DNA of 64,000 bases from positions 58,838,001 to 58,902,000 of the forward strand of contig NC_134369.1 in NCBI RefSeq assembly GCF_035582795.1, written 5' to 3'. This DNA is from Mycteria americana (lineage: Eukaryota; Chordata; Aves; Ciconiiformes; Ciconiidae). Below, in pieces: positions 1-64,000 of this stretch (the stretch's first letter is position 1; every line of letters begins with the position of its first letter). The position numbers were made by a program, and so were the translations under genes. The notes under the pieces were generated by a model, which made no database searches, had not been told where the DNA came from, and worked only from the letters and a program-made list of their open reading frames with translations.

Positions 1-357
1 CTGCAAAGCATACAGACCAGGTCCAAGATGTCCCTACAATTCTTTTTAATCCCTTGAAGGTATGGATTTTTTCTTCTCTCGCCTACTTTTTTCTCCATCT
101 CCCTTTCACTTTCAGTGGGTTTCAGGGCAGGAGGGGGTTAGTGTTATTATTTTAATTATTGTCCTCCTTTTGTTTTACATAGGGTTCAATTTTTAAATCA
201 TTCATGAGTTTGCCTACAATGATGGAATGCTTTTTGATTTGCTTCCAAAAAGAAGTGTGTGTTAAAAAAAAAAGAAACCGAAGTGCTCCAGTGATTTTAA
301 ATTGTTCTGCGTAGTGCATGCCCAGAACTCCGATCCTTTCCAAATGCAATGCTTCAC

Positions 358-380
358 TTTTTTTTTTTTTTTTTTTTTTT
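358..380. repeat. Poly-T tract (23 bases)
   Basis: This is an uninterrupted run of 23 T. It could be the poly-A tail of a minus-strand retrocopy, but nothing beside it resembles a retroposed gene or SINE, so a simple homopolymer is the safer reading. Confidence 0.9.
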
Positions 381-796
381 AAGAGCACTTCATTTTGGAA
401 GTGAATAGGGTGCTCTGGGCACGGGCACTGCAGACCAATTTAGATTTCCTAGATTGCTTCAATAATCTGAAGAGTACTCCAGTCATTTTTAACTATTCTC
501 CACCACATGCCTGCAAACCCATTCATTTTTTAACTGAAGTGACTATACTTAGGATAAACTCCGCTGTTCATTTGAAATTGTTCCATTCTGCATATCCACA
601 GACTTCGAATTCCAATAAAGAAACTTAATACAACATTTTGCTGTAAGAATGTGTTAACACTTCATGCCATAATGTTATTGGTCAACATTTCTTATGCAGT
701 GCTCCTTGTTGTCTGAGGCAGGGCCATGTCACCACTGCCAGTTTGCTGCAGGAGATATTCCCATAATTAGGCAATCCAATGTTTACAGTTTTGGTT

Positions 797-816
797 CCCC
801 CCCCCCCCCCCCCCCC
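797..816. repeat. Poly-C tract (20 bases)
   Basis: This is an uninterrupted run of 20 C, so 20 G on the minus strand. Such runs are length-unstable and often mis-sized in assemblies, so its exact length should not be trusted. It could form a G-quadruplex on the minus strand. Confidence 0.9.
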
Positions 817-3689
817 GGTGTTTCTCCTTTATGCAGCCCTGAGATTCAATTTCTTTTATGGCTTTTTAATCCACAGATCAAAATGTTTTTGCAGATAGTT
901 AAAACCCCCAGTACCTTTATGGCACACATATTTTATTTTCAGTTTTGGTAGGCAGTGTAGTGCATCACCGCACGTCTCAGAGCATCAGTGGCAGAGGCAG
1001 GAAATTGCAGTAAAACACAAGCAGTTTTAATCCTTTTCCTCCTTCCTGTTGCACACACTGCACTTGTGTCATACAGGGTACAGCACTTCCTGGGACTGCT
1101 ATTACTGTATCTAGACTGTTACTTGTTGCTGCTCTTCAGGGAGTACTTATATTTCAAACACCACCCAGAAGAGAAAGCTTGTGAGCTGTCCTGGGAGGCT
1201 TTCATGCCCTAATTCCCTCCCCAGCCTTTACCCTGCATATAAAAAAAAGTTATTCTTAATACATATTTCTATAAAAGAGTGTCTGCATTTCTAAGAAATA
1301 TGAGCATCTTGTTCCAGGGAGGCTTTATGCTGCCTTAACTAATTAAAGCTTAACAGTAGGGCAGTGTCATGCTATACTTTGCAGTCCACCTGATGTCTTA
1401 TTCAATCATGATCTAGCATTAAAATTATGGGAAGGTGGCACAGTTTGCATTGATCTGCTGCTCGCATAACTTTTTGCTACATGAGTGCCCATCTTTCACA
1501 AGTAGCATTAAGAGGGCATGGAGGACACAGGAACATGCTCTGGGTTGCGACTTCTGTGGCAGTCCTGTGCTGCTCCTGGGGAAACAGCTGCCCTAAGGCT
1601 GGTTTTGCAGTCTCTCTCCTGCAGGGAGATGCTTTAGCAACTCTGTTGCTGAGAGACTCTAGCTAAGACCATGGCTTTCTTTGTCTTACCATTTTTTTTT
1701 TATGGAGGTGTAGAGTACTACATATTTGTACCCTTAAAAGCCAAATACTTGTGGTAACAATTAAGGACTTTTTTTGATTGCTATGGCATGACCCTAAGGA
1801 CAAACCAGAACTGAGGCTCGGGTTCCAGAAAATGTCCTAAGTCAGTTTGAGCCTGTTTTGCCATTTGCTTCAGCTGAATTTTGCAGTTCTCAACTGTTAC
1901 TGAGAATTTTAATGAGCAAAATAGTCTATTAGAATATGTGTAATTGAGGGACAGAGAAAAATATTGTAAACATAAAAATGCTGTTATCACATAATATGAT
2001 GCAGCCTGCATAGGAAACTCATGCTGTTTTCAGGAATTTTGCAGGCATAGGATTAGTTCTTCTGGACTACATACTTTCTTTTCTTGCCTTACAAGATTTC
2101 TTTCTAAATTTAGTGTTTCAAGGAAAGAAGGAGCTCTAGGGGTAAGAGAGATGGAGAATCCAGAACTTGAACTTGTGTGGTATCAGGATTTCAGCCAATG
2201 ATGGCTATTTCCTCTGCATGGCCATTCCTGCCTTGCTGGGAAGACTATGCTTTTTGCAAGGTAACATCTTTTGAATGAACTGTTAACTTGGTCCTAGCCA
2301 CTTACAGAAACTAAAGATCTTACAGCTGAAAGAGTAGTATCTTAATCAACTTCTGACTGGGTGATTACATTCTCCCTACTTAAGTTCCCTGAAATTTCAA
2401 TTGGGTACAATCTTTTTCTTCACTTAGAGTCATCCTTTTTTATGTGTTAAGTGCTTGCTCTGTTTCACCTCTGATGGAGCTGATTTTCAGGAGTAGCTAA
2501 AGAACTTTCATCATCTACACAGAGCTTTGTGCTCTTTTGGGAAGAAATTCCCTAATGTAGATATATTAAAGATATGTTGTTGCTGGTTTGCTACAATATT
2601 GTGGCATGAATAACAGAAGAATGATTGCACATAGCTCAATTAATTTTGAAGAAGAAATCAAGAACTTTTTCTTACTTTCTCAAATATTGCTTCTAAAGTT
2701 AAATTCTGGGTAATAGTTGCTCAGTCAATTCCTCATATAAATATTCAGATAATGTTATGTTAGATTATATTTACTACCCTTCTACTTTTAAGATCAAAGA
2801 CACAGTTTCAGAAACCAAAACACAATATTGTTCCCTTATGCTTAGCTTTGCAGAACTTAATTTTCTGTTAATGTGCCTTTTTTTTTTTAAACTAATGTAA
2901 CTCCATGGACATCAGTGAAGTACTGTATTTAACTCCAAAGTAAATTAAGCATCGTTATAGACCAGAGTTTCCTTCAGAAAGTTATATGTGAAGGCAGCAT
3001 TTGCTAATATAGTGATGTATTATCATTCATCCTTGTACCTGTCCAGTTAGCCATAGATCCATCCAAGCATAAGATATAGTGTAGGAGGATTCTGCAAGAC
3101 TAAATCTTCATTTAAATGAACCTAAAGTGGCTTAGGGTGTGTCTGGCAAGCTATCCCATTGAGAAAGAGTTAAAGAAAAAAGAGGGAGGAGGGGATAAGC
3201 ATGTCTTTGCAAAGCTATGTCTACAACCTAGAGACAACTCTGTGTATTTCATACTGATTTCCCTGTACTTCTAAGCAGTTGGTATATTTTTGAATCTAAT
3301 ATATAAAATAAGAATAACCTCAGTCCACTCAGTAGAAATACATGACTGTAAATCTCAAATGCAAAATAAGAATCAGTCCTTCCTGCCAGACCTGTTAATG
3401 TCCCCTAAAGTATCAGTAGATTCAAACTTATTAGGGGTCAGGTAGCAACCTCAATACAAAGCAACAGAGGACACAGTCTTCCATTTACTCAAGACTATGC
3501 AGAAAGATAGAGGAACTACAGGAAATTAATCACCTTTAATCCCCCAAATGATGCCTGCTTTTTGAATGTCTCGTCTTTTATCAAAATAGCACCTCCAATT
3601 TATTTTTTTTTCCCATGAATGTTCTCTATCTGTAATTGTCTCTTTGCCAGTTACAGAGTATTGGAACTAAATGAGAAAAACCTGCTGGG

Positions 3690-3912
3690 GTCTGTGCAGA
3701 CTTTGAGATGTTTTCCATAGGGGAATGGTTTAAATGATACTGGTTCCAACATGGAGTTCTCCATTGTCTCCATCCTTGGAAATAATCCAAACCTGACTGG
3801 ACAAGATCCTGAACAACCTGCTTTAGTTGACTCTGCTTTGACCCTGGGGTCAGACTGGATGATCTCCAGAAGTCCTTGTCAACCTCAACCATCCTGAGAT
3901 TCAGTGACTGTC
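3690..3912 (+). mobile_element. CR1 LINE, truncated 3' end
   Basis: The last 220 or so bases of a Chicken Repeat 1 type non-LTR retrotransposon. Recognisable blocks, in the order found in CR1 3' ends, are a 'ctccatccttgga' block at about 3769, 'aacctgctttagttgact' at about 3817, 'cagactggatgatctccaga' at about 3851 and 'caacctcaaccatcctgaga' at about 3880. It ends in a decayed form of the short terminal repeat ('gattcagtga'). The 5' side is missing, as is usual for CR1, which is mostly 5'-truncated on insertion. It encodes nothing complete. Substitutions against the remembered consensus are many, so it is an old insertion. Confidence 0.85.
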
Positions 3913-4253
3913 AGTGGTGAGAGTGACAAAACTAAATGGTCAAATGGAAAGTCTTTCTTTGCTTTCATTTTGACAGGCTCTGTAACAGTTTGCACCGAGA
4001 TTTCCCAACCAGCGAGTTCAGCCACAGCCAGAAGTGCTGGGAGATATGAGGTGACCATGTCTGAGTAACTCTAGACAGAAACGGTCACATAAAGGGTAGG
4101 GGACTCATGAGGCGGGAGGGAGACAGGGCAGCCATAGCACAAGTGCCAGAGAGATAGGAAGCAAGAAGAGGGACACAAGGTGGAACTAAAAGCCCCATTT
4201 GGGGGAAGGGAGCTGGATGCAGGGAGGTGTTACGCATTGTCAATTTTCTCAGG

Positions 4254-4528
4254 CAAGGCTTGACTACAGAAAATTTGGGAATCGTTGGTCCATGATACGT
4301 AGACTTTGTTGACTGAGCTGTACCAGAGGAAAAATATGTATTGGCAAAAGGAATCTTTTTTCTTCAACTACCTTTTTGAGTGACATAAGCCATGCCAGCA
4401 AAGGGATTCTTGCATCTATACAGAGGGTGTTGCTGGCATATCTATATCAATTAAGGGTGTGATTTTTTTCATGCTTGTGACTGGAACAGCTTTGTCAACA
4501 ACACTTTATAATTTAGACCTGGCTTGAG
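4254..4528. mobile_element. hAT-like non-autonomous DNA element (MITE)
   Basis: The two ends are imperfect inverted repeats. The left begins 'caaggcttgactacagaaa' and the right, read on the other strand, begins 'caagccaggtctaaattat'. About 50 bases in, 'gttgactgagctgtaccag' on the left pairs with 'gttgacaaagctgttccag' on the right. The interior carries a second inverted pair, 'ccatgccagcaa' at about 4391 against 'ttgctggcatat' at about 4430. The ends resemble the 'caggtctacac'-type ends I associate with hAT-family miniature elements in turtles and crocodilians. I could not find a convincing 8-base target duplication. It has no transposase and would have depended on one supplied in trans. Confidence 0.65.
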
Positions 4529-4856
4529 AGCTGTCCTGGCTCTCAAGCAATTGCAGAATGCTGGGGATTTTAGAGTGAACTCCTTTATTGTTGGCAAAGA
4601 AATAAAAGGACACAAATGCAGCAAATTCATTTTGAATAGATTTTTTTATTGTTATTCACAGCACAGGCAGTATTTCTTTTTTGTTTGGAAAGGTGGTGAC
4701 TGAAGAAGCAAAAATAGCACCCTCATAGCAGCTGTGCAGCTTCATGGCAGGGCATCTACTGAAATATAGGCTTTCTTCGTAATGAAAAGCCTAAAGGTTC
4801 CTGTTATGACCATATCCTAGCTCGAAAGGGCTTGTGATATAGCTAGACTGTCAGAC

Positions 4857-5110
4857 ACTTCCATTGGAGGCTAAGTTTACACTGGTACAAAAAGCTGATA
4901 AACTGATACAACTTCCTGAACGAGATAAGTATAGGGCAAAAGTACTTTTTTGTAGATAAAATGGCATATGCTTCAGGGGACTTGCTGCCATAGCAGTGCT
5001 GGTTAGGAGAGGAAAGTGTGGTTTGCTCGCTCTTTGTCTTTTTTTTTTTTCATTTTTCTTCTTTACAATCTTAATCAACATAGCAATACCAGCAAAACTC
5101 AACTGCCAGG
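4857..5110. mobile_element. Possible second hAT-like MITE relic
   Basis: This stretch shares interior motifs with the element at 4254-4528: 'gtttacactggtac' at about 4875, 'gggcaaaagtactttttt' at about 4934, a 'cttgctgcc ... gctggttagg' block at about 4980-5006, and 'catagcaataccagcaaa' at about 5079. No clean terminal inverted repeat remains, so the boundaries are approximate. It may be a longer relative or two partial copies. A 135-codon minus-strand open frame overlaps it but shows no protein resemblance and is best read as chance. Confidence 0.4.
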
Positions 5111-5261
5111 CTGGTGTATTTCTCTGAGTAATTTTTTCCACCCTGAAAAAAGCAGCTGTTTTTGTGCAAGTCTTGTCTTTTATTCTTACCAGAGATCCCT
5201 GTATTTGTCCAGAACAATAGTGGCCAAAGTGATAACTCCAAATAGAGTGGCGTAACACTGT

Positions 5262-8200
5262 AAGGGGGTGGTTTCCTCGAGGACAATCCTAAAATCCTGC
5301 TGATACTGAGAGGAAGCAACCTGCCTTCCTCCCTCCTTCTCGTGCCAGTTCTGGAGCTTCTTTGATGCCCCAGGAAGCTACTTCAGCTCACTCTACAGGG
5401 AGAAAATGAATGCAGCAAATAACAATGCACCATTTTCTGCCAGTTTAGTGAACTAAATTGGTTCACGTAGCGATCAGATGAACACCAGTGTCTCTGCAAA
5501 GCAAGAAGCAGCAGCGTACATCTGAGAGCAAGGGATATGAGTGGAAACATTCTTCTTTTGTCAGCATTAGATTGATTTAACTGTCTTTCAAAACTTCCTA
5601 ATGCTGGCTTAAACCTGGGTACAAAATGATAAACCAGTGCAAGAATCCACACAGAAATGTACATTTGTTTAGCTGATTCTGACTATCAGAATAGGCTTGT
5701 CTGTACTTGAAAGTATTTCTCAGTGTGGCTTGACTGGCACTCTCCTATCCCTCTGAAGAGATGCAGTTTATGGGAGTTACTTACTGAGGCAGCTCAAACC
5801 CAGTTCCAAGAAAAGGACTTCCTTTTGATATCAGCATTACCAAGTCTGCCTGAGGCTCCTTGTTGCCACAGCCATTTTGATCAGCAAAGGCATTTTTCTC
5901 AGGCTCATAATCAACAGAAATGATTATCATACTGGTAAAACAGCGAAATGGAGACCAAGTTAAAAGCGGTGTACTTAGAGTTCTTCTGCTGGATAAGAAA
6001 ATAAGCGTTTCCTTGATCACACAGAAAAGGGACGGTTGTCTCTAAGATGGTGTGCTTAGCATTTAGCAGTGGACCATACAGCAGTTTCTGTTAGAGCAAC
6101 AGTTGCAGAAAATGACGCTTCTTTTCCATGCAAGGTATTTTCTTTCTGTAAAGCTATTAGCTTCATTTCTTTCTGTAAACTGATAGACTGTCAACCTTCA
6201 GATCAGTGAATACTTAGGGATTTTTTTAATTGCATGCATTATTTCGCTGCTACCTTGTGCGTTATGTATGCAAAATCAACCCTCCTTAAATTTTAATTGG
6301 AGAAAGAAAAGTGTTTGGCTAGAAGTCCAAATGGAGGTAAAAAAAACCTGATCAAAAATCAGTTTGGAGAGTGAATGTTGGAAGGTTGCTTTTTTTGTGA
6401 GTCACAGAAAGCTCTTCAGTTGGAAATATTCAGACAGCTGCCCCATGGCAGGGTAATATTTGTGAATGCTGAAAGTTGCACAGATATTAATACGAATCAC
6501 TGCACATCTGCAAATTTCTCCCTAAAAATACACAGTCCATTGCTTATTATTAGTTGCTATGTAATATTCATGCATCTAAAATCATCCAGCACGGGAGGAG
6601 AAATAATTCCCTGGGTTTGATCGATTTCTCTGTAACAGCAGCGACTAAATTTAGTGGATACTGTGCCTGTCATGGAGCAGAGGTTGGAGTATTTCTTACC
6701 TTTACCTGAGGGGCTCTTTTAACAGTACTTTGTGTGTCATAAATACTGTGTGCTTAGCTCCAGAATAGGAGTGACTAGTGGAAAGCTGAAGCAAACAACC
6801 CACAAGCTGAAATGGTTGCGTGAACTATTCAACAAATACCTATGACAAATAAAAGCAAAATCCATTTGCAAATTATTTGTTAATCAGAACGAACTGAATC
6901 CTTAACTGGTATAATTTGCAGCTAACAGTTTGTGAAGCTCTAACGGGCAAACAAACACTTGAAAGAAATGAAATACCATGGCTGATTTTAATTAGATTTT
7001 TTTACTATTAATGCACCCAGAGATATTAATTTGCTACTCATTATGAGTGAATTAACTGAAAAAATACCAGGCCGTGAAACTATATATATATATATATTGA
7101 ATTACAGAGATGGGAACAGCCAGAGTGAACAGGAACTTCTATTTGCTGTCTCGATACTTCAAAACCTACCGGCACCCTTAGCTGTTACAGCAGAGATGTA
7201 TGGTTCCCGGGCACTCACAGCACCCCCAAAGTCCTTCAGAGGTATTTGTGACCACACTTCCCAAACCCCTTTTTCCCTGTCAGAGCTGGCAGGTTGTCAC
7301 TGAGTCACGTACCAGAGCAAAACCACCCACTCCCCGTCCCTTCAGCCACGTGCAGCCTAAACCAGCAGTTCCCAGGCTGTAGTCACTGCCCGGTGGTTTT
7401 GCACAAGGGTGTAGCGAGAAGTCTGCAGGGGCTAGCTGAAGATTATCAGCTTACTACATCTGTGTGGTTACTCTGATGGCTAGAAAGTTGAGTTCACAAG
7501 TTTGGGAAACACTAGATAGAGACATTTCTCAACCTTCCTGAAATCTCAAGAGTGCTATCACAACCAGCCAGTATGTATATGCATTTAAATGCTTGTACTG
7601 GGAGTTTTAGAGGTATGCTAAAAGAGACAAGAATGCCCTTAATAATATCGACTGTACGTGCTGTTTAAGCAAATATTTACGTGGTTGTCTGGCAACTGAG
7701 TTCTTTAGAAGTATAATTACCTCTTGGCTGTGAAAGCAGAACTTTTATTCAGGTCGGGATGTTAGGATCAGAACATACTCTTTCAAGGTTTATTGAATAG
7801 TATGTGAATCACTATATTCCAGTCTTTAAGATTTGCCCTGAACCACTATTGGAGTAGAAACCAAAACGGTGTAAGGCTCATTGTAACTTATAATCATTTT
7901 ATTTTTCACTGAAGTCTCTTCGGTTTCATTTAATCTGTGTTTGCCTGCTCGGTGTACACCCCCACTGTCTTTCTCAGACGTGGATGCAAACTGCAGATAA
8001 GAGTATGCACACTTTTTTTTTTTCTTTTTACAGCTGCTGTGAAGTTACAGTTGCAATATAAAGATGACAAGAAGTTCAAGACAAGATAAAGGACCCCAGT
8101 GTGATTGGACACTGAGAGGTGCACCAGACTTCCTCCTTTTGCTTGGCACTTCTCTTTTTATTCTTTGATTAAAGTCTTTTTCCTTTACTTACATCCTCCA

Positions 8201-9650
8201 TTAAGATGTCTCAGTGTCATTTAGGGTGTTAATTGAGAGGAGGTTTAAGCTCATCAAGGCGATTATAAGTGATAGTTAAAAATTTCTATATATGGCCTAT
8301 GCTGGAATCAGCACAGTAGGATGCCATTTTTCTTTTATCTAACTGACATTGGTAATAATAGATGAAATTATTACTAAATCGCAGCTGCAGAGATGATATC
8401 ATGATTTTTTTGTGTAATCTTTGATGAAAAATTAATTTTTGAGAGGGATAATTTAAAATGATTTAAATAGTATTATACTGAAGTCCTTACTGGTAATTAA
8501 CACCAATCTTGTCAGAAGTGAATCCACTTTTGCAGCTGTTTCTAAAGATACCTACAGTATTTGTAACTTTTCTGGGAGTGAAATTATAGTGTTTGGACTT
8601 TATTTTTACTGCATAAGGACCATTAAGAGAAAAGGATGCTAATAGAGAAGGCTTTGTTCTCCAACAAGGCCAAATTCTATTTCGCATTTGCAGTGTTTCT
8701 CTATGTGTGCATTTAATTAGCTATGCTCAGCATGTAAGCAGAGTTTAGTATATGCAAAGTAGACTTTACATGGTATTTTTATGTATGTGTTCACATGCCA
8801 GTGTACACATAGATATGTATATCTTTATGGGTTAGCTATATACGTATACACAACTTTATTTGCGAGGGGTTTAATTGGTTGAACAGATGGCTGATCAGAA
8901 ATGCTTCTTCATCTTCATCAGTGACTCGTCTTTCTTTCTTTGCATCGACTTTCATCACAGTGGCAAAAAAGTGCTCTAACGAGAAACAGCTGAAAATAGA
9001 TTTTTCTTTGGTACTTTCATCATGCTTTAAATGACAGAAGTGGATTTTTTTGTCCTATATATAAAGACCTGCAGGAGAAGGTTAAAAAAGGAAATATAGT
9101 GAAATCTAAATAGAAAAATTTGAATGAGAATATGGGAGAGCCTCAGATTATTCCTCTTATCTTCATATTTTACTTTCTTCTTTTTTAAAGTACATGCTGA
9201 TTTTTGACAAGATATATAGTCGTGGTTATTCACGCCAGCTACAGTACCTGCCAATCAGTTTTTCTTTTCCTCGAGTTTGGTGCAGAAAGGGGGAGGGAGG
9301 GACAGGAGTTGAAAGATGACACAATGGCTTAGAGGACTGTTACTTTAGGTATTCATTAAAATAGGAGTTACATGCCCAGCTTCTGCTGTTTCTGCAATTT
9401 TATTATATTCAAATCAAAGTCTGGCTTCTGTAGGCTTTATAAAGGAAACAATGTGCCTTATAAACAGAGTGCAGGGTTCATGTAGGAGTGGTTCACTTAC
9501 AAGCAGATTCATGGCTTGAGTTTATGTATAGATATGTGAATAATCTATCACATTTTTAATTTGAAAGGATAAGATAGCCAATATTTTCTTTTGCCAGCGT
9601 TGAAGTCTTTTGGAAACAGTTGCTTTTACTCTCTGCATTCCTGTGGATAC
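5262..9650. other. Gene-free stretch, partly motif-dense
   Basis: No gene, RNA or transposable element is recognised. An 18-base TA run lies at 7081-7098. The part from about 6200 to 7060 is unique, AT-rich and unusually dense in homeodomain-type TAAT motifs, including a TAATTA core at 6989-6994 and an octamer-like 'atttgcaaat' near 6863. That makes it a candidate regulatory region, discussed in the findings. Open frames are short and show no family resemblance. Confidence 0.5.
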
Positions 9651-9654
9651 ATCA

Positions 9655-9800
9655 CTGTTACTGTATCAACTTTGCAAATTGGTAAACTGAGGAATGCTTT
9701 GACTGTCGGAACTGAGAAAATCATGCAGCTGGCTGAGAGTTAAAAGCAGAAGTAGAACTTGGGGATTCTGGTCTCCTCTCCCTTTTTCCAGCAGCAGACC
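9655..9800 (-). mobile_element. MIR-type SINE relic
   Basis: Read on the plus strand, this follows the reverse complement of a MIR (tRNA-derived, core-SINE) consensus: 'ggtaaactgagg' at 9681, an 'atcatgcagctgg' block at 9720, then 'agtagaacttggggattctg' at 9751 and a pyrimidine-rich end. These correspond to the 'aaactgaggcacagag', 'gtcacacagctag' and 'gggattcgaaccc' blocks of MIR. It is heavily diverged and carries no active tRNA promoter. MIR copies are ancient and non-mobile. Confidence 0.6.
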
Positions 9801-12800
9801 AAAACCACTGGAAAAGTATGGTTTACAAAGGAAAAATTACTCTTTGCCTTTTTAGATCTGTTTGAACTGAAAATGGAAGAAAGACCCCATGGTTTCAGTG
9901 TAATAACCTGACTTTTTTTCCATGTAAAGCCTAGTTTTCGTAGAGTTTCTCCTCATAAACTGAGTCAAGAATCTGTCCTCGTGCTCAGGGCAGCTGTGGA
10001 AGGACCATGGTCCTTGACAAGTGTACGGGGGGCCCAGAGGAACAGTTCTACTGCAAGATGTGGTGAAGCCTGGGGCTGCAAGCAGAAGTTTTTTCAGCGA
10101 AGAGGGAATAGCAATAGAGGAAGACTAAAGTTCTTCAGTACTGCTGGGATGTGTCAATCCAATGCAGATACTTTAGAGCTGAAAGGGAGAAATGTGTAAA
10201 TAAGAAATTTCTGGACGTTAAGGATGTGTAGGGAGCAGTAACTGTCTCACAAGCTTGCGATACAGGAATAGGCAACTTCTAAATTCTATTATTAAAAGAC
10301 TTTCCAAGAGAGAGAAAGACTGGAATTCAGGTATAAGTATACATGACCACCATCTGGCTCTTTAGTTTCAGTTCTTTGGTCTGGGGCAGTCTGGAGACAG
10401 AGAAGATACTATTAGGACTGTCACCTCACAGCTTTGACATGGCTGGTCATATGCTTAAAATAGCAGCCAAAAGTTGTACGGGCATTTTCTTTTTCCCCCA
10501 GAACAATTACTGCAAGATGAGGAGGATGTTTGTGTGCTGGAAGGAGAAAGAAAAGATGCTGGGAATAAGAACAGCAGCTTCAGATTTTTTGAGCCTTTCT
10601 TTTCAGATTGTGACCCCTTGTTTGCAGGCTTTGAAACCCTGATAGAAAGGGTGTGGGTTTAGGAGGAGGTAATCTTGGCTCAGGAGGTCCGGCAGATGGT
10701 GTTGGCAAATGGCACTGTGGGCTCCTGCAGCGTGGTGTAACACTCTGGAGGTGGCTAGGGGAGCAACGAGATTGTAGGAAGCAGCTGGTGGCAAATACAC
10801 TCAAGATGGCTCCAGTGAGCAACCACAAACAGCTTGGTAGGGTAGAGAAGGAGCAGAGTATAGCTCAGAGTAAATGAACCGGTGCCGCATTTATGTCCCA
10901 CTTCAGGAGGATGTGTGAGAGGTGAAGGTCGGTAGCTGACAGAAAGGAGGGTGATGCATTGCTGTCCTTTTCACCCTTAGCCTCTGTGGGGTAAACCTTT
11001 CTTAATGCAAGCCTAAGGTCTTAGAACCCAGAAAGGCTGCCATTAAAGAAATCTATCTTCATGACTGGAGGCACTCAGTTCCCTTTCATAGTGGTGTAAA
11101 TCCATAGACTTTCCACTGAAGACTGTGACACACCTGGATGAACCAAGGATAAGTGAGAGGTGGTCAGAGGACTGAGCTCCCTTCCTTCTCTCCCTCTCTC
11201 CCTCTTTCCCTCTCTTTCTTTTAATGTTAAAGACAATGAAAATAATCCAGGAACTTCATATCAACCACTTCTTTCTCCAAAGAGATTAGTAGCTTGGAAA
11301 AAGTAACAGGCATTTCTTTCTAGTTTATTGATGCTGATATGGCTTCAGCTAGAGAGGTTTTTAGGTGGTACTTGGGGATAAAGCAATAGCATGAAACTAA
11401 AACAGGCAAGAAACATACACTTGTGTTCTGATTTGTTCAAAGCACTAAGACAGGTAAGAAGAAGGGATCTGCAGTATTTACACATCAGGTAGCACCAGCT
11501 AGGAGCTAGAATCCTATGAGCACGAGTTTATGCAAAACAGCTTCACACAGCTTTGCCAATGCATCTCCATCCAGAGCTGTAGTATTTTTCACAGCTGTGG
11601 ACTTTTATCTGCAAAGCCTTACAAAACTGGTTAATGTAGTTTTATATATATTGCAAAAAGATTTTCTACAACAATGAAAACAAGCAACAAGAATGTCACT
11701 AGTCTCCTGCATTTCTCAAAGGCTCAGGATGTCTTTGGATATTATTTACCTTGCCTCCCTATCTCATCACGATTGTCTTTTACTTCGTAAGTGCATCGTC
11801 TTAAGTAGTGGCTACGAAGTAAATGGCTAGTAGGTATTCAGGCCAGAAGGCCTCAGGCTCCTGGCTGCAGACATGGGGAAGGGAGACAAAAAGCACTCTT
11901 GGTTGGTTGAATAGGACATCCTCATTGCAGTCCTTGAACTAGGGTCCATGCCAAACATTCTATGCTGTTGCTTCCAAGATGGACAGATGGGGACCTTATA
12001 AAATAAGACAGGATGCTCCTTCCCTGCCAATGTCTAAGCATGCTGCCTCCATACCTGTTCCAGGTGTTGATGTAAAGGAGCAAGGTGACTCTCTTGCACA
12101 TCATGCATAACATGCTCGGTTAAACAGAACTGAATATGAATTGTCACATCTTTTGCTGTTGCAAATCAGTGCCATGATTCTTCAGTCCATCCCTAATTAG
12201 AAAGAAGGACTATTGGTTAAAAAACTCCTTAAAACTGAACTTCTTGAGATCATATCTCTATACATTAGGCAGCAGGTTTGGGGGTTTTTAAGAGGTATTT
12301 AAAGATAAACAAGGAAAAAGTGAATGCGAGCTTAGATTATATTTTTGGTACTTTATTAAATGTAAAAAGGCTTGACAGTTATGAATTGGGGGTTTTTTTC
12401 CCCTCTCTGTTCCTTCTTTTTCCTGTTATATATCCAACTCCATTTACTATGATCTATGCCTGAAATGCTGGTGAAATGGTGACATCATAACAGTCAAAAA
12501 GATAAAGGGAGGAATGAATCAAGGAAAGTAAAGGCGTTTTAGTGATAATTTGTGTTACTTTTTGTATTTTTCTTTTGTTAACACCACTGAGCTGTACTGC
12601 AGTATAACCTTTTGGAAAGGGTAAGTTTAAAATCTTTCTTTTTTCCCCATCCTCTTCAACCATGCTGATATGTATTTTTAAATCACTAATCAGTTCAGTG
12701 ATTAAAATACAGGAAAACCGAAACTGACATTTAAAAATATCTCAAAGATAAAAAAACCCCAAACCTCACTCAAGTAACAAGAATAAAATAAACCTTTTGG

Positions 12801-15800
12801 CATTCTTCATTCATTCATGAAGTACGAGCTATATAAAACTAATTTCTGGTAAATTATTTGTAGGTCACCTTTAAAGAAGCTCCTGAGATAGTAAGGCATC
12901 CCCTGAAATGAAAAGACAAATAGATTTTCTATTCTTTATATGAGGCATGCTTATACTTTAAAAACATTTTTACATTGGGTTTAAAGAATGATTATTTAAG
13001 TTATTTCAGTGTTACATGATGTTCAGAGTTACTCACAGCATTTTCTAGTGGTCTTAACTGTACATACACAAAAGTGCAACAACCACCCTGAAAATGCTTT
13101 GGCAGGCTTCACATGTTAATCACTGCAGAATGGTTTCAAATTAATGAACAGAGTGCAATTGTTTCTACGTAAGTGCCTCACTCTGGGATGTAAGTGAAAT
13201 AGAAATTTAGTGTAGTAGTTTGGAAGACAATGATTAATATTTACATTTATCAGCTGAAAAACTTCAGACTGTTATAAAAAGGTAACTTTTACAAAGTAGA
13301 GTACTTGTTTCCCTGCTAATAGGCAGCACTTAGCCATCTAAAGTCAGTCTCTCTCTTTCTCTCCCCTTCCTTTCTTACCAGAACAATTGTGATGCTGACT
13401 GTAATGCCAAATTCATGTATGTTTTTCTTCTTATGCCATTAAGATGACTCATTTGCAGTTAGACTATATCGCTTCCTGCTTTTTAAATGTATTTTGTTAT
13501 TTCACAGCTGTATTTTACTTTTTAACATACATTTACTTGATTTGTATATTTTTTAACTCCAGACATAGTGCTAAAAACCTTATTTATTCTAAGCTGTTAA
13601 TGAAGAGAATTTAAATGCATCACAGGATAGGTAGATGTACCTGAACACTCATCACCAAATACGCTCCAAAATATTGTTGTTCATTGTTCCCTTCTACATA
13701 TTCAAGAGATATTTGATCCAAATGTATAATAAATATGAAAACATGTAAAAGCTTTGAATTTTCTATGAGGAAAAGAAAATATGGAAAAATAGTATGATAT
13801 TGTACTATACTTAGGGGCACTGGTTAGGGTATTTATGCTGGAGAAAATAGCAAAATGCACAGAATCTGACTAGTTTCTTGGAATCTTATGTTTAATACTT
13901 CTTCAGTATGGAAATCATGCAAAATTACTTGAAAATGGCTGTCAAGTGTTTGATCATAGCAGTATAGAATCCCCAAGAAGAAAGAAGAAAAAAAATCCCA
14001 GTAAAGTTTTGAGAAGGTTTGAATATCAAGTAACAGACTGGGCTGCTGTCTTCATACTTCTGGTGCGTTTTTAACTAGGTTACCTTGTGTTCTTTTCTTT
14101 CCTTTCCAAACCCAGTATTTAAAAGTCCCATATGGCAATAGATATTGCTGGAATAGAATGCATACTGTTCTGGAATCAATTTAATCTGAGTTAACTTTCT
14201 ATATTTTAAAAGGCAGCTGAAATATTTTGCCTTCTCTACATTTTCTTTTGACCTGGTCCTTATCCCCTCTCCATCCTTCTGTCATCTGCAGCCCTCCATA
14301 TGGGTGTTGTGTAAGATACAGAACTTTCTTTTTCAGTCCTGCCTGGGGGTGGGAGGGGGGCAGGGAGGGGAAGGGGATAGTATAAGAGTTCTTCTGCCCT
14401 GTGGCATGTATGCTTAGATAACAGACAGGGGATTGAAGGTGACATCTTCTATATGTGATAATACCAGACCAGACACATTAGGTATGTGCTCTTCATTAAT
14501 GGGACAAGAATGGGAAAGAATGTGAATAGAAAAAACAGAATTGTACTTGGAACTTGTTGATGCTAGAAGCATTATTTAACATTTGAAGAACAAAGTTGAT
14601 GTTTAAACTTAATTTTCCCTTGTGATCTAGACTGATGACTCTGCCTTTTACTGGCAGACCCTTATCATAGGAGTTAACTCGTGCTCAAGGTCAATAAAAA
14701 ATCTGAACGGGGATACTGTTAGGGAATAATCCAGAAACGTGCTTGTTTTACTTCACATCCTGCTTAGCAGAGACTCCACCGCTCGTGACTGACAGCTCTT
14801 TTCAACCATCAGAGATTTTGTGTCAATAGGTCAATAGATTTCATATCCTGGGGATATCCCCTTCAGATTGCTGATCAGCACCTTACAACAGCCAAAGGCC
14901 TGACCTCAGACCATTTGCAGATTTAAACTGAACCAATTGGATGTCAAACTAAGACTTTGGGAGCCTAATCAGTACAAGGTGCATAGACTGGTAGTACAGC
15001 CATGATCTGAACTGGGCAGACGCTGAGTTCACCAGGAACTTTTCCTTCTGTAATAAAACTACAGAGAAAAGAAATCATATATTCTTGAGCTGTTCTTTGC
15101 TGGGCAAAGGTGTTTGCAAATCTGGGCTAATACCTACAGCTGTACAAAAGCTACATAAATTTGGAAAACTAATTGTTAGTGGGAAACTACTTCCTCATTT
15201 CTTAATGTATTTTTAATAGTGTTTTTGATTGATATTGCACCTATGCCATGTGTATGCTCTCTTCTTGTACCTGGTGTCATACAGAAAGTAAGTGTGACAT
15301 TATTAGTGACTCATGAACCACAGAAAGTTTCATCTGATATCTAAATTTCTGATCCTATCCATAGTTGTTTCAAAATATGTAAAAAATAATTATAACTTCC
15401 AGTTTTCTTGAGAAATCTCTAGTCTAGCCAGATTTCTACTGGAATCAAAGCACAAGAACAGACCTTTCTCAGATTTACCTTATTTTTTTTTTTCCCCCAA
15501 GGTGGCTTTTGTCTTTCTGGCTTCTTATTGTAAGACAGCTGATGGTGATTTTAAGGTCCAAAGACATTGCATTCCCACAAGTTTTAGGAAAATAGGTGGG
15601 AAAACAGAGAAGGGATACCCAAATCAGGTCCCTACTGGAAAGACACATCTTTGTAAGCTAAAGTGCATTATTAGTCAACAGAGAATACACATGGGATAGA
15701 GACATTACCAATGCCCCAGTTACAGTAAAGGCTTTGGACTCAGCTTGAACCCCATTAGATACAGATCATACAATCATGAGTCAGGAAGCCGTAAGCTTCA

Positions 15801-18800
15801 TGAGTTGTATATCTCATTGTTTCCTTCCCTGAGTCCAAAGGAAGGTCTTGTTCAGGGTCACCAGAAGCTCAAGGATGTGTCACTGACAGCTTGAGGGGAA
15901 TTGGAGTTGTTAGCATGAGTAGCACTGTCACAGGAGGATGTTTTTTCTCTGTTCCCAATGGATCTCCAGAGCTTCCATACACTAATTAATGATGGAGGCT
16001 GCTGTTGTGGGAAAATAATATAAAGGCCCAGATTTTCTGCTGCAGGCAAGGAGCAAGGAGTGCTAATTGGGAGGGAGGTGTGAGCAAAGATGCCACCTTG
16101 CACTGACTGATCATTAGCCAGCTTTTGTCCCTTGCCATGAGTTAGAGCAATCTGAGGGTGACTGTAAATTATGTGGACTGCTAGTGGCACCAAAGGACCA
16201 TTATGTTAGCTAGGCCTTGCTGGTGTGTGAGATATACTTGCTAGAGCCTATACATTATTTGCCAGGAAGCAGAAGTGAAGAACATCATACTTTGATTTTG
16301 AGAATGGGCTAAGGACTAGTTTGAACAAGTGGGAGGAAGCGTTAGGCCAAAACCTAAGCCCTTTATTGGGATTTCTGCATTAACTTGTGCCTTCAAATTG
16401 GTCAGATGCTTAGAAAAAGGCCTCTTTGCAGAAGGTATTGATGAACAGAAAAGAGTCTGTGGCTGAATATATAGCAGCACTTTAACTTCTGCCTGAGTAT
16501 AGTGGCTACTGCATCTGCTGAACATCCCATGCAGTGCGTTAGGCTGTGGCTCCAGAGCAAAATCAAACTTCTCAGATACTCTGCTGTAGAAAATCTCTTC
16601 TGAGTATCTATACAGTGTCCCTTTGACAAGCTCCTTTATGCCTTGGTCTTCTTCCTCTGCAGCTGTCTCACAGGGATGATGGGATTTGACCAATATATAT
16701 GACCAATATGTGCAGGTCAAGGATGACATGAAGAGCTAAAAGGCAAAAAAGGAACAAATTACATGCTCTATGTCTAAAAAAACCAAAGGCCAGTCAAAGA
16801 TATGGAAGTCTTACTCTGAGTAAGGTTTATGAGATTTAGCAGAAATGTGAGATGTTCTGTCAGCTTTGCATTTGATTTTTTTCCGATCATATTCTATCAC
16901 AGAGAGTCAGTGCAGAGACAGAGTCATTACTGTTCCTGCACGTTATGGTACTTTGGCACTAGGCCATTCTGTGCATACATGCCAAGATGCTTTTATAAAA
17001 CCATTAAAAAAGCAGTACTAATTAGATATTTAGAGGACTAGAAATCCTGAAGGTTAAAATACCAGTGAAGCAGTTATGACCACAAGTGTGTGTTACATAA
17101 GTAAGCCCATAAAGGGCTTTCTTCACTGGTGAAAGCAAATGTTTTGAACCCTACATTTCTTTTATAGTAGAACAGCTCAGACTGTTAAATGTTTTTATAT
17201 GTGTGCTACTATTCCATACATTCGTTTTCATTTATTATCTTGTTTGCAGTCGTATTGAAAGACCCCACCATCATACCTGTCCCTGCACACACAAAAATTC
17301 AGACTCCACCTTAAATTGCTTGTAATCTGTTAACCTTTCAGTTTAAAAACACGTTCCAAGGTATATTTTAAGATAGCAGATAAATATTATCGATGATGTA
17401 GCAGAGAATGAATGTGGGCATGATGTGAAAAGTTTTTATTTAAAATTAGGTTGTTTGCTTTCATTTAACAGTTTCCATATCCTGCAAACTTTGAAGTACA
17501 CTAGGCCACTTAACTGGACAAAAAAAGCTAACCAAGGAGGGAAAGCCTACTATGTCATGAATGGCTTGGAGAAGGTGGAGATGGAAGAAACTTTCAAAGA
17601 AGAGGAACTAGGGGGCAATCAGTGAAAGGTCCAGGGAACAATTTAAAAACAAAAAGAGGACAGCTGCTTGTACTTTCTCACTAAATTATGACTGGGTGCT
17701 GGAGAATATTGTGGGAACCAAAAGGAAAAATGGCTTCAAAAAAAAGGATTAGACAAAGTTGTGTAGGTCAAACACAAAATTACTGTGTCCTACCGTGTCC
17801 CCTCCCCTCCTTGGGATTATTAGATATGACAACCTGATGTAACTACCTAAAAAGAATCTGTAAGTTGCCAAATGCTGGAAGCAGGGAGGGTATATTTAGG
17901 GAACGACCATTCTGTTATGTTTCTTCCCTAAACATCTGATACCATCAATAGTCAAAGAAAGGGTACATGGACCTTTTGTCTGATCCGGTTTAGCTGCTCT
18001 TATACACAAGACACTGATCCCTACGTATAGGTGTGGCTGACAGCCTGTGTGAACAGTGGTGATAAGGTTTAGTTCTTTTTTTCACTCTGGATAACATTTT
18101 AGAGACTCTAGTCCAAAGCTGAAGAGTAGTTTGAGAACAGAAGCACTAGCTCTTCATTACAACTATGAGGTACAGCAAACACTCCTGTAACATGACATGA
18201 GATTGCAGTCATGGAGCTGTGCCATCCATCCCCCTCTCCCTATTTAAATTGTGTCTGTATCCACCCCTACCTTCTCTGGTTCATAGCAAATGTGGCTTCC
18301 TTCTGAAACATGAAAATCAATCCAGGAAATTGGACAAAGCCTTTTCTTGCAGCAACATTTGGCCACCCTCTGTACTAGCCCAGGCTTACACCTTTGTGTA
18401 GCATTAACAGGTCCAACAGGCCCAAGACTGGTAGTAGCTCAGCTCTCAGCTTGCTTGGACCGTAGTAATTATACCTTACTGACTACCTTGTGCTTTGGTT
18501 TCAGAAGGTGATGAAAAGAGAGGCTGTTTTTCCAGCTGAGTGCAGAGTACAGCTGAGAAATAAAGGTGAGCATATTTCTGTTACATGTCCTGATTTGCCT
18601 CTATGTTTTTTGATATTCTGACCCTGCTGTTCTGTTTCCCAAATAATGTAAGACTCCCCTAAACAACTGCAGAAGGTGTCACAATCACTGAAAAAAAGTA
18701 TAATATAAACCTAAATATCTGAAATGCAGGGTAAAATTATTGTCTGGGCTGCGGTGATTCAGTCTCGCTGTACTCGCACTTACACTCTAGCAAGTCCACA

Positions 18801-20740
18801 CGGACAAAGACACACACAGATACACATACAAGCAAATAAATGGCAGGGGGAAAGGAGAGAAAATTACACAATTATGAGACTAATAGAAAACAAGACAATG
18901 GGGGTGTGATATTGTACCTACAATGGTGTTTGATTCAGAGACTCCTTGCCTTAAATGACATATATTATCAATGTTGTCCTCTACAGATCTCTCTCTATTT
19001 TTGTTCCCCGGATTTTGTAATCCTCTTTCAGCTTGATACCTTGTTTTCCTTAGCTGCAGGGTATAATGTAATAAAATAGGTATGCATCCATCTGTAAGTT
19101 GCACTTAAGCTGATATGTGCACTGTATGTACATATACATAATATTTTTACATCATATATAAATGCGGTACATATATAGGCATATATATATATGCACACAC
19201 AAATTAATACTTTGATGTATTTAGCGTTTTCAACTAATTATACCTTGCAGTCTCATGTTAATTCCCATTTGAAGCATTTGGCACTATTCCTCCTAATTCA
19301 TTTATATTAATGAGGGGAGGATCCTCTGAGCAATAATCAGTTAAAAATCATGACTAGCTTTGTTAATAAATACCAGATTGGTACATGATACTGTATTGGC
19401 TTGTCCTTAATTAGGAAGCACTGGAAGGAGTACCAAGAGGGAAATACTCATAAATTTTTCTTTTAAAGTCTAACTGCTCTCTTTCTGGTATTTGCATCTT
19501 TGAAACAGAGAGAAAAATGATAACTTTGAAATGTTTTTAATTTTCCTGCACTTAAAACAGCTTATCTTTAATTAAGATATACATTTGATATAGAAGTTTT
19601 TCCAACCAAGTCCATGTAGGAAAAGAGAAATCTAGAGAAACATAAGCAACATTGCTAAGTATTAGGTAATTGAAATACTTAATTTAAATATTAGAAAACT
19701 AGAAGTTTTATGAAGAATTTTGGGGAGGCTGGATGGCTCAGGGAACTAGTAATGAACTAGTGAATTCTTCATTTCTAGGTGATTGATTGCAATTGCATCT
19801 GGTAAAGGCTAGAAAGACATTCCCACAAGCCTGTGTGCAGCAGTGGCTCATAAGCCAGGTCTTAAGACCTCGTAAGCCAAGTCTTACTCTCAGCTGGGAG
19901 TCCAGGAATGAATGGACATCAAAACAGAATTGGAAGATGTTAGCAGGGACAGGTATGCAATATCTTTGGAGCCTGAGTCTGGAATGGTAATGGATAAGTT
20001 GCTCATATAGTCATTGAAATTTTCCTGGGTTTTTCAATCTCAGAATCCTTTAAAGCGGCAACTTTTCCTGGCATCGCTTACAGTGATTTTTTTTTCCATC
20101 ATGTCTTCTAAATACTTAACGTCACTGTAGGCTTGCCAATGTGCAATCCACTGGTGCTTGTTTATGCCAAATACCTCCAGCATATGTATGCTTATTTTAT
20201 CAGTAATCAGTAATATGAGTTACTAATACAGGAAAACTTAATTAACAATACTTAGTTTTTGAGATCTACTGAACAACAGAATGGTAGGGACTGATGGCCT
20301 TGTTTTATGCCATGGTGGAAACTGAAGTCATCACTTCTTATCAGGATCTTTAGAATAGGTTAGTGCTTTGAAGCCTGAATCGTGGATGTGCTGATCTGGA
20401 TTGCAGCAGCACTGAACTGTGCTCCTGACAGGACAGTGCTGCTAGAGAGGGTATGCCAACATAAGCCTGGTTTGTGTTGGTCAGACGGACTTGACAGTGA
20501 CCTGACTGGTCACCTGATGGTGACCATACAAATATTGCTTATACACTCATTTTATCTATCTATCTGAAACTCTTTTTCAGTCCATCTGTAGCGTACCCTT
20601 GCAGCCCTTCTTTTTTCCACCCATTCTTTCACATCTGTACTTTCAGAAGAGAAGTCTTTGCACTATGACATTCATGGGAGTGGGGAAGATGGGAGGGTTA
20701 GATGTGGGCAGGCATTTGGCACAGTGCTTAGCCTAGCTAA
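9801..20740. other. Gene-free stretch, mainly unique sequence
   Basis: No gene or clear transposable element is recognised in these 11 kb. Simple repeats are present: a CT-rich tract at 11178-11221 and a TA/CA-rich patch around 19180-19200. Open frames reach 137 codons (minus strand, 16316-16729), which is within chance for this length and composition, and the translated sequence matches no family I know. Much of the DNA is probably very old decayed repeat that cannot be named by eye. Confidence 0.5.
11178..11221. repeat. CT-rich polypyrimidine tract
   Basis: This is a mixed tract of CCT, TCCC and CTTT units, almost purely pyrimidine on the plus strand. It is long enough to mimic a polypyrimidine tract before a splice acceptor, but no AG-bounded open exon follows. 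Confidence 0.8.
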
Positions 20741-20749
20741 GCACTTCTG

Positions 20750-20945
20750 ATCTGGAAGGCAGGAGACCAGCCTGAGGCACTGCTGTCGATTTGTGAAGTT
20801 GTGCCTCCATTTTCCCCTCCAACATTTGTTTGTCCAGTCTGTTCATCCTGGAAGCAGTTTGCAGCAGAGACTGGTTCTTACAGTGTATGTATACAGCTCC
20901 TGGCACAGTGAACTGGACCTCCCTTTGGACCTCAAAGAATTGCTA
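20750..20945 (+). mobile_element. MIR-like SINE relic
   Basis: In plus-strand order I recognise an amniote SINE pattern: 'tgcctccattttcccctcc' at 20803, matching a 'tgcctcagtttccccatctg' block, followed by 'agagactggttcttacagtg' at 20866 and 'tatacagctcctggcacag' at 20890, matching a 'gcagggactgtctctta ... tacagcgcctagcacaatgggg' tail. That order is typical of the MIR-related SINE common in crocodilians and turtles. The copy is degraded and its boundaries are approximate. Confidence 0.6.
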
Positions 20946-23900
20946 AAGAACAAAAAGTCCTGCAATGGCAGCTAGAGGAGAAAAAACTCGAGGGGCAGTG
21001 TGCGGAGACGGGCACTGTGGGAGGGACAGGACCATAGGACCATCCCATGTGAGTGTGAGGAATGACTTTCCAGGGCAAATGAGGGGCAAGCCCATTGAGA
21101 GGAGCGGGGTGGTGATAATGTCTTCTGGTGGAGCTGTGCTTAATGGGGATGGACCAAGGCCTTGGTTGGTGGCATGGGTCGGCAGGCCCTGGTCACTGCA
21201 GGAACAAGTGGAGGGCTGTCATGAGAAGGCAGAGCAGAGATACAGTGAAAGTGGATCTGTTTTGAGAAACTGGTTTTCAGACTTTTCCCTGTATCAAAGT
21301 TTCTCTGAATATCTCTTAGCCCCCATCACACGTTCTTTTTTAATGTCTTTTCAACCCCTACTGTCTTTACTCACCCTCTCTTTTGTCTTTCAGAACTTCA
21401 TATCTCCTCATCCAATAGTTTAGAAAAGCCGCTGTGTTTAGGATCAGAGAGGCCTGAGCAGATTATTGCTGAAAGCAGAAGAACCTCTTATGGGACTGGG
21501 TTTTGTCTCCTGATCTAACCAAGTCTGACCTCCTGCTGGTCTCCCCTTTCCCTGGTGCTGAGACACAACAGCAGTTTTATTTTGGGTGGTGAAGGGAGGC
21601 TGGGAGGGAAGTGCCAAGGGATGAGAGAGAAGAGGGATTGCTGGGGCTGGACAGTGTGGGGTGGATGGTCCAGTGAGCACTTCCCAGTCTAAGCATCTTG
21701 TCATCTGTATCATCAGTACTGTTCGTGACTAAAGAAATAAACATCAGCCCACTCCCTATTTCAAACTTGTTTAGCAATCCTGAGCAGAAAGTCTCACTGT
21801 TTGTCAAATAAGAGTGAGAAAAAAATAATAATTGGGAAATTAATTAATTTTTACTATCTTTTAATTGTTCATAACAAATGATAAAATATTTCTAATATAA
21901 TAACCTGAAAACTGTTTAAAAAAAATCTTTTGACAGGATCCTTTTAAATTTACCGGTGACAGAATGATTGTAAATGTATATCAAACAGCTGCTTTCAGAT
22001 GCAGGTAAGCTGCTATTGAAAAGAAATTTCATCCTAACTGTTTATGCCTGCTTTTGATGATAGTGCAGTTGAGTATTGTGTTATTTAATAATGCATTCAA
22101 GCACCTGTTTAGAGAAGGTATATTCCACTATGGTCCAAAATGAAAACAACCCCATTACTTGTCGGGGTTTCATTCATAATTCTTGTATCATGCTCTGATT
22201 AGAGTATACATTGAACCTCAGATGAGCATTACCTAAGGCACAGTGAGTTAAATGCACTGTATAAACTAGGCACAAACCACAAAGCTACCTTTAACTTGCA
22301 CAAAACAGCAAGTAGAAATTGATTAAAATATGCATTCTACTAATATAACGGCTGGTCTCAGTATAAAAATTAATTAATGTTAATAGTACACAATCAAAAC
22401 TGCTTTTAGAAATCTTCTTAGAACATTAACTAAAATGTTCATCTTTTTAATGCATTTGACTGAACCTCTGAGACTAAAAGCTTTGCTTCCTCCATGCAAA
22501 TGTGAAAAAAAATCACAGCCTGAATTTTCAAGTGGTTATTTTATAGCAACCTCCCCCAGCCATTTGCTTTTGGATTTCTTGTTAACCTGAGCCTGGTCCC
22601 AGGCCATGTGTGAGGTTGTACTATTAGCTACTACAGATTAAGGTGGCAGCCCTGGGAATCAAGGCCAATAACATATGCAGATTGAGCCACGGAGCAGAGA
22701 AGGAGATAACTAAATGAAAAAAGGGGAAAGGGTATTGTGTTTAAAGAGGCAGCTCAGCGATATTCTAGGCTTTCAGCTCACAGTTATTGTGAGCACAAGG
22801 TGTGAATATTTGTCAAAAAAAACTCCAGGGCACTCTCTTCCTCACAGTCCTGGTTTGTTTGTTGTTTTTTTTTTACATTTGGGCAAGACAATTCACTTTA
22901 TTGGGATGAATTTTTCTTAGCCGGTTTCATTTCCAAAATATAAAACTTTAAAGAGCTACTGCTGTGGGCACAGCAAGTCTAATCCCCTGGCTCCCGTGGG
23001 ATCTTGTGAGAGGTGCCTTGGACTAGCCTTGGACTTTGAGCCTCCACAGCAAGAATTCCCTTTGGATAGTGTCAAATCTGTCAGTATCATTGGTGCATAT
23101 CTCCAAGAAAAAGCCTTCAGTCTGGGATATGAGTCATTTAATAATAGACGTGGGTTTGATACGTGTATTTTATATATATACACACACACTGGCACACACA
23201 TATGTATACATATATATATATACATATATATAAAAACTTCTCATTATCCACAGGGACTGAGTTATTCCCTTTCTTCTTCTCACTATTTGTCCCCTCTCCT
23301 TCCTATTCCATCTGACTTTTCCTCTCCATTTTTCTTCTGTTTCTCAGAATCCATCTAAAACCTTTCTGAGTTTCAGGTCCTTTTTTTTCCTCATTTCCCC
23401 AGATACCTCTACATCTTTCTAAAAACCCAGAGAGGCTTAAAAACAAAAATGGCTCAGCCTCAGAGATGTGCTACCAAAACCTACAGAGACAGCAACAGTT
23501 TATATTGTAAAATGGTTTTGTCTGGACCTTATCGGTCAAGAGCTCCGACATGAGTTCTCAGAAACCTGGCACCTTGACATACATGGTTTTTCACACTTCC
23601 AGCACCCATCATATTTTTTCCCATTTATGTTTTTAGCAATGTGTGGTGAAGTAGTTTGATGGCATCATTTGAAAAAAAACCAATCTTCCTTCAAATGATA
23701 TAAACATAAGAAAACTCCCTACTTTGTTGATGTGGAAAACAGGAACACTGGATTCAGTTTCCAGCTCCTACATGAGTTGGAGATAGTTGCTTGCGCTCCT
23801 CATTTGTCAGCTTCCCCTCTTCAGAGGAAAGGACCACAACTTGTTTCTCCTTTGTCCCTTCTCGGTTTTGTGGAACTAGTTTTGGTTAAGTTCCTCATTG

Positions 23901-25078
23901 CCCTGAAGAAACTGAGGGAAGTTCATCAGAACAAACTACTCCTGCCTTCCACACCGGCTCCCCTCTGTTTGTGTGCTAGCGTGGTCAGCTTCACAGTGGC
24001 TAATTTGTCACCTTCTCAGCTTTGCTTTGGGTACATATTTCATTGCCCTGTACTTTCTTTACAGGTACAGCGTATTGTCTTTGTTCTCTTCTGGGCTTAC
24101 AGTGACCTGGGCCATCTCAGCCATGAATATCTGTCATTGCTGTCAGAGAGATCCAAAGTGCTGTTCCTCCACGGAGAGATACTCTAAGGCAATCCCTGAT
24201 GCTGTCTGTTCCATGCTTTTTTCCTGTCCTTATACATTTTAATAACCAAAACATTAACATACAGAAACATTTCATCATAAGCCAGGTGAGAGCTAACTAG
24301 CCCCTTTTTTCAATTTGCATTTGTTCTAAGTTTCAAAGACAATTTAACATTGCAAAATCTGAACAGATGACTTAAGGAGACGTTATTAATGGAAATATTA
24401 AACAATTAAAATCAAACCTTTAATGTAATTGAACAATATGTTATTCCACCCTGCCAAATGGAGTGAGTAGTTACAGGTTTTGAGAGGACAGATGGATGTG
24501 TGGTAAACCATCTAACTCCTGGGTAGCTAGAGATATCAGCAAGCTACCCAGAAAGACCCAGATAACTGGACCTGTGGCATATTCAGGGCTAAATGATCCT
24601 AAAAGGAAGACAGCTTTCTTTCAAAGGTATTTACTGTCACACATTAGAGAAATTGCTAATCATTAAGGAATTATCGGTAAGAAGAAAATACAATCCATGG
24701 TTAAGTACTTTAGTTTCTGTCTGGGGATGATGAATTATTGGTAGTCCTGAGAAAGGCTCCTTCCTTTTCACTATTTCAAAGCAGACAGAGATAAAGTTGT
24801 AGGTGATAAACACGGCTAAAAGATTGGTGAAAGCACACTGTGAAGGGGGTGAGCAGCAAGCTTTCTGGCTTTGGATTGAACCTATTTGAGAACTGGTAAG
24901 AGCCTCACTGGCTATTCCAACTGCATTAAGCAAGATTGCTAATAAGTACTTCAGCTTAAGGAAGAACTCACTGCTTTAAAAGTGCTCACCATAACACTGG
25001 TCCAATGGAGCAAACATTTGATACAGGGAATCCTTGTACAATGTGGATTTTGTTTGAAAGTTTTCCTTGGTCATATCA
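20946..25078. other. Gene-free stretch, GC-richer at its start
   Basis: The first 750 bases are GC-richer than the surroundings and carry the longest open frame in the window (plus strand, 20965-21423, 152 codons). Its translation shows no domain, no repeat and no known family, and longer frames are expected by chance where stop codons are rarer. A second frame of 151 codons at 23732-24187 is equally anonymous. A TA/CA microsatellite lies at 23167-23234. No RNA gene is seen. Confidence 0.45.
23167..23234. repeat. TA/CA compound microsatellite
   Basis: Alternating purine-pyrimidine sequence: a TA run, then a CA run, then an interrupted 'catatgtatacatata' run and more TA. It has Z-DNA and cruciform potential and is likely to vary in length between individuals. 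The open frames that cross it are translations of the repeat and not genes. Confidence 0.9.
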
Positions 25079-25079
25079 T

Positions 25080-26420
25080 ACCAAATTACATAAAATCTAA
25101 TATAAGAGTGGATATACTGGAAAAATCATAGGTCCATCAAATCTAGTCTACTGTCTTTTAAAAATAGCTTGTAATGGATGTTTAAAGAAAGAACTTCAGA
25201 AGAAATCAAGTATAGATGCTTCCCCAATACAGTCTCCCACTTTTTGGTAATATGTTGTGCAAGGGGATTCTGAGCTGAGTGGGACACCTGATGTCTTTTG
25301 AGAGACTTTTCTTTCATGGTTTCCAACTGTTCTCTGAAACTATTTATACTTTTACCATCCAAAATGTATTCTGGCAAGGGGTTCCACAGTTACATCAAAA
25401 GATACTTCCTTTGGTTTGTTTTAAATCTGATACTTGATATTTCACTTCAGAGTGGCAATCCAAATTACTTTGTCATCTTTTTTAAAATTATAGTATCTAG
25501 TATAGGACCTATCATTAGTTATCTTTACTTCGGAGTTTTTTCCTTTGTATAGACTTGCATTTTATTTTACTTGCCATTTCACCACCCAGCTACTCAGTAT
25601 TGTATTCTTCTCATCTCAACTTCACTCCCTGAATACCAGATACCTAATTTAAGATAGATCTACCCTATGACAGGCATCTAAGAGAAACAGAATGAATCAT
25701 TGACTGGAAACACCTTTACTTTATTCATTGTTTATAGCATCTCCATTAATTCATTTCTCCATAAGACTGCTAATTCTGTTTTGGTGGTTTTTTTGGTTTT
25801 GGGTTTTTTTTTCAATATTTCCAGCCAATTTGCCCAGTAGAGAAATTAGACTTACTGCTTTACAGCTTGCTGGATCTCCCTCCCCACTCCAAAATGCTTT
25901 TTAAAATTTGTATCATATTTCCCACCTCCATTCCTTTGGTACTGAGGCCAATTTAAGCACTAGGTTACACACCACAGTGAGTAGTTTGGCAATTTCATAT
26001 TTGAATTCCTTTAGAGCTCTTGCATGAATACCATCTGGTCCTGATGATTTGTCACTATTCATTTTATCTATTTGTTCTTAAACCTCTTCTACTGACACAT
26101 CGATTTAAGACAGTTCCTCAGATTTGTCCCCCCATAAAGAATAGTTCCAGTGTGGAAACCTCCCTAAGCTCCTCTGCAGCGAACACTGATGCAAAGAATT
26201 CATTTAGCTTTCTGACATGGCCTTATCTTCCTTGAGTGTTCTTCTTACACCTGTAGGCCTGATTGACTCCCTGGCAGGTTTCCTGCTTCTGATGTATTTG
26301 AAAAAAAATTTATTATTATTTTTATGCCTTTAGCAAGTTATTCTTCAAAATTTCGTATCTCCTGCATTCTTTTGGTTTTGTGTTTAGGCTGCTACAGTTT
26401 ATATTATTTTCCATTTTCCT
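25080..26420 (-). mobile_element. CR1-type LINE, long decayed fragment
   Basis: Read on the plus strand this is the antisense of a CR1-family LINE, running from the 3' end at the left to reverse-transcriptase-derived sequence at the right. Recognisable blocks include 'ataggtccatcaaatctagt' at about 25129, 'gatacttcctttggtttgtt' at about 25401, 'cagccaatttgcccagtaga' at about 25823, 'ataccatctggtcctgatga' at about 26028, 'cagttcctcagatttgtccc' at about 26111 and 'ttcctgcttctgatgtattt' at about 26279. These keep the order of the element, but the spacing near 25500-25820 shows internal deletion. The reading frame is broken by many stops and indels, so nothing is encoded. The type is the one widespread in turtles and crocodilians and present as fossils in birds. 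Confidence 0.85.
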
Positions 26421-26421
26421 T

Positions 26422-29400
26422 TGTCAGAAAACATAGCACGAGACACAACAAATAAAGGAAGCAAACAAGTAGGTTATTGGGGACAGGGTAAGAGAGACAA
26501 AATAACAAAAATACAAGACTGTTAGCTATTCTTAAACAATCAAGAACACCACTATATGTCATTGCTTGTCTGGTCTCCTCCAGATATTGTGAAAAAGGTG
26601 GATTCTACTAAAGTTAGAATGATTACTAACTAATATTTGACAGGATCGCTAAGGATCTTGGGAAAAAAACGTATGTTCATTTCTAATTTAAATATTTTTA
26701 TCAGATTTGAGAAAAGTTGTCTGATATTTCTGATATCCACCACTCTGTGGAAAAGCCACATCAAAGGGGAATAAATTCTTTTGGTTTCAGTTTAACAGAA
26801 AAGTAAGCGATTTCAGACCAAAGAGCAATTGCAATGAGCCTCATAATTGTATTAGTAGCAAACATTTATTGGTTGGCTTCAAATATTTTCATCCAACTTT
26901 CAGCTCAAATTTACAGTTCCCTTTGTATGTTCTCTCTTTCAGTTCATTGTCACCCTAGATTTTCAAGAAGGCTTCATTAATGTCAACATCTTTTTGTCTT
27001 CTCTTTCTCTCTCTTTCTGTATTTTATTTGGAGAAACAGAAAATAGATGAGTGTAAGTGAAACTTTATCCTCTGTATCTGAATTCCATCAACTGAGCGAT
27101 AACATACATAAGGGGAAGGACTTCTGCACATAATGCTGTGGTATATTTGCTAATGCAGTGACATAAAGATTGCAGAAATAGCACAAAAAAGAAATATAAA
27201 AGGGAGAGGGAAGGCTGAGAGAGCTAACCATGGCTTCCCTACTGATAGATCTTGTTTGCAGTAAATATTTAGGAGCAGGCTAGAAATTTGGAGGAGGAGG
27301 AGAAAACAAGGAAAAGAAGTAGCTGAAAATACTGAAAATAGACGTTTTCCAGCAATTCTGCTCACGCTGCTCACAGAGCTCATTATGAATCCAGGCCAAG
27401 GACAAAGAACCAGGATAAAACAGTAGGGCGCAAAGATAAATCTTTCCCTCCTTTTCCTTTACTCAGTGCGGAAAAAAAAAATCAAATAGTCTGAACCATA
27501 AACATGTAAGAGGTGGTCCACATCATCAACACCAACTACAGAGCAACACAAAAAGAAAACTATTTCAGAAGTTTGTAAGGGGAAACTCTTTCCTCTACAT
27601 GGTTTCTCCTCTGTGAAGCCCCTTCACACCATGCCCAGTGGCGAGAGTTTTGTCATCTAGAAGGTCTTTGGGTGAGGCATCAAAGGGCTTAAATTTACAT
27701 TGTCTTTAGCTTGAAATTTACCGCATTAGCATTCCTGATGAGAGACTGGAGAATATTTCCACTTTCTCTTTGCACCTCAGAAGGGCAAAGAACAATCAAG
27801 GCAGCTATTATGGCGCACTATGAACACAGGAGCGTCAGAAGTGGCTGGGTTTCCACTGGTCATTTCTCCAGCAGAGCTTTTAATTGGCAGAATTTGTTGT
27901 TTGCAGTTACCTGCCATGTTTAAAACTTGAAAGAAGAATAAATCATTTTCTGTATTTTTTTTCCCCTTTACCAGTCCAGCAGTAAATAACAACCACAGAA
28001 ATCTTATTCTTGTAATAACTTTGCTCATGCAAATTGCTTGACTTTCATGCTTACTTTAATTGATTTTAATGGGGCTAATTATGTCAAGGAGGTGTTCTCA
28101 CTTGTGGAATAGTTTTCAGGATTAGATTTTTGGATAACATCAGGTAGAAAAACCCCATTTTGGACATATACCTGAGGCAAGCCTGAGAATCACAATTAAG
28201 GGTGTAATTCTTGTTAACAGACTAGTGCAAAAATGGTTTATTTGTTTCTTTTGTGCATAGAAAAAATTTACTGTGTATAAGTATTGAAACTGGATTAACA
28301 TCAACTCTTTGCCGACTACACCGTGTCTTTCTGAACTCAGAGGAAGTGGTGGTTGCTTCTGTTTAAGGAATTTGCCATTTCCAGGCAGTTACAAGTACAT
28401 ATAACTCAGTCATCTCAGAAAGCAACAAAAAGAAATATTCATCATAGACTGACTATCCTGGGAGGACACCATTTGGTGAAAATATTGCTTCTTTCTAACA
28501 AGTTAACGAGAATATAAATGACAGCTAAACACACTTTTTATTTCCCTGTGTTTTACCAATTTTCCTTTGAAAAGCATGTAACTTCTTTGCATAGGAGGCA
28601 AATATCTTTGCATTATAGTGCAAAAAGAGGCACAGATGGTGGGGAGAGGTGCCAGCTAAGGTGACACTCCAGCTCACATGACCTGGTGATGGTCACACAG
28701 CTGTGCAGAACCCTCCATCCAGAAGGCATCAGGATCTAGGTCTGAGAAAGACTAAGCAGGATATTAGTATTTTTTCATGTTAAGAACAAAAAAGGAGGAG
28801 AACTAGTCACAATTGTCTTCTTACACTGCTTTTAAATTATAAAATTACACATTCACAGTTAGTGTTCAGATGTTTGAAGTACATGTAGATGCTTCTGTCC
28901 TCACCTGGAATTGTGGGTATTGTCTGACATGGCAAAACAGACCTTTTTCAATTTAGTGCTTGCAGTGTATTTAAACAATTAAACACTAGATTTCATATCA
29001 ACAAGATTTTTCTCTTTATTTTATTAATTTATTTTGCTTGAGAAAGTAATTAATCTGTTGGAAAAGCAGAGAAAGTCTATGTAGGTATATTGCTGCTGTT
29101 GGCGCTGGGCTGTCTAAAGTTCTAGAGAACACCTTATTTTTAATTTTGCTGCATATGATTCCACATAACATAGAGTGTTACTAATGCCGCATAGAATGTC
29201 TCGGTGATCATCAGTGTGTTTATAGGTCTCACAGTCAGGGATAACAAAGCTTATGTATTCTGTACCGTAATATACTTTGCTTTGATTCTTCTTCTCAGAC
29301 ACAATGGAGTGTTTGTGAATACCATGGTGTATTGGTATGGTACATGGTAGCATGTAGAGGGTTTGATGAATTAGACGTAAATGCCTTGGAAACTGGTTGC

Positions 29401-32400
29401 CAGAAATAAAAAATAATGTTAATCAGACTACTTAATAGAATAAATTTTATGTAGTAAAGTTTCTTATTTGATTGTTGCAAACTAGCCTACTTTCAGCAGG
29501 CACAGCAACATCTGGTTGACTTTCTGAGAAGGGATGAATAAATTTCTCTGAGTCGGTAGGTAACGGTGGTGGTGACAGAGACATCAGTAACCCATCTCAG
29601 GTCCGGAGAGTGATCATCTCACTGCAGAGGAATATATGAGAGCACTTTCTAACAGGAGAAAGTAACAGCTGCACTGCATTTACAGAAAGTTATCTTAGCT
29701 GATTTATCAGCTTGCACTCAGGACAGGCTTTTCATCTGCCCTCATCTGAGAAGCCAAGTTATTGTAATGAAGGCCACCAGCAGGCTAAGAAGGGAAGGAA
29801 TTTAAAAGTTTGGGAGAAATGCATGTCAAAATCTGTTTAAGACAATATGAAAAACTGCTCACGTACATACAAATAGGTGAAAATTCTTTTTCAGCTTTAT
29901 TTACCTGAGAATGAATTTCAGTTTGAAGAGGCCTTTATGTCGTTTCAGGCAAAGCACCTAAGATATAAGCAATTTTCAACAAGAGTACTACACATTTGTC
30001 TTTGTAACAATTTGTATGTAACAGCTTTTATGCAAATGACACTAAAGTGGCACCTTTTTTCTAAATTGGACATTTTTATGGTTATAATTTTCTTCTGTAA
30101 TAACAGCAAAAAAATGGCTGTCCCAGTGGAGTTGAGCATTTCATCTCTAGCGCTGTTTTGTGAAGTTGGAATGACAAGTTTCTTTCACTTGCACAAAGAA
30201 TGACAAAAAAAGTATTTTTTGTCATTCTTGTCTGACTTGGTTGAGGCAGTTACACTTGGAAGCAGCACCAGTCCCCTGACACCAAACTCTTCTCTCCCAG
30301 CAAGAATGGTATCATAAAGTCGTAATAAAACTTAAAGGAACTAAAAAATATTGCATTCTCTCTGTTTCTGCTCTTTGAAAAACATAAATTACTTTGTTAG
30401 TTTAAGAAGTTGCTGCTTTGGTTTGGTCTTTGGCATTGATTCCCACTTGTTCTCCTGATGTCAGACAGGTGACTTTTACAGACCACGGTCTTGGATTTGA
30501 TTAACTACGATACAAGTGAATTTATGTATCATCTCATGCAAACATCCCAAGGCATTAGTATAATAAACCAAGTAAACTAGGCAGGTTCTTGTTGCTTAAT
30601 TGACTATGCAGTTCTGCAACAGCAATGTGAGAAATTCTGGGTCTTTAACAACGATTAAACTCTATCCCAGTTATCAATTAATTAGTGATCTGTAACTGAG
30701 AAACTTTGCGATGGATGATTTTACCCCCATGAAGTGATAAATTGGTAGACTTTAATTGAGGAGTATAATAAGGTTAACAAAGTCAAAGTTGAAGTCTGAT
30801 ACTTCATCTCATAAAATATAATTAACTCTACTATTTAGTAAAAATCCCACAAATATTTATTTTAATGTGAACAGCCAATAAATGCTAAAAACCCTTCTCT
30901 CTCTCTCTCTAAACTATGTATATAATTTCTATATACTTTTGATCTATGACCTAGTTAAATTTGAAGTCTTTTTTTAACCACTCTTCTGTTAGTGCTGGTT
31001 TTTATTTCTACTACTCAAACATTACCATTAGTGCTCCTTAGCATTCTGCACATTGGCTTAGGTAACTAACACTAGCTTAGGAAAGCACATACGTGCCTGA
31101 GTGCAGCACTTCTTCAAGAGAAACTGTCTAGCGGGCTCAGCCTGGGTCCACAAACCATGCCCTTCACCATACAAAAGTCTAGGGCCACACGGAAGCAAAC
31201 TCATGGTTCAGCTGCACCTTGAATCCGCCAAGCCCAGGGTACACTGTTCCTGCTGCTGTCCCAGCAAAGACTACGCAGGATTCTAGCACTGCATAGAGCA
31301 TAGAAACCCAGTTACATTGCTTGTCTTGAACACAAACAAAACAGGGCATTTAGTCAAGATGGTGTATTTCAGCCATTAGACACCAATGCTACATTTTGAG
31401 GAACAGAGTTGTCCACTGCTTAGCTCATCCTCCTACATGAATGGGAGAAAATCCCAGTACAGGAGAAGAAAGGCCTAGAAGAGTCCTCTTTCTCTTCAGC
31501 TGTGACTAAAGGCAGGGGAGACATCCTCACAGCCAGAGGATGCTTTAGGGACAATGGAAGAGCAGCTATCATTTTCTGAGACAAAATGCAGCCATGCTTT
31601 GGAGAAGCGAGGTAAGAGTTCAGTCTTCCTGTAGCCCAATCAAAACAATGTGCTGCTTGTAGCTTGCTGTATTTGGCACCTGAAACTTTGTTTTTAAAGC
31701 TGCTGTGGTTGTTAATCCATTTGTCCTAAAAAGGCGAGACATAGATGTTGATCTTTTCTTCCAAGGGCCAAACAACTACACAGTCGGTGTCTTCATTTAG
31801 CTTTTTTGCATCTGGACATCTAGCATGGATAACTTGCTCCACTTTCATTGCAGGAGGTAGAGTTATCTTTGAAACAAATCTTTCGTAGTTTGTGATCCAT
31901 AAGTCACTTGGTACTTGGGGCACATCATAGAGCTAACCTTAATTATTGTATTAATGAGCTGAAAGGTCAAGTTCAGCACTTCTTTTTTTTAAAATGCTTA
32001 TAGCCTGAAATGGTTTGAATTAGAAATATAAGGTGTTCTCTCTCCGCTCAACAATTTCTGTCTTTGAAGTTCCTGTGTTTTGCACTGTACCTTCCATTTC
32101 AGCTATGCAGTATCCATACATATAATTGCTGAACTGTCAGAGTCGAGAGTGACTTGAGACATCTTAGAATTCCAGCCAAGGTAAAGCTTCAAAGCAATTA
32201 AATCAATAACTGTGTATGCAAAAGGAATTTCCTGAGAATAATGACTGGGGGGAGGAGATGATTACATTAATAAGTATATTAGAATGTTAACCCTGAAATT
32301 TTGCTTCTAAATCCCAGAAAAAACTCTGTCCAGAACCATTAACATTCTTATAGAGGCATACTGGCAACCTCCATCCTCCTGTCCCAGAAAAAGAAAACAA

Positions 32401-32638
32401 AGCATTGTGGATACAGCTGAGTAGGTAAAGTGTTTTGCATGTTTGGGGCACTCCCACAGAAATCATGTCTTGTCTTTAGTCATTTGGATTACTTAAATAA
32501 TTTCTCAGTACACCATCTAATTTATAAATAACTGCTTATGAAGAAGCACTTTGGTATTATGGGGGGGATGTTAATGCATTATTTACATTTTAGAAGCACA
32601 AATGTCTTTTTCTCAGCATAGTATTAATTAATAAATAC
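26422..32638. other. Gene-free stretch, unique AT-rich DNA
   Basis: No gene or named element is recognised. Features of note are a motif-dense unique patch at about 27960-28110 with a perfect POU octamer (ATGCAAAT, 28027-28034) and several TAAT cores, a perfect 15-base inverted repeat at 30196-30229, a short CT run near 30897-30910, and a 68-codon minus-strand open frame at 31726-31932 with protein-like composition. None is enough to call a gene. Confidence 0.5.
30196..30229. repeat. Perfect 15-base inverted repeat, 4-base loop
   Basis: The left arm 'aagaatgacaaaaaa' is the exact reverse complement of the right arm 'ttttttgtcattctt', separated by 'agta'. A transcript crossing it would fold into a tight hairpin. 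The arms end in A/T runs, so part of the symmetry is low-complexity, but the 'aagaatgac' half is not. Confidence 0.9.
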
Positions 32639-32639
32639 T

Positions 32640-32835
32640 TTGTGCATTTAATAGCGCCTTTCATCTGAAGACCTCAAAGCATCTCTAGACTTCTACAAGT
32701 GGGCAAACTGAGGCAGATAACTACTAGGCTGCATTTTCAAGGTCACTCTGTATGTTCCTGGTGGAGCTAGCAATGGATACCCTTGTGTGTTGGCTACGAA
32801 TCCTGAAACCAACCCCCTGGCCCATTGCACTGCAT
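32640..32835 (-). mobile_element. MIR-type SINE relic
   Basis: The plus strand shows, in order, 'agcgcctttcatctgaaga' at 32654, 'ctcaaagcatctctagac' at 32673, 'gggcaaactgaggcagata' at 32701, 'ttcaaggtcactctgtatg' at 32737 and 'ggtggagctagcaatgga' at 32760. This is the reverse-complement layout of MIR-type SINEs ('aagcgctttacaa', 'aaactgaggcac', 'aaggtcacacag', 'ggcagagc'). It is the best preserved MIR-like copy in the window. The tRNA-derived head lies at the right end and is degraded. Confidence 0.7.
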
Positions 32836-33987
32836 GAGCAACTCTATGTACTCTAATAGATTATTAATGTTCTGACAATCTAATGGTTTACTTAGTTTTA
32901 TATACCTTTAGGGCATTATAATTAAGGAAATATGTGTTAACATTAGTATTAAAAATACTTTTTTGTCAAATATTCAGTGGAATCAGGTTAACAAATGCTC
33001 GCCTTGCTATCCCTGAAAACTAGTAATGAAAACAGTTCATATATATTGATATTGAATGAAAGGGCTGATTTCACAAAAAGAAGGGTTTTTTTTAAACTCT
33101 TCTAAATAAAATGCTAAAAAGAGTTTGAAGCATTACATCATCACTCAATAAGCAAGGCTAGAAAAGAACCCGTTTTAAAAAAGAATTTATTTTTTTTATT
33201 TTGAAAGTCCTAATCACCTCAGGGCTAATTAACATTTGAACCATGGCCTCTTTGCACTTTTCTGGCAACATAAAGGGACCTGGAAGTGTGTATATATGTT
33301 AATATACTCTTCCATAATGGTCTAAAGAGATTTAAAGAGTCTGGGAAAAATATATTACTTCAATGTTACCTTCTATATTTCTTATTACTTTAACTCAATA
33401 GGAAAAATAAAGTAATATGAGTTCTTCTGATAAGATTTTTATTTTCATATGTGATATTTACCTCTGACTAAAAGGCTTTTTGGTGCAACCTCTGCTAACC
33501 GGAGTGATCACTGCATCATGAATAATCAAATGAGATTAGCCAACTGTGTCCAGGTCCAATTGTCCTATTATTGTCTACAGAAAAAGCATCCTTTGGTTTT
33601 AGACTACTTTATAGTCTACTACCATAATCCCTGCTAGCCTATCACCAGAAAACCACCCAAATTCCTTTTTTTTTTTTTCTTAAAAAATGGAATGTTCTTT
33701 ATCCATTCTTGTTTATCTGCTGTCTATCTGTAGCATGCATGACAGTTCACTGTCCCTGTCATCCTGGTGTGTTTTGTGCTTCGTTAATTATGAAAATCAC
33801 ATGGTGATTACAAAGCCTTCATGTGCAAATCAGAAAACATGACGCACACAGTTACACATAGCCATTTACTGCGCTCGTCAGTCACTGCAGGATCTCAGAA
33901 AGAAGGCTCACAATTCCCCTCACAACATTATTTCTCAGAAGGGTTCATTTTCTATAGCAAGGTAATGGACTGATGAAGGGCACAGAT

Positions 33988-34085
33988 CCTCACCTCTCTT
34001 ACCTTGGTGTAAATTAGGAACAGCTCCTCTGAGATCAGTGCAGTTGCTCTGAACAAGCAACGGAGATCAGAATCTGGCTCGGGAA
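33988..34085. repeat. Palindromic interspersed repeat relic (MITE-like)
   Basis: The stretch starts 'gatcctcacctctcttacc', continues 'tggtgtaaattaggaacagc', and after a centre equivalent to a 'gaagtcaatgg' core ends 'gagatcagaatctggctc'. It resembles a dispersed amniote repeat whose halves are reverse complements, with 'gatcctcagctggtgtaaat' on one side and 'gatttacaccagctgaggatc' on the other. Symmetry is now weak through mutation. No protein is encoded. Confidence 0.5.
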
Positions 34086-34732
34086 CTTTGCATATTCACT
34101 ATTAAATTTGGAAAAGGGAACCCCTGTCTGTCTCAATTTCTCAAGTGCTATCTGTCTGTTACCAGGCACACACACATTAATTGTGTGTTTTAAAACTTTG
34201 TTTGGTTGAACCTGTCATCCTAGGCTAAAATTGTGTGACCTAACTTGTAGTAGCTTTTGCAGTGAAGGTATCATTTACTGTTGAGTATATTTTACTGTGC
34301 TGTTATAGATCTTTTCACTCAACCAGCTGTCTAACATGTTGAATAGTCTTTCATCTTGTCAAACACTTCCATTCCCCTTTCTACAGCTTTCTCAGCCAAC
34401 ATGTACACACCTAATCAATCTAATGCCACTGTCTCCAGACTTTAAAACCAAAAAGCACTGCCCAAACTACTTTTTTAAAGAGACAGTCATCCTTTTCCAG
34501 TAAATTCATCATCAAGAGAACTGATAAATTGTTAAATGAGAAGAAACACTTCTCTGAAACTGTTACTCTAGGTCCAGCCTTAGAGCTCCAGTTCACTCAC
34601 TGAATCTGTCATTCAGTAAAGGCTGTTGGGGGCTTCCCTTCACACTGATTGTGTATATGTTAATGTAATTTAATTTAATAAACATCTTACCCATGGAACT
34701 GAGCTTAAATCCTCTTGCTTTTGCTTACATAT

Positions 34733-34750
34733 ACTTTTTTTTTTTTTTTG
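34733..34750. repeat. T-rich tract
   Basis: A run of T, with a second T-rich patch at about 34802-34815. These are simple sequence in an otherwise unremarkable gene-free stretch between 34086 and 35400. Confidence 0.7.
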
Positions 34751-35400
34751 CCATTTTTAGGCAAACAAGATTAGTCTGCCTCAATCTGTTCAATGCCATT
34801 TTTCTTTTTTTTTTTCCCTTATCCTTCATCAATGGGAACTCCATTAGCAGATTGATATTTACTACATACAGGAGGCAGGTGAAAAAAAAGCCATTGGCGT
34901 AGCTTTCAGGTGGCCCCTGCTATGTGATATAGTATATACCTTACATGGTATGGAGTATTCATTAGGGCTGCTTTTATTTTTATTACTTTTATTTTTATTA
35001 GATATATTACCTCCTGAGACTGTATGAAGTGAACCATGTCACTGGGTGAGATTACTACTCAGTTAATAGCAGTTCTGAAATCAGTCAATTGGGAATAGGC
35101 TATGTTGCAAGAACCTTTAAAATGTGTATATGTGCGGTGGGGGACAGGGTAGCTCTCCGAAGGGGAAGGTTTTTCTTCTGTTGCCGGATTCTCCGGTGGA
35201 ACATTTTTCAATTGCATGCTCATTTCTATATGTGCTTTTAGTTAAAACAGATAACAACACCTGAAACAAACACTTTTATAGCCAGCAGGTACGCATGAAA
35301 TAGAGAGGCCTGAACAAACAGGTAGAGGTGGGTGCTTTGTATTTTCAGTCTGGTTTTGAATTACTAAGGATGGAGGGAGGTAAAGACTTCAACCTTTAAG

Positions 35401-35575
35401 CCCCTTTGACATTCACAAAGTGCTAAAAGTCAGCTGGGGTCTCAGCTCTGACAAATTTGCATCTCTTTGAATATGACGCTTGAAAAGCCAAGCCGCTAGA
35501 TTAAATTTTGCCATGGAGAAAATGAGAAAGGCTTCCATCTCCCAGGTCTACTGGGAGGATCTTTATGGTTGATTT
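35401..35575 (+). repeat. Duplicated element, copy A (candidate regulatory element)
   Basis: This matches 39592-39777 as a direct repeat, shifted by 4191 bases. The first 86 bases of the copies differ at only six positions (about 93% identity), and bases 35436-35472 are identical for 37 bases in a row. That block contains the POU octamer ATTTGCAT (35455-35462) directly followed by 'ctctttgaa', which resembles a TCF/LEF site. A second conserved block, 'ctagattaaatttt' then 'gagaaaatgagaaa', and a final 'tctactggga' follow. The ends are not inverted repeats and there is no A-tail, so it does not look like a MITE or SINE I know. Copy A retains a CAGCTG E-box at 35431-35436 that copy B lacks. Confidence 0.85.
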
Positions 35576-35825
35576 ACTTTTTTTAAATAAATGTTTCTTT
35601 ATGTGTTTTCTCTAGTTTGTGTCCAGCCTTCTTCTATCATGCGTGCTGTAACTTCTGCCAGTTATATCAGCCCACAGTAAGTCAACCTGGGCAGAGTACA
35701 AGGTGAAAGAATATTTCAATCTAAACTGCATAGCCCTTCTGTGTTTTCTGATTAAAATTTGCAAGCAAACCTTGGAATAAACTATACCTGACGTGACTTC
35801 TAAAATAATTTACACAGTTTATAAA

Positions 35826-35905
35826 GCAGGGGCTAAATCCTACAAACCCTCCCTAAGCTATTTGTATGCAGAAGTGCTGCAGGTTTGCAGGAGCAGGCCC
35901 AGCTA
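35826..35905. repeat. Palindromic interspersed repeat relic (MITE-like)
   Basis: The piece reads 'ggggctaaatcctacaaacc' on the left and 'gtttgcaggagcaggccc' on the right. Read on opposite strands these resemble each other, as expected for the palindromic amniote repeat with 'atcctgcaaac' ends. The centre is short and degraded. Confidence 0.4.
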
Positions 35906-36047
35906 TGTAGCTGAAACCTTACTGTAGAGGACAGCAGACAGAATAATGATTATAGTGAACCCATAAAAATAATAAACTGATTGCCCATTGAACAAAATCT
36001 ACTAAAGTATGAATTATCTAATGAGCTGCTGCTGTGGTTCAGGCTGA

Positions 36048-36130
36048 CTTATCCTGCATTAAGTCAACAATGACACCACTGACTCCTGTGGACTTGCCGC
36101 AGGGAGGGTGAGGGTAGGATTTGGCACCGG
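36048..36130. repeat. Palindromic interspersed repeat relic (MITE-like)
   Basis: 'tcctgcattaagtcaacaat' is followed by 'accactgactcctgtggact' and closes with 'gggtaggatttggcacc'. The order and wording fit the same broad family of palindromic 'atcctg ... aagtcaatgg ... aggatttggcc' repeats seen elsewhere in the window. Only one strand's layout is still readable. Confidence 0.4.
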
Positions 36131-36134
36131 TTTA

Positions 36135-38214
36135 GGTGTGGAATTGTTTCAGTTAATGATGAATAAAAGGGTGTATATAGAGGCAACTGTTTCAAGGTTT
36201 ATAGAAGCTTGTAATATGGACTCTATTTATTTGCTAAGTATTTATGGCAACTCCTGAATTTATAACCATCTCAAGAAAAAAAACTTTTCACAGATGTTGA
36301 ATGTAAACATTGTTTTAATGTTCATTGAAGAAATCCCAAGTACACTGCTGTCGTCCTTGCATTATTAAAGAAGGCTAGTGCTTGAAAACATACCAGATTT
36401 TACAACAAAACTTAACACCACTCCCGTGTATCTACATTTGCTACTACAGAAGACTCATTATTTTTTTGAATTTCTAAAGCAGAATAAACATTTTTTGTGA
36501 GCCAGGAGAAGAATCCCTCAATGCTATGCTTTACTTTGTCTTTGTTTCTTCAGTATATGTGAAATGTGTATATAACAGAGATCATACCCAGAGCCGGTAG
36601 GAGATGTTGTGTGTGAAGGTTTTTTTACCTCTACACAAAAACTGTTTGCAAGCTCTGTGCACAGCATAAGTTATGAAAAATCACATATAGCTAGTTTTTC
36701 CTGTTTTATTTTTATTTCCTTGCTGGGTTCTTATAATTTTCTGGCAGTTCACATTACATTAGAATGAAATGTGATCTGTAGTTAGGACTTAGCGATGCAT
36801 CCTGCAGTTTTAACTCAGTCACTTGGGTTCCGATTTAGCCCAAGATGTGTCTCTTGAAATAACTCAGGAGAGCAGATTGATGATATACTTAGCAGAGGAA
36901 TAACAGCGTTGGAGACTGCCAGTACTAAACAATCCGGTTATTAAATGTATCTAAACATCTGAAGAAGTCTAACTTTCTAGAGAAAAAAAGGAAAAAGATC
37001 TAGAAACCCAACAAAGCTCCTGTTGACATTGATGGGAACAGCAAGGTGTACAGAACACTTTTTAAAGGACTTGAATGTGTGTCCAGTTACTGCAAACTGA
37101 TCCTGAGCATCTTAACTTCAGAATCTTGCTGTCATATCAGGATCTCATTCAGGTCTGTTTGCTTCGGTTGACACTGTGGCATTTCAGTTGCAGACACAGA
37201 AGTATTCTCTCTTTAAAGGAGGAAGTAACTCCTTTCCAGCAACGAAATGGTTTAAAGATTTTATATAAGCTCTGTTTACCCACCCAAATTTTCTCGCACC
37301 TTTCAGTGTCCATTACTTTTGGCAGTCGCGTTTTCCCCTCTCGAATCCAGCTGCTCTCTCAGTGGTCTCAGGCCAGCTCCCACCCGTGCTCACTCTGCTG
37401 CTCTGCACATTGAACCTGCCTGTTCCTTCACGTCATTCCCTACTTTCGGAGACCTCACCTAAATGCCGTATTTTACTTCTTATTGGAGACTGCAATCACG
37501 TCCAGGATTGTAGCATATGAATAGCAGTGGGACCTGCCAAGTGCATCACTGCTGAAGGAAGAAAAGTGCATCAGTCCCGGCCAGGTATGCATCTCCACAG
37601 AGCAGGAACGTTTGGGCATGCAGCAAACCCCTTGCCCCAGCCCCAAGCCAACTGTTGCGGGACGGTGACTAAACACAGCCTAGCAGATTCAGCACAGCCT
37701 AGATATTTTGTTCTGAATTAGGCCCTTAACTCCCGGCAAGTCCACTTCCCAGCTAGGATAATGACTTGGATGCCTTTTTTAAGAGAAAGAAAAAAGTGAG
37801 TGATCTGGGAGCCTCTGAGAAAAGCACTTCAATACCTCATTTGAATAGAGCCTTATGCGATGTATTGGAGTTTCTAGGACAACTCCCTTACAAATGGATC
37901 ATTACAGCAGTAAAAGCCAGTTTATTATTTAACCAATTCAGGCTGAGTGGAGACTGGAGAGTATTAGCACTTGCATTGATTGTAAGTAAGAGTCTAGTAA
38001 TTAATGATCAGAGTTTTCAGCAACAGTCTTGAGGAGAGAGTGCGATGTGCCCAAATAGGTATGACTGAGGAGGTGTTAACTGAATTCAGAATGAGTCTGA
38101 AGACAAGGGCGATGAAAAGCAGGACATTCCCATAACCCATTGCCAATATTTTGTCCACACATCAGAAGTACTATTAAACAGTGAGTGGATTAAACTAAGC
38201 CCTTTTGATCTGGA
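36135..38214. other. Gene-free stretch
   Basis: No gene, RNA or named element is recognised. The part from 37060 to 37720 is slightly GC-richer and holds several frames of 60-112 codons with no family resemblance. Confidence 0.5.
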
Positions 38215-38340
38215 TTGACACAATAGTTTTCAGCCCTTATATGCTGCTTATCGCCAGTAGATCCCAGAATACTTTACAGAGGAAGGCAGTTGCCTCAAAA
38301 GCCTCCTGGAAATTGCTGTGAGTGGTCATAAGTCATACTA
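38215..38340 (-). mobile_element. MIR-like SINE fragment
   Basis: The plus strand reads 'cgccagtagatcccagaata' and 'ctttacagaggaaggcagt' around 38251-38290. This fits the reverse-complement 'tagatctcaaagcactttacaaaggaggtcagt' part of a sauropsid MIR-like SINE. The core and head are too degraded to read. It could instead be a different SINE sharing this tail. Confidence 0.4.
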
Positions 38341-38824
38341 AGGGGGGGAAGAAATGTCTCTGACAGCCAAAGTCTGGAGGAAATACACAGATATGACAGG
38401 AAAAGGCCACCTTTGTCTCCATCCTGGCTCTGGGCAGAAATGGTCAGACTGTGGCACTAATACCATTGCACATATACAGATATCACGGTGGAGAAGCGTG
38501 GCTTGGAAACAGCTCTTTAATACACTTTGCTTTGAGGGGATCTGCTAAATTCTAAACCTTCAGGATTTACTGTGGTCACATTTTCATACTTACAGCAGTA
38601 GGCATATCTATTTATTTCAATGAAACCAAAGACAGTAGAAAATTCACATGACTCCAGGACTTCAACATTTAGGAAATCCTCCTTTTTCCTGCAAGATTAT
38701 ATTCTAAAGGGACACACACATTTAGGACACATTTCATCCACCCTATGACAGATATACATCTGTCTTTCCTTATCCAAGACTCTTTTAAAGATTAATTTCA
38801 TCTATAATTCCTACAGTACAGGTC

Positions 38825-38913
38825 AATAATAATAATAATAATAAAAACCCATAGGTAAATAATTAAAATAATAAATATGTAATCCACTTCAACAACAACA
38901 ACAACAACAACAA
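38825..38913. repeat. AAT and CAA trinucleotide microsatellites
   Basis: An (AAT)n run of about six units at 38825-38843 is followed, after about 45 bases of A/T-rich DNA, by a (CAA)n run of about seven units at 38890-38913. Both are pure and probably polymorphic. Confidence 0.9.
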
Positions 38914-39373
38914 AAATCCCCCCAGATCATCTTCGTGCTTGAGCTCTTAACCATGTTATATATTTTCTGTATTTGTCCTTCAGATGGCATGATCTTCAGA
39001 GTACTAGCTTAATTTCTGATTCATTCAGCGGAGAGTACATGGTCAGCATATAGCGAGAGAACACATAATAATACACAGATTTGTGATAGGTGCAGATATA
39101 CACACCATGTGCACTTCTTAAATAGCTATAAATCTGAATGCATATATGGTTGCTCACACATTTAAAATCACACATGTAAACAAATGAGGACAGACACATG
39201 CACATGTAATGCTATCATCATAGCACCCATCTCAGGGTTATGCAAATTGATTGCTTTTTTTGTGTGTGTGTGAGGTACAACAAATACCCACAATCTTAAA
39301 TTAACTCTTTCCAAATAATAAGAATCTTACTATTAACATGGCATGTTTAAACCCAAACGGACAAGTTTATGTT

Positions 39374-39435
39374 CCCTTCTGCTCCTTTCTTTCTCTTTCT
39401 CACTCCCTCTCTCTGCCTCTCCCTCTCTCTCTCAC
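39374..39435. repeat. CT-rich polypyrimidine tract
   Basis: A mixed CTTT, TCTC and CCT tract of about 60 bases on the plus strand. It lies 160 bases upstream of duplicated element copy B. It resembles a splice polypyrimidine tract only in composition. Confidence 0.8.
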
Positions 39436-39591
39436 TTTACCTTCCCAAAGGCACTATTTTATTTCAGAAGAAAACTTATGAAAATTGTTGAAACACACAC
39501 TACAAAGCATTTGCTTTTTTTTCCTCTCCTTTTTTTTTTATTTCAGCAGATAGCCCCCAAAAAAGGCAGGGATGTCAAAGGCTTCGAGTCC

Positions 39592-39777
39592 CCCCTTTGA
39601 CATTCACGCAGTGCTGAGAGTCAGCCGGGGTCTCAGCTCTGACAAATTTGCATCTCTTTGAATGTGACGCTTGAAAAAAGCCGGAGCTGCTAGATTAAAT
39701 TTTTTTTTTTTCCGTCGAGAAAATGAGAAAAGCCTCTATCTCTCCGCCGAGTCTACTGGGAAGATCTTTATTCTGAT
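39592..39777 (+). repeat. Duplicated element, copy B (candidate regulatory element)
   Basis: Second copy of the element at 35401-35575, in the same orientation. It keeps the 37-base block with the octamer ATTTGCAT at 39646-39653 and the following 'ctctttgaa'. It differs by a longer T run at about 39700-39712 and a GC-richer, CpG-containing 3' part ('ctccgccgagtctactggg'). The flanks do not match those of copy A, so the duplicated unit is under 200 bases. The DNA downstream to about 40260 is unique, fairly GC-rich and complex, which would fit a larger conserved non-coding block. The function is inferred, not shown. Confidence 0.85.
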
Positions 39778-42534
39778 TCTTGTTAGAATTGTTTATCACC
39801 CTGACAGACCAGACTCGGACGAGATAAAGGCGCTGCTCCATCACGGGGCCTGACAGTGGTAGGACATGCAGAGAAATGAAAGGAGCAGGGGAAAATATTA
39901 TTAATAGATGCCGACTTGATTTGCCTCTATGGCACGTCAAGGAAGGAAGGGAGGGGGGAGCCACGGCTTGATTGCAAGCCTATGAAGTTCTGTCCAAAAA
40001 AGAAGCTATTTTTCATTAAGTGATAGAAGGGCTTTTTTCATGTTCTTTCCTGAGGAGCTGATAACTTATGCAGTTTATTCTAACCCTGCTGATTTCTGTC
40101 AGGGAAAGAAAACTCCTGAAAGATGGCTCCAGCTCGTCCTTTTCAGAGAAGGAGGCTGTCTTGTCAAAAATGGTAGCAAAGCATTAAAGCCCCGGCCTTG
40201 ACTCCTGCAAGGTCCCTTGGATCTGACTGGGTGTGCATGTGTCGGTGAGCATGGGGGGGTCAGGGGAGGAAGGCGTTATTATGTACCCACTAGGGCCCTC
40301 CAAGGGAAAAAAATCAAAATATATATGCAGAGGAGTGCTTGCACATATGTACATGCACACATGCACCACAAACACGGGGGCTTTGTGTATTTGAGCAGAC
40401 ATGCAGAAACATTCGTTCTGCTGCCTAATTACTCTGCAGTTAGTAAAGATTTGTCTGATATGAGCATGTGCTGAATTTGAGAACAAGAGGCTGGGTGGAA
40501 ACTTAGATCAGCCTCATTCAAAATGAATGTTAAAAAATAACCAAGCTCCCTGCTACCTCTTGTATGTCAGGTCTCACACAGAAACATGACCGGCAATATC
40601 AGCTTAGGGGCTCCTGCAGTGATGCTGACTCTGCTGTGACTGTCTCGTGTGTTCTGGGGCAAAATTGTCTCTACATGATCATTTCTCTTAGGCTAGATTT
40701 TTTTGGATGGGGAAAGCAGGAGTGAGAAATACTATTTGTGCGTATCATGGCCATGTTATGTTATTCTTGGATCCTTCTCATTTGCAGCTCTGACCATTTG
40801 GGACGTTAGCTGCAATTGCAGCGTTGCATGAACACAGTTCCTTCCTTGTAATTACCTTGTTCTTCTCCAGAAAGGATTCTGTTTGATCACTGTCCTAACT
40901 GAATTTTGAATTCTGTACAAATTAACTACTGGAGCAATGCTTGCCTCAGGGCAATAGAGTAAGTCTCTTTCTGTGAACCTGCTCTTAGAGATCACTTCTT
41001 GCTGGATCCATCCTACAATGTGTTGAGCATCTCTTGAGAAGCTATGAATGCTGATGAGCTCTCTCCGCTTTCAGTAGGATGGGAGTGCTTAGCAGCTCAA
41101 GGGAATTACTCAGCACTTTGCTGGTGGAAGGAGAGTGACTTTTTTCTGGAAAGCTCATGGACAGTTTGAGTTCTAGGCAGTCCACTTTCTTTTCCTCCTT
41201 CAGATTTTTCTTACCGAGTTGTTCTTTGTAGTAAGATCAATAAATGCTTATAAAATCTCAGATCTTTTCCATTCAGATGGCAATAAAAGAGGAATTACTG
41301 ATGATGTGTGTAAAAAGTGAAAAAATTTAAATGCCACTAGGTACCATGTCCCCACAGCGACATGTCCATAGAATTTTAATCTTCATCTTCTGTTCCCACT
41401 GCTGTTTGTTTCCCTTGTTTGCTGTATCATATCCAGAGCTAAAGGAAAAGTTTTGCATTCTTCTTTTCAAAGTGCTTAAGAAAGACCTGCAGTATCTATC
41501 TAGCTAACTCTGCCATGCCTCTCCCATACAATCAGTAGCACAGTGAAGTCTGGAATGGGTTCCTTTTCAAATTCAGGTGTAGATGATAAAGGGTGGCTGC
41601 CTGGGGGAAGTCCTGAAAACACCAAACTTAGGAACTATGCAGATGCTTAGGTTAAAACATTGCCCAGTTTGGGGTTAGGAAATATTTTTACCACCTACTA
41701 TTTCAGTGATCTTCCTAACCTCTCCTGAATGCTTCCCTTGCTACACTGTAGTTTTTCCATTAAAGATCCTTAGCCTATCTTAAAACATCAGGCAGCCTGA
41801 TGTGCCTGGTGGTGTAGGAGGATTATGTACTGCTGTGTGTTAAATGTATGTGTCATAGTTCTCTGTATGCTGATAACTACGTGAGAGCGGGTTTGATAAC
41901 CCCCAGTTATCCAGCCATCTATTCCTTACTACATTGTGTTAGAATCCTCATCCAAATCAATTGATTCCAAATTAAGGATATTTTAATCTACTTCTGAATG
42001 GTAGTCTAGTTATTGTGACATAATAGAAATAATTAAATGTAAGGGTGCTGGAGAGCTTGACCAGGAGCATGGAGGGAGAGCACAGCCTTTGCTCAAAAGA
42101 TCTCATGGTAAGTAGAGGGTATCTGCGAGCTGGGAAGGGGGAAGCAGCTCTTGTAGGTCGATGTTCTGACATGCAAAGAAAGACACTGATAAGTTTCAGC
42201 TCATGTCCTTTCTACATTTTCTATGTTTATTTACCGGACTGACATCTGTGAATTCCCAAGAACCTTGTGCATGGGTGATTTGGTCTGACTTCAGGGGCTA
42301 CACAAACATTTTGAGAAATCCTATGTTGGCTCTGTATGAGGAGTCTTCTGGTAAAACATAATAAACAATTACAATATGCAGCTCTATTTATTGATAGTGA
42401 AATGCTAGAAGTATCAGGTGAGCTCCGGATGATGTTCTACTTGGTTCTGTACAAAGCAAAAGACAGTCTACACACATCAGGCAGCCAAAGGATGAGAGAA
42501 AAGAAGTATAATGGCTAACTGTTTATAGCTCAGG
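39778..42534. other. Gene-free stretch downstream of copy B
   Basis: No gene or transposable element is recognised. The first 480 bases are complex, non-repetitive and richer in G+C than the average of the window, and are treated as a candidate regulatory extension. The rest, to 42534, is ordinary AT-rich DNA with short chance frames. Confidence 0.5.
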
Positions 42535-42655
42535 ATCTGAAGGCTATTGATACTGAGCAGCCCAAGATCACACAGGAAGTCTGTGGAGGGATTGAATGCT
42601 TGAACTGAGATGTTTAGTCCTAGTTCAGTTTCTTAACCACAGCACAGCCCTTCCT
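42535..42655 (-). mobile_element. MIR-type SINE relic
   Basis: 'cccaagatcacacaggaagt' at about 42562, 'ctgtggagggattgaatgct' at about 42582 and 'cagtttcttaaccacagcac' at about 42626 follow the reverse-complement MIR order ('cccaaggtcacacag', 'gcagagccgggattcgaa', 'ctcttaaccactatgc'). The copy covers the core and the tRNA-derived head. It is ancient and inert. Confidence 0.7.
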
Positions 42656-42900
42656 CAGCCCAGCTCAGGGTGGCCCATGTCTGTTTTGGCTGAGCCACGC
42701 TCGCCATATCATGTTCCGTTGTAATATAGACATGCAAAGCAATTTAAAAAGGCCCCCTTTTTTATGACTACAACTAATTTACCCAAATTCTATGAGAAAG
42801 TCTCATGACGTAGGTAGGGATTTGCCGCTTTTTTTAACCGCAATTGTTTACATTGCTCCAGTGACAAAGAGGGATACTGTTAATGAAACTTTGAGAAAGG

Positions 42901-42966
42901 AGGTTGAGTTATGCATCCCCAAAGTCCTCCATTTGCATAGTTTTAGAAAGTGGATATATTTGGCAG
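42901..42966 (+). repeat. Dispersed short repeat, copy 1
   Basis: This aligns with 44969-45036 at about 79% over 58 bases, in the same orientation. Shared blocks are 'ttatgcatccc', 'tcctcc' and 'agttttagaaa'. The wording is reminiscent of the 'taggcaccc ... tttgtgcagattttgaaaatgc' segment of dispersed amniote palindromic repeats. Both copies probably descend from separate insertions, because the flanking DNA does not match. Confidence 0.6.
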
Positions 42967-44968
42967 GCGTTCTCTTTATTCAGCCATGGGTTTGGCACAT
43001 GCCAGAGTACAGAGGCTGAGTGAGCATCATGCAGCAATTTAAACTGAGAAAACAGATGTGGTTTTGCATTTTGGTATGTGTGGAGTCTCAGGCTACCATG
43101 AAAATATCTTTGGGTAATCAGCACACCCAAACTGCACAGTTCACATGTTGATAACATACAGTTATGCTACAAAAAGAAATATTTTACTAAATTTTTTTTT
43201 CATTTAGTTAAGTTACTCCAAATTAACTCAGTCTTGTGGATAATTATAATTGAATTTATGAGGATTCATTTTATTTCACAAAATCATCCAGAAGTTTGGG
43301 TCCTTGTATGCATTATCCAGATCCTTGGATCTACAAAATGGGAATGAGAGACAGTGACATCACAAGATTTTTTGTAATAATTCCATACGAGCAGCCTGCA
43401 AAACGCAGAAGAAAGAATTTTTCTTCTGGTATTTCAGCACTTCAAATTCTGAGTGGGAGCCTACACAATGTGCAAAAACTAATGAAACAGTGAGTTAGCT
43501 AAGCAGTGTTGAACACAGCAAAAAAATATTTGCTTACAAATTAGTTCAAATATAGACTAAAGAACTGGTGATTGGAGTGCAAATTTAACATAAGGGATTT
43601 AAGACCTGGTCCCATATCACTGGCAGAATTACCTTGATTTAAATGCATGTCAGTTCAGGTCAATAAAAGGCAAATACTTTTTTGTATGATGATAAGTATG
43701 AAACTCTGAATAATGTCTGGAAAGTGTTTATTGCTGATTTTTGTCTGAATTAGGTGGGGAAAATAGTAGGTTTTGCATTGTCATACAATCTTTTACTAGA
43801 TCATGTTAAGTGTGATCGTTTCAAGTTGTTAAAGTAGGAAGTTAGGGCTATTAAATCCTGATTTCTGTGTAATTATGGAAAATGTGCATTTGTACTTTAT
43901 GATAGCTATTGGTTTGCTAGATTTTTTACAAGATTGTGTGGAAACAGTACTACTAACATGTTCATAGCACTACATTTTCAACTGAAAAAGCAATTGTAGA
44001 TCACTTCAGGACAATCTGCAAACAAGGCTTAAAAAGTAAGAGGGAAAGTAGCTGGAAAGTTACTAGCTAGCCAAGTAAAATGCATTCATCCACCTCTACT
44101 GTCCAGCGTGGCTGCTATTGTGAACATTTCCTCTTTAGTTCTTACTTTAATCAATCTAATTTGTTTTCCCATGGAAAGTTTTGCATATATGATTCTAATT
44201 TATAAATGTGGCCCTAAAGGAATTAATTAAGATTGTATTTTTAATATCACCTGTTACTAGTAGGGAGCTAATACTTCATAACCATTTATCTACAAATTTG
44301 ACCTTTTTTGTCTCCTTCTGAAAAGGTCTGCAATCAGACTGCAAGTTTTGCAAAAAACGGTGTCAACGAAAATGCTTTAGCAGATTATTTTGCCTGTTTC
44401 TGACATTTGGAAAGCAGATTTCAATAGATGTAACAAATGTAACCATCCATCACAGCTGGTTACTTCAGCTCCAGTGAAGGCCAGGTTTAACAATGCCAGT
44501 TCAGGGAAATGTATGTACAAGTCCATCTGTTTCTGCAGAGCCTGCAAGAAAGTGCTTCTGGGACATCCTGATCACTGACAGGATCCTGGACAAAGGCTTC
44601 ATTCACCTCTTCTATTTCAAGAACTCATTGAAACTTGATTTAAAATTTGTTTCTCCCCACATATCAAAGTATGGAGACGTCATTCATTTGCTTCCAAAAC
44701 CCAAATGTAGCTGAAGTGGCTTCTTACCAATAGCCACAATATGTACCCTCTTACTCCAGAAATGGCATGAATAGAAGAATTGTAAAAAAACTCTCTTAAA
44801 ACCATTTTTCAATATCCAAGAAACTCAATTTTTTAAGTCATCAACTTCAAGTGAGAAAAGACTGACAATACATTTGCTCTTTTTGCGGGGAGCAGAAGAG
44901 TGGGGGAAAGCTGTCCTTTCATTTTGGTTCATATTCAGGGAACAGCCTGGCTTAATAATTTAAAGGTA

Positions 44969-45036
44969 GGAAGTTAATTTATGCATCCCTGAAATCCTCC
45001 TTTTGTGCAGTTTTAGAAAATGCATACATGTGACAG
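44969..45036 (+). repeat. Dispersed short repeat, copy 2
   Basis: Partner of 42901-42966. The two diverge beyond these 65-70 bases, so this is not a segmental duplication of the locus. The likely source is an old miniature element, which cannot be named with certainty. Confidence 0.6.
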
Positions 45037-48000
45037 GATATCTCATTGTTCTCTGGATGTGTTATCGTGTATATGTGGAGTAGCTTCAGTGCGATATGAA
45101 ATGCAAATTTGCCTTACTTTGTTCTTGCCACTTTTATGAATATTAAAAATATGGATAAAATAATTGTGAACACTTTTGGAAAAGGTCTTTAGCTCCTAAT
45201 TTCAGTGCTATAAAGTTTTTATATTGGTGCAGTAGAAAAAAAATTGAAAATTTTACCAGCTTATATTGGCATGAATGTAAGAAATTTAATTGAAAATTTG
45301 CATTTTGAGTGCACTCTGAGTGGAACTTTATGATGGCATGAAACCCTAGTGCCAATAAATAGCACAACAGCCTCTCAGGCCAGAACAATACAGTTCATTC
45401 ATGTTAAGTCAAACAAACAGTCATTTAGGTGATTTTAGACCAGCACTAACCTCCTTTAGCACCACGTTTGTAATACAGAAGGGGTTAAAGAAGAGGTTAT
45501 CCTAGACAGATAAGGCAGTTAGCAACACATGGGGTACCACCAGTGCCATCATTCTGAGTGCTATAAAACTATATCCCTCATAACACCAATCCATCTTGAT
45601 TCTCCCTGCTAAGTGGATTGACTTGATGAGAAGCCTTTATGTAGCACAGTTTCCACTCTCACTAGCAGATTCCTAGTTGTAAGGGTGGCTCTAAGGCTGC
45701 CACACTGTGCCTCGTTTAACATTGTTAAGCACTACCTTTGTAAGCTATTCCTGATTATAGATATATGCTGAGTAATGCTCCAGAAATTGAAGCTATGTTA
45801 AATCAACAGAATAGACTTGGTTAAATTATTGTGGGAGACCAAAAGGCCAAGTCATTATTTCTGCATATGATTCTTTAATGTAAAAATAAAAAACCAGAGA
45901 CTTTGCTTCCCCAGCATTCATTGATGTTATACCTGTGCATTAAGTGCAGACTCAAATACTTCATATTGCAAGACAAAGAATTATGGTGTAAGTACTAGAA
46001 CAACTATTGCTGTGCAAGACTATGGAATTGGTCCTTTAATTTAGTAGCAGTGTAGCTGGGAAGCTGCAAACACAAAATCATTGGTCTTATTTGTTTAGAT
46101 TATTCAAATAATAGTGTGAGTAATATTCACAGCTTGGGCTGAGATTCTTCTCCACTTTAACTCTTCTGAAAGCCAGACCTGTTTCAGGAATTGAACATCT
46201 TTTCCTCCATGCGGCTTTTAGGCTGCAGTTATAAAGCTCTTCATCAGCATGTAGTGACTTTGCTCATTGCTTTGACAAAAGGCTGATAATCTGCACTAAT
46301 GGCTTTGGCTGACTCATATGTTTAGTTCCCAACTGACTTTGACTGACACACTGAGGAATATTAGCAATATGGAAATGAAGGTTGATCATGGGGGGAGACG
46401 GACAAGCATGCTGGGTGAAATCCTGCATATCTTTACTTCCATTAGAGTTCACTTCTTTCTGAGGTTGGACTGCTTTTATGTTACATTCCCTTTCTGCTAA
46501 CATAAATTTTCAGGTCCTAGACTGTGATCCTTGCAGTTAGAAGCTCCTCTCTAGACAGGTAGCTCTTTGGATTATGTCTTCTCAGATGTAAAGTCCCCCT
46601 TGAGTGTGAACAGACTCTAAAGAGACTCCTAAAGAGGAAGGTATGAAAAGTATGAAAAAAATCTTCATTTTCCTTTGAAAATCATTCACATCCAGTACCT
46701 GGAATTATAAACACTTGGCTAGTTACCCACTTCATGAGCAAGGAGAGGGCCATTTCCAGTTTGGTCCGGGTTTTTTGTTTGTTTTGATTTTGGGGTAGTG
46801 CTCGCTGGGGTAGTTCTCTTCCATCGCAAGAGCTTCTTTTCCATTGCAAACACTTGTAAAAGCTCATGCAAACAGAATATCACATCCACATCTGTCATCA
46901 AGTCTCATGCAAAGCAACCATTTCTGACCACAGCAACAACTGCATGTGAACTGCACACCACCTTTTATGCCAGGTATCAATATAAGAATACATACCCTGA
47001 GACATAAAGATGGTGATAAGTTCTCTACAGAAGAAATTGCAAATAGCATAACCCTTTAGGACTCTTAATAAAAGGTGCCAAAGAATAGAATAGGACTAAA
47101 TGAACAAAGATCTAAGATGTATCTCCACATAAATTCAGAAAGATAAACATTGGCTGTAACTTGGCTTAGCATGTGGACTGTCCTTGAGTAAAAGGGTTGG
47201 AGGCTGAAGGATAGGTTTTACTACTAATTTAGACAAACTTTAAAATAAAATTTGGCAAAATTAAAACTCAAATATAAAATAAAAAAATAAATTCGAAGTA
47301 AAAATTAGTCATTTCAAAGTTTGAAAACAAAGTGATTGGCTTCCATGGGCAATTAGAAATGATTTACAGGGAAAAGGGGCACACATGCAAGTCAGCAAAG
47401 GTTTTGAGTCAAGTGGGTCTTACCTGTGCAAAACTTCTGCTTAAATACTTTGCTTGCGTTAGGCAAATGTGTCCCTTCTGTTTCTCAGCAGGATCTCCAC
47501 AAACACAGGTGAGGAGACTGGTTTTGCTTTGTAGAGATGGCACGATGTAAAAACTTTTCCACAGCCATGAGAAATGACTATTAGTGGACTTGAATAGAGC
47601 TTTTGGAGTTTTGCATGACAGAGGCCTCCAAAGCATGCGCATTTGGTTATTCCAAAACAACAGTCAGAAAAGTCACTACGTGAAATATTTATTCCTGTTT
47701 TAAACCCAGTTTCTTTCCTGGAGAAAGCTATATGGTCTTTCCCATACATTAGATTCAGACAGGTGTTTAAGCTTGACTCTAGTTTATTGGCAGGTGATTT
47801 GAGGAACAGTACACTTAATAAAGAAAGAAAACATTAAAGAATTCCCACCTGGAAATACCTACCTATCCTAATAAGACAGCTTTACATAAAAATCTGAAGC
47901 CTTTTGAGATTAATGAGGCCTGTTTACTTTCCATTTAATTTTGAGCCCCCTCTATTACATGAGTTGAATCAAAAGGCTGAGAACTGCAGTATGGGAAACT

Positions 48001-49544
48001 GAAAAAGAAATTGGTAAAAAAGACAAAAGCCAGTTATTGAGTTGGATTTGAAGTCTCTCTATCTCCTTGTCTTTGCCAGGAGTTGATTGGAAAGACTGGA
48101 AGACAACTGTTCTTTTTCATTTTTAAGAAAAAGAGAAGGAAAGAAAAGCTCTCTGTATCTCTGCAGCTCCAGGGACAATTACATATGTAGAAGTACAACA
48201 TACATGTGATGTTACATACTGGTTTGCAGTGGTGCAGTGGTATTGTATAGACGGAGACATAAACCTGTCAATTCAGGTTTTATTGCTAGGAGTGCCAGAT
48301 GCGCTGTCCAGGAGCTCAAACATACCAGCCTGTGCCACCAGCCCAAGAGGCCAGGTCAGGGCTTTCCTCTGCTGCTTTCCCAGTCTTCACACTTGATAGA
48401 CTCATGTTCCCACACTGCAAGTGCCATGGCCTCCCTCTGTGAGTTTTTTGCTTTTGATAAAGATGCTATTGTGTATAACAGCGTTCGTGTTTCTTAAGAG
48501 TTCCCACATTGGCTGTAAGAAACTTCTTAGGTGCTGACCTAAAACAGATGCTGTGAGCGCTCTTATTTTCTACCCTTTAAATGTTTTAATGGTTTGTGTA
48601 TTTTAATTTTACCAGTTACTTAGCCTTCTCATTATATTCTGCTTCTCCCTCAGTTGCCTACAGGGGAGACATGGAGAGATAACCTTTCCCTTTTCCTCTT
48701 TCCAAAGGTAAATTAAAAGAAAAGCATAGGAAAATTTACTTGCCATGGTGTGACTGTAGACAACAAAGCTTGCTCTGCTTTGTTAGGACCTGTCAGCTCT
48801 GTTTCAAACGTTGTACAAGAGCGCTGTGCTCAGGCTGCCTGCCTCCTGTTTGGGGAGGTGCAGTGATCTCTGGTTCCTTGGGTGTCACCACTGAAATGGC
48901 TATGAACAAGGCTGACAGCACGACCTGGGACCCAAAAAGGTGTCTGAATGTATAAAGATCTCAGGATGAAAATAAAGTGAAGACAGATTCATCGTCACTA
49001 TCTTTCAAAAGACAGTTACAGAAAAGGCATCAAATCAGATTGCAAGAAGACTGGAAAGCTGGAAGGCCTGTAGCCTAGATTCCTGACACCATTAAATATT
49101 GCCCTATGTTTGCACAGTTTTTATCACCTCTCCTCAATGCTTCCGTTTAATTATGGAAAATACAATGAAATAGAAAACACTTGGTGGGATTTTAAAAAGC
49201 ATTCCTCTTTTTTTGAGACTCTCAGCTAAAAGTTACATTGACAACGGGCTGATAAAGTTTGACGTGGCATAGCTCAGTCTTTTTGAGTCACAGAAACTCC
49301 ACAGGAGTTATCCTCCCATCAGAAAAGGGTTTTACACCTATTATAGAAAAGGAGAACAAAACAAAGCCCGTAGACACACTCAAATCCACCAGGCCATGAG
49401 AATTTCGCTTCCCCTCAATGACACTTTGCTGCGACTGTGGGCAGCAGATTGTGTTTAGATTGTCAGGGAAACAGTCAGGCCATTATTGTTGTTGTTTAAT
49501 TTTTGGTGGTTGAGGTTTTTTTTTTCCCTCCTAGCCAAAGTATT

Positions 49545-49577
49545 AAAAAAAAAAAAAGAGGGGGAAAAAAAAAAAAA
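49545..49577. repeat. Double poly-A tract
   Basis: Two runs of 13 A are separated by 'gaggggg'. No SINE or retrocopy body is recognisable to the left, so an A-tail origin is not supported. Confidence 0.85.
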
Positions 49578-51087
49578 GAAGTTGATTTCTTCAACAAGCA
49601 GCTGCAATGACAGATGGCTGATGAATGCACTACCAGCAGTTCCAATGGAACTCGACTCCGTGGGAGTCGGGGCACCGCACACCTTCCAAAGGGCGCCACG
49701 GTAGTCGCTTGGGAAGGGGAGTGAGAGTCGGAATTTCTAACCATGGTGAAAATGTACTGAAGGAAGAGAACATGATGACAAGGGGTGAGAAAGGGAAGGG
49801 AGTGATTGAGATCCATCCAGCTGAGTCTTTATCCCCAAGGATGAATTAAGATGAAACAGGGGCCCGGAGCCATAAAAACTTCAGGAGTACTTTAAAAATA
49901 ATGCCAACTCTGCTAAAACATATCATCTTAGCCACCCACTTGCCATTAGGCTTTGTTGATCTTTGTTCCCTAGCCCCCAGATGGACTCCTCCTCTCTCTA
50001 TTCTTTCTATACACTTTTTTCCTCTCTTTCCCATTCCTCCTTTTCTCATAGCTATCTTTTCCTAGCCTCATGACTGTGTGTGATTGTGAAGGAAATACCT
50101 AGGCTGTTGCTCTTCTCAAAGCTGCTTCCTGATGCCTGTCAGATGTCCCCCATGAGTCTTCCCTAGCACCCCAGGGTCTGGCAATCCCTGATCAGCCCTG
50201 CCAGATGATCTGCTGCGTAGTGTCCTCCCTTGTAGTGCTCAGACTTGAAAAAATGATTTGCCCTGGGCAGTTAGCATCTCTTTGTCCAAAGGTGCCCCAT
50301 TGAAATGCGTAGTCAGCAAAATTTATGACATCCTTTTGGGAGCCCTGTGCCAGGTGTGGGAATTTCTCCTCTTACTGCCTGTGAGTTTTAGCTCACCGTG
50401 GAGGCAGAAACACAACAGCAAAGGAACACAAGCCCCACTCTCTGAAAGTAAGTAGACAGTTTCCTGCGTCAAGCAGAACGTCGTAACCTGCAAGACCCCC
50501 AGCTACTGGGGGTCATGGTCCCCAAGACAGTGCGGTTCCCTCTTTCTTCACCTCCCTGTGTGAAGAATGAGGTAAAAAGAAAAGAACTGGTGGCAGCTGG
50601 AAAAGCAACAGGGGTTTGCAACAGGGCAGTGAGTAAACAAGGAACAAAACTCCTCGAGCAGTAAATGTACTGTGTAAACATAAACAATAGCAACAAGCAG
50701 ACACATATTCCAAATCCATCTCCAGTGAGAATCAATTATGTTATATCCAATGAATCAGGGGAGGGGGCTGGTGAGAGAGAATGGGGACCTATTATTATTT
50801 TCAAGTCAAGTCAACCAGCCAAGTCTGCAAACAAAAGCATTTTCTGCCTTTTTCTCTCTGTCTTGTTGATGGCCTCCCCTTGTCTCTCTTCCTTGGCATA
50901 TTTCCTGCAGTTCCCCCACCCAGCAGTAGTTATATACATCTGAATAACACTGCAGTTCAAACACCAAAAGAATTGTTTTCCTATGGTTTCTAAATGTCTT
51001 TTCTATTTTCTTGTATTCATAATCCTAGCATAAGCAGTGCTTATCAAGGGGTGTTCTACAGCAGAAAAATCAAGCGTGAGACTGTCT

Positions 51088-51120
51088 ACGTGTATGTGTG
51101 TGTGTGTGTGTTTGTGTGTG
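51088..51120. repeat. TG dinucleotide microsatellite
   Basis: About 15 TG units with two interruptions, continuing into 'ctcacgcatacatg'. It is probably polymorphic and can adopt Z-DNA. Confidence 0.9.
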
Positions 51121-51699
51121 CTCACGCATACATGAATACATGTGACCAAGGAGGCAAGAAAATACTGCTGCAGATCATTAATGAAATAATGTTAGGTACT
51201 TCTTTTATACCTGTGGTTGTAAAAAGAAAGGATAGGTTTTATTCTTGTATCTGCACATCACTAACCAGTGCTAACACACACACAGAGGTTTTTTTTTCTG
51301 TATCCCCAAAATCACAAAGTGGGACATGAAAAGGGGAGGAGGAGAAAGAGAGAATTGCTGGAAATGATTGTCTCTTAGGGTGTTCTCTAATAATGAGAAA
51401 GGAGCCCCACTTTGAACTCTTGATTCTTTGCCAGAGAACAAAAACCTTAAAGCATTTTGCTACCTTTAATTGTATTACTCTTCTAGTAATCAATAAAGAT
51501 AAAAAAGGATCATTCTATGCACAATATGAAATCACACAGGGTCTGACTATGTGGAGATAGATTCCACTTATCTGTCTCTAGGGGTAGCTTCTCTTGTAGT
51601 AGAAAACTCAATTTTTATTTGGATTTTAAAAATGTTTCAAATTATCCAGTCAATGCTACATGCATATTAAAAGATTTATTACCAAATATTCTCATCTTG

Positions 51700-51775
51700 A
51701 TGTACTGGATCTATGCACCCAATTCCCACTAATGTTAATGGAACTGCATCTGTAAATCCCTGCACATCAAAGCAA
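51700..51775. repeat. Palindromic interspersed repeat relic
   Basis: 'tctatgcacccaattcccac' leads to 'taatgttaatggaactgcat' and 'ctgtaaatccctgcacatca'. The centre is a decayed 'cccattgacttcaatggg', and the outer 'tgcaccc' and 'cctgcacatca' fit the same pattern as the better preserved copy at 58914-58984. Confidence 0.45.
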
Positions 51776-52000
51776 GACAGTATCCATAAGTATAGCAAAT
51801 ACATAGGTAGCTGGATAAATAGCACAAAGATTAACCACCTCTGGCATTACTGGTGTTTTCTTCTTTGTGTAAACGTTGGTCTCATCTTTTGAAGGGCTCA
51901 AGACGTGACATAAGAAACCAAAGGCATCTGGGCCAAGATCCCCCACGCTTCAGCGAGAAGGGAAACACCTGACTGCTGAGCAGCGGCACCCACTCTGATT

Positions 52001-52032
52001 GAAGGGGAGAGGGAGAGGGGGGGGGAGAGGGG
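52001..52032. repeat. G-rich purine tract
   Basis: A purine-only tract of GGGGA/GGGA units with a run of nine G at 52017-52025. It has potential for a G-quadruplex or triplex. It lies at the 5' edge of the local GC-rich patch that continues to about 52260. Confidence 0.85.
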
Positions 52033-52364
52033 CGCGTCCACAAGGTGACTCAGATTTTAGGTGGGCTGAACCGCCCCCGGAGGTGCCTGTTCCTCTCCAC
52101 TATTAACTGGGGGTGTATAAAGAGCTGTTAATTTAAGTACCTGAAGGGAGATGGGTTACATCAGGCCTTAAAGTATTAAACCCCCATTCCTGTCCTCTGG
52201 TATGGGGCGATTCCAAGGATCGTGCTCAGGGAATAGGCTGCTCCCCCCCTGCTGGGGTCCCTATTAGCCCTTCATGTTAAAGGTGGGAAGAGAGATGGAG
52301 AAAGGGCAACCATCACATCTCTCTCATTCACACCGATACTGAAAAAACACGTTCGTACATCAAA

Positions 52365-52440
52365 GACAAGATTTTCAAACATGGGTTCCTAGAGTTTAAA
52401 CCTGAAATCCCTAGGTGGAATTCATAAAAAGCAGCTTGGA
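52365..52440. repeat. Dispersed 'taggcacc'-type repeat relic
   Basis: 'caagattttcaaacatgggt' followed by 'tcctagagtttaaacctgaa' and 'atccctaggtgg' resembles the 'gattttcaaaaatgggcacctaaagtt ... aaatccatatttaggcacc' wording of a dispersed amniote repeat. The identification rests on memory of the pattern and the boundaries are approximate. Confidence 0.4.
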
Positions 52441-52861
52441 TTTCATGGCTCCAGAACTTGAGTTTGGGTTAATTATCTAACCTTAGGCATCCATGTTTCG
52501 TAATGTTTGGATCACGTTTTAACATTAAGAGAAAATTTAATTATTATGTTATTAATAGCTCTATTAATTAAAGTCCCTACATATATGCCAATGTAAACTG
52601 TAATTAAAGTAAATTAAATATACTAACAACAAAGTTATATAAACAGCACATACCATGTTAGAATTCAAAGCAAACAAATGCATGTTTTAAAGTGAAAAAA
52701 GGATGAGGTAGAAAAGTAATTACTGTGGGGCCAATAACTATATTAATTGTTAGAAGAGAATACAGCTGCAATAAAATCACAAGGAGTGCGTACTACCCTG
52801 AAAGATGGGTGGGGCGATGAGAGCACAGGCAGGCTAATAAATGATAATTAATAATACCTCT

Positions 52862-52990
52862 TCTGAAAATTCCATTTCTTATCCCTAGATCTGCAAGTGC
52901 CTTACAAAGGAAATATCATTAGCCCCATTAGGCAGAGGAAGGAGGAAGAGGCGTAGAGTAATGAAGTACAGTGGCCAGAGTCACCCAAGG
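52862..52990 (-). mobile_element. MIR-type SINE relic
   Basis: 'atctgcaagtgccttacaaa' at 52890, 'tatcattagccccattaggc' at 52914, a purine-rich block equivalent to 'ggggaaactgaggcacagag', and 'ggccagagtcacccaagggt' at 52972 follow the reverse complement of a MIR-type SINE. The head is missing. At its right end a different sequence begins, possibly another insertion. Confidence 0.6.
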
Positions 52991-53232
52991 GTATGGCTAC
53001 ACAAACAAGTTACCGCAAGTTAAATTAGGGTATAGATTAACAGAGTCAGCTGCTCTGCTCTAACTTCCTATTTGCCTGCTCTTAACCTGCGGTAAATGAA
53101 ACCCAGCTTACCTCAGGTCTAATGTGAGGGCTAAGCCTCCTCTCTGGCTGCAGGAGGAAAAAAGCGAGTATCTGGTACGATAAAGCCATGCGTGCTAACT
53201 TGCTCTAACGCCACCTCAGTCAAAAACCAGGC
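52988..53232. mobile_element. Possible non-autonomous DNA transposon relic
   Basis: The left end 'gggtatggctacacaaacaa' resembles the 'gggtatgtctacac' ends of hAT-type miniature elements. The right end, 'aggctagtctgtatc' at about 53233, is a loose reverse-complement match. The interior is GC-richer than its flanks and has internally similar phrases ('ttaccgcaagttaa', 'taacttgctctaacg', 'taacctgcggtaaa'), as expected for a palindromic element. It starts exactly where the MIR relic stops. The terminal match is weak, so this is tentative. Confidence 0.35.
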
Positions 53233-53494
53233 TAGTCTGTATCGGTGAGATGGCAGCGATCATGTCGGGAGGTTCTGCTGACATTGGGATGAATGCGGTA
53301 TATAAATGGAAAGGGTTGACGGGAAAGGAACGATATGGGGGGTGAGATACGTCGTGCAGTTCAGCGCAGAAAAGTCAAAATCTGGTGCAGATCTGTGATG
53401 TGACAGTAGGGTTCCAGGAAAAGCAGGTGGTGTGGGAACGCAACTCCCCATTAGGACAGGGCTCAGAGAGAAGGGGATCAGTCATAGCCAGAGC

Positions 53495-53735
53495 CTGCAT
53501 TATTTAAGGCTTTAAAATCCGAAAGGGCCAACTTAAAATCAATCTGCCACTTTAGAGGCAGGCAGTGTGAAGAATGCAGCGTGGTGTAATGCGTTCCTGC
53601 TGGCTCACAGGGCTGAGCACACGTGCTGCCGCGCTCGGAGCGAGCAGCGAGCAGCACTGAGCAGCCTGGCTCTAAGCTCCGCTAAGAGGGTATTACAATA
53701 ATTGAGCTTTCTGGTAACAAGGTCTGCGTTGCTAG
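53495..53735 (-). mobile_element. LINE relic, L2/CR1-type, antisense
   Basis: 'ttaaggctttaaaatccgaa' at about 53503, 'cagcgtggtgtaatgcgttc' at about 53577, 'gagcagcctggctctaagct' at about 53659 and 'gggtattacaataattgagc' at about 53687 keep the order of an antisense LINE sequence abundant in reptile genomes ('ttcaaggctttaaagac', 'tggtgtaatgtgctcc', 'gcagcctggctgccgca', 'tgttacaataatcaagcc'). I am fairly sure it is an interspersed repeat; whether it belongs to L2 or to CR1 is uncertain. CpG density is locally high. Confidence 0.45.
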
Positions 53736-53790
53736 ATTTGTGATAGGCATGGGATAAACTAAGTGCGCAGCCGGTGCATGCAGCATAACT

Positions 53791-53806
53791 GGGGGGGGGG
53801 GGGGGG
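53791..53806. repeat. Poly-G tract (16 bases)
   Basis: Sixteen G, then one C and four more G. As with the C run at 797-816, its length is likely unstable and may be misassembled. Confidence 0.9.
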
Positions 53807-53835
53807 CGGGGAAGAGCCTCTTTGACACCAGAACT

Positions 53836-53895
53836 GGAAACCTGGCTTCAACTTCAGCAATGGCAAAACTCCATTAACTTCAGTTTAAGCCTGTG
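53836..53895. repeat. Palindromic interspersed repeat relic
   Basis: 'aacctggcttcaacttcagc' and 'aatggcaaaactccattaac' followed by 'ttcagtttaagcctg' are a decayed version of the symmetric phrase 'cctggcc ... gaagtcaatggcaaaactcccattgacttc ... ggccagg'. The two halves are still roughly reverse complements around 53865. Confidence 0.55.
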
Positions 53896-55907
53896 CTTGC
53901 CAGGTACTTTTCCAGGAGCACTGTGGCCTAACACAGTACCAACATGCACCCAGCTCACAAACTCTGAAACACAATTCTTCAAAGTGCAGGGGAACATAAT
54001 AGAAATAATTCCAACTAGTACCTTCACCCAACACCCGCTTTTACCAGCTCAGGGAAGAAATGTCTCCAGCTGCATAAGGATACCCCTCTCCTCCTCTATG
54101 GCTGAAATAGAAATCAGGAAGTGGATGGCATGGGATTATATATAAATTTCACTAAGGTATTTGATCTTTATTTTATTTTTCATCTGTTTTGTTCTGTCCC
54201 AAACTTACTGCATTTCTCACATTGTAAAATCTGGGAGAAGATCTGGCATAGACTGTATTTTCCCATGTGCATTTTCCCATGGCTCATTTTCATCCTGAAA
54301 ACCCTCTTCATCTAAAATGCCAAATCCTTTGTCCAATCACAGCTAATAACATGAAGTATGAGTCAGAAAAATCTTTAATTTTCAGTCCTCTCCTGTGAGT
54401 CTCACATTCCTCCAGGTTCCGAATCAGGCAAATGCCTAAACATTCACTTGCTTGTGGAAACTGCAGGGACACCAGCTCTCCCTGGCTCATTTGCTCTCTC
54501 TGACCCACCGCACTTTCTTTCAGCTGTTTTCCAGTTGAGGATTAGTGCAGTGAGTGCATTTAGAGAAATCCAAATGGCTGTGGATGTACAGAGGAAAGCT
54601 ATTCTGGGGGAATGCTATCCTGACGAAGCTGGGTAGGCAGTTCCTCCACGCTACCAGCACAATGGCCTCCTGGGCTTTCTCCTGACGGCAGGGTCTCTGG
54701 GCAGTCAATGGGAGGGCCAGGCACTTCCAGAGCCAGGTCAGCATGTTGGAGACCTGCTATGCTCTTTGCCAGTGCCTGCTGTGCTCTTGGGAAGCCCTGG
54801 CAGCCCTGCTCTTACATCAGGGTTCTCAGCTAACAGATTAACATTAGGTCACAGAAATCGGGGACCCAGATGTCTCTTGTGGCTTAAACTAGGCACTTAC
54901 GGGCTTTAGTCTTGCTAAGCTTAGATGATAGCGAGTTAGGGATTTGAAGATCAAAAGTTGAGAGTTAGACAGGATTTAGGTATGCAAGTCTTCTCTGGAT
55001 TGAGCCCTTCGTCTAACCTTTTTGGCTAACATCATTTACTGCTCAAGGATAGGCATCTTGAAATTCTGTGGTCTGCCGTGTCAGCCACAAATTAGAAATG
55101 GAAAATACATGAAAAGAAATTATTCATAAATAGTTATATTATATATAGAAACTTGTGTATATATGTGTGTGTTTGTGCACCTTGAGAAAAATGAATGATT
55201 TTTGCACAAGTAGAAAAGCGTGTTTTAAAAAACAAATGTATGATACTCTATGTGAAGTCTACAGTCATAACAGGAAATCATGCAATTTCTGCAGAAAGAT
55301 TTTATTTAAAAAAGCAGAGTGCATCTCATTGACCTACATTCAGCTTCCCCAGCATACACTGTACCTGCACAACTTTTCTGCAGAGATACATTGTAGATAC
55401 AGATCAAAGGGAAATGCTGGTGTCAGAATTGTCTAAATGTCCCTTTTTGGGCCTGAAAACCTAGATCATTGCCATGCATTTGCACTGACTTTGTAACTTT
55501 AATCAACCTGTAAACTGATGCTTGGACTGCTGTCTTTAAAAGCCAGGTAGGCTGTTCGTGGGGATAATGAATGTCTGTATCTATAGAGCAGACAAATGAA
55601 GCTCTCTGTTGCCTCAGAATAAAAATACCTATTTTTTAAAGAGCTATCTAAGAGAATTTGCAGTATATAACAGTAGCAAAATAAAGTTAGCATCTGTGTT
55701 AAAAGAATTACAATCCACAACCAGCTAGATTCATCCTGTTCATCATATACCCTAATAGTTTTGCAGAACGTTTGGTCCCCTCTTTAAAAAAGGCCATGGG
55801 GGTGTTAAACATCGCCTGTCAGGGGTGCTGGATTTGATTGCATGCACATCTGTCTACTCTGACTTAGACTGAGACTTGTCAACTCATTTCTCACAAGACC
55901 ACTGTAA
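53896..55907. other. Gene-free stretch
   Basis: No gene is recognised. Short frames around 53822-54145 and 54308-54744 show no family resemblance. A TA/TG-rich patch lies at about 55135-55180. Confidence 0.45.
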
Positions 55908-56085
55908 TGGGCCTGGATTCACAAATGTGTGCGTGGGTATAGGGAGAGAGGTAGCGTGAGAGAAGGGGGCTGCGAGGTGTAACACCGACTGCAGTAGTGC
56001 TGAGCTTTTAGGCACCATACTGCCTGGGGAGGGTCAAACAGGGACACGCTCCAGCTCTCTTACGCAGTGCCTAACTGGGTATTAA
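55908..56085. repeat. Dispersed 'taggcacc'-type repeat relic
   Basis: 'gggcctggattcacaaatgt' at about 55910 and the later 'gagcttttaggcaccatact' and 'cgcagtgcctaactggg' fit a dispersed amniote repeat whose ends read 'gggcctgattcacaaa' and whose body repeats 'taggcacctaact'. The centre is diverged or holds an insertion. Assigned by wording only. Confidence 0.4.
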
Positions 56086-59000
56086 AGGAATGAAGTTAAC
56101 AAAGGAAGCATACAGAGAGGGGAGGGGCTTAAGTTACCCTTTAGAAAATATGTAGCATGTAAAATACAAGGTATCTACAGACCCACTTGGCGTCTGTCTC
56201 CCTGTTGTACAATCAGGTAGTTGTAGACTAGCTTTTTCAAGTGCAAACACTTTATAAACAGATAATCTCTGTAAGATTGTCTTTTACTGCTAGACCACTT
56301 CATTAATTTGAGGGGTGGTGGTGTTTCCAATTACGACATCCTAAAAATACTAAAAAACCAAGACAGCCACATAAAAATTCTATTAATAAAAAAATTTCAC
56401 TGAGATGGAATATATTCTCTCTGTTTTCAAGGATTCTTTTTTTAATTTTCAAAAAATTAGTGTGGTAAGTGAAAAGAGAAGTTACAAAATATCTTCCTCC
56501 TCCAAAAGTAAATGCTTCAACCTTTATAGAAAATTGTTTAAAACATAAAATATTGAGGGGAAGTATACGTCACATAAAAGTATAATTGAGAAATTACTTT
56601 GTATCACAAAACGTTATAATTTCCAATGAGCTGTGACTGTTACCAAGTCTCCAAACCTGTAAGGCCCTGGGTATCTGGATGCAAATCTGAACTGATCTGA
56701 AAGCATCCTGGAATTTACTCTTAGAACAAATTCTGTTGCTTTAGTGTTGCGTTCCTGTCCTGCTGTTCTCATAGGCTTAGCCAATCTCTAAGGTCTTTCA
56801 TTAACCTTTAACCCTTCCCCAGAATCATAATATTTTTATTTTTTTAAGGAGTAGGCATTATTTTGTGCTACTTGTGCATTAAAGACTTTTAAATAAATAC
56901 CATTAATAATTCTCTTTCGATACTGTGTACTACAAATTCCTCCTCCTTGTCCTTAAATATCTGTTCAAGACAGCGTGAATTTCTCTTGACTTCCTGATGG
57001 CTAGTCATAAAACATATGTTAATCTCATGAATTCAGATTTCATTGAACCTAATCATCAGTCTCTGCTGAAATTACACTGACAAGTAGGAAACTTGTCAGA
57101 GCATGATACCTTTCATGGGATTCTCCTTGGGTCACGTTGGCTACAGACCATAAGTGATTTACACTTTTATGACCTTTACATAGTCACTTGTTGCTAGTTA
57201 TCCAATATGAAGACTACCTCATAGGATCTGTGCTACCTCACCCAAAGGTATATCGCTTTACAAATTGGTCATCCATGTTGCTAATGCAGCATGTAGGAAC
57301 AGCACAGACACATCCAGGTGAACCAAGGAATGTGAATTTGTTTTGGTGTGCATAAAGAAAATGCTCCATCATCAGATAAGTCTATGTACTTCATTTGTAC
57401 TGAACCAGCCTAAAATCAGGCACTGAAGATTTATTTTATGGTAAAAAGGGAGTGGGAAGGACACAGTTCCAGAAAATAGGGGAGTGGGAGGAGACTATAA
57501 GTACTAGAAGCTTTATTTGGGAAGTAACTAAGATAGCAAAACTGGGTAAGAGAACTATGAAAGGATTTTTCAAAACCAGAGTCAAGACAGGAAGGGAAGA
57601 TTGCATCTTGGAAAAGATCTAGATGCTCCTAAAGAGAACACATTCATTAGCTTGTATGACCATCTTTAAGCATTCAAAAACATGGCAATGAGAAATCAGG
57701 CTGTAGTAAATCAGAGATTGCTTTAAAAATGGTTCAAACAGCGTTAATATTAGGTAAAATACTCCAACTAGAGTCTTGTCTGTTGAAAAGGATGGGGTTT
57801 TTGGCTGTAGTGTTCTGTCCTCCTCTATGTCTCTAATATATTGTGGTCTGTTGTCCATAGATCGTGCTGTGGTAACTTCTAATTTTTAAGGGATCAGGGA
57901 ATTCTGAGAGGAACAGGGCAGTATTTCTTTGCATTCATTGCTTCTGCGCTGGCTTGTGAGTCAAAAATCCACTGTGGTTTTGGATCAGATTCCCTCTGCT
58001 AAGTATTGACATGGTCATGGGTAATGTTCTTGTCAGTAAAGTATGACTGAGTGTAAGTAAAGGTGGTAATATTCTGACCTATTCAGTTGGTAGTTTGGGA
58101 TAAACTGTGGTAAATCCATTCAAACTACAAATTCCTTTACTCGTAGTTAAGATTTTTGAATAAGGTCATAATGTATACTAAATATTTGTGGATAATACCT
58201 TAAAATTTTAAATTCCCATGGATTGGAGGAGACAACAGCTTCATGTCCCTCTGTCCCAGAACAATGCGTATTGTAATGCTAGAAGGTCCAGTGTCCTTAT
58301 GCTATAAATTAGCAAAAGATTTGCCTTTTGGGAAGCAGCATGTCCTTTTTTTTTAAGGTTGTCAACTAATCCCAGTCACCTCTATTCTCTGAAATATTCT
58401 GAAAAAGAAAAAAGATATTTTTCAGAAACTGTTTAATATTTGCCCTCTGAAAAATACTCTTCATAAACAACCTTCAGACTGGGCACCTAGAACTGAGGCA
58501 CGTGAATATCATCAGCTGCTCTAAAAATCTTGCTCTTGGGCATGGACTAATTAAAGGAAAATGGCCTTTCCAAAACTGGTTGAAGTCAATGGAATATACA
58601 CAGTGATTTCAAAGGACCTTGGACCACTTGGAGGATGAGAATTTGGCTGCTAGGAGTCAAATTCCGTTGTTTTGGTGTATTCTGCAAGTGATAAAGTTTG
58701 AGAATTAGAGCACTGTCAATATGTGCTATAAAACCACATGTCCTTTAAGAGGATAATGCTCCACTAGACCTTTTGCCACAAATTACTCTATATAATTGGA
58801 CCTAAGATCACAAAGAGTGCACATTTACAAGATAAATTGAAAATTAATGAACAAATAATATAGTAATTACCAAATCCTTATTATTTGAAGAATATACACA
58901 CTATGGGGTCTATTTCTTCCTCGATGAGCATGTGTAACCCCCATTAATTTTAATGGGAGTTAAGCGTGCACATCAAGGGAAGAATTAACTCATGATTTTA

Positions 59001-61435
59001 AAACTGACTACTAAGATTAAGACCTGCACTTTTGGCTTTGAGTTGAGAATGTGGCATATCTTTTGATATTTATCTCTTTTTAATTGTGTATTTGTAGCTG
59101 AAGCAATTTGCAAATCATTGTTATCCCTATCAGTACAAGGCAAAGATAAATTGCATTATATACCCTACTTCTTGGACTCCTTGATGTTCTTTTCTGATTA
59201 AATTGAACTGTACCAGCAGTATCATAATTAATAATCTATGCTGATCAAGTTGGCAGTGCTAAGGCCGTTTGGTATCTGATGGAAATGAAAAATTGTTCAA
59301 GCAAGGTGTGTCGTTTGTTTATTTTTTTCACTAATGTGAGAAATATACAATTAATAATACTGAATCATGGATATTGTCAGATAATGTGAAACCTGCAGTT
59401 TAAGACTGGACCAGGAAAAAACCATCCAGTTTAATAAGACTTCTGAGGCAATTCATGAACTATGATGTTAAGCCTATGTAAAAAGGATTTCACTCCTTGG
59501 AAGGAGATTATAAGACTCTCAGATGGAAGCTTTTGGTCCCAAATGAATTAGATACTGGTGCCAGTTGTTGTTTCTGCATTTCAACTCAGGGCAAGAATAT
59601 TTCCATGTGCCCTTCTGCAGCTGTCCATTAATGAATATTAGTGAAATGGCTGCTGCAGTTGTTCATAACCTTTTTGATATTGATCCAGGTGTCGCTTCCC
59701 CTCTTAGAGCAGGAATTGAAAGTCTTTTTAACGTGTAAATCAACATGGATTAGATGTATACAGAGGAAGAACTTCTAATTTATTTCAGAAATCAGTAAAA
59801 CCAAGTTTTTGCTTTTTTAAATGAATTCGCCAGTTCAATTTTTACAGTCAAACATAGCATTATGTTAGTGGTGAAGAGTTCAGAAACATGACTAACAAGA
59901 AAGTGACCAGTGTAATCTTAATGTCATAGCTGAATGAACTGCAAAAAATAAATAACAAAAGAAGTGGGGAAAACAGAGTTAAAATTTTGAAATTCTTTGC
60001 CTTTTATGTAGGCTGTTTTTCTTGTCATAATTAGAAAACTCACCCTAGTTTGCAGTAAACATGTTTCATAATCTACCTGTTGCTCCTTACACTATTGCAA
60101 AGTAGAATAATTTTCCATTTGTTTGGCTGTGTGAAAGTACAACTGAAGGAATGCACTAGCAAAAGCGTTTATCCAGACGTATAGCCAATGAATAGCCATT
60201 TTAAATTTCCCTTTATTTTGTTCATCTATTCATTTAATTCTAAATGTTTCAAACTCTTGCAACTTCTAGCTGCCATTTGTACTGTGTCAATCATTCATGA
60301 CCACAGTTTAGTACCGTTTTAAGCTGGAGAGCCAGGTTAGGGGCAGGAAGCCCTAGGTCTCAGCAGCAGAAATCAGCTGAAATTATTTAAATCCTATCAT
60401 CAGCTTTATATTCTCAACAGTAACTAGTTATCGAGGCTTCCTTCACATTTCTGCACACACTGTAAGTTACCACCAAAGGACACAATTTGCAAAACCTTCA
60501 GACATCTGAAATGGGGCACTCAGTATCGTTACTCAGTTATTACAATGCTAAGTGAGTCTCTAGTTGTTCTCTGGTTATAGAGATTATATTTGAGATGAGT
60601 GAGCGTCACTGTTTTGCTACGTCTGTTGGTCAGAGGATGAGAACTTAGAAGCCGATCAAAACAAGAGTGTTCTGAGTGACATCTGTAGCAACTTTTGAAT
60701 AGTAAGTAATGTGAAAAGGATTCAGCAAGAAGTCTCTTGAGTATTTTCATGAGAGAAAAAATAATTCTGGACTATCAAAATGAGCGTTAGGTGCAACAAT
60801 AACAACAAAAAAAAATCAGAAAAGGATAGCCAGAGCAATGAATGTATATTAATAATTTTGAAACAGGCAGTTCAAGATGTATGGTAGTTACAGTAGTGAC
60901 TTGTGCTTGTGTATTCAGTCAAGTTAGAGTTGCAGAAGGGAAACATATTAAATCTTCAAGTCAGAAGGTATATGTTTTAGGATTGGACTCTTTTGTCCTT
61001 CCCCCTTAGATGACATGTGGCTAAAAAAGTCTTATTGGATGTCAAAAATCTGTTTTATAAAGATCTCCCCTTGCTAGGCTCTGAAGCTTAGAAAACAAGT
61101 AATCCAAAACCAGTCTCTGTTTCTGGGATGATGGTTTTTTTTGTTTTTCCTTTTTGTATGATGTTAACAGGCATAATTTTAATCTTGTTCAGATATGTTT
61201 TTTTTTCTTATTTGCCTGTGAAAAATAGGACCTTGAACAATGGAGCCTTTCAGGAAACACTGGGACCTTCTTGGCTTCATTGCATCTGCATATGCAGTAC
61301 CCTTGCTGCATCCTCAGAGCACATACTATTGCAGCATGCAGTAAAGCTGAAGGAGGAATCTGTTTGCCACTGTCTACAGAGGCATTCAATAATGTTTCAT
61401 TCAAAGATTTCTCAGCTAAATGAAATATGGCCAAT
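56086..61435. other. Gene-free AT-rich stretch
   Basis: No gene is recognised, and frames longer than 80 codons are absent over most of it. A further piece of the 'gaagtcaatgg' repeat may lie at 58571-58625. The notable structure is the palindrome at 58914-58984. The rest is unique AT-rich DNA. Confidence 0.5.
58914..58984. repeat. Imperfect palindrome, 34-base arms, 2-base centre
   Basis: The left arm (58914-58947, starting 'ttcttcctcgatgagcatg') is largely the reverse complement of the right arm (58950-58984, ending 'cacatcaagggaagaa'), with the centre 'ccattaa-tt-ttaatgg'. It has the same layout as the palindromic repeat relics elsewhere in the window and is the best preserved of them. 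It is probably a miniature element reduced to its two inverted ends. Confidence 0.75.
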
Positions 61436-61439
61436 GTTA

Positions 61440-62870
61440 CTGTGAAGCTGTTCTCTATCATCTTTTAAAGGTTGTGGTGATGTGGGGAGGTCCCTGAAGA
61501 CTGGAAAATGGCAAATGTCATGCCTATCTTCAAAAAAAAGGTAAGAGGAAGAATCTGGGGAAGTACAGGCTGATCAGCTTCACTTCAATCCTAGGTAAGA
61601 CTATGAAGCAAGTCCTCATGGAAGATATTTTTAGGTACATGGAAAACAAGAAAGTGTTTGGAATAGCCAGCGTGGGTTTACCACAGACAAGTTGCGTCCA
61701 AGGAACCTGACTATGATGAAGTGACCAGTGGCCCTCTGTATGAAGAGAAAGCACTGTATGTTGTTCACCTTGGCTTCGGAAAAGTTTTAAACACCGCCTC
61801 CCATGACATCCTTGTATCCAAATTGGGGCTATTTGAATGGGGTAGGTGGGAGAAAAGCTGGATGGGTGATCAGCCTTAAAGGATAGTGATCAACAGTTTG
61901 AATTCTAATTGGTAGCTGGTTCCTCAGCAGTCAGTTCTGGGGACAATAAACAACCTGGATGGTGAGATGAAGCTCACCCTCATCAAGGTCATGATGACAG
62001 AAAATTGAGGGGCTGTTTGATACAACGAATGATCTGGCTGCCATTCAGAAGGATCTTAAACTAGATAGAGCTGGCAGGAAAATCATGACATTTAATAAAG
62101 ATATAGGTAAAGTCCTACACCCTAGTTGAGAACAACTCCAGGCTAAAGTGCAGGCTGACTGAGTAGGAAGCAGGTCTTCCAAAATGGACTTGTGTGTCTT
62201 GGATGACAAGCTAAACACGAGTCAGCCATATGCCCTCACAGTAGAGAAGACTAGCCACAAACCGTGTGAGCAAGATATAGCCAGCAGGTCCATGGAAGTA
62301 ATTATTCCCCTCTACTCTGTACTTGTGAAGCCACGACTGCGACAGAGTCCATCTTTTGGGGATCCAGTACAAGAGACAGACTGACAAGGTGGAAAGGGAC
62401 CTCTGGAGGGTCACTCAGCTGATTAAGGGGATGGAGCTGACAATGAATGAAGAGAGGCTGATTGAGCTTTGGTTGTTTAACCTGGAGAAGAAAAGGCTAA
62501 AGAGGGAATCCAACTGCAACACACGCGCAGCTCAGGTGCAGCGAAAGGGAAGTTACAGAGAAGACAAAGTCAGTCTGTTCTCAGAGGGTTACAGCAAAAG
62601 GATGAGAGACAAATGGATGAGAGGTCACAACTTGCAAGGGAAATTCAACTGAATATGAAGAAAAAAGTTCTCACAAGGAAAGTGGTTAAGCACTGGAACA
62701 GTGTCTGAGAGAAGCTGTGGGTTTTCCATCCTTGGGGATTTTCACACTTGCCTGGAAAAGGTCCTGAATAACCTAGTCTAACTTGGAAGTTAGCCCTGAT
62801 TAGTGCTGGAGGTTGAACATCTTTCAAAAATCACTTCTAATCTAAATTAATCTATGATTTTATAGTTTCA
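61440..62870 (+). mobile_element. CR1 LINE, 3' half with reverse transcriptase relic
   Basis: A 5'-truncated CR1 of about 1.4 kb. It opens with 'ggggaggtccctgaagactg' at about 61484, 'tgcctatcttcaaaaaaaag' at about 61521 and 'tacaggctgatcagcttcac' at about 61564, which derive from the conserved reverse-transcriptase region. It continues with 'gacaaggtggaaagggacct', 'tgaatgaagagaggctgatt' and 'ttaacctggagaagaaaagg' at 62383-62500, and ends with 'cactggaacagtgtctgaga' at about 62692 and 'ttaatctatgattttatag' at about 62849. Stops and frameshifts break the frame throughout, so no active protein is made. Part of the middle is missing compared with an intact element. Confidence 0.85.
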
Positions 62871-64000
62871 AAAGAAAGTGAATTTCTTACTTCTTTTATT
62901 TTATTAAAAAGAGAAAAAAATATGTTAAAATGTGTAACTCAGGAATTACAGTTTCTAGAACCAAGATTCATTCAGGTTTGCTATTTTTCTTCTTAAGAGA
63001 TTTTGGTTGAGGGCGGAAGGAAAAGAAAAAAGAAGATAAAAAACATATATTCATGGCATGTACTTACAGCTATCTATATAGTTATCCACTTATTAAATAA
63101 ACTAATATTTCCACAAAAATTTTCCAGACGAAGCACAAATTTTTAAAAAATGTTCACAAAAATCCCTGTGAATTAATGTCCAGCTTTGTGTACTGGTGAA
63201 GCCGTGCATATTAAGTGCATTAAGTGCACTGGTGAAGCCATTACCCATGAAATCTATGATCTTTAGAACATAAAAAGTTATAAATAAAAGCAAGACAGTA
63301 TAACTTAGGAAGACCTGCACAAAAATACTATTTTTTTAAATTCACTTCTGCATAATTGCTTATGCGACACTCATTATCATTAATATTACTTTTCAGTGGA
63401 GACAAGAGTACCATTAAAGATATTTTTTTCAGCTGAATGTAGCTGGTATTTAGTAAGAACAGCTGTAAAATCCTAGTGATTGTGAAAGGAAAACAGTGTG
63501 CTGTGTCAGAAAGCAGAAGTGATTCTTTGCTCCATTTTTTATTGGCTTATGATTCAAACGACCATTTGCTGAGAACAGTATCCAGTGCCTGGTATTTTTA
63601 TTTGGAGATCTGAATGAATTGATACCCAAATAGAATATTTGCTTCCAAAAAATCTTGGTGTCCTTTTGTAATATTTATAGTTCTGACTGACTCTGAGTTT
63701 GAAAGGATGGATTGCATGTGTTATGGTGAAAAGAGCCCCAAAAGTCACTTGAATTTCCAAACTGGGTCCCTGCTGGGTTTCAGATAATGACCTGAGTTTC
63801 TGGACAAAAACATCAAGGCTTCAAAACAGCAAACCTTAAAATTTGCCCATCAATGACTTGGTTTAGTGCCACTGTAATCATTTGGCTCTTTGCCATTGTC
63901 TTCACTAGGCTCACTATCATGACTCAAAAGGTTTCGACCATTAGCAAGAGAAAGGATATTTAGGAAACCCTCAACTTTTTTCAGCTGTGGTGTGATTTTT
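62871..64000. other. Gene-free stretch to the window end
   Basis: AT-rich unique DNA. A short local duplication, 'attaagtgca' followed immediately by 'ttaagtgcac', lies at about 63211-63230, and 'ctggtgaagcc' occurs on both sides of it (63193 and 63229). No gene or element is recognised. Confidence 0.5.

Follow-up and report, generated by a model that had tools for sequence, protein, structure and literature searches.

The 64-kb window (the whole stretch of DNA analyzed here) carries two related copies of one element, A and B, in the same orientation and 4.2 kb apart, located between BDKRB1 and BCL11B, and no further copy appears at the sensitivity of our genome searches. With modest confidence, we consider A and B to be paralogous copies of a single distal cis-regulatory element of the 3′ BCL11B gene desert, generated by a local direct duplication and both kept.

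Sequence relationship of copies A and B

In the self-comparison of the window, A and B are by far the strongest self-match (82.8% over 180 columns, 180 bits, E = 3e-45), at the positions, in the direct orientation, and with the 4191-base offset that an earlier note on this DNA had given (Table 1). Under a looser scoring, the pair reaches 159 bits, compared to 40 bits for the top match in three Markov-shuffled windows scored in the same way. Their global alignment has 149 identical positions among 166 ungapped columns, with 17 mismatches (14 transitions and 3 transversions) and 14 gap columns forming 4 indels, and its longest identical run is the 37-base core already described in that note. The previous estimate of about 93% identity over 86 bases is close to our hand count of 6 mismatches across the 82 columns that precede any gap, and the copies differ in the E-box and the T run as had been noticed (Table 1).

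Table 1. Positions of the two direct pairs and associated features in the 64-kb window
Feature	Position	Strand	Description
Copy A	35401..35566	+	166 bases; 2 CpGs; E-box CAGCTG at 35431-35436; T run of 4
37-base identical core, copy A	35436..35472	+	octamer inside, 35455-35462
Copy B	39592..39771	+	180 bases; 8 CpGs; CAGCCG at the E-box position; T run of 12
37-base identical core, copy B	39627..39663	+	octamer inside, 39646-39653
CpG-rich envelope of copy B	39501..39900	.	possible extent of a larger element
Pair 2, first copy	42880..42981	+	ATTTGCAT at 42931-42938
Pair 2, second copy	44952..45051	+	73.5% over 102 columns

Identity stays high in the outermost alignment bins (18/20 and 19/20). 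Extensions into the flanks score 13 upstream and 11 downstream, below the 95% null of 15 obtained from 400 random anchored extensions (the maximum of 154 among these probably comes from two overlapping picks), indicating that the likeness truly ends at the copy borders. Comparison of the 4 kb between A and B with the next 4 kb downstream gave nothing above background (best match, 24.0 bits; null median, 26.8 bits over 56 random pairs), in line with the earlier observation that neither the flanks nor the intervening sequence matches. Does the 37-base core itself betray selection? We rejected it as such a sign, since an identical run of 37 bases or longer arises in 19% of column permutations with 17 mismatches in 166 columns (P = 0.19); the run length is ordinary, and the core alone is no evidence of special conservation.

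CpG content and age of the copies

CpG content separates the two copies, with eight in B versus two in A, and few parts of the window are as rich in CpGs as the surroundings of B. The CpG observed/expected ratio is 0.20 for the whole window versus up to 0.78 over 300 bases around copy B, and the 300-base segments starting at 39501 and 39601 contain 9 and 12 CpGs, respectively, whereas the mean for the window is 2.3. Methylation makes CpGs much easier to lose than to gain, so the common ancestor of A and B was probably CpG-bearing and copy A lost CpGs, while copy B, to judge by its composition, is probably ancestral-like or hypomethylated in the germline. Elsewhere in this CpG-poor window, other CpG-rich peaks are found at 37201-37500 and 49401-49900, and the most CpG-rich stretch of all, with as many as 13 CpGs in 300 bases, lies at 53001-53900 and may be another regulatory element or an old repeat.

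The bird neutral rate is near 2e-9 per site per year. At this rate, A and B would be very roughly 25 to 30 million years old if they diverged neutrally, and they could be far older under constraint. The same divergence agrees with a history that we regard as possible though not probable, in which a small (~170-base) local duplication of a conserved element tens of millions of years ago left one functional copy, probably B, and a neutrally drifting copy A. Ungapped divergence of about 10%, mismatches that do not cluster significantly (P = 0.19), the predominance of transitions (14 of 17), the sharp ends, and the fewer CpGs in copy A all suit such drift. However, it requires a short copy that ended at the borders of the functional element without any flanking sequence, and a second, more diverged pair within 10 kb (pair 2) suggests that duplication may have happened here more than once. 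Some of these features count against the reading of A and B as two retained regulatory copies: the mismatches do not cluster significantly, 4 indels beside 17 substitutions fit a copy free of constraint and one under constraint equally well, and high identity up to sharp ends is no less expected of a small recent copy than of an old element under constraint.

A second direct pair and local repeats

Pair 2, which the earlier note did not single out, lies 3 kb beyond copy B, also in direct orientation (E = 1e-11), and is more diverged than A/B; a profile search found no third copy of it in the surrounding 264 kb. Repeats are scarce in this 264-kb region (14 self-matches at E ≤ 1e-4). Its local pairs (E ≤ 1e-5, less than 12 kb apart) number six, two direct (A/B and pair 2) and four inverted or palindromic, and another scoring adds shorter direct pairs (57, 37, and 30 columns); in these lists, only A/B and pair 2 are direct pairs of more than 60 columns. 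The statement that every other repeat pair in the window has decayed to about 80% or worse needs correction, since the palindrome of 34 bases at 30196-30229 reaches 88%. Imperfect palindromes also occur at 237-406 (66%) and 58911-58987 (77%), perhaps remnants of old hairpin-type DNA transposons. To the left of the window, an inverted pair with 82% identity over 247 columns and ~0.6 kb between its arms is found at C5:58823164-58824276 (13.7 to 14.8 kb away), and a 118-base palindrome is found at C5:58824669-58824786.

A rather unlikely special case of the retained pair is an ancient tandem duplication of a ~4.2-kb unit, of which only the selected A and B are still recognizable. The shared orientation of A and B fits this scenario, as does the missing likeness between the two 4-kb stretches, which is expected after decay of unselected sequence; but copying of ~175 bases alone would likewise leave no likeness there. 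Moreover, the offsets of A/B (4.19 kb) and pair 2 (2.07 kb) differ, meaning that the two pairs did not originate in one tandem event and that one unit cannot explain both. We are doubtful about, but put forward, a wider version of the retained-pair reading in which the 10 kb from 35.4 to 45.1 kb holds octamer-bearing BCL11B enhancers that were repeatedly copied in cis with both copies kept, forming a cis-growing array that is possibly bird-specific. Such an array would contrast with the usual single-copy landscape of conserved elements.

Copy number in the genome

The 1.35-Gb assembly (279 contigs) was searched with copy B at E ≤ 0.001 and with copy A plus flanks (210 bases) at E ≤ 10, by DNA searches that pass over frequent words and restrict scoring to the top candidates, and each query returned the two window copies as the only candidates. 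A 20-base core occurs exactly twice in the genome, with one site on contig C18 at one mismatch among the places listed, and a profile of A and B detected no third copy in the 264 kb (next best E = 1.1). The tens or hundreds of genomic copies that the earlier note had set beforehand as the mark of a repeat family were thus not found, and on copy number we rejected a repeat family as unlikely at this level of search. Genome-wide, the core has 544 near-matches at up to 3 mismatches, compared with 170 for a reversed control pattern, a point against the enhancer-pair reading. A 23-base core pattern is absent from the viral and prokaryote contigs searched, and the core sequence strings were not found in open-licence PMC text.

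Could A and B nonetheless both descend from an old transposon or repeat family and have survived by chance or through exaptation? Discrete, sharp ends are typical of insertions, but both genomic matches lie at one locus, and no terminal inverted repeat, A-tail, or target-site duplication is visible by eye at the copy ends, where the self-comparison shows no inverted arms, just as had been reported for inverted repeats and A-tails; we consider this origin very improbable. An assembly artifact showing one element twice has nothing in its favor except the similarity of A and B, and the 17 substitutions and 4 indels between them, along with their unrelated flanks, make its probability practically negligible.

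Genomic setting in the BCL11B gene desert

Contig C5 has a homeobox exon matching NKX2-1 at 46.08 Mb and a second one, at 57.43 Mb, whose best PDB match is goosecoid (GSC); an open reading frame (ORF) at 58.21 Mb best matches the B1 bradykinin receptor (BDKRB1). Two genomic matches were obtained for the BCL11-type CCHC finger (PF25491), one at C5:59780476 (minus strand) and the other at C3:128754950. We take the exon at the former to be BCL11B from its sequence, and the gene order on C5 is the GSC-BDKRB1-BCL11B order of human 14q32; by this synteny, the C5 match is BCL11B. The window, at C5 58.84 to 58.90 Mb, has BDKRB1 on one side and BCL11B on the other, with the A/B pair ~0.67 Mb from BDKRB1 and ~0.90 Mb from the BCL11B exon. 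It is thus part of the 3′ BCL11B gene desert, and no gene was recognized in it. No Pfam match was obtained for 10 of its 256 ORFs of at least 60 amino acids (the nine longest and one of 111 amino acids) and no Rfam match for the window, which on these checks is non-coding, with short exons possible. In the surrounding 264 kb, the ORFs of at least 200 amino acids are two unassigned frames and others that fall in N runs or in a stretch that we take to be CR1-like. The genome size, the scarcity of repeats, and this CR1-like ORF point to a bird. Just left of the window, C5:58837001-58837500 (GC, 0.58; CpG observed/expected, 0.67) is the only CpG-island-like 500-base window of the 264 kb by the thresholds used and is a possible lncRNA promoter.

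The gene-poor setting beside BCL11B, a developmental transcription factor gene, favors the enhancer reading. Together with the lack of a repeat family, it partly supports the duplicated-enhancer interpretation proposed in the earlier note.

Motif content and proposed mechanism

The identical cores of A and B both contain the octamer ATTTGCAT, which occurs 12 times in the window versus 5.6 times expected from shuffles; none of 100 shuffles reached 12, and 3 of 301 words of the same composition did so in the window. Each 100-kb flank also contains 12 occurrences (0.12 per kb versus 0.19 per kb in the window); hence, we set octamer enrichment aside and do not rely on it as evidence, and the modest excess over the flanks is a point against the enhancer-pair reading. 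The POU plus TCF/LEF grammar of the core is a motif reading only.

The desert position, the non-coding character, the CpG richness of copy B, and the octamer with HMG-like neighbors support a distal enhancer, for which we infer the activity, bound factors, and target gene as follows. A CpG-rich, octamer-bearing regulatory element would have been duplicated locally in direct orientation. Each copy is predicted to be an enhancer of 170 to 180 bases, bound by POU-family factors at ATTTGCAT, with candidate HMG-box sites (SOX or TCF/LEF) adjoining the octamer, and would loop to the BCL11B promoter ~0.9 Mb away, a target suggested by position only. Copy B, CpG-rich in a CpG-rich envelope, looks more ancestral and is probably the stronger enhancer, while copy A may have lost CpGs by deamination-type changes, and its E-box could alter the tissue range. 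The two copies may act as partly redundant, dose-adding enhancers.

Comparison with known systems

Shadow enhancers are pairs with overlapping activity on one target gene. A and B may resemble them, as a pair that shares candidate sites and has a single presumed target. VRK1_Siddhartha is an ultraconserved element of the human VRK1-BCL11B region (chr14:98039411-98039663, hg19) with 11 CpGs in 253 nucleotides (PMC5836973). Proportional interpolation by hand from human gene coordinates puts copy B presumably close to this element. It is like copy B in being CpG-rich and in lying in the homologous desert, a lead drawn from composition and position.

The human 3′ BCL11B desert holds a long-range BCL11B enhancer (PMC6189060, PMC7758212). 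This far-downstream enhancer/ThymoD region lies in the same desert, ~850 kb from the human gene (PMC6189060), and we liken it to A and B by location, not by orthology.

We also compared A and B with the duplicated conserved non-coding elements (dCNEs) of vertebrates. Elements of the conserved non-coding kind are mostly single-copy, and those known to be duplicated adjoin paralogous genes after genome duplication, with some kept between BCL11A and BCL11B (PMC1896008). Like the dCNEs covered there, A and B are related, non-coding, low-copy elements beside a developmental transcription factor gene, in a desert of the BCL11 family; unlike them, A and B lie in cis, 4.2 kb apart in one desert, rather than beside different paralogous genes with a date at genome duplication (PMC1896008). 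They exist in multiple copies without a repeat family (two genome matches, with the exact core twice). As the genome search (copy A plus flanks, E ≤ 10) gave no third match, there is none near the paralogue BCL11A on contig C3 at that sensitivity, and we therefore do not file A and B as classical dCNEs; they resemble a cis variant of the dCNE kind. Among the papers listed from open-licence PMC text, none was on cis-duplicated conserved elements by title.

Implications

The BCL11B desert governs BCL11B in mammals. If our reading of A and B as two retained copies of one enhancer is true, this two-copy cis element would be a natural test of what follows enhancer duplication, redundancy, dosage, or divergence, and would also test whether a change in CpG content or in an E-box shifts enhancer activity.
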